From the NCBI GenBank assembly GCA_030616985.1, contig JAUWWG010000005.1:1-41180 (forward strand): DNA of 41,180 nt, in the 5' to 3' direction. Position 1 is the stretch's first letter. Every line of letters begins with the position of its first letter. The position numbers and the translations under genes are program-made. Origin of the DNA: Thermoplasmatota archaeon. GTDB lineage: Archaea > Thermoplasmatota > E2 > DHVEG-1. Below are positions 1-41,180 of the stretch, piece by piece. A model generated the notes under the pieces. It made no database searches. It was not told the origin of the DNA and was given only the letters and a program-made list of their open reading frames with translations.

Positions 1-15
1 ATCGGAGATGAACCA

Positions 16-369
16 ATGGAATTATACTTGATAAATAATGCTGGTTTAGCAAAGGAAGTCCATATTGATACATTTATAAATAATAAAAAAAAGGAATTAT
101 TTTATGTTACAGCATTACCTGATGAGGGAGAAGTTGATTTGCAAATTTATTTAAATGAAGTAAGAGAGAAAAAAGAGTCAATTAAAGTAAATTTGAAATT
201 TAAAGATACATATGGAAGAGAATTTAATGAAAACCTTGGTTTGGATTATAATAAATTAGCAAAACGAAAAGTTGTAAATTATTATACTACAACAGAGAAA
301 AAATTGCAAGCGATTTCTAATAAATTGGTTAGTATTATAAATGTTTTAGGAGGTCATCCACCATTCTAG
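16..369 (+). CDS. Uncharacterised protein, possibly the C-terminal part of a gene starting upstream of the window
   Basis: 117-aa ORF; frame is open to the window edge (no stop in positions 1-15), so the start is uncertain; no family recognised. Confidence 0.5.
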   Translation: MELYLINNAGLAKEVHIDTFINNKKKELFYVTALPDEGEVDLQIYLNEVREKKESIKVNLKFKDTYGREFNENLGLDYNKLAKRKVVNYYTTTEKKLQAISNKLVSIINVLGGHPPF

Positions 370-382
370 TAACACCCCTTTT

Positions 383-482
383 GCAACACCCCAGATGCAA
401 CACCCTTCACGCAACAGTACCAAAAGTTATAACTCACTTCATTCAACACACCAGATTCAACACACCTCTATTCAACAGAACG
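383..482. repeat. Imperfect ~40 bp direct repeat, ~60 bp period, rich in CAACA motifs
   Basis: gcaacaccccagatgcaacacccttcacgcaacagtac (383-420) versus tcaacacaccagattcaacacacctctattcaacagaac (443-481). Confidence 0.7.
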
Positions 483-612
483 CACAATTCTGACTAACGA
501 GTCAGGCCCTGTGTTTTTCCAGAAACATCGTAGAAATGTTTATATATAAGTTCTGTTATGTCATTTAAAAGGGTATCGAAAAGTTTAAAAGAACAAAGGG
601 GGAAGAATTTCA

Positions 613-1563
613 ATGGTTCAAACTCAATCAAGAAAGAAAGAAAAACCAAGCATAGAAGAGATTACACAATGTCCTGAATGTGGTAGTACACATTTAACTA
701 AAGATTATTCCAGAGCAGAGTTAGTTTGTGAAGATTGTGGGCTAGTTATTGATGAGGATTTTATCGATCATGGTCCCGAGTGGCGGGCGTTTGACAGTGA
801 TCAACGTGAGAAAAGAGCACGTGTTGGAGCTCCGATGACGTATACCATTCACGATAAGGGTCTTAGTACCATGATTGGCTGGAAAAACCGCGATTCTTAT
901 GGAAAATCAATTCCAACAAGAAACAGGGCTCAATTATATCGTCTACGGAAGTGGCAGAGAAGAATTAGAATTAGTGATGCCACAGAAAGAAACCTTGCGT
1001 TTGCATTATCTGAACTCGATAGAATGGCATCTGGCATGAGTCTACCTAGGAACGTCAGAGAAACTGCAGCTATGATTTATAGAAAGGCAGTTCTAAAAAA
1101 CCTAATCCGTGGTAGAAGCATTGAGGGTGTGTCTGCTGCTGCACTTTATGCGGCATGTCGTCAATGTAACGTACCAAGAACGCTTGATGAGATTGCAGGA
1201 TCTTCAAGAGTATCTAGAAAGGAAATTGGAAGGACATATCGATTTATCGCTCGTGAACTGGGGCTTAAACTTATGCCAACCTCGCCAACGGATTACATTT
1301 CGAGATTTTGCAGCGAACTTAAATTATCTGGAGATGTACAATCCAAATCAATAGAAATACTAAAAGACGCAGCAGATAAAGAGCTTACAAGTGGACGTGG
1401 GCCGACTGGTGTTGCTGCTGCCTCCATTTATATTGCATCAATACTGTGTGGTGAGAGAAGGACCCAAAGAGAAGTAGCAGATGTGGCAGGTGTGACAGAA
1501 GTAACTATTCGAAACAGGTACAAGGAACTTGCAGAAAGACTCGACATTGATATTATTTTATAA
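613..1563 (+). CDS. tfb: Transcription initiation factor IIB (TFB)
   Basis: N-terminal zinc ribbon CPECGS...CEDCG, two cyclin-like repeats, archaeal TFB signature ([31 protein letters not shown]). Confidence 0.97.
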
Positions 1564-1568
1564 TTTTT

Positions 1569-2180
1569 ATGACTCGTTGGTATTCAGAGAAGAAAAGAGA
1601 GCATTTCTATAAGGAAGCCAAGCGCGTAGGCTATAGAGCTCGCTCTGCGTTTAAATTAAAACAAATTCAAAAGAAATTTAGAGTCATGCAGGAGGGCGAT
1701 GCAGTTATAGATCTTGGTGCTGCTCCTGGTGGCTGGAGCCAGGTTGCAAAAGAGCTTGTTGGTGAGGGTGGAACAGTAATTGGAATAGATCTTCTACGCA
1801 TTGAACCAATAAATGGTGTAACTTTTTTACAGGGAGATCTGACCAAGGAGCCAACTCTGCAGAAGATCATGCAAATCATTGGGGGTGATAAGGCAGATAT
1901 ATTGTTATCGGATATGTCTCCTAACATCTCTGGTAATTACTCGATTGATCAGGCAAGGAGCATATATCTTTGTGAACAAGCACTCAAAGTGACAGAAAAC
2001 CTCCTTAAGGATGGAGGACACTTTGTGTGTAAGGTATTTGCTGGAGAGGATACAGGCGATTTCATCCAGAAAGTTCATCAAAAATTTAAAGCAGTGAAAT
2101 GTTATTCTCCTCCTGCCTCACGTAAGAGCAGTAGTGAAGTATATGTAGTTGCCCGGTTTCTTCAAAAATCGCATGTTTAA
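1569..2180 (+). CDS. rlmE: FtsJ/RrmJ-family 23S rRNA 2'-O-methyltransferase
   Basis: YRARSAFKL, VIDLGAAPGGWSQV, DMSPNISG, GGHFVCKVF motifs; 5 bp downstream of tfb. Confidence 0.95.
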   Translation: MTRWYSEKKREHFYKEAKRVGYRARSAFKLKQIQKKFRVMQEGDAVIDLGAAPGGWSQVAKELVGEGGTVIGIDLLRIEPINGVTFLQGDLTKEPTLQKIMQIIGGDKADILLSDMSPNISGNYSIDQARSIYLCEQALKVTENLLKDGGHFVCKVFAGEDTGDFIQKVHQKFKAVKCYSPPASRKSSSEVYVVARFLQKSHV

Positions 2181-2243
2181 ATGGAGAAATTTATAAATAA
2201 TAACAAGAGCATATGGCATGTTTGTTACTGTTGCCACAGAATG

Positions 2244-2336
2244 TAATATGAGTTACATAACACGGATCATCTATTGAATGTTAAGGAAAATTTATATAAA
2301 CTGGGATACATAATTAATATACTGTAACTTGTTACA
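2244..2336. promoter_or_regulatory. Two palindromic TGTAAY-n-GTTACA sites flanking a TATA-like box
   Basis: TGTAAT-atga-GTTACA (2244-2259), TATA-like tttatataaa (2291-2300), TGTAAC-tt-GTTACA (2323-2336), start codon at 2358. Confidence 0.45.
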
Positions 2337-2357
2337 TTTGCTCACCTCGCTGCAATA

Positions 2358-3344
2358 ATGGGGGACATACTAATGATGAAAAACCAGCCACTTACAATAG
2401 ATAATTTCTTCGAGATTACAAAAGAAGATATTGAGAAAAAGATAGCATCTACGATTTCTGATAAAAAAATATTTTCAATATTAAAGTCTGGAAAACGTCT
2501 GCGCCCATTACTTGCACAGCTCTCTTTTAAGGTCTGTACTGGTGGAAAGGAAACTCCTTATCAATATCAAAGATCTGTCGAAGGTACTGTAAGTATCGAA
2601 CTAGCACATACTGCATCTCTTGTACATGATGATATAATTGATGAAGACAAAGAGCGGAGAGGAAAACCTGCCTTTTACATTAAGGAAGGCGTACCAAATG
2701 CTCTTTTGAATGGGCATAAGATGCTTGCAATCGGTTTTAATATTGCTCTCAGTCATGGAGAACAAATCGCTCGATTGTATGTTGATACGTGGAGTGAGAT
2801 TTTATGCGGGGAGCTTAAGGAAGTTAATTTCAACAAGGATGACATTAAAAATGGCGCAAATGAGTTATCTACAAAATCAAAGATTTTCAGTGAATATAAC
2901 AAGATAATCAACATGAAGACAGCATCTCTATTTTCTTCGGCTTGTAAAGCAGGAGCGATTGAGGCAGATGCAACAGGTGAGATATTAACAATACTTGCAG
3001 AGTATGGTAGGGAGATAGGACTTGCGTACCAACTTGCCGATGACCTTGTCGATCTTGAAAAAGGTGAAATGATAGATAGCGTTGTTGTTCCTTTATTGAC
3101 TAGACTGGAGAATAAAACAATTAATAATACTTCTTTTAAACTGAATATAATTAAAAGAAAACTTGCAAAAAACTCATCAAAAATTAAACAATTATACACT
3201 GAGGAAATCAAACGACATGTAAGCAAGGCCGAAAAACTAAGTAAGTTGGATGTAATCCCTCCATCACCATACAAGAATCTCCTTACAGACGCACCTGCTT
3301 ATATCACAAACTCTATGTTAAAAGAGATAAACATCACGATATAG
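2358..3344 (+). CDS. Polyprenyl synthetase family protein (isoprenyl diphosphate synthase)
   Basis: First Asp-rich motif DDIIDED and second LADDLVD; GKRLRPLL; start may be 2373. Confidence 0.88.
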   Translation: MGDILMMKNQPLTIDNFFEITKEDIEKKIASTISDKKIFSILKSGKRLRPLLAQLSFKVCTGGKETPYQYQRSVEGTVSIELAHTASLVHDDIIDEDKERRGKPAFYIKEGVPNALLNGHKMLAIGFNIALSHGEQIARLYVDTWSEILCGELKEVNFNKDDIKNGANELSTKSKIFSEYNKIINMKTASLFSSACKAGAIEADATGEILTILAEYGREIGLAYQLADDLVDLEKGEMIDSVVVPLLTRLENKTINNTSFKLNIIKRKLAKNSSKIKQLYTEEIKRHVSKAEKLSKLDVIPPSPYKNLLTDAPAYITNSMLKEINITI

Positions 3345-3361
3345 ACCTGAAAGAGTTCATT

Positions 3362-4006
3362 TTATTTTTTCCTTAGTCTTTTGATTACGAAATAACTTAT
3401 TATTACTACGGCAATGATACCAACTAGAATTAAGGTGAGAGTTGTATTTATCTCAGCAAAAATAAGGAATGCTTGTGAAAACATTGCAATAAGCAAGCAA
3501 CCAATAACTGCTCCAAGCGATATTGCAAAAAAGGTATTCCATGGTTTCATGCCAACTAAACGTCCAACAATAGAACCGACCATTCCCCCTGAACCCTGAA
3601 AGGGAATCATTACAAAAAGCATAATTCCAATGAATCGAAGAGGTTTAATCCAACCGTATTTTTCTTCGACATTTTTGCCTTTCTCCTCAACCTTAATCAT
3701 AAATTTGCCTATGATCGGTATTTTTTTCGCAAGATTGTAGTTCCATATTAAAAACAGAGCGACTATAATATCGACAAAAGCAATTGATAATGCCATTAGT
3801 ATAGGGTCAATGCCAACCAATACACCACTTGGAATAATGGTCTCCTTTCCCAGTGGTGGAAAAAAATATCCTGTGACAAGGGGCCAGTATTTTATTCGCA
3901 GATTTTCCTCAATTATCAATCCAATTGTACCAATAACGCCAAATCCAATTATAAACGGCACAAAGAATTTTGCCAACCGAATCAATGGTTTTGATTCCAC
4001 CCTCAC
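3362..4006 (-). CDS. Small multidrug export protein family (COG2426-like) membrane protein
   Basis: Multi-TM protein with FPPLGKETIIPSGVLVGIDP and MIPFQGSGGMVGSIVGRLVGM motifs. Confidence 0.8.
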   Translation of the reverse strand: MRVESKPLIRLAKFFVPFIIGFGVIGTIGLIIEENLRIKYWPLVTGYFFPPLGKETIIPSGVLVGIDPILMALSIAFVDIIVALFLIWNYNLAKKIPIIGKFMIKVEEKGKNVEEKYGWIKPLRFIGIMLFVMIPFQGSGGMVGSIVGRLVGMKPWNTFFAISLGAVIGCLLIAMFSQAFLIFAEINTTLTLILVGIIAVVIISYFVIKRLRKK

Positions 4007-4061
4007 ATCTATATCTCCAGTACTCTAATGTACTATGATTATAAAGACTATTTCAATTAAT

Positions 4062-4724
4062 TTAATTGGATATGACAATTGCTGTGTGGTCCTTTTCATA
4101 ACGCGATATATCTATTAGATTGATGATATTGAGTCCATGTTCTTCTAGATCCTCGGTTACAAGCTTGTATACTTGTTTTGGTTTCATCGATATGTCTATG
4201 CTTCTTGCTTTAACCATGATAATCCCCTGACCGTTTTTTTTCAAATATCTCATGATATTTCTTATGAAAATTTCAGATTGATTCCTTTGTGATATGTCCT
4301 GATATACAATATCTACGGTAGGCACAATTGTGCTGTATCTATCCGGGTGATTGGCATCGGATAGGATTGGTATTACATTTTGTCTTTTCTTGCTCAGTTG
4401 TAATAATTTTTTTACTGCAACTGGGGAACTTTCAACTGCGTAGACTGTTCCATCCTTTGCAATGTCAGATATATGACTAACTGTTGTGCCTGTTGCGGCA
4501 CCTAGATATAATATCTGAGAATCCGATGTTATGTTGATATCTTTCAGTCCATTTAAAATAGCAGCAGCTAGTTTGCTTCTGTATGGGGTCCAAGAGCGAA
4601 ACTCTTTGTTCTTATAAGTTATCAATTTTTCGTTATAGACTTTGATTCCTTTACAACCCTTTAGATTTTGAGTAAATAATCTGCCATTTTTTTCAAATAC
4701 GCCATCAATGCTTACAGATTTCAT
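4062..4724 (-). CDS. flpA: Fibrillarin-like rRNA/tRNA 2'-O-methyltransferase
   Basis: SKLAAAILNGL, ILYLGAATGTTVSHISDI, VYAVE, DIVYQDISQRNQ motifs. Confidence 0.95.
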   Translation of the reverse strand: MKSVSIDGVFEKNGRLFTQNLKGCKGIKVYNEKLITYKNKEFRSWTPYRSKLAAAILNGLKDINITSDSQILYLGAATGTTVSHISDIAKDGTVYAVESSPVAVKKLLQLSKKRQNVIPILSDANHPDRYSTIVPTVDIVYQDISQRNQSEIFIRNIMRYLKKNGQGIIMVKARSIDISMKPKQVYKLVTEDLEEHGLNIINLIDISRYEKDHTAIVISN

Positions 4725-4799
4725 TAATGGTTGTTATGAGATGCATTTGATAAATATTTTGTCGAAATCTTAAATTACAGCTATAGTATACACCTGGCG

Positions 4800-5915
4800 A
4801 TGATAGACATAGTATTGAAGTCACCGTTGAACGATATTCATAATGAACTTGGAGCCAAATTTACTGAGTTTGCTGGTTTTGAAATGCCGATACAGTTTTC
4901 GTCGATCAAAAATGAACATCTGACTGTGAGAAAATCAGTTGGTCTTTTTGATGTATCTCACATGAGTAATATATGGATCACAGGCAAAGATGCAGAGAAA
5001 CTGGTAAGTCTTACAACTGTGGAGGATGCATCAAAAATTGGAGATGGCAAAAGCCAATACACGGCAATTTTAAGAGAAGATGGTACTGTAATAGATGATA
5101 CAATCTTTATGCATCTTGGGGAAAAATATATGATGATACCAAATGCAGGTATGTCAGATGAGGTTACTAAATGGCTCAATGACAAAGCCGAAGAGTATGA
5201 TCTCTGTGCAATCGCTGAAGATGTTTCCAAGGATTATGTCATCATTGCAATTCAAGGGCCTAAATCAAGGGAAATATTGCAGAAACTTACAGATACCGAT
5301 CTTAAAACAGTGGGCTTTTTTGGTTGCCAGTATACAGATATTGCAGGTGTAAACTGCATTATTTCACATACTGGTTACACTGGAGAATTGGGATTTGAAT
5401 TGCAAATCACTCCACCTAAAATGGCAAAGGATATTTTCCGTAAAATCCTAAAAGCTGGGAAAGAATTTAATATAGAGCCAATTGGACTCGGTGCACGTGA
5501 TACACTTAGACTAGAGAAATGTTTCATTCTTGCGGGTAATGAATTTGAAGGCGGTAAAACACCGCTTGAGGCTCTTATGTCTTGGACAATAAATTGGGAT
5601 CATGATTTTATTGGTAAAGATGCCCTGTTAAAACAAAAGGAACAGGGAGATTATCAACGACTGACATACATGGAATGTATCGATAAGGGCATTCCTCGAC
5701 ATGGCTGCAAGGTACAAAAGGATGGTAAAGAAGTAGGTGTTGTTACAAGCGGAACGATGTCTCCATGTCTGAGTAAGGGCATTGCAATGGCGTATGTTGA
5801 CCCTGGTTACAGAGAAAAAGACACAATACTTGAAATTATTGTGAGAAATAAATCTGTGAAAGCTAAGGTAGTCAAACCGCCATTTGTAAAAAAGGACTGG
5901 GCACAGCAAAATTAG
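4800..5915 (+). CDS. gcvT: Glycine cleavage system T protein (aminomethyltransferase)
   Basis: EFAGFEMPIQFSSIKNEHLTVRKSVGLFDVSHM; GYTGELGFEL; GLGARDTLRLE; SGTMSPCLSKGIAMAYV. Confidence 0.97.
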   Translation: MIDIVLKSPLNDIHNELGAKFTEFAGFEMPIQFSSIKNEHLTVRKSVGLFDVSHMSNIWITGKDAEKLVSLTTVEDASKIGDGKSQYTAILREDGTVIDDTIFMHLGEKYMMIPNAGMSDEVTKWLNDKAEEYDLCAIAEDVSKDYVIIAIQGPKSREILQKLTDTDLKTVGFFGCQYTDIAGVNCIISHTGYTGELGFELQITPPKMAKDIFRKILKAGKEFNIEPIGLGARDTLRLEKCFILAGNEFEGGKTPLEALMSWTINWDHDFIGKDALLKQKEQGDYQRLTYMECIDKGIPRHGCKVQKDGKEVGVVTSGTMSPCLSKGIAMAYVDPGYREKDTILEIIVRNKSVKAKVVKPPFVKKDWAQQN

Positions 5916-5957
5916 AAACCTTTAAAATACTGTTGAAAATAACGAATTTTGGTAATT

Positions 5958-6338
5958 ATGTCAGATGAAGTTAGAGATGATTTGAAGTATACAGATACGC
6001 ATGAATGGTTGAAGTTAAAGGGCGATACGGTAATTATTGGGATAACTGATCATGCTCAAACTGAACTTACAGATATTGTTTTTGTTGAGTTACCAGAGGT
6101 TGGTAAAGAAATCAAAAAAGGGGAAGAGCTCTGCGTTGTGGAATCTGTTAAGTCCGTTTCAGAGATATATGCACCGGTTAGTGGAAAGATTGTTAATGTA
6201 AACGAGAAACTCGAGGATGCACCGGAAACTGTCAATGAAAAACCTTATGACGACGGATGGCTTGTCGAGTTGGAACTCAAAGATAAATCGGAAATTGATG
6301 TGCTAATTGATGCAGAATCGTACAAGAAATCACTGTAA
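5958..6338 (+). CDS. gcvH: Glycine cleavage system H protein
   Basis: Lipoyl-lysine motif VESVKSVSEIYAPVSGKIVNVN; just downstream of gcvT. Confidence 0.97.
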   Translation: MSDEVRDDLKYTDTHEWLKLKGDTVIIGITDHAQTELTDIVFVELPEVGKEIKKGEELCVVESVKSVSEIYAPVSGKIVNVNEKLEDAPETVNEKPYDDGWLVELELKDKSEIDVLIDAESYKKSL

Positions 6339-6517
6339 AATTAGAGGAATCATCAGCCTCATTCATTCATTTTCAAAAATTTATGGCGATATCGTTCAAA
6401 ATCGTTGGAAAACGAATATTTTTTAACTTCAATTTTTTTTATCTTATACATATGGAGAAAATTTCAGAACATCTTTTTCCGAAACGTTATTATATTGTTT
6501 AATATATCTCACATTTA

Positions 6518-6585
6518 GGCGGAGAGATGGGATTGCAAGCAAGTTCAAAGTATTTTTTTAATTAGCGGTGTTATACACCTCCGCC
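6518..6585 (+). other. Candidate structured leader between gcvH and thrS
   Basis: GGCGGAG (6518-6524) complementary to CTCCGCC (6579-6585); alternative hairpin GGTGT-tat-ACACC (6567-6579). Confidence 0.3.
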
Positions 6586-6650
6586 GCCTCCCCCATAAAT
6601 TTTAATCATTATATTTAAAAACATTAAGTTGTTTTACGGGATTTGATTCA

Positions 6651-8513
6651 ATGAAACTTCTACTCATACATAGCGACTATATAGAATATGAAGTAAAAGA
6701 TAAGGCCATTTCGGTTCCTGAGGAAATAGATGCTCATGGCGACAGGATGGAAGAGGTTCTTACTGTATTTACTGCTGTTGAAAAAATTGATGAAAAATCT
6801 CATACGCAGGCAGTGTCAGATGCAACGGCCGAGATTGTAAAAACCGCAGAGCAACTAAAAGTTAATAACATAATGCTTTACCCTTATGCACATCTTTCTT
6901 CTGATCTAGCAAGTCCAAAAGCAGCAAAAGAAATTCTTATAGAAATTGAATATGAGCTAAAAAATAAAGACTTCAATGTAAAACGATCGCCATTTGGATG
7001 GTACAAAGCATTTAAAATTTCATGTAAAGGTCATCCCCTATCTGAACTTTCAAGAGAGATAATCCCTGGAAAAGAGAAGAAAACTGCGGAAAAGGAAAAA
7101 GAGATTGTCTCGCAATGGTATATTTTAACTCCTGAGGGGGAGCTTACTGACGCCGATAAATTTGATTTTACGGGTCATGATGAACTAAAACTTTTATATG
7201 AATATGAAAGCAAAGGGTCACGAAAATCAGAAGGGCAGCCCGCTCATGTTAAGATGATGCAATCTCTGGAGCTTGTCGACTATGAACCAGCAAGCGATTC
7301 CGGTAATTTCAGGTGGTATCCAAAGGGTAGACTCATAAAGGGCCTTCTTGAGACTCATGTCAATAACATGGTAGGAGATTTTGGTGGAATGCAGGTTGAA
7401 ACACCCATTATGTATGATATAGAACATCCTGCACTAAGTGCCTACTTGAAGAAATTTCCTGCTCGACAGTACACCATTAACTCGGATAATAAAAATTTCT
7501 TTTTGCGTTTTGCCGCGTGTTTTGGTCAATATATGATAATGAAAGATATGACGATGTCGTATCGTAATCTTCCCTTGCGATTGTATGAACTCACGCATTA
7601 TAGTTTCAGACGGGAGCAGAGTGGTGAAGTAAGTGGTCTAAAACGCCTACGTTGTTTTACTATGCCTGATTTGCATACTTTGTGTGCAGAGATAGAGCAG
7701 GCAACAGAAGAATTCAAAAGACAATTTGACACTGCAAAGAAATGGATGAATGATCTCAAGCTGGATCACGAGGTTGCAATTCGTTTTGTGAGGGAATTTT
7801 ATGAGAAAAACAAAACATTGGCCCAGAGTCTTGCCAAATCAGCAGGAAAGCCGGTTCTTATTGAGCTGTGGAATGAACAGTACTTCTATTTTGTCATGAA
7901 ATTTGAATTTAATGTTATCGACTCTATAAAGAAGGCAAGTGCCCTTTCGACTGTTCAGATTGATGTTGAAAATGCAGAACGCTTTGATATTACATATGCA
8001 GACGAAAAAGGAGAAAAACAGCATCCATTCATTTTACACACAAGCATCTCGGGAAGTATTGACCGGTGTGTCTATGCTCTTCTTGAACGTGAGGCTGTGA
8101 AGATGGCGCAAGGCAAAAAGCCAATGCTTCCATTATGGCTTTCTCCAACACAGGTAAGATTCATTTCAGTTGGTGATGAATTTGTTTCTGATTGTAAGGT
8201 TTTTGCAGATGAGATGGATAAAATATCTCCATATCATAAGATAAGATTGGACATCGACGATAGGGAGGAAAGCGTTGGTAGAAAGATCCGTGATGCAGAG
8301 AAAGAATGGGTTCCTGTAATTGTTGTTGTAGGTGATAGAGAAAGAAATGAGAAAGCGTTTTCACCAAGATTTAGAAGTGGCGATTTAGGTGAAGATGACA
8401 AAACATACTCGGTAAATGAATTGCATGATTTGATAATGGAACATGTTAAGGATTTCCCTTCGCAGGCGTTGCCTCTGCCTCTTTACCTGTCAAAGAGGGC
8501 GAAATTCAAATAA
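6651..8513 (+). CDS. thrS: Threonyl-tRNA synthetase (archaeal type, N-terminal editing domain)
   Basis: N-terminal MKLLLIHSDYIEYEVKDKA; class II motifs (FRREQSGEVSGLKRLRCFTMPDLH); C-terminal anticodon-binding domain. Confidence 0.96.
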   Translation: MKLLLIHSDYIEYEVKDKAISVPEEIDAHGDRMEEVLTVFTAVEKIDEKSHTQAVSDATAEIVKTAEQLKVNNIMLYPYAHLSSDLASPKAAKEILIEIEYELKNKDFNVKRSPFGWYKAFKISCKGHPLSELSREIIPGKEKKTAEKEKEIVSQWYILTPEGELTDADKFDFTGHDELKLLYEYESKGSRKSEGQPAHVKMMQSLELVDYEPASDSGNFRWYPKGRLIKGLLETHVNNMVGDFGGMQVETPIMYDIEHPALSAYLKKFPARQYTINSDNKNFFLRFAACFGQYMIMKDMTMSYRNLPLRLYELTHYSFRREQSGEVSGLKRLRCFTMPDLHTLCAEIEQATEEFKRQFDTAKKWMNDLKLDHEVAIRFVREFYEKNKTLAQSLAKSAGKPVLIELWNEQYFYFVMKFEFNVIDSIKKASALSTVQIDVENAERFDITYADEKGEKQHPFILHTSISGSIDRCVYALLEREAVKMAQGKKPMLPLWLSPTQVRFISVGDEFVSDCKVFADEMDKISPYHKIRLDIDDREESVGRKIRDAEKEWVPVIVVVGDRERNEKAFSPRFRSGDLGEDDKTYSVNELHDLIMEHVKDFPSQALPLPLYLSKRAKFK

Positions 8514-8569
8514 TACTTCCAACAGATTAAAAAAGAAACATATGTTGTCAAAATAAGGGAGGATAGTTT

Positions 8570-9700
8570 ATGATAGAAATAGAAAAAATACAGAAATTAG
8601 TCGATTCATATGATAAAGATAAGATTACTATAGGTGTTTTGGGGGGACATTCTGCTCTGGATGTATGCAGGGGTGCTAAAAAGCATGGTTTTCGAACACT
8701 TGCAGTCTGTCAGAAAGGAAGGGAGAAAACATATACTAAGTATTACAAAACTAGGGAGGATGGGCGAGGTTGTATTGATGATACAATAATTCTTGATAAG
8801 TTCTCAGATATAACAAAACCAGAAGTTCAGGATCAGCTAAGAAAGAAAAACACCATCTTTATACATAACAGATATTTCTGGGTTTATTTTGACTTTAACG
8901 ATATAGAGAATAATTTTAATGTTCCAATTTACGGAACACGTTCTATGCTTAAACTCGAGGAAAGGGATGTACCAAAGAATCAGTATTATCTTTTGGAAAA
9001 AGCAGGAATAAGATTTCCGAAGATATTTGAATCTCCAAAAGATATTGACCGGCTTGTAATAGTCAAAGTGAATGAAGCTATTCGGGGCTATGAAAGAGCG
9101 TTTTTCTATGCTACTAGTTATGATGACTATAAGAAGAAATCTGATGAAATGCTTGAAAAAAAACAGATAACAAAAGAAGCACTTGAGAAAGCGGTAATTG
9201 AGGAATATGTTGTTGGTGCGCAGATTAATTTCAATTATTTCTATTCAGTAATTGATGATGAACTTGAGATAATGGGTACAGATACTCGGAGACAAACTAA
9301 TCTTGACGGTCTTATTAGGCTTCCAGCAAATGAACAACTGGAAGTTCTTAAGTATATGAAACCAAAAATCATCGAGACCGGTCATATCGCGGCGACAACT
9401 AAGGAATCCATTATTGAGAAAATATTCGTACTTGGTGAAAAGTTCGTCAAGACTACAAAAAAGGAATGTCCTCCCGGCATAATCGGTCCATTCGCACTTC
9501 AGGGTGCCATTGCTGCTGATACAGGAAAAGAAGAAATGGTTGTTTTTGACGTTTCAATGAGAATACCTGGAAGTCCTTTGACTCCGTTCACGCCACATTC
9601 TGGTTATCTTTATGGGGAGTCTATAAGTTATGGTGAACGGATAGCAATGGAGATAAAAAAAGCGGTAGAGATGGATAAACTCAAAGAAATTGTAAGCTAA
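8570..9700 (+). CDS. purP: PurP, formate-dependent FAICAR synthetase
   Basis: GVLGGHSALDVCRGAKKHGFRTLAVCQKGREKTYTKYYKTR; IIGPFALQGAI; DVSMRIPGSP. Confidence 0.93.
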   Translation: MIEIEKIQKLVDSYDKDKITIGVLGGHSALDVCRGAKKHGFRTLAVCQKGREKTYTKYYKTREDGRGCIDDTIILDKFSDITKPEVQDQLRKKNTIFIHNRYFWVYFDFNDIENNFNVPIYGTRSMLKLEERDVPKNQYYLLEKAGIRFPKIFESPKDIDRLVIVKVNEAIRGYERAFFYATSYDDYKKKSDEMLEKKQITKEALEKAVIEEYVVGAQINFNYFYSVIDDELEIMGTDTRRQTNLDGLIRLPANEQLEVLKYMKPKIIETGHIAATTKESIIEKIFVLGEKFVKTTKKECPPGIIGPFALQGAIAADTGKEEMVVFDVSMRIPGSPLTPFTPHSGYLYGESISYGERIAMEIKKAVEMDKLKEIVS

Positions 9701-10260
9701 TGTTTGCAATATATAATTTCCTTCTCAGTAACAATCTTATGTATGGGAATATCATGCTTCTCTACATTTATTTTATCTAATATCTGCAGATGAAATGCAA
9801 GTCCTATCGATGGAGCAGTAGCACTTTCCAGCAATTTATCATAATACCCCCCGCCATGTCCAATTCTATGACCATGTTTATCGAATCCTATGCCTGGTAC
9901 AAGTATCAAATCTATTGAATCAAGTGAAACTTCAATTATACATTCCCTTCTTGGCTCTAGGATATTGTAAGCACCGTGTGTAAGATCATTCCAGTTTTTA
10001 AGTTCGGAGAGAATTAACTTCTTTTTCTCCTTGTCAGTAACAGGTACGATAATCTTTTTTCCATTTGACATACTTTCTTTTATCATATCATGCGTGTGAA
10101 CTTCATCGTCATATGATACGTAGAATAGGATTGTAGAAGCTTGTTTGAATTCATCCATTTCAAAAAGTCTTTTTTTTATTAGATTGCTTTTTTCCATCGC
10201 TTCTGATTTGGATAAATTGTTTCTTTCCCTCATTAGTTCCTTACGGAGCTTATCTTTCAT
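9697..10260 (-). CDS. 5-formyltetrahydrofolate cyclo-ligase family protein
   Basis: LVPGIGFDKHGHRIGHGGGYYDKLL motif. Confidence 0.92.
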   Translation of the reverse strand: MKDKLRKELMRERNNLSKSEAMEKSNLIKKRLFEMDEFKQASTILFYVSYDDEVHTHDMIKESMSNGKKIIVPVTDKEKKKLILSELKNWNDLTHGAYNILEPRRECIIEVSLDSIDLILVPGIGFDKHGHRIGHGGGYYDKLLESATAPSIGLAFHLQILDKINVEKHDIPIHKIVTEKEIIYCKH

Positions 10261-10378
10261 CTAGATATGTATGAATCTTAGAATATATAGAGATTAACCC
10301 TTTGTTTTTTAATATTATCAAAATTAGGAAAAATAAAAGAATAAGCCATAAAAAACAAAACGTCTTATCAATCAGTTA

Positions 10379-11350
10379 GTGGCAAGAAAAATATTCAAAC
10401 AAGCTAAAAAATTTCTACCATTAATAGGCATTGCAATATTTGTCTACATAGTTTATAATTTAGATATTGAAAAAATAATAGTTGTATTTCTATCGATCAA
10501 TCCAATTTTCATAATCTGTTCTTTAACTCTGACTATCCCCAGGTTGATAATTAGAAATACTGCATGGCAAATCATTCAAAAAGAACAAAAAATAACAATT
10601 AGTTTTTTCCAATCTCTTAAAATATTTTTAATAGGTTATTTCTATGGAAGTATCACCCCTGGGTACATAGGACAACTTATGAGAGTACCATATATGAAAG
10701 AAAAAACAGGGGCACCCTATGGAAAATTATTTGTCAACTCATTGATGGAGACCATAATACATACACTATCTCTTTATGGGATGATGCTAATAGGTGCATT
10801 ACTCGTTATGGGAGTTCTCCCTGAACTTCTATATATATCTGGTATATGGGTTTTGCTCCTGGCAATAATCCTCTTTTATTTTGTTAAAAGAGAAAGAGGA
10901 GAAAAACTATTTCACCTTCTTATACACTATCTCATTCCAAAGAAATTAAAAACCAATCTTTATAGATTTGTTGATACATTCTACACTGATTTTCCTGAAA
11001 TTAAAAAACTACTACTGCCACTAATTCTAGGTATTTTTACTTGGATTATCATCTTTTCTCAGGAATATATCATTGTTTTAGCTCTGGGAATTGACATTCC
11101 TTATCTCTATTTCCTATTGTTATTTCCAATTGCCAATGTTGTAGGTTTCATTCCAATAACTTTTGCAGGATTGGGAACTCGGGAGTTGACAGCTATTTTC
11201 TTGTTTTCGACTCTATTTGGAGTAGGTGAGGAAGAAGTATTTGTGTTTACTATACTGGGATTTGTTATAACTGATATATTCACGGGTTTTATTGGTTTTA
11301 TTCTTTCTTTGACTGAAACAAAAAAAAGAAACATGATATCGGCATTCTAG
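10379..11350 (+). CDS. UPF0104 / lysylphosphatidylglycerol synthase-type transmembrane (flippase-like) protein
   Basis: Multi-TM; GYFYGSITPGYIGQLMRVPYMKEKTGAPYGKLFVNSLMET; FAGLGTRELTAIFLF; GTG start. Confidence 0.85.
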   Translation: MARKIFKQAKKFLPLIGIAIFVYIVYNLDIEKIIVVFLSINPIFIICSLTLTIPRLIIRNTAWQIIQKEQKITISFFQSLKIFLIGYFYGSITPGYIGQLMRVPYMKEKTGAPYGKLFVNSLMETIIHTLSLYGMMLIGALLVMGVLPELLYISGIWVLLLAIILFYFVKRERGEKLFHLLIHYLIPKKLKTNLYRFVDTFYTDFPEIKKLLLPLILGIFTWIIIFSQEYIIVLALGIDIPYLYFLLLFPIANVVGFIPITFAGLGTRELTAIFLFSTLFGVGEEEVFVFTILGFVITDIFTGFIGFILSLTETKKRNMISAF

Positions 11351-11433
11351 CTGTTTTTCACCACAAGCATAAAAAACATAAACCGATTATGGTATTTCGG
11401 TAGAAATAATCTAAGATATTCTATGTGGTAAAT

Positions 11434-12384
11434 ATGACGGGCGAGGGCATAGGTTTTGGAAAGGCGATTTTATTTAATGAACATTTTGTAGTGTATGGAG
11501 TACCGGCTATTGTCTCAGCTATTGGAAAATACACCGTTGCTAAGGTAACGCAATTTGAAGGTTCAGAGTTTAAATTTGAGGACAATAGAGGTGCAACACC
11601 TAGCTATAAGAAGGACAAATTGGATCAACAAAAGGATTCATTTGACAGAATTTTTAAAAAAATGGGACTTGACGATTCCAAAAACGGGATAAAAATTGAA
11701 CTGGGTGGCAATCTTTATGTTGCAAGCGGTATAGGTGCCAGTGCCGCCTCATGTGTCGCTGTTGCAAGAGCTCTTTCAGAGCATTTTAACCTTAATCTTT
11801 CAGATGATGAGCTTAATGATATTGCTTATGAAGGGGAGAAAGGATATCATGGGACACCATCAGGGATAGACAATACTGCGTCTACTTTTGGCGGCCTCAT
11901 ATGGTTTGAAAAAGGCGAACCCAACATCATGGAAAAAATCTCTCTTCCTACTCCAGTTAGAATTGTAATGGGTAATACTGGTAAGGTGGCCGATACAACT
12001 GCAGCGGTTGCAGGGGTAAGGGAGAGAAAAGAAAAAGATCCTGAAAAATATAAGAAAATATTCAACCGGGCAGAAAACATAGCATATTTAGCTAAAAGAG
12101 CATTGCAAGAGGAAAATTATAAAGAAGTTGGAAAACTGATGAATGAAAATCATAAGCTTCTTCAACAGATTGGAGTGTCATCGAGGGAACTTGATTTTCT
12201 CGTAAGTATTGCACGGGAACAAGGCGCTCTTGGAGCTAAACTTACTGGTGGGGGCCTTGGAGGAAACATGTTTGCTCTGACGCCTGGTAAAGACCTACAA
12301 GAAAACGTAGCAAATGCCATAGAAAAAGAAGGATTTCAAGTATTGAAAACCACCATAGGTGTAGCAAGAGAGAGTGTAGAATAA
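11434..12384 (+). CDS. mvk: Mevalonate kinase (GHMP family)
   Basis: GFGKAILFNEHFVVYGVPAIVSAI; ASGIGASAASCVAVARAL; GTPSGIDNTASTFGG; KLTGGGLGGNMFAL. Confidence 0.93.
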   Translation: MTGEGIGFGKAILFNEHFVVYGVPAIVSAIGKYTVAKVTQFEGSEFKFEDNRGATPSYKKDKLDQQKDSFDRIFKKMGLDDSKNGIKIELGGNLYVASGIGASAASCVAVARALSEHFNLNLSDDELNDIAYEGEKGYHGTPSGIDNTASTFGGLIWFEKGEPNIMEKISLPTPVRIVMGNTGKVADTTAAVAGVRERKEKDPEKYKKIFNRAENIAYLAKRALQEENYKEVGKLMNENHKLLQQIGVSSRELDFLVSIAREQGALGAKLTGGGLGGNMFALTPGKDLQENVANAIEKEGFQVLKTTIGVARESVE

Positions 12385-13694
12385 TGTATCTTCGAGATTT
12401 CTTATCCAAACTTGAGCAAGAGAATAACCTAGTACGAATAAAAAAGGAAGTATCTGCAAAATATGAAATTGCAAATGTTATATATTCTCTTGACGAAAAA
12501 CCAGTTATATTTGAAAATGTTAAGGGATATGATTTCCCTGTTTTTGCTGGTATCACATCTGATCGTGACGTTATTGCTAAAGGGCTGGACACAACCAAAG
12601 ACAAACTTTTGCTTAAACTTGTAAAAGCGCTTCAAAATCCAGAAGAACCGGAGATGGTAGATGAAGCACCTTGCCAAGAAGTAATAATAAAGGATCCTGA
12701 TTTGAGTAAAATACCGATATTGTATCATCTGGAGGGAGATGGTGGTAGATACGGTTCTGCCACGGTTTCAACAATAAAAGATCCTGATACTGGCAGAAAC
12801 GTTTCATATCATCGACTTATGGAAATTGGTAAAAACAAGTTTACTGCGCGTCTTATTAAAAAAAGGCAGACTCGTACGACCTATGATAAGCTTGAGGGAG
12901 ATCTCGAAATGGCTGTGTGTGTTGGGAATTCTGTTGCAGTTATGGTTGCCGCGTCTCTCGGTCCACCACCAGGCGTTGATGAGTTTTCAATTGCAAATGC
13001 TCTTGATAAAACACCTCTAGTTAAATGTGTGACAAAAGATCTTGAAGTACCAGCTGAAACCGAGTTCGTATTTGAAGGTAGGCTCACTAGGGATCTTGAT
13101 CGCGAGGGTCCATTTGTAGATCTTACTGAAACAAGGGATTTCGAAAGACAGGAACCTGTTTTTGTTATTGATTGCATAACGCACAGAAAAGATGCAATGT
13201 ATCAAGCCTTGATTCCAGGTAGACTGGAGCATAAAATTCTCATGGGCATGCCAAAAGAACCAACTATTTATAATGAAGTAAGTAAGGTTGCAAACTGTAA
13301 GAATGTACTTGTGACAATGGGTGGTGGCTCATGGCTTCATGGCATTGTACAGATTGAAAAGAAAGATCCTGGTGATCCAAAGAAAGCTATCGAAGCTGCG
13401 TTCAATGGACATAAAAGCATGAAACATGTGGTAATCGTTGATGAGGATGTCGATATCTACAGTCCTAATGCGATAGAATGGGCAATAGCAACACGATTTC
13501 AGGGAGATAAGGACCTGGTTATAAAACCATATCAGTCAGGCAGTTCTCTCGATCCTTCAGGTAAACATGAAGCAGGTAAGAAGACACTTACGACCAAGAT
13601 CGGTGTTGATGCAACCATTCCAACAGATGTTGATAAAAGTAAATATGAGATTGTAAAATACAATAAAGTTGATATCGATGATTACCTCGGGTAA
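12384..13694 (+). CDS. UbiD-family decarboxylase, predicted anhydromevalonate phosphate decarboxylase
   Basis: UbiD family features (ENVKGYDFPVFAG, SYHRLMEIGKNKFTARL, EFVFEGRL, EGPFVDLTE, ATRFQGDKDLVI); start overlaps mvk stop (TAATG); operon context with aconitase X. Confidence 0.88.
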   Translation: MYLRDFLSKLEQENNLVRIKKEVSAKYEIANVIYSLDEKPVIFENVKGYDFPVFAGITSDRDVIAKGLDTTKDKLLLKLVKALQNPEEPEMVDEAPCQEVIIKDPDLSKIPILYHLEGDGGRYGSATVSTIKDPDTGRNVSYHRLMEIGKNKFTARLIKKRQTRTTYDKLEGDLEMAVCVGNSVAVMVAASLGPPPGVDEFSIANALDKTPLVKCVTKDLEVPAETEFVFEGRLTRDLDREGPFVDLTETRDFERQEPVFVIDCITHRKDAMYQALIPGRLEHKILMGMPKEPTIYNEVSKVANCKNVLVTMGGGSWLHGIVQIEKKDPGDPKKAIEAAFNGHKSMKHVVIVDEDVDIYSPNAIEWAIATRFQGDKDLVIKPYQSGSSLDPSGKHEAGKKTLTTKIGVDATIPTDVDKSKYEIVKYNKVDIDDYLG

Positions 13695-13995
13695 TGGAAA
13701 ATATGAGGTTTGGCTTAAACAGATGAAAATAGGTGATGATAGAATTTATGTTCTCGGGGGAGGAGAAAAATCTCATATAGGTGGTGTGGTTATCTGCGAA
13801 CCCAATAAATCACCAAATGTTATCCGTTTGGAAGGACATTATGATGATGTTGTGCTTGAACCAATAGCCAAGGCAGCTTGTAAAAAATTCAATACAAAGG
13901 TAGTTGCTATTGGTGGAGTACATATAGATAATGCATCGAAGGAGGAGATTGACAAAATAGTTGAAAATTGCAAGGGGTTAGTGGAATGCATCTGA
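13678..13995 (+). CDS. Small protein resembling prenylated-flavin chaperone LpdD-like / PAC_BAC domain
   Basis: Sequence pattern YVLGGGEKSHIGGVVICEP...HYDDVVLEPIAKAACKKFNTKVVAIGGVHIDNASKEEI; overlaps ubiD-like stop and AcnX start. Confidence 0.65.
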   Translation: MITSGNGKYEVWLKQMKIGDDRIYVLGGGEKSHIGGVVICEPNKSPNVIRLEGHYDDVVLEPIAKAACKKFNTKVVAIGGVHIDNASKEEIDKIVENCKGLVECI

Positions 13996-15170
13996 CAAAA
14001 GAAGAAGAAAAGATACTTGATGGGGAGGAGGGAGAAGTACTTGAAAGATTGTTTAGGTTACTTGTCCGTTTAGGTGATATCTACGGTGCTGAAAAAATGA
14101 TACCTGTAGGATCAGTTCAAGTTGCAGGTGTTTCCTATAAGTCTGTTGGAGATCCCGGCCTAGCATTTCTAGAAGATATGGCATCAAAAGGAGCAAAAGT
14201 AAAAGTGCTTACATATCTCAATCCTGCTGGCATGGACCTTGAAAATTGGGAAAAACTTGGTTTTCCAAAGGATTTTGCAAAGAATCAAATCAGAGTTATG
14301 GATGCGTTCAAAAAAATGGGAATTGTTGTTACATCTACCTGTACACCATATCTTGCAGGAAATCTTCCACGATTCAGGGAGCACATAGCCTGGTCAGAAT
14401 CTTCTGCAGTTTCCTTTTCTAATTCTGTTATTGGAGCACGAACCAATAGGGAGGGTGGACCTTCTGCCCTTGCAGCTGCTCTTTGTGGCAGAACCCCAAA
14501 TTATGGTTTGCATCTTTGGGAAAAACGACAACCCAATGTTAAGATCAATGTAGATGTGAATTTAGACTTCAGCTCTGATTTTGGCGCTCTTGGTTATTTT
14601 GTCGGTAAGCAAGTTAAGAACAAGATTCCATATTTTACAGGAATAAAAGATGCAAATACTGATCAATTGAAGGCTCTTGGTGCAGCAATGGCTGCATCAG
14701 GAGCAGTTGCACTATATCATGTTGAAAATTTGACGCCTGAAACAGATTTGGTTGAAAAGGATGGTTTGGAAACAATAAATGTAAGTAAAAAAGAACTTGA
14801 CGAGACATACGAAAAGTTAAACTCTGGTAAAGATCCTGACATTGTGATCTTGGGATGTCCTCATGCATCTCTTCGGGAAATTTCAACATTGGCAGATAAG
14901 CTTAAAGGAAAACATCTGAAAAAACCTGTCTGGATATGCACTTCAAGAATGATGAAGGAGGCAGCCGATAGAATGGGCTTCACCGAAATAATTGAAAAAG
15001 CAGGAGGCAACATTGTTGCTGATACATGTATGGTAGTTTCTCCAATTGAGAGAATGGGATATAAAACAACTGGAGTTAATTCTGGGAAAGCAGCAAATTA
15101 TTTGCCAGGTTTTTGCAAGCAAGATGTGGTGTTTGCTAATATTGATAAACTTGTGGAGGGGCAAGTATGA
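13986..15170 (+). CDS. Aconitase X catalytic (large) subunit, predicted phosphomevalonate dehydratase large subunit
   Basis: MHLTKEEEKILDGEEGEVLERLFRLLVRLGDIYGAEKMIPVGSVQVAGVSYKSVGDPGLAFLE; CTPYLAGNLPRFREHIAWSESSAVSFSNSVIGARTNREGGPSALAAALCGRTPNYG; VADTCMVV. Confidence 0.94.
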   Translation: MHLTKEEEKILDGEEGEVLERLFRLLVRLGDIYGAEKMIPVGSVQVAGVSYKSVGDPGLAFLEDMASKGAKVKVLTYLNPAGMDLENWEKLGFPKDFAKNQIRVMDAFKKMGIVVTSTCTPYLAGNLPRFREHIAWSESSAVSFSNSVIGARTNREGGPSALAAALCGRTPNYGLHLWEKRQPNVKINVDVNLDFSSDFGALGYFVGKQVKNKIPYFTGIKDANTDQLKALGAAMAASGAVALYHVENLTPETDLVEKDGLETINVSKKELDETYEKLNSGKDPDIVILGCPHASLREISTLADKLKGKHLKKPVWICTSRMMKEAADRMGFTEIIEKAGGNIVADTCMVVSPIERMGYKTTGVNSGKAANYLPGFCKQDVVFANIDKLVEGQV

Positions 15171-15550
15171 AGGGAAGAATGATATCACCAGGTACTGCTG
15201 AAGGTGTCGCGATAGTATCAACGGAACCAATAGGATTCTATGGTGGAATAGATATCGAAACTGGTATTGTTATTGAAAAAGGTCATCCGCTTGAAGGAAA
15301 ATCTGTAAAGGATAAGATACTTGTTTTTCCATGCGGTAAGGGTTCGACTGTAGGATCTTATGTTATTTATGGTATCAAGAAAAACGGTGTTGCACCGGCA
15401 GGCATTGTCAACAAGGAGACAGAGACAATAGTTGCAACAGGTGCGATACTTGCTGGGATTCCATGTGTAGATCAGATAGATATCGAGAAGATAAAAGATG
15501 GAGATATGGTTTTACTAGATGCTGATAATGCGCTTGTGACAGTACAATAA
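15167..15550 (+). CDS. Aconitase X small subunit (DUF126-like), predicted phosphomevalonate dehydratase small subunit
   Basis: GRMISPGTAEGVAIVSTEPIGFYGGID; VFPCGKGSTVGSYVIYGIKKNGVAPAGIVN; overlaps previous stop (ATGA). Confidence 0.94.
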   Translation: MKGRMISPGTAEGVAIVSTEPIGFYGGIDIETGIVIEKGHPLEGKSVKDKILVFPCGKGSTVGSYVIYGIKKNGVAPAGIVNKETETIVATGAILAGIPCVDQIDIEKIKDGDMVLLDADNALVTVQ

Positions 15551-15608
15551 ACATATATCCAAACTATAATTTAATACTAGAAAAAGAAGAGAGCTTTTGG
15601 CGTAATCT

Positions 15609-16778
15609 CTATAACTCTAGTATGTATCTCAATATTGGAAACATGTGTGGATGATTCTCCAGGAAGTCTAGGAATGATGTGTTGATTGCTTTGTTTTTTG
15701 GCATGCTGATTGGCAACGGATCTGACCATACGCCCTCGAGGTCATGACTATCCTTAGCTTTTACTTTGATCGCATATGACCCTCCGACATTCCATATATG
15801 AGATACGCTTACGATATCACCAGAGTTGTACGGCCCTTTCCATCCGCTTGTTGTTCCATCATCCCAATCGAACATATAGTAAATATGATCGCCATCTGGA
15901 TCAGTAGTCAACGATTCATATGAATAAGATACTCCCACTTTTCCATGTGTTGAACCTGAAGGTCTGACTGGTTTTTCTGGTGGATGATTTTCACTAGAGA
16001 TTACAACTGTTAACGCCGATGAAAAACCACTCTGAGCGCCGTAAACATCCTCGGCTTTCACTTTAACATAATATGTATCGGCAGAAGGCCACGAATGAGA
16101 GACACTGCAAGCCGATCCAGATGAATGGAAACCTGTCCATTCATCAACGATACTATCTCCGTCCCAGTCCCATCCATACTTAATATTATTACCGTCAAAA
16201 TCGGTTGTATATGTAGAATAAGTATATGGCGTTCCAACAGTTCCTGATGAATAACCAGATGGCCGATTTGGTGTATTCGGAGGCATATTATCAGATATTA
16301 CAACGGTTAGGGTGGGAGAGAAATTACTTTGGGCACCATTTATATCTTCGGCAATGACACTTAGATAATATGTTCCAGGATAAGCAAACAATATCCATAC
16401 GTTACACATTACTCCAGATGGGTGGAAAGGTGTCCAGTTATCCTCATTTACAATACCATCTCCATTAAAATCCCAACCATACTTTACATAGTCTCCATCG
16501 GGATCGGTGGTATATGTAAAATACGGATACCATATACAAGTTATTCCTGATATGGGTCCTGATGGTTTATTTGGAGTATTTGGAGGCGTATTGTTAAGTA
16601 TTATACAATGAGTTTCAAACATGGGGTCACTGGTAACAATAGTATGATCATCATACATCTTCATGATGGGATTCTTTTCAAGAGATGGCGTACTAGTTGT
16701 GTGGGTTCCTGGTGAGGATATGGCAAAACTTAGAATTAACAGCATACAAACAAAAATTCCAATTATTTTCTTTCGCAT
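15609..16778 (-). CDS. Secreted PKD-domain surface protein with INTxF...LRxLL C-terminal tail
   Basis: Signal peptide MRKKIIGIFVCMLLILSFAISS; three PKD-like units (TTDPDGDxxKYGWD...); tail PKNKAINTSFLDFLENHPHMFPILRYILEL. Confidence 0.9.
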   Translation of the reverse strand: MRKKIIGIFVCMLLILSFAISSPGTHTTSTPSLEKNPIMKMYDDHTIVTSDPMFETHCIILNNTPPNTPNKPSGPISGITCIWYPYFTYTTDPDGDYVKYGWDFNGDGIVNEDNWTPFHPSGVMCNVWILFAYPGTYYLSVIAEDINGAQSNFSPTLTVVISDNMPPNTPNRPSGYSSGTVGTPYTYSTYTTDFDGNNIKYGWDWDGDSIVDEWTGFHSSGSACSVSHSWPSADTYYVKVKAEDVYGAQSGFSSALTVVISSENHPPEKPVRPSGSTHGKVGVSYSYESLTTDPDGDHIYYMFDWDDGTTSGWKGPYNSGDIVSVSHIWNVGGSYAIKVKAKDSHDLEGVWSDPLPISMPKNKAINTSFLDFLENHPHMFPILRYILEL

Positions 16779-16962
16779 AATCTTTTCCCCCTAAAACCAA
16801 TCTACATATATCATTTAAATTTTTTGTAGAGAACCTGTTACATTTGTCGAATAATTGCACGGATATTCACTTCAACATTAATTTTAGAATGAGTTGGTAT
16901 TGGTAAATTACCTATGAAAACATTAAAGAAAGAAAAAAAGAAAATAGTTTTTGAAGATTATT

Positions 16963-18663
16963 CTATGTATCCAACAGGTATCTTAATATCAAAAACATAC
17001 GTGGATGTTGCTCTAGGAATCTTAAGAACGGTGTGTTGATCGCTTTGTTTCTAGGCATGCTTATAGGTAGTGGATCTGACCACACACCTTCAGCACCATT
17101 AATATCTTTGGCTTTTACTTTGATTTGATATGTTCCTTGTACAATCCATACATGTGATACACTTGCTGTTTGACCTGAATTGTAGGGTCCTTTCCATCCG
17201 CTATCTGAGCCATCGTCCCAGTCAAATAAATAGTAAATCTGGTCTCCATCTGGATCAGTGGTGGATGCGGAATACGTGTATGAGTTACCTGTCTTTCCTG
17301 ACGTTGGACCTGTGATAGTTGGTTTATTTGGCGGATCATTAATAACAACTGTTTTTGCAGATGAAAATCCACTCTGCGCTCCATTTGAATCCTCTGCCAT
17401 TACTTTTACATTGTACGTACCAGCAGTAGGCCACGAATGCGCTATGCTAAATGTTGTTCCGGATGCATAGAATCCTGTCCACTCATCAACAATGCCGTTT
17501 CCATTCCAATCCCAACCATACTTGACATTGTCTCCATCAGGATCAGTTGTACTTGTGGTGTATATGTAGGAGGTCCCAGTATTTCCAGACGAGGGGCCAG
17601 AAGGCGTATTTGGAGTATTTGGTGCATTGTTGGCACCTGTTATAATAACCATCAATTTATCGGAAAAACCACTCTGAGCTCCATGTACATCCTCAGCTTT
17701 CACTTGTAAATAGTATGTACCTGCACTTAAAAATTTAACATTTTGACTGCATATTGCTCCAGAAGGATAGAAAACTGTCCACCAATCAACGACATTATCT
17801 CCATGTCCATCCCAACCATACTTAACATTGTCTCCATCAGGATCAGTCGTATTTGTTGTATATGTGTAAATCTCTCCGACAATACCTGTTGTAGGTCCTG
17901 ATGGCTTACTGGGTGTATTTGGTGGATAATTGGATGGCCCCCCAGTAATCACAAAAGCTAGGTTGAGTGACTCCAGAGAAAACGGATCATGCATCTCTAT
18001 CCAATTCAACTCACCCAAAAAGGCCCAACACGCGTCATCATTCCAACGATCTTCAGGTAGACATGACTTCCAGCCCCATCTTGGCTGGGGAGGTTCCGGT
18101 TGCGGTATAACGATTGCAGAGATGGCTAACCAGTAGATAGTTCCCTCCTCCTGCCAGAACCAATCTCCCTCATCGAGGAAAATGTTGTACTGCCAGTACA
18201 GGAAATGGTTTTCTGGGATAACAACCCCCTCAGCAGGATCATACCACCCTTGAGGTCCTTCCCACGGGCCAGCCTCGATCCATTCACCAACGTCGAACAT
18301 CTGCCCCCATAGTGTCTCACCGGGCATGCTGTATCCCGTTGGACTTTGATCTGCAGGAATATCTGCATGGATAGCTATCGTGAAGGCACTAATTGTCCCC
18401 ACGTTGTCTCCGAGCCATGAGCCCCAAAAGTGGATATCTTTAACCCATCCAGTCTCCGAGCAATTCCAATCATCTGCGAGGACATTTTGAGGCCATAATT
18501 GTTCGACATAGGTTGCATCGACGTCCCATCCAAATGGATCCGGCATTTGCGGCCAATGCATCTTGTGCCCATCTTCTTCATCCCAATCGGCCAAAATAGT
18601 AAGTGATGTGCTAGCAAGTATCAATAACGTACAAACAAAAATTCCAATTATTTTCTTTCGCAT
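16963..18663 (-). CDS. Secreted PKD-domain surface protein, paralogue of the 15609-16778 gene, with an extra N-terminal Trp-rich domain
   Basis: Signal peptide MRKKIIGIFVCTLLILASTSL; N-terminal domain (VLADDWNCSETGWVKDIHFWGSW); three PKD-like units; tail PRNKAINTPFLRFLEQHPRMFLILRYLLDT. Confidence 0.9.
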   Translation of the reverse strand: MRKKIIGIFVCTLLILASTSLTILADWDEEDGHKMHWPQMPDPFGWDVDATYVEQLWPQNVLADDWNCSETGWVKDIHFWGSWLGDNVGTISAFTIAIHADIPADQSPTGYSMPGETLWGQMFDVGEWIEAGPWEGPQGWYDPAEGVVIPENHFLYWQYNIFLDEGDWFWQEEGTIYWLAISAIVIPQPEPPQPRWGWKSCLPEDRWNDDACWAFLGELNWIEMHDPFSLESLNLAFVITGGPSNYPPNTPSKPSGPTTGIVGEIYTYTTNTTDPDGDNVKYGWDGHGDNVVDWWTVFYPSGAICSQNVKFLSAGTYYLQVKAEDVHGAQSGFSDKLMVIITGANNAPNTPNTPSGPSSGNTGTSYIYTTSTTDPDGDNVKYGWDWNGNGIVDEWTGFYASGTTFSIAHSWPTAGTYNVKVMAEDSNGAQSGFSSAKTVVINDPPNKPTITGPTSGKTGNSYTYSASTTDPDGDQIYYLFDWDDGSDSGWKGPYNSGQTASVSHVWIVQGTYQIKVKAKDINGAEGVWSDPLPISMPRNKAINTPFLRFLEQHPRMFLILRYLLDT

Positions 18664-18918
18664 AATCTTTTCCCCCCTTCAATAATTGAAACTTATAATG
18701 AAATGACGAAATTTAAACGTTTCCATCCATGAGTTCAGAACTCTACAGTAATTATCTAGGAAATGCTCATCTGAAAGTAAAAGGTTAGGTGTTATTCATT
18801 CTTCTAAGGGGGCATTCACATTAACATGAATAAAAAGATTTAAATCAGTCATTCACATATATTTATATATTCTCCAGTAAATACAATGTGATATGTTTTC
18901 ATTGAAAGGGATCTAAAT

Positions 18919-20184
18919 ATGTTCAAGAATTCAAAGTTAAAAGAGTTCGGCTCGATTATAATACTCAGCTTCTTTCTTGTTTTTACCGTTGTTCCACTAG
19001 GAGGTGGTTCCCTATCTACTTGTCAATATCCAACTCTTAATGTTTCATCCTCTTATGAATACTACAATTATTCTTCAATGACTCAGTTATTTCATGAATT
19101 ATTACTAAATAATTCTGACATCATGTCTCTATCTTCTCTTGGAAAAACACATGAGGGGAGAGATATTTGGATGGTCAAACTTTCAGATAATGTTGACATA
19201 GATGAAGATGAGCCCGGTGTGCTGCTGTTGGGAGCACATCATGGTGATGAAAAACCATCCTTTGAAGTTCTTATTTTCTTTATTAAATATATCACTGATA
19301 ATTATTTTAAGGAAAATACTGATAATGATGGTGACGGATTAGTAAATGAAGATATTATCGATGGCATTGATAATGATAATGATGGTTTGGTTGATGAAGA
19401 TCCCTCAGAAGATCGCGTAAGAAATATCCTTCAAAATACACAGATATTTTTGATACCGATGGTTAATCCTGACGGGGTCGAATATGGTTGGAGGAAAAAT
19501 CACGATCCAAACTATGGACCAGATGGTACGAGTAACTATGTCACCTCCTATGGTGTGGACTTGAATAGAAATTATGGGTATAGATGGAATTTACCCTATA
19601 TTCTCCCTGACCAATACCATCTTGATTATTTATCTGATGATTCAAGTTGGACATTTAGAGGTGAGCAACCCTTTTCTGAAAATGAGACTCGGGCGGTAAA
19701 ATACTTTGTTGAAACGCATAACATTGGTATATCATTATCCTATCATGATTATGGAGAATGGATGATTTTTCCATGGATGCATACGAGTAGACATACTCCA
19801 CATGAATCTCTTTTCCGCTCAATTGGATATAATATGTCAAGGATAAACAACTATGAATTACGTATCTATGGCCAATATGGGACACAAGAGTATATCATAC
19901 CAAGATTCTGTGGAACTCCTGGATCATCTGAAAATTGGCTGTATGGTGAACATGGAATTATTGCATATACTGTTGAATTATGTAAATATCGTTCTCCAAG
20001 CAGTTTTACTCATGTGTTTGATGCCTGTTGGAAACATGTTGGTGTTAATTTATATGTTTGTGAAAGATCTTGGACGCTAGAGGAAGAAAAGAAATTATCT
20101 CAAATATCAAGGTCAAATTCATGGATTTTTGATTTAATAGAGTCTTTTAAATTAGGAAAACTTTTTGATAATGGTGTTCAATAA
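18919..20184 (+). CDS. Secreted M14-family zinc carboxypeptidase with Ca-binding-like insertion
   Basis: Zn motif LGAHHGDEKPSFEVL; NPDGVEYGWRKN; GVDLNRNYGYRW; SYHDYGEW; YTVELCK; insert TDNDGDGLVNEDIIDGIDNDNDGLVDED. Confidence 0.93.
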   Translation: MFKNSKLKEFGSIIILSFFLVFTVVPLGGGSLSTCQYPTLNVSSSYEYYNYSSMTQLFHELLLNNSDIMSLSSLGKTHEGRDIWMVKLSDNVDIDEDEPGVLLLGAHHGDEKPSFEVLIFFIKYITDNYFKENTDNDGDGLVNEDIIDGIDNDNDGLVDEDPSEDRVRNILQNTQIFLIPMVNPDGVEYGWRKNHDPNYGPDGTSNYVTSYGVDLNRNYGYRWNLPYILPDQYHLDYLSDDSSWTFRGEQPFSENETRAVKYFVETHNIGISLSYHDYGEWMIFPWMHTSRHTPHESLFRSIGYNMSRINNYELRIYGQYGTQEYIIPRFCGTPGSSENWLYGEHGIIAYTVELCKYRSPSSFTHVFDACWKHVGVNLYVCERSWTLEEEKKLSQISRSNSWIFDLIESFKLGKLFDNGVQ

Positions 20185-20584
20185 TTCCAATGTCATAGCT
20201 TTGATATTTAAATCACATAGATATGTCTCAATATCCTTTTAGTTACGTTATTAAATTCCTTTTGTGTATCTTTTTCGCCAAGTTGATTGTTGTTGTGCTT
20301 GAGAGCGTTATTTTCTAGTCACCTATAATACCTATTAGATATTCTAGAAAACTCAACACTGAAACAACCATAGGAGAGAGAACGGCAGGATGATGGGATT
20401 TTACAGGAGAAAAACTTCATAATATGAGGTGTTTTTTATGTTTACATGTTATATGACTTATTGTGAAAAAATTATGGAGGGAAAGAACCTCAACTCTGTA
20501 TTATTATTCAGTAGTTAACATAATAAATTTTGAACATATTTGATTTGATATGTAAATTAGAAGGATATTGGAAGTTAGAGGATT

Positions 20585-22774
20585 TTAATTTGGAAGTTCA
20601 TTTTGTGGCGGTGGAGGTATTCCATAATCCGCTGGATTTGGTTGTTTGAATTCTATTTCATATTTAGGACTCCAAGAAGGACTTTCTTCTGGACCAAATG
20701 TCCAAGATAAATGAATATCAGCAGTTGTTAAAGTTCCAATCCATGTCTTTTCCTCCCGATATATACCTGCACCTGCATCTGATTCATTGACGGTTACTAA
20801 ATAATTCAAACGTACTGTCCAAAAAACTGTTTGTGTATTGTTAGCGTCTAGATCGGTATCATATTTGTAATGTACTCTAAACTTGTATGTTCCATAAAGT
20901 GATTTACCATGGCCTTCATAGTTTGGAAGTGTCATATTTTCTGTTGCAATATATTGTTCATAGCCAAATCCATACTGGTCATCTACAGTCAAATATGGGT
21001 AACCTGAAGGCCAATATGAAGGGTTTACAGAAGGTTCAAGTTCTCGGGCAGGAATTCCTGAATAATCAGTGGGTTCAGTGGGTTCTTTTACATGAAGGTC
21101 AACATCAGTATAAACCGGTTCCCAAGTAAGTGTTAAAGTAAAAGCAGATTTAGATGCGGATGAATCAATAGTATCTCTTAAATATCCTGACCAATTACTA
21201 AATGTGTTTTCATCAGTCGCAAGAATTATAAGATCATTTTTTCCAGCAAATAGTGGAACTTGTAAGGAGAATTTACCATAAGCATCTACAGGAGTTTTAA
21301 ATTTCTGATTGCTAATATAAATTAATGTTGAATTAATTTTTCTATGTCCACCTTTAATAGTTCCAGAAATTGTGGCTCTAAGATTTGGTGTATCTCTAAT
21401 TCCATCTCCATCAGTATCTATGGGAGTGGTTCCAGTGGTTCCATAAGAGTAATAATCTGTAAGAGTAACAGTTGGGAATATGGAGTCATCTTCAAATTTA
21501 TTTTCAGCAGATTTATACAACTGATCAAATGCATTAAACGGATGAAATGCCTTGTATCCAAAATGAGTAAAGATATTATATTGGTATGTACCAGAACCAG
21601 CAGAAGTACCTGAACTATATCTTCTGGTAAAACCATGATTATATGTAAAAGGGATTTGCCGTGCATCTGTACCTGGTTCCGTCCCAGGAAAGTTAGGATC
21701 GTAGATATCAAATCGACCATTGGAGTACTTATAGGTCATTATAGCATGTGCACCAGTCCAAGCACCAATTGCATTTTTTTCGTAAATAGCAATTAGCTGA
21801 GGAGAACCTGTAACAACCATTCCATGAATCAAAGAAATAGCAACATCTTTTGATTTTGGGAGATATTTCCAAACCTCCTCAGACCAACTTTGCTTCCAGA
21901 CATTCCTTTCTGCTGTATGAGCTCGTGTTGCAAGTTGAATTGCTGTTGCATCATCTCTCCATTCGTCTTTATCACCTTCACGGTATTTTTCATATAAATC
22001 TGTTCCATCACTTTCTTTTATATTCATGTAGTAATAGCGAGCAAAACTTACCATTCCCATACAGATCCCATCGGGTTCAAGATATGAACCCCAATTTTGG
22101 AAATAAAAACCATCATTTTTTGGTCTGAAACCAGTGTCTTCAGTAAAATCCTTACCAAAGTATTCATGATCAGCTAAAGAGAGTTTTATTGCAATGAAAC
22201 TGGAGAAAGTCCTAGTATAAAATGATATGGTGTTGTTTGTTGAATCATGAGATATAAACCCTGCAGAACTTAAGATTTTGTTTTCTTCATCATATGTATA
22301 ATAACGAACAGTTTCATCCGAAGTAACTAAACTTGAATCGTATGGAAGAGTAACCTCTATTAATTTATCAAACACTTTATACTTATCCCAAGTAGTTGAT
22401 CCATCTGTTTCAATTTTGATCATTTTACCAGCAACAGACGCATCTTCAGGTAATCCAGTTATTCCAGTGATGTTTGAATAACTGATATCAAAATTGACTG
22501 TTTCATCTGCAGCTGCTTGAGGTACTTCAATATTAAGTCCGAATAATGGACTTGAACTATCTGAAACGCTCATTGAACCTCCGCTTGAGCCAACCGGTCC
22601 TGAGGTAACAGGTACGCTAGTTGTTGTAGTTATGTCTTTGTCTATATCTGCTGGAACATCAGTGTCTCCTGTACTATCCTGATCTCCCGTCATAAAAACA
22701 ACATAAAATGATGCTATAAGTAGTATAGCTGCAACAGCAATAACTCCTCCATACAATAGAAGTTTTTTCTCCAT
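20585..22774 (-). CDS. Membrane-anchored extracellular protein with papain-like cysteine peptidase-like domain and C-terminal YfaP/DUF2135-like domain
   Basis: N-terminal TM and Thr/Ser/Gly linker; DGICMGMVSFARYYY and GAHAIMTYKYSNGRFDIYDPNFPG (Cys/His arrangement); TLTWEPVYTDVDLHVKEPTEPTDYSG... Confidence 0.7.
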   Translation of the reverse strand: MEKKLLLYGGVIAVAAILLIASFYVVFMTGDQDSTGDTDVPADIDKDITTTTSVPVTSGPVGSSGGSMSVSDSSSPLFGLNIEVPQAAADETVNFDISYSNITGITGLPEDASVAGKMIKIETDGSTTWDKYKVFDKLIEVTLPYDSSLVTSDETVRYYTYDEENKILSSAGFISHDSTNNTISFYTRTFSSFIAIKLSLADHEYFGKDFTEDTGFRPKNDGFYFQNWGSYLEPDGICMGMVSFARYYYMNIKESDGTDLYEKYREGDKDEWRDDATAIQLATRAHTAERNVWKQSWSEEVWKYLPKSKDVAISLIHGMVVTGSPQLIAIYEKNAIGAWTGAHAIMTYKYSNGRFDIYDPNFPGTEPGTDARQIPFTYNHGFTRRYSSGTSAGSGTYQYNIFTHFGYKAFHPFNAFDQLYKSAENKFEDDSIFPTVTLTDYYSYGTTGTTPIDTDGDGIRDTPNLRATISGTIKGGHRKINSTLIYISNQKFKTPVDAYGKFSLQVPLFAGKNDLIILATDENTFSNWSGYLRDTIDSSASKSAFTLTLTWEPVYTDVDLHVKEPTEPTDYSGIPARELEPSVNPSYWPSGYPYLTVDDQYGFGYEQYIATENMTLPNYEGHGKSLYGTYKFRVHYKYDTDLDANNTQTVFWTVRLNYLVTVNESDAGAGIYREEKTWIGTLTTADIHLSWTFGPEESPSWSPKYEIEFKQPNPADYGIPPPPQNELPN

Positions 22775-22943
22775 CTCTCCACCTCTACCTATTTATAATT
22801 ACATATCATCTCTTTATTAATAAAAACTATGTATATTTTGATATCATATTCCTAAATATAATGAGAATTAGAGAGGCATTAATAAATAATTAAATCCTAG
22901 AATAACTTTCCTCAATATGGAAATATTAGTATAGAAAAGGAAC

Positions 22944-23017
22944 GGACCTGGCGGGATTCGAACCCGCGATCTATAGCTTAGGAGGCTATCGCCCAATCCA
23001 GGCTAGGCTACAGGCCC
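22944..23017 (-). tRNA. tRNA-Arg(CCU)
   Basis: Minus strand GGGCCTG...ATAGC CTCCTAA GCTAT...GCGGG TTCGAAT CCCGC CAGGTCC; full cloverleaf pairing, anticodon CCU, no encoded CCA. Confidence 0.95.
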
Positions 23018-23077
23018 AAGTATAAAGCAAAGACCAGCATAATTAGTATCGTTTTTAAAATTTGGCAGAGATTCTGG

Positions 23078-23809
23078 TTAAGGTGCTTTGTATTCTGTGG
23101 TGAAATGTGCGGATGCAGTGCCAAATTCGTCTGTTTTCCTTTCTCGCAGTTTACTTAATCTGATAGTATCATATTCAATATTATCTGAACTTAACAATTT
23201 GGATATGCCCGGTATATGCCCATCGCCGATACATGCTACGATGTTCTGATGGTTCTCTGTTAGTTGCGTTAGTTTTTTTGCCATATGGATGTTCCGTTCG
23301 TCTATCAATGTGCGTTTGATTGTTGGAAAGCTACTTCCAATTTGTTCGATATATGTATCGAATTCCCCCTCAATTTTTTTCAGTTCATTCTCCACCCTTT
23401 TCTTGCTTACAAATATTCCTCCAAATCCTGACAACAAGAGTCTAAATTTTTCGGATATGGGCATGGAACGTAGCATTTTTGTAAATAGACTTTGTGCATT
23501 CATGTCTATAAGTTTCAGTGGTATTTGGTGAGACTGTGCATATTTTATTGCTGCAAGCATTTCATCTCCAGCATTTACGCCATATTCCTTCGCCATGTTA
23601 TCTTGGAATCTAGCTAGTAATTTGTAGATGATGGGGACGTTTTTTTTGGCATTTTTATACGACTCAGGACTTGTGTGTTTCATTATGAGTGCGTTGTATC
23701 GTTGCCCATCTAGCTCCACGCATATGACATCCGGTTGTTTTTCATCGAGATTTTCTATAAGTGCAGACGAAAGATCAAAGACATGTCCCGTACCTATTAA
23801 CGTAATCAT
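23078..23809 (-). CDS. TraB/PrgY family protein
   Basis: ITLIGTGHVFDLSSALIENLDEKQPDVICVELDGQRYNAL; NIVACIGDGHIPGI. Confidence 0.88.
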   Translation of the reverse strand: MITLIGTGHVFDLSSALIENLDEKQPDVICVELDGQRYNALIMKHTSPESYKNAKKNVPIIYKLLARFQDNMAKEYGVNAGDEMLAAIKYAQSHQIPLKLIDMNAQSLFTKMLRSMPISEKFRLLLSGFGGIFVSKKRVENELKKIEGEFDTYIEQIGSSFPTIKRTLIDERNIHMAKKLTQLTENHQNIVACIGDGHIPGISKLLSSDNIEYDTIRLSKLRERKTDEFGTASAHFTTEYKAP

Positions 23810-23947
23810 TTAATAACCAAATCCTGTAAAGTCATACCATAATGCATTTTATCATTTTTCATTGAACTTTTGGAAATTATTATATATTGATACCATGATT
23901 TGTTTTCAAGCTCTAATAAGAGTGTATTAAAATAAGATTTTTAAAGG

Positions 23948-24148
23948 GTGTGGAATAGAATGAATGGAGTTGAGATGGGCCTTGCGATTTCGAGAGGCAT
24001 AGTTATTGCCCATGGTGGCAAGATATGGGTTGAGAGTAAAGTGGGAGTGGGGAGTACATTCAGATTTGTATTGCCAGTAAAACCTGTTAAAGATGTTGAA
24101 GGTAGGTTCAAAGAGATGGACCTATTCTCGCATGAAAAATGTACATAA
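23948..24148 (+). pseudogene. Histidine kinase fragment (only the C-terminal G2 part of HATPase_c)
   Basis: [36 protein letters not shown]1 and F boxes and HisKA absent upstream. Confidence 0.75.
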
Positions 24149-24206
24149 TAAATACAGAGTTATATCCTCAAAAATAAAGAAATGAAAAGGAATGATGTTT
24201 GCATTC

Positions 24207-25625
24207 CTAATATCTGTAGTGTTCAGGTTTATAAGGTCCTTCTACTTTTACACCGATGTATTCTGCCTGATCCTGTCTAAGCTTTGTTAATTTAACACCA
24301 AGTTTTTCAAGATGCAGTCTAGCCACTTCCTCATCAAGTATTTTTGGCAACATGTACACTCCAATTTCATGATCCTTTTTCCAAAGCTCTATTTGAGCAA
24401 GACATTGGTTAGTGAATGAACTGCTCATGACAAAGCTTGGATGTCCTGTAGCACAACCAAGGTTCACAAGACGCCCTTCGGCAAGCATGAATATCTCGTG
24501 TCCATCCGGGAAGATGTATTTATCCACCTGTGGTTTGATGTTTAATTTCCTTACACCTTCTATTTGCTCAAGTTTACTTACCTGAATTTCGTTATCAAAA
24601 TGGCCTATATTACAAACAATTGCCTGGTCTTTCATGTGTTTCATATGTTCTGCGGTAATGATGTCTTTATTTCCTGTGGCGGTGACAAATATATTGCCTT
24701 CTTCTAAGGAGTCTTCAATGGGTTTAACTTCGTAACCTTCCATTACAGCCTGCAAGGCACATATGGGATCAACCTCATTTACAATTACTCTTGCACCGAA
24801 TCCTTTCATTGATTGGCAGCAACCCTTCCCAACGTCTCCATAACCGCAAACAACTACAGTTTTCCCTGCAACCATGACATCTGTAGCTCTTTTTATTCCG
24901 TCTGCAAGACTTTCTCTACATCCATAAAGATTATCAAATTTAGATTTTGTTACAGAATCATTTACATTAAATGCGGGGAACAATAATGTGTTATTTTCCA
25001 TCATCTGGTATAGTCTATGTACTCCTGTAGTAGTCTCCTCTGAAACTCCTTTTATTCCTTCGGCAATTTTTGTCCATTTTGCAGGGTCCTTTTCATATGT
25101 TTTTTTCAAGCAATTCATAAGCTCTCTGATATCTTCTCCTTCATTGCTGTAGTCTTTATTCAATAATGATGGATTTTTCTCGATTTCAACTCCTTTGTGA
25201 ACGATAAGTGTTGCATCTCCGCCATCATCTACAATAAGGTGCGGTCCTTTTCCATCGCCAAAATCTAATGCTTTCTGAGCACACTCCCAATATTCCTTTA
25301 AAGTCTCCCCTTTCCAGGCGAAAACAGGAACGCCCGACTTGGCAATCACAGCAGCAGCATGATCTTGTGTTGAGAAAATATTGCAGCTTGCCCACCTTAC
25401 TTCCGCTCCTAGTTTAACCAAGGTTTCAATAAGAACAGCAGTCTGTATTGTCATGTGCAAGCTTCCCATTATTCTTGCTCCTGCAAGTGGCTTTTGAGAG
25501 GCATATCTCTCTCGCACAGCAATTAATCCGGGCATTTCTTTTTCAGCAATCTCAATTTCTTTTCTTCCAAAATCAGCTAGATCAATATCTTTAATCTTGT
25601 AATTTTCTGTTTCTAATACCATCAT
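24207..25625 (-). CDS. ahcY: Adenosylhomocysteinase
   Basis: [70 protein letters not shown]-terminal [10 protein letters not shown]. Confidence 0.98.
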
Positions 25626-25645
25626 TACAACACCTTTCTTTACTT

Positions 25646-26308
25646 TTATTTTAGTATAAGTTTTGCATCAACTACACATATATCGTTCTCATATACAAAT
25701 ACTGGGTTTAAATCCATTTGGTCAATATGTTCAATTAACTCTTGACCAATCTTTGATACCTTTAGAAGAAGATCGATAACCAATTCTTTGTTTGCTTTCA
25801 TATTTCTAAACCCTTCTAAAAGCTTTTTTCCTTTTATTTCTTCAATCATTTGCACAGAATCATATTTGTCAATAGGTATAATGCGGAATGTCACATCTTT
25901 ATACAGCTCGGTGAATATACCACCGATTCCGCACATAATTGACAGTCCAAATGTAGGGTCCTGAACGAGACCTATAATGATTTCAACACCCTTTTCCTCC
26001 ATCTGATCGACAAGAAGATTTTCTTTTGGGAACTTTTTCTTGAACTCTTTGAATGTTTTTTTAAGATCACTCATATCTTTGATTCCAAGCTTTACGCCAC
26101 CAACATCCGTCTTATGTAAAATCTTACTTGAACACACCTTTAGTGCCACTGGAAATTTTAAACCTAAGTTTTCCAAATCTTCTAGCTTGTTTACCAGTTT
26201 ATAGTTCGTGGTTCTTATTCCATATGCTTTCATCAGGTCCTTTACTTCATTTTCTGCAAGAGGTCCTTTTCTTTCCACTAATTTTTTTACACTTTCTTTC
26301 ATGTTCAA
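25646..26308 (-). CDS. ATP-grasp, ADP-forming acyl-CoA synthetase beta-like subunit
   Basis: [68 protein letters not shown]; overlaps paaK stop. Confidence 0.9.
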
Positions 26309-27606
26309 TCCTTTTTCCTATTATCTACAACACGCTTTGCTTTCAAGCCTTCTTGAGGAATGCCATTAGGGGGTAAAACTGTTACTCTTGGTGTAAAGAC
26401 AATTACAGATTTTATGTCGTTCTTCAAACTCTCTTCAAGATCCATCGATTCAACTTGACTCAATTGATTTTTACTTTCTACTTCTACAGTTAGCATGTCA
26501 ACATCATTTTTGGTATCAAGCACCATCCTCCAGTTACCACCAACCTCCTGATTTTTCATGAGAGCTGATTCAATCTGACCCGGGTATATGTTCGTTCCGC
26601 GGATGATAATCATATCATCGCTTCTTCCTTTAATTGTAGTGTGTTTTACATGGGTTCTACCACAATCACAAACTTCTTGGTCATATATTTTTGCAATGTC
26701 TCTTGTTCTGTATCTTAGAAGCGGCATTCCTTCTTTTGTTAGTGTTGTTAAGACAATTTCCCCTTCTTCTTCAGGTTCCACTGGTTCAAGTGTTATTGGA
26801 TCAAGAACTTCTATTAAGAAATGGTCTTCCCACAGATGAAGCCCATCATGTTGATCGCAATCTGTTGAAACGCCTGGTCCGCACATTTCTGTAAGGCCAT
26901 AGATGTCATGGACGTCCATGTCCCAGGCATTCATGATTCTTTTCTTCAGACCTGGAGTGAACATTTCGGCACCAAAAAGCCCATTTCTTACCTTGAGTTT
27001 TTTAAGATCTACATCTATTTTCTGAGCTACTTGTGAGAGTCTCATTGCATATGAGGCGACACCTGAGATAAATGTAGTATCATAATAGTCCATGAGTTTG
27101 AGTTGTCTCTCAGATTGCCCCATTCCGGAGGGTATAACAAGTGCACCTACTTTCTGGGCGCCATAATGGAAACCAAACGCGCCTGTGAATGTACCATATG
27201 GAATCGGATTTTGAAAGATATCTTTTTTTGTAAGGCCGGACATTGAGAGACATCTTGCCATGACTTCAGACCAAACATCTATGTCATTTGGTGTATAACA
27301 AACGGTAATAGGTATACCTGTTGTACCAGATGATGCATGAAGCTCTATGCAGTTATCTAGCGATGTGACCATCATGCCAAAAGGAGAGTTATTTCTGAGA
27401 TCATCCTTGGTGGTGAGTGGCAGTTTACGTATGTCCTCAAGGGTTTTGATATCCGTTGGTCTTATCTTCAACTCTTTGAATTTATTCCGATAAAATGGAA
27501 CATTCTCATATAGTTTTTTTACTGTTTCTTTTAACCGTTTTAGTTGCAATTCTCTGATTTCCTTGCGAGGCAGCGTTTCCATTTTTTTATTAAACAGATT
27601 ATCCAT
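26305..27606 (-). CDS. paaK: Phenylacetate-CoA ligase family protein
   Basis: ELHASSGTTGIPITVCYT; YGLTEMCGPGVSTDC; YRTRDIAKIYDQEVCDCGRTH; GRSDDMIIIRGTNIYPGQIE. Confidence 0.95.
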   Translation of the reverse strand: MDNLFNKKMETLPRKEIRELQLKRLKETVKKLYENVPFYRNKFKELKIRPTDIKTLEDIRKLPLTTKDDLRNNSPFGMMVTSLDNCIELHASSGTTGIPITVCYTPNDIDVWSEVMARCLSMSGLTKKDIFQNPIPYGTFTGAFGFHYGAQKVGALVIPSGMGQSERQLKLMDYYDTTFISGVASYAMRLSQVAQKIDVDLKKLKVRNGLFGAEMFTPGLKKRIMNAWDMDVHDIYGLTEMCGPGVSTDCDQHDGLHLWEDHFLIEVLDPITLEPVEPEEEGEIVLTTLTKEGMPLLRYRTRDIAKIYDQEVCDCGRTHVKHTTIKGRSDDMIIIRGTNIYPGQIESALMKNQEVGGNWRMVLDTKNDVDMLTVEVESKNQLSQVESMDLEESLKNDIKSVIVFTPRVTVLPPNGIPQEGLKAKRVVDNRKKD

Positions 27607-27612
27607 GCGGTT

Positions 27613-27629
27613 TTTCCCCGTCGGGGAAA
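27613..27629 (-). promoter_or_regulatory. 7-bp inverted repeat immediately upstream of paaK start
   Basis: TTTCCCC-GTC-GGGGAAA, ends 7 nt from the paaK ATG. Confidence 0.45.
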
Positions 27630-27746
27630 TAGAATTATTGTTATTAAGTTTGACGACACAAAAAACTGAAATAAGTCGACAAAAGTTTTAAATAAAGAAT
27701 CTCCTTCCTATGCTCCTACTAAATCTATGGATTAGGTGTACAAATC

Positions 27747-28334
27747 ATGGTACTAAGTATGTATGGTCGCGTAAGAGAGCAATGGAAAAAACCGGATACT
27801 TCATTTAGATCACCGCAACAGCAGCGGCTTATACAGTGGAGAAAAGAGGAAAACTTCTTAAGAGTTGGAAAACCACTTAGAATAGATCGAGCAAGATCCT
27901 TGGGCTATAAGGCAAAGCAGGGTTATATCGTTGTACGAGCGAGGGTAAGAAGGGGAAGCCTAAGGAAACATACAATAAGGGCTGGAAGGAGACCAGCAGC
28001 GAAAGGTATCACGAAAATTACTGCTGCAAAAAGCATACAACGTATGGCAGAAGAACGTACAGCAAAACGATTCCCAAACATGGAGGTTCTAAACTCCTAC
28101 TGGGTCGGTGAAGATGGAAAACATCAGTACTATGAGATAATACTTGTTGATCCCTTTCATCCAGTAATAATTAAAGATCCAAAGATTAACTGGATATATA
28201 ACACCAATAGCAAAAGGAGAGTTTTGCGTGGTAAGACCAGTGCGGGTCAAAAAGGCAGAGGACTCCGACATAAGGGCAGAGGCGCTGAGAAAGTAAGACC
28301 CAGTATCCGTGCAAATCGTAGCAGAGGAAAATAA
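27747..28334 (+). CDS. rpl15e: 50S ribosomal protein L15e
   Basis: RIDRARSLGYKAKQGYIVVRARVRRG; LNSYWVGEDGKHQYYEIILVDP; TSAGQKGRGLRHKGRG. Confidence 0.98.
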   Translation: MVLSMYGRVREQWKKPDTSFRSPQQQRLIQWRKEENFLRVGKPLRIDRARSLGYKAKQGYIVVRARVRRGSLRKHTIRAGRRPAAKGITKITAAKSIQRMAEERTAKRFPNMEVLNSYWVGEDGKHQYYEIILVDPFHPVIIKDPKINWIYNTNSKRRVLRGKTSAGQKGRGLRHKGRGAEKVRPSIRANRSRGK

Positions 28335-28476
28335 AACACATTTTATTTCTTCGTCTTATTCAATATGGTGGCATGTGAAATACTTGCCATATTCATCAAT
28401 GAGTGTCATGGTTTTATTAGATGTGTGATTAGAACATTTGGATCCATAATTCTTACAAGTATTTTTTTCATAAAAT

Positions 28477-29985
28477 CTATTTTTTTCTCCAGGTTGGACC
28501 ATCGTTGGTGTCCTGTATCTCAAAACCAATGTTTTCTAATTCCCTTCTAATATCATCAGAGGTACCCCAATCTTTTCTTTTACGAGCATCCTCTCTGGTT
28601 ACTAGAAGCATTTCTATCAGTTCTTCAATACTTTTCCCATCTACATTTTTTTCATATTTTATAAGAATTTTTTGAATATTTTTCAATAGAGAATCTCCCT
28701 CTGAGTCATCTGGTGCAATTTTTGGTTGAAATAAAGTGAGGACACTTCCTAGTTTAACCAATGTATCGAGTGCATACTTGCAAAGCCCTGCATCCGGGTT
28801 GGAATTATTCTCAAAGTATTTATTGCTTTTATTAACAAAATCAAAAATTATAGCTACAGCTTCTGGAGTGTTGATATCATCATCCATGGCCTGATCAAAA
28901 CGTTCTTTAAAATCGTCTATTGTTTCGTGGTATATTTTTTCCCCCTCGGCCAGTTTACTTTCATCGATTTCTACATCTGCTTCTTCTGAAAAACCTTCTA
29001 GTTTCTCTTTTAATCTATGGATCCTATCCAGTCCTTTTTCTGTATTTTTAAGGGCTTTTTCGCTGAAATCTGGTGGACTGCGATAATGGGCTTGTGCAAA
29101 GAAAAATCTTATAACCTCTGGGTCCCAGGTCTTCAGAAGATCCTTCACGTTGACAATATTCCCCAGAGATTTAGACATTTTCTCTCCGTTGATAGTAAGA
29201 AGGCCTATGTGCATCCAATAGTTAACAAACTTTTTTCCAGTAGCTGCTTCAGCTTGGGCAATTTCATTTTCATGATGTGGAAAACGAAGATCCATTCCCC
29301 CACCATGGATATCAAAAGGTAATCCCAGGTATTTTGCACTCATCGCAGAACACTCTATATGCCATCCTGGCCTTCCCTTTCCCCACGGAGAATCCCATGA
29401 GGGTTCACCGGGTTTTGCAGATTTCCATAGTGCAAAATCAAAATGATTTTGTTTTACTTCACCGGGATCAATTCTTGCGCCACTCATTAAATCATCTAAT
29501 TTTTGTCCTGAAAGTTTTCCATAATCATTGAATTTTTCAACAGAGAAATACACATCTTCTTCAGATTCATAACCATATCCATTGTCAATGATTTTCTGTG
29601 TCATCTCTATCATTTCAGGGATTGTTTCTGATGCCTTAGGGTAGATATCTGCTCGTCTAATGCCAAGCCTGTCAAGATCCCCCAGGCAACGATCAGCAAA
29701 ACGTTTCGAATACTCAAGAGCATCAACCCCCTCACGGTTTGCTGCAGCAATTATTTTATCATCGACATCTGTTATGTTCTGAACATAGGTTACTTCATAG
29801 CCTTTATATTCAAAGTATCTGCGTATTACATCAAAAGCAAAATAGGTTCTTGCATGGCCGATATGGGCATCAGAATATACTGTCATACCACAGATATACA
29901 TCTTTACTTTCCCATTTTCAACTGGTATAAAATCTTCCTTTTGTCTTGAAAGAGAGTTATGGATTTTTACTGTCATGTCTAACAC
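28477..29985 (-). CDS. cysS: Cysteinyl-tRNA synthetase
   Basis: MYICGMTVYSDAHIGHARTYFAFDVIRRY; GWHIECSAMS; DIHGGGMDLRFPHHENEIAQ; GEKMSKSLGN. Confidence 0.98.
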   Translation of the reverse strand: MLDMTVKIHNSLSRQKEDFIPVENGKVKMYICGMTVYSDAHIGHARTYFAFDVIRRYFEYKGYEVTYVQNITDVDDKIIAAANREGVDALEYSKRFADRCLGDLDRLGIRRADIYPKASETIPEMIEMTQKIIDNGYGYESEEDVYFSVEKFNDYGKLSGQKLDDLMSGARIDPGEVKQNHFDFALWKSAKPGEPSWDSPWGKGRPGWHIECSAMSAKYLGLPFDIHGGGMDLRFPHHENEIAQAEAATGKKFVNYWMHIGLLTINGEKMSKSLGNIVNVKDLLKTWDPEVIRFFFAQAHYRSPPDFSEKALKNTEKGLDRIHRLKEKLEGFSEEADVEIDESKLAEGEKIYHETIDDFKERFDQAMDDDINTPEAVAIIFDFVNKSNKYFENNSNPDAGLCKYALDTLVKLGSVLTLFQPKIAPDDSEGDSLLKNIQKILIKYEKNVDGKSIEELIEMLLVTREDARKRKDWGTSDDIRRELENIGFEIQDTNDGPTWRKK

Positions 29986-30096
29986 TCAGCGATTTATTGC
30001 AGAGAGGGAGAAAATACTTCCATTTATAGTTTACTGATTGATCCATCCAAACTCTTTATATATTGTCTAATGATGCCAGACCTGGAGGTTTAAATT

Positions 30097-31152
30097 GTGG
30101 CGATTACTAGATCTAAAAATGAGCAGATTGCAGCTCTTACCGGGGGAGGAGATGCCCCTGGATTAAATGCTGTGATAAGAGGTCTAACAACAAAAGCAAT
30201 ATCTCTCGGATATGATGTTTTGGGTATCCGGGATGGGTGGAGAGGGCTTCTTGATGATGGAGAAAATGCCCCTCTTGATCTGGATGAGGTTGAAGATATT
30301 CATATGACTGGAGGGACCGTCCTTCATACTTCAAGGACAAATCCATATAAAGTTGAAGGTGGAGTTAAACAAGTAAAAAAGAATCTTGTGAGGCTCAATT
30401 GCAAATATCTTGTTGCAATAGGTGGTGAAGACACACTCGGCGTTGCAGCAAAATTATACAAAGATGGAGTAAATGCAGTCGGAGTCCCAAAGACAATCGA
30501 CAATGACTTATCAGAAACAGATTATACATTTGGTTTTGACACTGCAATAACAAGAGCTGCTGAAGCAATAAGAAACTTGCATACAACAGCAGATTCACAT
30601 CATAGAGTAATAGTTGTTGAAGTTATGGGAAGACATGCAGGATGGATGACACTTGAGGCAGGTATTGCGGGTGGTGCACATGCAATACTCCTCCCAGAAG
30701 AAGAGTTTGATATTGATGAACTTTGTACAATTGTTGAAAACAGAGAAAAGAAAGGTAAACACTATACCATTATTGCAACATCTGAAGGTGCAATGCCGAA
30801 AGGCGGGGAGCTAAAGTTCAAGGATACTAAATTAGATGCATTTGGCCATAAAATCCTAGGGGGAACGGCAGAACAACTCGCAAAAAAACTTGAAGAGATG
30901 ACGGGAAAAGAATGCAGGTATGTCATTCTTGGCCATCTACAGCGAGCAGGATCTCCTACTGCGTTTGATATCAACCTTGGAACTCGTCTTGGTATTCATG
31001 CAGCAGAAATGATAGATAAAGGTGAATTTGGGATGATGGCAGCCTTACACGGTACGAAAATTGTTTCTATTCCGCTTGAAAAGGCTGTTGGAAAGTTAAA
31101 AACTGTGCCAAAATACAGAATTGAAGAAGCGAAGTTATTTTATGAGGTGTGA
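30097..31152 (+). CDS. pfp: PfkA-family 6-phosphofructokinase, predicted PPi-dependent
   Basis: LTGGGDAPGLNAVIRG; AIGGEDTLGVAAKLY (Asp at phosphoryl-donor position); GVPKTIDNDL (Lys); VVEVMGRHAGW; LGHLQRAGSPTAFD. Confidence 0.93.
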   Translation: MAITRSKNEQIAALTGGGDAPGLNAVIRGLTTKAISLGYDVLGIRDGWRGLLDDGENAPLDLDEVEDIHMTGGTVLHTSRTNPYKVEGGVKQVKKNLVRLNCKYLVAIGGEDTLGVAAKLYKDGVNAVGVPKTIDNDLSETDYTFGFDTAITRAAEAIRNLHTTADSHHRVIVVEVMGRHAGWMTLEAGIAGGAHAILLPEEEFDIDELCTIVENREKKGKHYTIIATSEGAMPKGGELKFKDTKLDAFGHKILGGTAEQLAKKLEEMTGKECRYVILGHLQRAGSPTAFDINLGTRLGIHAAEMIDKGEFGMMAALHGTKIVSIPLEKAVGKLKTVPKYRIEEAKLFYEV

Positions 31153-31156
31153 AAAA

Positions 31157-32188
31157 ATGCCACTAGTACCAATGAGACAAATTTTAGATGAAGCAGCAAA
31201 AAAAGGTTACGGAGTACCACATTTTAATGTGAACAATATGGAACAAGCACAGGCTATAATGAGGGGAGCAGAAGAAGTAGAATCACCGGTCATTATGGCA
31301 GCATCAAAAGGTGCGTTGAAATATTCTGATATGCTCTTTTTGAGAAATATAATGAATGCCTGTGTAGAACGATATCCAAAAATTCCGATAGCATTGCATC
31401 TAGATCATGGAACAAATGTTGAGATATGTAAAACGGCAATTGATTTAGGTTTTTCATCTGTTATGATGGATGGATCATTAGAAGAAGATGGTAAAACTCC
31501 AAGGAGTTATGATGATAATATTGCCGTTACAAGAGAGGTTGTGAATTTTGCTCACCCTCTTGGTATCACTGTAGAAGGAGAGCTTGGCTGCCTTGGTGGA
31601 ATCGAAGATGGCATTGGCTCCGGGGAAGAAAAACTAACCAATCCTGATCAAGTAAAGGAATTTGTAGAAAAGACAAAAGTAGATGCGCTTGCTGTGTCAA
31701 TTGGAACGTCACATGGTGCATACAAGTTTAAAATACAACCAGATCCTGACAAAAACCTTCTTGCAATGAATATAATTAGAAGGATTCATGAGTTATGCCC
31801 CAATCTACATATGGTTATGCATGGATCCTCCTCAGTTCCTCAAGAACTTATTGCACAAATTAATCAATACGGTGGAGACATCAAAGAAACATATGGAGTT
31901 CCGCTTTGGGCAATAAAAGAAGGAATAGCTGCAGGAGTCAGAAAGGTTAATGTTGATACAGATCTTCGATTAGCTGTCACTGCCACCATTAGAAAGATTT
32001 TCCATGATGACCCTGAAGCATTTGATCCAAGAAAATATCTTGGTCCTGCAAGAGATGCAATGAAAACTATAATTATTGAACGTTACAATACTTTTGGCAG
32101 TGCAGGGCATGCATATGATTATGAACCAAAGACTCTTGAAGATATGAAGATCTTTTATGAAGAAAGTGAATTGCAAAGCTCTAGATAA
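31157..32188 (+). CDS. fba: Class II fructose-bisphosphate aldolase
   Basis: YGVPHFNVNNMEQAQAIMRGAEEVESPVIM; ALHLDHGTNVEICKTAIDLGFSSVMMDGS; VEGELGCLGGIEDG; SIGTSHGAYKF; MHGSSSVPQE; ATG 5 nt after pfk stop. Confidence 0.95.
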   Translation: MPLVPMRQILDEAAKKGYGVPHFNVNNMEQAQAIMRGAEEVESPVIMAASKGALKYSDMLFLRNIMNACVERYPKIPIALHLDHGTNVEICKTAIDLGFSSVMMDGSLEEDGKTPRSYDDNIAVTREVVNFAHPLGITVEGELGCLGGIEDGIGSGEEKLTNPDQVKEFVEKTKVDALAVSIGTSHGAYKFKIQPDPDKNLLAMNIIRRIHELCPNLHMVMHGSSSVPQELIAQINQYGGDIKETYGVPLWAIKEGIAAGVRKVNVDTDLRLAVTATIRKIFHDDPEAFDPRKYLGPARDAMKTIIIERYNTFGSAGHAYDYEPKTLEDMKIFYEESELQSSR

Positions 32189-32271
32189 TGGGAAAGAGGG
32201 CATCAACCTTTAGTTTTATATATGATAATCGTATTCGGAGCTTACCTTACAGATATCTGGAGTAATAAACC

Positions 32272-32730
32272 ATGGCACGAATGCATGCAAGAAGAAAGGG
32301 GAAATCAGGATCTACTCATCTAATTAGCAGGAAGAAACACCCAGAGTGGAGTTCGCTAAATCCTCGAGAGATAGAGTCGCATATTTTGGATCTAGCAAAA
32401 GTTGGAAAATCTACGAGTGAGATTGGTATGGTACTAAGGGATCAATATGCTGTTCCTGATATAAAGATTGCAACTGGTAAGAAAGTTTCAAGAATACTTG
32501 ATGAAAACAATATGTTATCAGAGTTTCCAGAGGATGTAAAAAATCTTATCAGTACGGCGTTACAGCTGAGAAAACACCTTGAAATACACAAGAAGGATCT
32601 AAAAAACAAGAGAAATTTGCAACTCACAGAATCCAAAATAAGACGTCTTACAAGATATTACCACTCCCAGCACAAACTTCCAAAGGGCTGGAAGTATAGC
32701 CCCAAACAAGCAAAACTTATGTTTGAATAA
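32272..32730 (+). CDS. rps15: 30S ribosomal protein S15
   Basis: MARMHARRKGKSGSTHLISRKKHPEW; IGMVLRDQYAVPDIKIATGKKVSRIL; LTESKIRRLTRYYH. Confidence 0.98.
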   Translation: MARMHARRKGKSGSTHLISRKKHPEWSSLNPREIESHILDLAKVGKSTSEIGMVLRDQYAVPDIKIATGKKVSRILDENNMLSEFPEDVKNLISTALQLRKHLEIHKKDLKNKRNLQLTESKIRRLTRYYHSQHKLPKGWKYSPKQAKLMFE

Positions 32731-32870
32731 TTGCTATCTTTTATAAACTGCGATGCAGGCAGGAGTCGATGGCATCTAGGACACCTTTTCATTGGACAAC
32801 ACGCTTAATTTTATCTGTTGACATGCTAATTGAGTTTTTCTAAGGTTGGTTTTTTAAAGAAAGAGATGTA

Positions 32871-33124
32871 AAGTGAGTGGAGAGGATGGGATGCAATGAT
32901 ACAGGGTTCTATTTTTTAGGAGGGAACACTGCGTTATCGCATAAAAAAAATTCTCCCCACTCAATAATATATTAGTAATTTCTAGTATAAATATCTTCTT
33001 AACAAAATAAACACCTATAACTTTCTATTACAACATTTGTTTCATTTATATCGAACCAAAAAACTTATATTATTATAAATGATGCAATATATTGAAATTT
33101 CTGTTTTTTGGATGGGGGGAACAT
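32871..33124 (+). repeat. Copy 1 of ~250 bp duplicated leader/promoter block
   Basis: Extended identity with 35021-35270, e.g. CCCCACTCAATAATATATTAGTAATTTCTAGTATAAATATCTTCTTAACAAAATAAACACCTATAA and TTTTTTGGATGGGGGGAACA. Confidence 0.95.
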
Positions 33125-33144
33125 AACAAGGGAGGTAGAAAAAA

Positions 33145-33513
33145 ATGAAAAAGAAAATAATTGCAATAGGAATATTGATGCTAATGATTGCGGTTGCCAT
33201 GCCGACAACCAACGCTATGAATATTGAAGAAAACGAGGTTTCGACTCAGGCACCCTGGCTCAGAATAGGCTTCGTCAGAGGCGAGGTAACAAACATACGA
33301 GAGGAATACTGGGAAGGTCGGCTGTTTTACAATTGCACCGCTGTCGATGTGAAAATCACATGGTATACCTATACTTTTCCGTTGTCTTTCACTATCGAAA
33401 GGGTAGACGTTCCAGAAACCGATTGGTTTGCCTTTTGGGATTCGAGCTTCATCGGAATACTTAGAGACGGGCTAATTTTTGGTTGGTTCATTAGCGCGGG
33501 GCTATCAGTATGA
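33145..33513 (+). CDS. Small secreted/surface protein, unknown function
   Basis: Signal peptide MKKKIIAIGILMLMIAVAMPTTNA, RBS ggaggt, mature part ~97 aa with hydrophobic C-terminal stretch. Confidence 0.8.
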   Translation: MKKKIIAIGILMLMIAVAMPTTNAMNIEENEVSTQAPWLRIGFVRGEVTNIREEYWEGRLFYNCTAVDVKITWYTYTFPLSFTIERVDVPETDWFAFWDSSFIGILRDGLIFGWFISAGLSV

Positions 33514-33536
33514 CTGAGGAGCGGTGAGGTGAAAAA

Positions 33537-33682
33537 ATGAAGAAAAAAATAATAGTGACTATGAGATAATCGGCGTATCTCTTTCAATACCTAAAACCAA
33601 AGAAATCAACACACCATTTATAGACTTCCCAGAAAACCATCCACATCTGTTCCCACTGCTACGACAATTGCTGGGGCTATAG
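33537..33682 (+). pseudogene. Collapsed surface-protein gene: start codon and MKKKII fused out of frame to an INTPF...LRxLL C-terminal tail
   Basis: ATGAAGAAAAAAATAATAGTGACTATGAGATAA (33537-33569); +2 frame 33554-33682 reads SDYEIIGVSLSIPKTKEINTPFIDFPENHPHLFPLLRQLLGL*. Confidence 0.75.
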
Positions 33683-33867
33683 TATACGTCCACAAACCTC
33701 TCTTTTTTTCTTTTTTTTATTTTAAATTTAATACCATTTCCCAGGAGGGAATAAGGAGGGATAATCGCTTAAAACCCCTTTTGTCTCCCGTCACCCCTAT
33801 CTTTTACAGATATAAACAGGGTTATAAGGCAATAGTTATTTATAAATTGTAGATTTGGGTGGGAAAA

Positions 33868-34053
33868 ATGGATGAAAGACATATTACATCAAAGATTATC
33901 TCTTCACAGGTAGAGGAAATAATCATTCCGAAAAACAAGGGTAATATTGAAATGTTTTCTGGAGAGGAGGAAGAATACCTCGAATATTTGGTTAATAAAT
34001 ATTCTAAAAGTAAATTATCAGATGTTTATTCTTTTTGTAATAAATTGAAATAA
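33868..34053 (+). CDS. Small hypothetical protein (61 aa)
   Basis: RBS-like ggtggg upstream, TATA-like atttataaattg; MDERHITSKIISSQVEEIIIPKNKGNIEMFSGEEEEYLEYLV... Confidence 0.6.
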   Translation: MDERHITSKIISSQVEEIIIPKNKGNIEMFSGEEEEYLEYLVNKYSKSKLSDVYSFCNKLK

Positions 34054-34102
34054 ACATCTCTTGAAAAGGTAGTTATGAAATTGTAGAGCTGGAGGGAGAA
34101 AA

Positions 34103-34204
34103 ATGCAAGATGCCTATGCAAGACATGTAGAAAAAAGAATAAAAGAACTGCATGAGAGGATGCCTAAATCTAAATTACATACTACTAAGAAGTGCAAGTA
34201 TTGA
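34103..34204 (+). CDS. 33-aa microprotein, copy 1
   Basis: RBS ggaggg; MQDAYARHVEKRIKELHERMPKSKLHTTKKCKY*; paralogue at 34634. Confidence 0.75.
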   Translation: MQDAYARHVEKRIKELHERMPKSKLHTTKKCKY

Positions 34205-34256
34205 ATATTCATCTCTTGAAAAGGCGGTTTGGGATTGTAGATTTAAGGAGTAGAAA

Positions 34257-34568
34257 ATGGTTAGAGGGATTGGTAAAACTAAAGTTAAGAAAAAACCCTG
34301 GAAAACAAAGGTGGAAAGAGACATAGTGTTTAGTAAAGATATAAAAGAAGCAGGGTTGCAAGGTGGAAAAGCAATAGGAGATAAATTATCAATACTTTCA
34401 TTTATCATTGGAATACCACTGTTACTTATTGGACTGTATGCACTATTTAATATGTTATTTGGTTTTGGATTCCCCGTAAATATGGCTACTATAATTCTAG
34501 TTCTCTTGGTTAATGTTATTGGTTTGTTATTAATTATTGGTGGATACTTTATTTATAGGGGCAGTTAA
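34257..34568 (+). CDS. Small two-TM membrane protein with Lys-rich N-terminus
   Basis: RBS-like aaggag; MVRGIGKTKVKKKPWKTK... then two hydrophobic segments (FIIGIPLLLIGLYALFNMLFGF; MATIILVLLVNVIGLLLIIGGYFIY). Confidence 0.75.
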   Translation: MVRGIGKTKVKKKPWKTKVERDIVFSKDIKEAGLQGGKAIGDKLSILSFIIGIPLLLIGLYALFNMLFGFGFPVNMATIILVLLVNVIGLLLIIGGYFIYRGS

Positions 34569-34633
34569 ACCTCTGAAAAATTGGATTTATAAAGTATTAC
34601 TTATTGGTAAATTGTGGATTTGTGAGGTGAACC

Positions 34634-34735
34634 ATGTCAGATGCCTATGCACGACATGTAGAAAAAAGAATAAAAGAACTGCATGAAAGGATGTCTAAAT
34701 CTAAACTGCATTCTACTAAGAAAAATAAATATTAA
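34634..34735 (+). CDS. 33-aa microprotein, copy 2
   Basis: RBS-like gaggtga; MSDAYARHVEKRIKELHERMSKSKLHSTKKNKY*; paralogue at 34103. Confidence 0.75.
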   Translation: MSDAYARHVEKRIKELHERMSKSKLHSTKKNKY

Positions 34736-34976
34736 AACAGAATTTTCCAAGATACTTTCCTCAATCTGAGTTCGCCTTTTTTCATTTTGACATTTTATCG
34801 AGGTAGTTTTAAATACTTTAAATGTTAAAGAGTAACGTGCTATGCAATAACATAGTGAAAAGTGGTAGAATTAGAACAGGAAGTGGTTGGTATCTATATT
34901 GATTTTTTGTTAGAGGCAATATTTAAGAGCATGAAGAAAAAACATTAGTGGTCTCGCTTGGATTTTTAATAAAAAC

Positions 34977-35081
34977 TGTAAAATCTGTGGTGTAAATGAA
35001 ACAGATAGTCCTGATGGGATATGTGAGTGGAGAGAGGATGAGATGCTATTACACTCTGCCATCTTTATAGGAGGAAAATAG
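34977..35081 (+). pseudogene. Remnant of zinc-ribbon-like small ORF
   Basis: Reads CKICGVNETDSPDGICEWREDEMLLHSAIFIGGK*; no start codon in frame before an upstream TGA; 3' part lies in the duplicated block. Confidence 0.4.
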
Positions 35082-35270
35082 CATAATAGTTTAAAATGAC
35101 TCCCCACTCAATAATATATTAGTAATTTCTAGTATAAATATCTTCTTAACAAAATAAACACCTATAAATTTCTATTGCAACAAATGTTTCATTAATATCC
35201 AACCGAAAAACTTATATTATTATAATTGATGCATTATATTGAAAATTTTGTTTTTTGGATGGGGGGAACA
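35021..35270 (+). repeat. Copy 2 of ~250 bp duplicated leader/promoter block
   Basis: Extended identity with 32871-33124. Confidence 0.95.
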
Positions 35271-35292
35271 GAATGATCGGGGGTGGAAGGAA

Positions 35293-38200
35293 ATGAAAAG
35301 AAAAATAGTAGGTATTTTAGTTGTTATACTCCTGAGTACTAGTACCGTTTTGCCTGTAACGGGGATTATAGATATTTATAGAGAACATGAAAATGCACAT
35401 AATAGTTATAATTCAGATTTTCATTCTTCGAATAAATATGCATGGTCTGGAGAAGGTCATGGTTTAGACAATGAGGGGATTATTTCTGTTGTTGTTTCTA
35501 GTTATTTTCCTGTTTATCTGAGTTTTTCAACAAGTTATGAAATTTTTAGTCCAGATATGGGTATGGTTGAATTATCAACGGATGGTGGGTATAATTGGTA
35601 TCCAATGGATTCTATTACTGGGGTTCAGATGGATTGGACTATTCGGAGTGTTGATATTTCTTCATTTGCAGGTTTACCTGTTTTAATAAGGTTTAGATAT
35701 ACTACGGGGTCATATTCAACAAGTGGAGGATGGTATGTGGATACAATCAGTGTTAAAGATGATGTTGTTGAGGATTTTGAGGGTTATAATGATGGTGATT
35801 ATTGGGGTGATTGGGTTATTATTGAGGAAACTGGTGATCTTCCACCTACCGTGGGTGTAACATTTCCAAGTAGTGGGGATACTGTGACTGGCACTATAGT
35901 TATTACTGGTGAGGCTCATGATCCTAATGGAGATGAGACGCTTGATTGGGTGATGGTAAATATTGATAATAGTGGTTGGGAGTATGCAGATGGTACCTCA
36001 TCTTGGAGCTATGTATGGGATACTACAACTGTGAATGATGGATCGCATATTATTTCTGCTATTGCTTCTGATGGATTTTTTCAGTCACCTGTTGCATCTG
36101 TTTCGGTAATTGTTGATAATGGTGTGGGACCAGGTGATCAACCTGATCTAGTTATTACAGATGTTTGGGATGAGAATGACTTGATTTATTACCAGATAAG
36201 GAACATTGGTGATGACAATGCTTCTGGTGAACATTTAACTGAATTGTATGTGGATTATGAGAATAAAGCTGGTGATTTGGTTGATATGGTTCTGGCCCCG
36301 GGTGAGAGATTTACCTCAAATTTTGATTATGATTGGGATTGCGCGGAGTTGGAGGTTTATATTTGGGCAATTGCCGATAACAAAGATGTTATAGATGAAA
36401 GTAATGAGACAAATAATAAAAGAGAAGAACTATGGAAATGTGATACAACGGCTCCTGAGATTATATATGGTCCTGTTGTACAGAATGTTGCTCAGAATTC
36501 AGCAACAATTAATTGGAAGACTAATGAGGATTGTGATAGCACTGTAAGGTTTGATAGTTATGCTGGTGAGTATAACAATGTTGTGGGGGATTCTGAGTTG
36601 GTTAAGGTGCATAATGTTGAGTTAACCGGTCTTAACCCTAGTACAGTATATCATTATATGGTTGAATCCATGGATGCTACCGGAAATCAGGTTAAAAGCC
36701 GTGATTATTATTTTGCTACTTCACAGGTTTCGGATAATGTGAAACCATCTCTATTTCCCTTTATTCCTGATGTACTTTCAGGTATTGTAGATATTTCTGT
36801 TGATGTTTCGGATAATGTTGGTGTTGATTTGGTTCATTTTTCTTGTGATGATGATCCAATATTTACTGATTATTCACCTCCATATGAATTTGGATTTTAT
36901 ACTGGAGGCCTATTAGACGGTGAGCATGATTTTGGTTTTGATGCGGTTGATGAAGCGGGTAATTCAGCATCTGAATCTCTAAGAGGGGAAATAATGAATA
37001 AATTCCCTCCAGATCTTGAACCACCCTTAAATGTTCATATTGTTCATCCAGTTGATGAAGGAGAATATGTGATTGGAGATCAGATACATATAATTGCGTT
37101 AATAGAATCAGAAATTGATACTTGTCTCGAGCAATATGAGATAATATTAGATGATAGTATACCTTTGTGTTCAGAAGTATTTGAATGCCCCCCATGGATA
37201 GAAGTCACCATTCCTGGACTCCTGGAGCATTATAATGGTGGTATTTTTGAGCATTATATTGGTGAGGGGAAATTTTGGTGGATTCATTATTGGTGGAATA
37301 CAACAGATTATAGACCATTTGGTACCTCAAAAATAAGAGTAAGTGCATGGGATAATCATAATAATAATGCTACTGATTGGGTTGAATTTAATCTTAATAT
37401 TCCTCCACCTGATGTTCAGGTTTTTCGTGAGGTAAGAAGAAGGGGTAAATATTACTAGGTTTTATTAAGGATTAGGAATAATGGAGTTTTACCAATATAA
37501 GATTTTAATATATACGATACTAGTGTTGGTTTCCAATGTGTTCCATCCTCGATATTACCTAGTGATGTCACTATTATAGGTGGTGCAGAATCATATAATG
37601 ATGGCCAAAATATATTTAGCCGAGGAGATTTTAGTGAGATACAAATTCGTTACCCTGGCTATATCCGCTTGGAGCAAAATGAGGAACTACAATTATCATA
37701 TTATGTAATACCTGTACTATATGACTCTACCAACTCTGTTGTAATCGAGGGTTTAGAGTGGGATAGTGGAACCATAGCTGTCCCTCATGTTATTGGACAC
37801 AAGTTATTAATTGAATTTAATAGTTTAAAAAAGAAACATTCACTTCAGCGGGATGATTTAAGAGTAGATCTAACCAGCAATTTAGAGCATAGATGTGTAG
37901 ATGATGTCTCTTGTGCATTTAGTGATGCTGATTACTTAATCATTACCAGTCCTGCAAGATTATGTTCTGAAAATCCTGATAGTCTAGATGAGGTTAATAA
38001 CCTATTGGTCTCTATGGCAGAATTAGCACGGTTGAAAAATGGTGTACTTGGTTATACGTTGAAAAGAAGTGCGTCGGGTGTTAAAGGAAATATTAAAGCC
38101 TATGATGGTGATTGGTTTGTCAAACTTTGTCCTCCTCTAGATGATGGAAGGGGTCCCTTTAATTATTTGCTTCTTGTAGGTGAAAATGAGATTATCCCAT

Positions 38201-40092
38201 CACCTCGTAGTAGTAGAACATTTGATCCATTTGGGGATGATGTACATGTTGATTTAATAGATATTCCCTACGCCAATATTAAACCTAATGGTAAACCAGA
38301 TATTTCAGTTGGTAGAATAATTGGAAATACAACATCTGCTTTAATTGAACCTATTCAAAACAGTATAAAAGTACATGAAAATGAACACGGATACGATTTT
38401 GATCGAGACAAAGTTATGCTGATTAGTGGTACTGGGGAAGGTGTATCTAGTTTTCAGAGAAGTGTAAATGATATTTATGATATTATCACATCAGACCCAA
38501 CATATGGAGAGGTAAATAAAGTGCATTGGAGGAATTATCCTGGTACAGAGTTAGACACGTTTAATTATTACAGTCCAAATACAGATATCGTTGTTTTTAG
38601 GGATCATGGTAATTATGACTCTTGGCAACCCGGTATGAGCACTAATAGTGCGAACGGACTTGATTTTGGCAGTTCTAAACCTTTTATCTTCGCTCTTGCA
38701 TGTCGCACTGGTGATTATGAAAATAATGATGACTATAACATCGCGGAGGCATTCTTTGAAAGTGGCGCTGCTGTCTATATTGGTTCAACAGAAGATTCAT
38801 CGAGAAGTGAAAATAATGCTGCAGGAAAATGGTTTTTCAGAAACTGGGATGAACATGAATCTCTCGGAAAAAACCTCAAGGATCTTAAGAGACATTATTA
38901 TGGAGAGGATGATATGTGGAAGTATTGGTGTTATGAATATAATCTTTATGGAGACCCAAAATATGGAGCAACTGAGGCTGTAGCCCTAGAGGATAATACA
39001 GATGATTCAGCCATAATAAAAATGGATCTTGGGGAGCCTTCCTCATCGATTAATGTTATCGTTCCTGACTATGTGGTAACCACCTATGAAGGATTGGATT
39101 ATGTGGAAATCCCTAATGGTGAGATTTTTTCTGTAGAGGATGGCCGACCAGAAGTTCCTTACTATAATATATACATTGAATATCCAATTGGATATCGGGT
39201 TCAAGATGTAATGCTGGATGAAAGATATGGTTTAATGACTGACATAGGTTTAGAACTTCCTATTGTAGTATTAAATGAATTTAATGGCTCTATTGAAGAA
39301 ACGAAAGGAGAATGGTATCCAGAAATTGATTACACATGGAGGATTGAGAAGAATGATGATAGAAGCACAACTCTCATTATTAGTATGTATCCATTCTACT
39401 ATAATCCTGATACCACAATGGTGAAATTCTATAAAAATTATGATTTTGAGATTGAGTATGTCTCTACTGATATGACGATAACTGCCTTGTATACTGATAA
39501 ATATATCTACAAACCAGGAGATAAAGTGGTAATAGACCTATGGTTCGAGAACTTAGGTGAACAAGAAGATTTTATTGCAAACTTAGTAATTAAACATGAT
39601 GTGACTGAGGAGGTTGTTGATGGTTTATTTTTGAGATCACTTAAAGATTTAAATGGTCTAGGTTCCTACTCAATTACTTGGAATTCTCACGACACACTCT
39701 CAGATTCCTATAATATTGAGGCAATCATTACTGATACCTCTGGGAATATACTGGATACTGAGACTGATATGATTTATCTGGAGACACCCTCGTCTTTGGA
39801 GATAGAATCTATTTCAGGTGGTTTTGGTGTAACAGCAGTTGTTGAAAATACTGGCATCGAGAATTTAACTGATTTAAAATGGTCAATATCAATAGAAGGG
39901 AATATAACCTTCATTGGTGGATATAAAGAGGGCAATATTGACTTGTTGAAACCAGGGGATGGTTTTACAATTAAAAGTGGTTTTATGCTTGGTTTTGGAC
40001 CTGCGGAGATTGTTGTTAATGTTGCTGGTGTTTCAAAGAAAGCTAGTTGTTTTGTGATTGGTCCATTTGTACTAGACGTTCAGGAAAAATAG
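35293..40092 (+). pseudogene. Large secreted C25 (gingipain-like) peptidase with Ig-like/CARDB/FN3-like repeats, interrupted by two in-frame stops (TAG 37456-37458, TAA 37498-37500)
   Basis: ORFs 35239-37458 and 37669-40092 share a frame; in-between reading VLLRIRNNGVLPI*DFNIYDTSVGFQCVPSSILPSDVTIIGGAESYNDGQNIFSRGDFSEIQIRYPGYIRLEQNE is continuous protein-like sequence; C25 motifs VVFRDHGNYDSW and FALACRTGDY...AEAFFESGAAVYIGSTE. Confidence 0.8.
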
Positions 40093-40194
40093 AATACGAA
40101 TATTTAATACCTCATACATAATCAACCTACTGATTATTTTCTACAAAACTCATAAGTGTTCCTGAATAATTCAAAATTAAAATAGTATTTAATT

Positions 40195-40247
40195 GCCACA
40201 TAACACCTTTGATACGTCGGCCATATAACCCTCACTGGCCGCATAAC
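40195..40247. repeat. Three copies of GCCRYATAAC-like 10-mer
   Basis: GCCACATAAC (40195), GCCATATAAC (40220), GCCGCATAAC (40238). Confidence 0.5.
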
Positions 40248-40295
40248 AAACAATACTCACAACCTCACAAAGTGGTTACCTTACCAAGAACTGCT

Positions 40296-40314
40296 ATAAT
40301 ATCGCCGATATTAT
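40296..40314. promoter_or_regulatory. Perfect 9-1-9 palindrome
   Basis: ATAATATCG-C-CGATATTAT. Confidence 0.5.
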
Positions 40315-40505
40315 CGACGGACTTTTAGACATTCTCACTAAAACCTTTCTTTTTTCTTTTTATTCTAGGATGCGTAGCACCGTTTTTACCTTATCATTTT
40401 CTACCAAAATTTCCGCAAAAATATCTGAAAAATAACATTTTACAATTCAAGTCAACAGGAGAAAACCATTATTTTTTACCAGTAAATCCAAGTTCAAATC
40501 TTGTC

Positions 40506-40583
40506 CCCTGTGCTATTCTTTACCAGGACCTAGAATATCTTTGGTGTTCATTGCTCTGGTAAAGAATATCTAATCTTACAGGG
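40506..40583. other. Two-stem inverted repeat / candidate RNA hairpin
   Basis: CCCTGT(40506-40511)...ATTCTTTACCAG(40515-40526)...CTGGTAAAGAAT(40556-40567)...ACAGGG(40578-40583). Confidence 0.5.
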
Positions 40584-40795
40584 ATAGGTATTCTTCAGCA
40601 AAATCTGATTTTTAAAGAGTATTACAGGATTTTGAGACTTTAAATTGAAAATCTATCGATGATGTAAACGTTTTTTTGCCAAAATTATGAAAAAGTGTGT
40701 GTTCACCTGTGTACTGAATTTTGTAAAGTACAATCGTGTTACTTACTAGCACACATTTATATGTTAGTGTTTGCCTCTCAATCTCTAGGTATGAA

Positions 40796-41017
40796 ATGAA
40801 AGTCAAAGCAGATGTAGATGATATGAAGCAGGAGATAAAACTCTTGTTTTTCTATGTGAAACCAGAATCTAATCACGATGAGGATGGTGTTCCCCGGTGT
40901 AAATGTGTGGCGGAGTTCAGAGTGTCTCGCTCTAGGTTCATGGATATTTCGAGGGACATTAACGTAAAGGTAAAGGATATTGAAAGAGAGAGGGGAAAAA
41001 TATCGATGTTTGCTTAG
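40796..41017 (+). CDS. Small hypothetical protein (73 aa)
   Basis: ATG start preceded by TATA-like cacatttatatg; MKVKADVDDMKQEIKLLFFYVKPESNHDEDGVPRCKCVAEFRVSRSRFMDISRDINVKVKDIERERGKISMFA*. Confidence 0.6.
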   Translation: MKVKADVDDMKQEIKLLFFYVKPESNHDEDGVPRCKCVAEFRVSRSRFMDISRDINVKVKDIERERGKISMFA

Positions 41018-41024
41018 GGGCAGA

Positions 41025-41138
41025 CACTAAAAACACGTCAAAGCGCACGTTTAGAGCAAAGACACGAGTTCGGATAATTCTTATACCCGTTGCGCCTAGT
41101 TCTTTGCGCCTACGTGAGGCTTGCACACTTTTTTAGTG
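41025..41138. other. Inverted-repeat-bounded non-coding element at window edge
   Basis: CACTAAAAA (41025-41033) and TTTTTAGTG (41130-41138); internal direct repeat TTGCGCCTA...TTGCGCCTA. Confidence 0.35.
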
Positions 41139-41180
41139 CCTATCGCAAAATAGACTAGAATAAGGAAAGTTTTTAATTTG

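Follow-up and report, generated by a model that had tools for sequence, protein, structure and literature searches.

What is a tail of some 30 residues doing at the end of otherwise different secreted proteins? The question is raised by 41,180 nucleotides of DNA from a Thermoplasmatota archaeon (here called the window) that hold three copies of such a tail, at 15612-15701 and 16966-17055 on the reverse strand and at 33590-33679 on the forward strand. An earlier note on this DNA had placed and quoted all three correctly and had proposed them as a candidate for an undescribed surface-protein signal. The first tail, PKNKAINTSFLDFLENHPHMFPILRYILEL, forms the final 30 residues of a predicted secreted PKD-domain protein of 389 residues (15609-16778, reverse strand; Pfam PKD, E=1e-13), an open reading frame with the signal-peptide-like start MRKKIIGIFVCMLLIL. 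The second, PRNKAINTPFLRFLEQHPRMFLILRYLLDT, ends a predicted secreted protein of 566 residues (16963-18663, reverse strand) which starts with the signal-peptide-like MRKKIIGIFVCTLLIL and matches both DUF7901 (E=5e-49) and PKD (E=4e-16). Both tails were recognized from their open reading frames and by profile.

The third tail, PKTKEINTPFIDFPENHPHLFPLLRQLLGL, was recognized from its sequence and by profile and runs into a stop codon at 33680-33682 in a decayed locus. Directly in front of it, in the same frame, lies an apparent remnant of a PapD-like Ig domain, namely its last strand (SDYEIIGVSLSI, 33554-33589, forward strand), a stretch of 12 residues with best scores of 36-49 against the PapD-like Ig class and a median of 16 over the other tails. 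Just 5' of the tail, in a different frame, is the remnant of a signal-peptide start, MKKKIIVTMR* (33537-33569, forward strand), the start codon of which is 17 bases upstream of the Ig-strand remnant. With a signal-peptide-like start in another frame adjoining an Ig-strand remnant and a tail, the locus looks like a gene relic that has lost nearly everything between its signal peptide and its tail. The statement that the tail follows the last PKD-like domain therefore holds for the two intact window proteins and not for the third locus, where the residues upstream belong to a PapD-like Ig strand. Solitary tails with no intact gene in front of them are frequent in this genome (L072:7941-8048, L075:3689-3754, L080:4847-4933 and window 33590-33679), which suggests that exoprotein genes decay fast.

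The tail itself is conserved in a residue-specific manner. Its consensus over about 30 residues is P[KR]N[KR]..IN..FLxFLEx[HF]PxxFP[IL]LRxLLG[LY], and weighting the columns by genome gives P[KR]N[KR]..IN..[FL]L.[FL]LE.[HF]P..FP[IL]LR.LLG[LY], with the strongest conservation in F (0.93), L (0.92), P (0.85), L (0.80) and P (0.79) and a value of 0.66 for R. Among the three window tails, 14 of 30 residues are invariant. AlphaFold models of the tail on two unrelated host domains, the second a WG-type Ig domain (PapD/ASH-like), agree with one another: a well-folded domain is followed by a loose linker and then by two short helices, with the break between the helices at the conserved [HF]P in both. 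For the first window tail the predicted helices span residues 113-121 and 125-134 of the 135 modelled. The confidence in these helices is moderate, with pLDDT values of about 71-83 in one model and 62-74 in the other. Three representative tails gave no match in Pfam and no meaningful match in NCBIfam, so that the tail is indeed absent from both collections; the PDB contains no structure related to it, and the portions consulted of the open-licence literature on MBG-D peptidases do not mention it.

Searched with a profile built from the three window tails, as the earlier note had proposed, the window's own genome of 2.05 Mb gives 39 matches at E<1e-3, or about 40 copies. The same profile matches 31 of 35 relatives from the same family and gives single weak matches at most outside it. 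A broader profile of 51 tails was run on 390 genomes of the phylum and is present in 42 of the 45 genomes of the family, with one to about 60 tails per genome; the four genomes matched outside the family (G174, G205 and G264 in f7, G237 in f11) may represent transfers or binning errors. In all the DNA fetched there are 244 distinct tails at E<1e-3, compared with none from 20 column-shuffled decoy profiles. When the HP-type core was compared with 84,980 species, each represented by one genome, all of the 74 matching loci came from Thermoplasmata metagenome-assembled genomes (MAGs) except for one contig labelled Heimdallarchaeota (L133, JABCTC010000107.1). This contig, which is 3.2 kb long with a coverage of 0.8 and whose tail is 94% identical to the consensus used as query, is probably a binning error. 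A viral origin was also considered and rejected, as viral contigs gave no match. One of the named HP-core matches, SG8-52-3, is a genome of the Thermoprofundales, or MBG-D archaea (PMC6461988), and the solved structure closest to a window PKD domain, 4xed, comes from another member of this group, the single cell SCGC AB-540-F20. These two observations identify the tail-bearing clade as Thermoprofundales.

The proteins that carry the tail have its position and an export signal in common. A stop codon is in view for 242 distinct tails. It follows within 12 residues in 237 of them and within 24 in three more; only two are internal, and the tail is not a mostly internal element. A simple signal-peptide rule was applied to complete carriers and called a signal-peptide-like start in 134 of 144 (93%), in contrast to 15 of 144 after the N-terminal codons were shuffled, which argues against a set of cytosolic proteins. 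In a comparison with neighbouring open reading frames, the figures were 118 of 126 carriers and 41%, many of the neighbours being exported or membrane proteins themselves. Beyond this, the carriers are diverse. The Pfam matches of 97 of them cover 48 families: PKD accounts for about 35, C25 and NosD for 6 each, DUF7901 and Big_7 for 4 each, C1 and M28 for 3 each, and C10 and arylsulfotransferase for 2 each, with FG-GAP and beta-propellers also found. A pattern-based sort of the domain that precedes 139 tails gave 76 PKD-like domains, 22 WG-type Ig domains and 41 others. By these matches the carriers appear to be dozens of unrelated secreted proteins, many of them protein-digesting enzymes. With its C-terminal position, accompanying export signal, unrelated hosts and many copies per genome, the tail is of a known general kind, the many-to-one C-terminal exoprotein tag, but a new type of it.

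Tags of this kind were recognized through the same traits (an extreme C-terminal site, a many-to-one pattern across the genome, and signal peptides on the same proteins), and one proposal is that the tail directs sorting or secretion and is acted on by a processing enzyme of its own, such as an unknown sortase, leading to cleavage or covalent attachment as for PGF-CTERM proteins or the cargo of the type IX secretion system (T9SS). PGF-CTERM, the target of archaeosortase A (PF18204), resembles the tail in being a many-to-one C-terminal region of archaeal exported proteins with PKD-type domains. However, of its PGF signature, membrane span and basic end the tail has none: not one of 126 complete carriers shows a hydrophobic span among its final 60 residues, and no curated CTERM model matches, in keeping with the earlier remark that the tail lacks this layout. 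The counts of PGF-CTERM per genome are uninformative, as its 23-position model matches everywhere, E. coli included. PGF-CTERM also needs an archaeosortase, and no match to the exosortase/archaeosortase family PF09721 was obtained in the window's genome (G000; its completeness is 89%, too low for this one absence to count as proof) or in the tail-rich relatives G006, G002, G026 and G034, all single-contig assemblies, while the family PF09721 is patchily present in other members of the clade. Given this and the missing span, an archaeosortase partner was rejected for the window's genome. That the tail has replaced PGF-CTERM is an anecdotal suggestion from a few sister-family proteins which end in PGF and a span. 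MYXO-CTERM and GlyGly-CTERM likewise occur in dozens of copies per genome at the C-termini of exported proteins of one clade, but they are tripartite, with a signature motif, a membrane helix and a basic tail (PMC11980579, PMC6219818), and the Thermoprofundales tail is not.

The comparison with T9SS is suggested by the C25 (gingipain-type) peptidases that abound in tail genomes, since the T9SS sortase belongs to the same family. Here too a Sec signal peptide is combined with a C-terminal module (Por_Secre_tail, TIGR04183) on C25 and other secreted peptidases. However, the T9SS module is a beta domain of about 70 residues (72 positions in TIGR04183), whereas the tail consists of two predicted helices in about 30. 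TIGR04183 has no match in the window's genome and is missing from most relatives (6 of 40 genomes matched); domains resembling it score above the cut-off in a few Thermoplasmata MAGs of the family or order (G022, G013, G012, G042). SprA (PF14349) gave no match in 40 genomes, a result qualified by control genomes that did not match either. T9SS is thus unsupported for the window's genome, from which Por_Secre_tail is missing. A conserved neighbouring gene as the processing enzyme was rejected as well, since the recurrent neighbours of tail genes are mostly other exoprotein families.

Two further observations bear on cleavage. No conserved cleavage motif is evident in the tail, and both internal copies are found in secreted proteins: in one (L098), a proline-rich linker and a further domain come after the motif, and in the other (L192), a tandem pair lies within a metallophosphatase-like protein. 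Such copies would be easier to explain for a module that binds than for a signal that is cleaved off. Without a span or basic cluster, and with no archaeosortase match in several tail-rich genomes, a cleaved sorting signal like those of CTERM proteins or T9SS cargo is improbable. The earlier candidate, an undescribed surface-protein signal, is largely supported: none of the four outcomes named as refuting it (a mostly internal tail, cytosolic carriers, one paralogous family by descent, an entry in the catalogues) was observed. Sorting by an archaeosortase or in the T9SS manner is not supported, and an action of the tail at the cell surface would still be presumed.

Since none of the 126 carriers has a C-terminal span, other means must hold them if they are retained. 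One such means would be an in-plane membrane anchor, with the two amphipathic helices inserted into the archaeal lipid layer on its outer side; the tail is hydrophobic, helical and C-terminal, and its hosts have no other anchor. However, extreme amphipathy was rejected, as hydrophobic moments are ordinary in comparison with shuffled tails (p 0.05-0.23). Moreover, specific residues and prolines are conserved beyond the needs of lipid binding, and beyond what amphipathy alone would require. We consider a lipid anchor somewhat more unlikely still than a sorting signal.

A different kind of information comes from the comparison of the tail with the domain to which it is attached, for which 93 PKD-plus-tail ends from six genera were used. 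Tail identity is 0.555 within and 0.446 between genera, a difference far beyond that from label shuffling, whereas the PKD domains (0.439 and 0.422) stay inside the shuffled range. The nearest neighbour belongs to the same genus for 85% of the tails and for 53% of the adjoining PKD domains, and the two identities are uncorrelated (-0.02). Tail types differ from genus to genus: the window's genus has FLENHP..FPLLRQLLGL, g12 has F[EQ][RQ]FP.AFPILRHL.GY, and g20 has an extended FPILQRLLQRLGLQ. With tails structured by genus, PKD domains hardly so and no correlation between them, the tail evolves by itself and in concert within a lineage. Together with the diversity of hosts, this excludes a single paralogous family related by descent, one of the outcomes that could have undone the earlier proposal.

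Homogenization of tails and not of PKD domains is what one expects if one partner fits every tail of a lineage, and the simplest reading of these comparisons would be a common partner imposing its own tail type on each lineage. Gene conversion or duplication could account for part of the pattern, identical tail residues being encoded by different codons in 46% of cases against 57% expected (50% against 54% for the PKD region). In its extreme form, the tail and its terminator would be a 3' cassette that hitch-hikes through duplication and gene conversion and has no function of its own. Some copies do share DNA beyond the stop codon, the best pair of flanks being 87% identical, and solitary tails without intact genes exist, as at 33590 in the window and in short open reading frames. 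However, the 3' flanks of most copies bear no relation to one another (mean pairwise identity 0.38), and synonymous codons have diverged, with identical residues often encoded differently. Since the protein residues are also kept across some 25 genera, we regard a functionless cassette as the least probable of the explanations considered here. Only marginally less improbable is self-association, by which tails would pair with one another and join exoproteins into homo- or hetero-oligomers. The tail types common within a lineage and the natural tandem pair of L192 would fit it, but no other specific pointer to pairing was found.

We are therefore left with a reading to which we give an even chance, that the tail is a non-covalent docking module for a shared, lineage-specific surface partner of secreted Thermoprofundales proteins. 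It best accounts for where the tail sits, for the range of its hosts, for its conserved residues and lineage types, and for the two internal copies, and is also favored by the same two-helix model on two host folds and by carriers with signal-peptide-like starts and no C-terminal span. The host protein would be exported via Sec by its N-terminal signal peptide, and its C-terminus would then display the two predicted helices, broken at [HF]P, on a flexible linker of the PKNK type. The conserved F, P, L and R of the tail would face the putative cell-surface partner, which would keep enzymes and adhesins on the cell or close to it. Neither a receptor nor a scaffold was found, and no obvious machine emerged among the genes conserved next to tail genes. 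It could also be that tailed proteins are simply released rather than held at the surface.

A functional analogy is offered by dockerin, another small C-terminal helical module that ties diverse secreted enzymes to one partner. The likeness ends there, as dockerin has calcium-binding DxDxDG loops in paired F-hand repeats, while neither the tail consensus nor its weighted columns contain DxDxDG and Pfam gives no match. Separately, a dockerin-like repeat (DINGDGTVNISDL...DLDGNGVINLRDL) ends a C25 peptidase in the MAG CP070724 (L287:649-3078). A more far-reaching and rather doubtful proposal is that a single helical tag and a single putative scaffold or receptor hold much of the extracellular protein-degrading equipment of Thermoprofundales on the cell, an arrangement similar to the cellulosome but made of unrelated parts.

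MBG-D archaea are known for their many predicted exported peptidases. They are among the most frequently found archaea of sediments (PMC6461988), and isotope probing revealed no protein uptake by them under the test employed (PMC9123169). The tail bears on whether the cells keep these exported enzymes or lose them to the sediment. Being shared, it singles out a portion of the secreted proteins, predicts that they are handled in common and provides a bait for the partner, and among the prokaryotic C-terminal protein tags known so far it would be an additional kind, neither membrane-spanning nor of the T9SS type.

Other repeated elements were seen along the way. Within the window, a 212-bp region comprising upstream DNA and the start of a coding sequence occurs before two different secreted proteins (32946-33157 and 35093-35304; 87% identical), and a 128-bp direct repeat (34078-34205 and 34609-34736; 82% identical) holds two copies of a tiny open reading frame of the MQDAYARHVEKRIKELHERMPKSKLHTTKKCKY type. 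The clade also has another recurrent C-terminal end, an Ig-like domain closing with FGFGxxxIxVTA...GPFxLxV, which is common on C25 peptidases that lack the tail. It is found on the window's own C25 peptidase (37669-40092) as well as at L288, L296, L298, L301, L309, L149, L153, L160 and L161.
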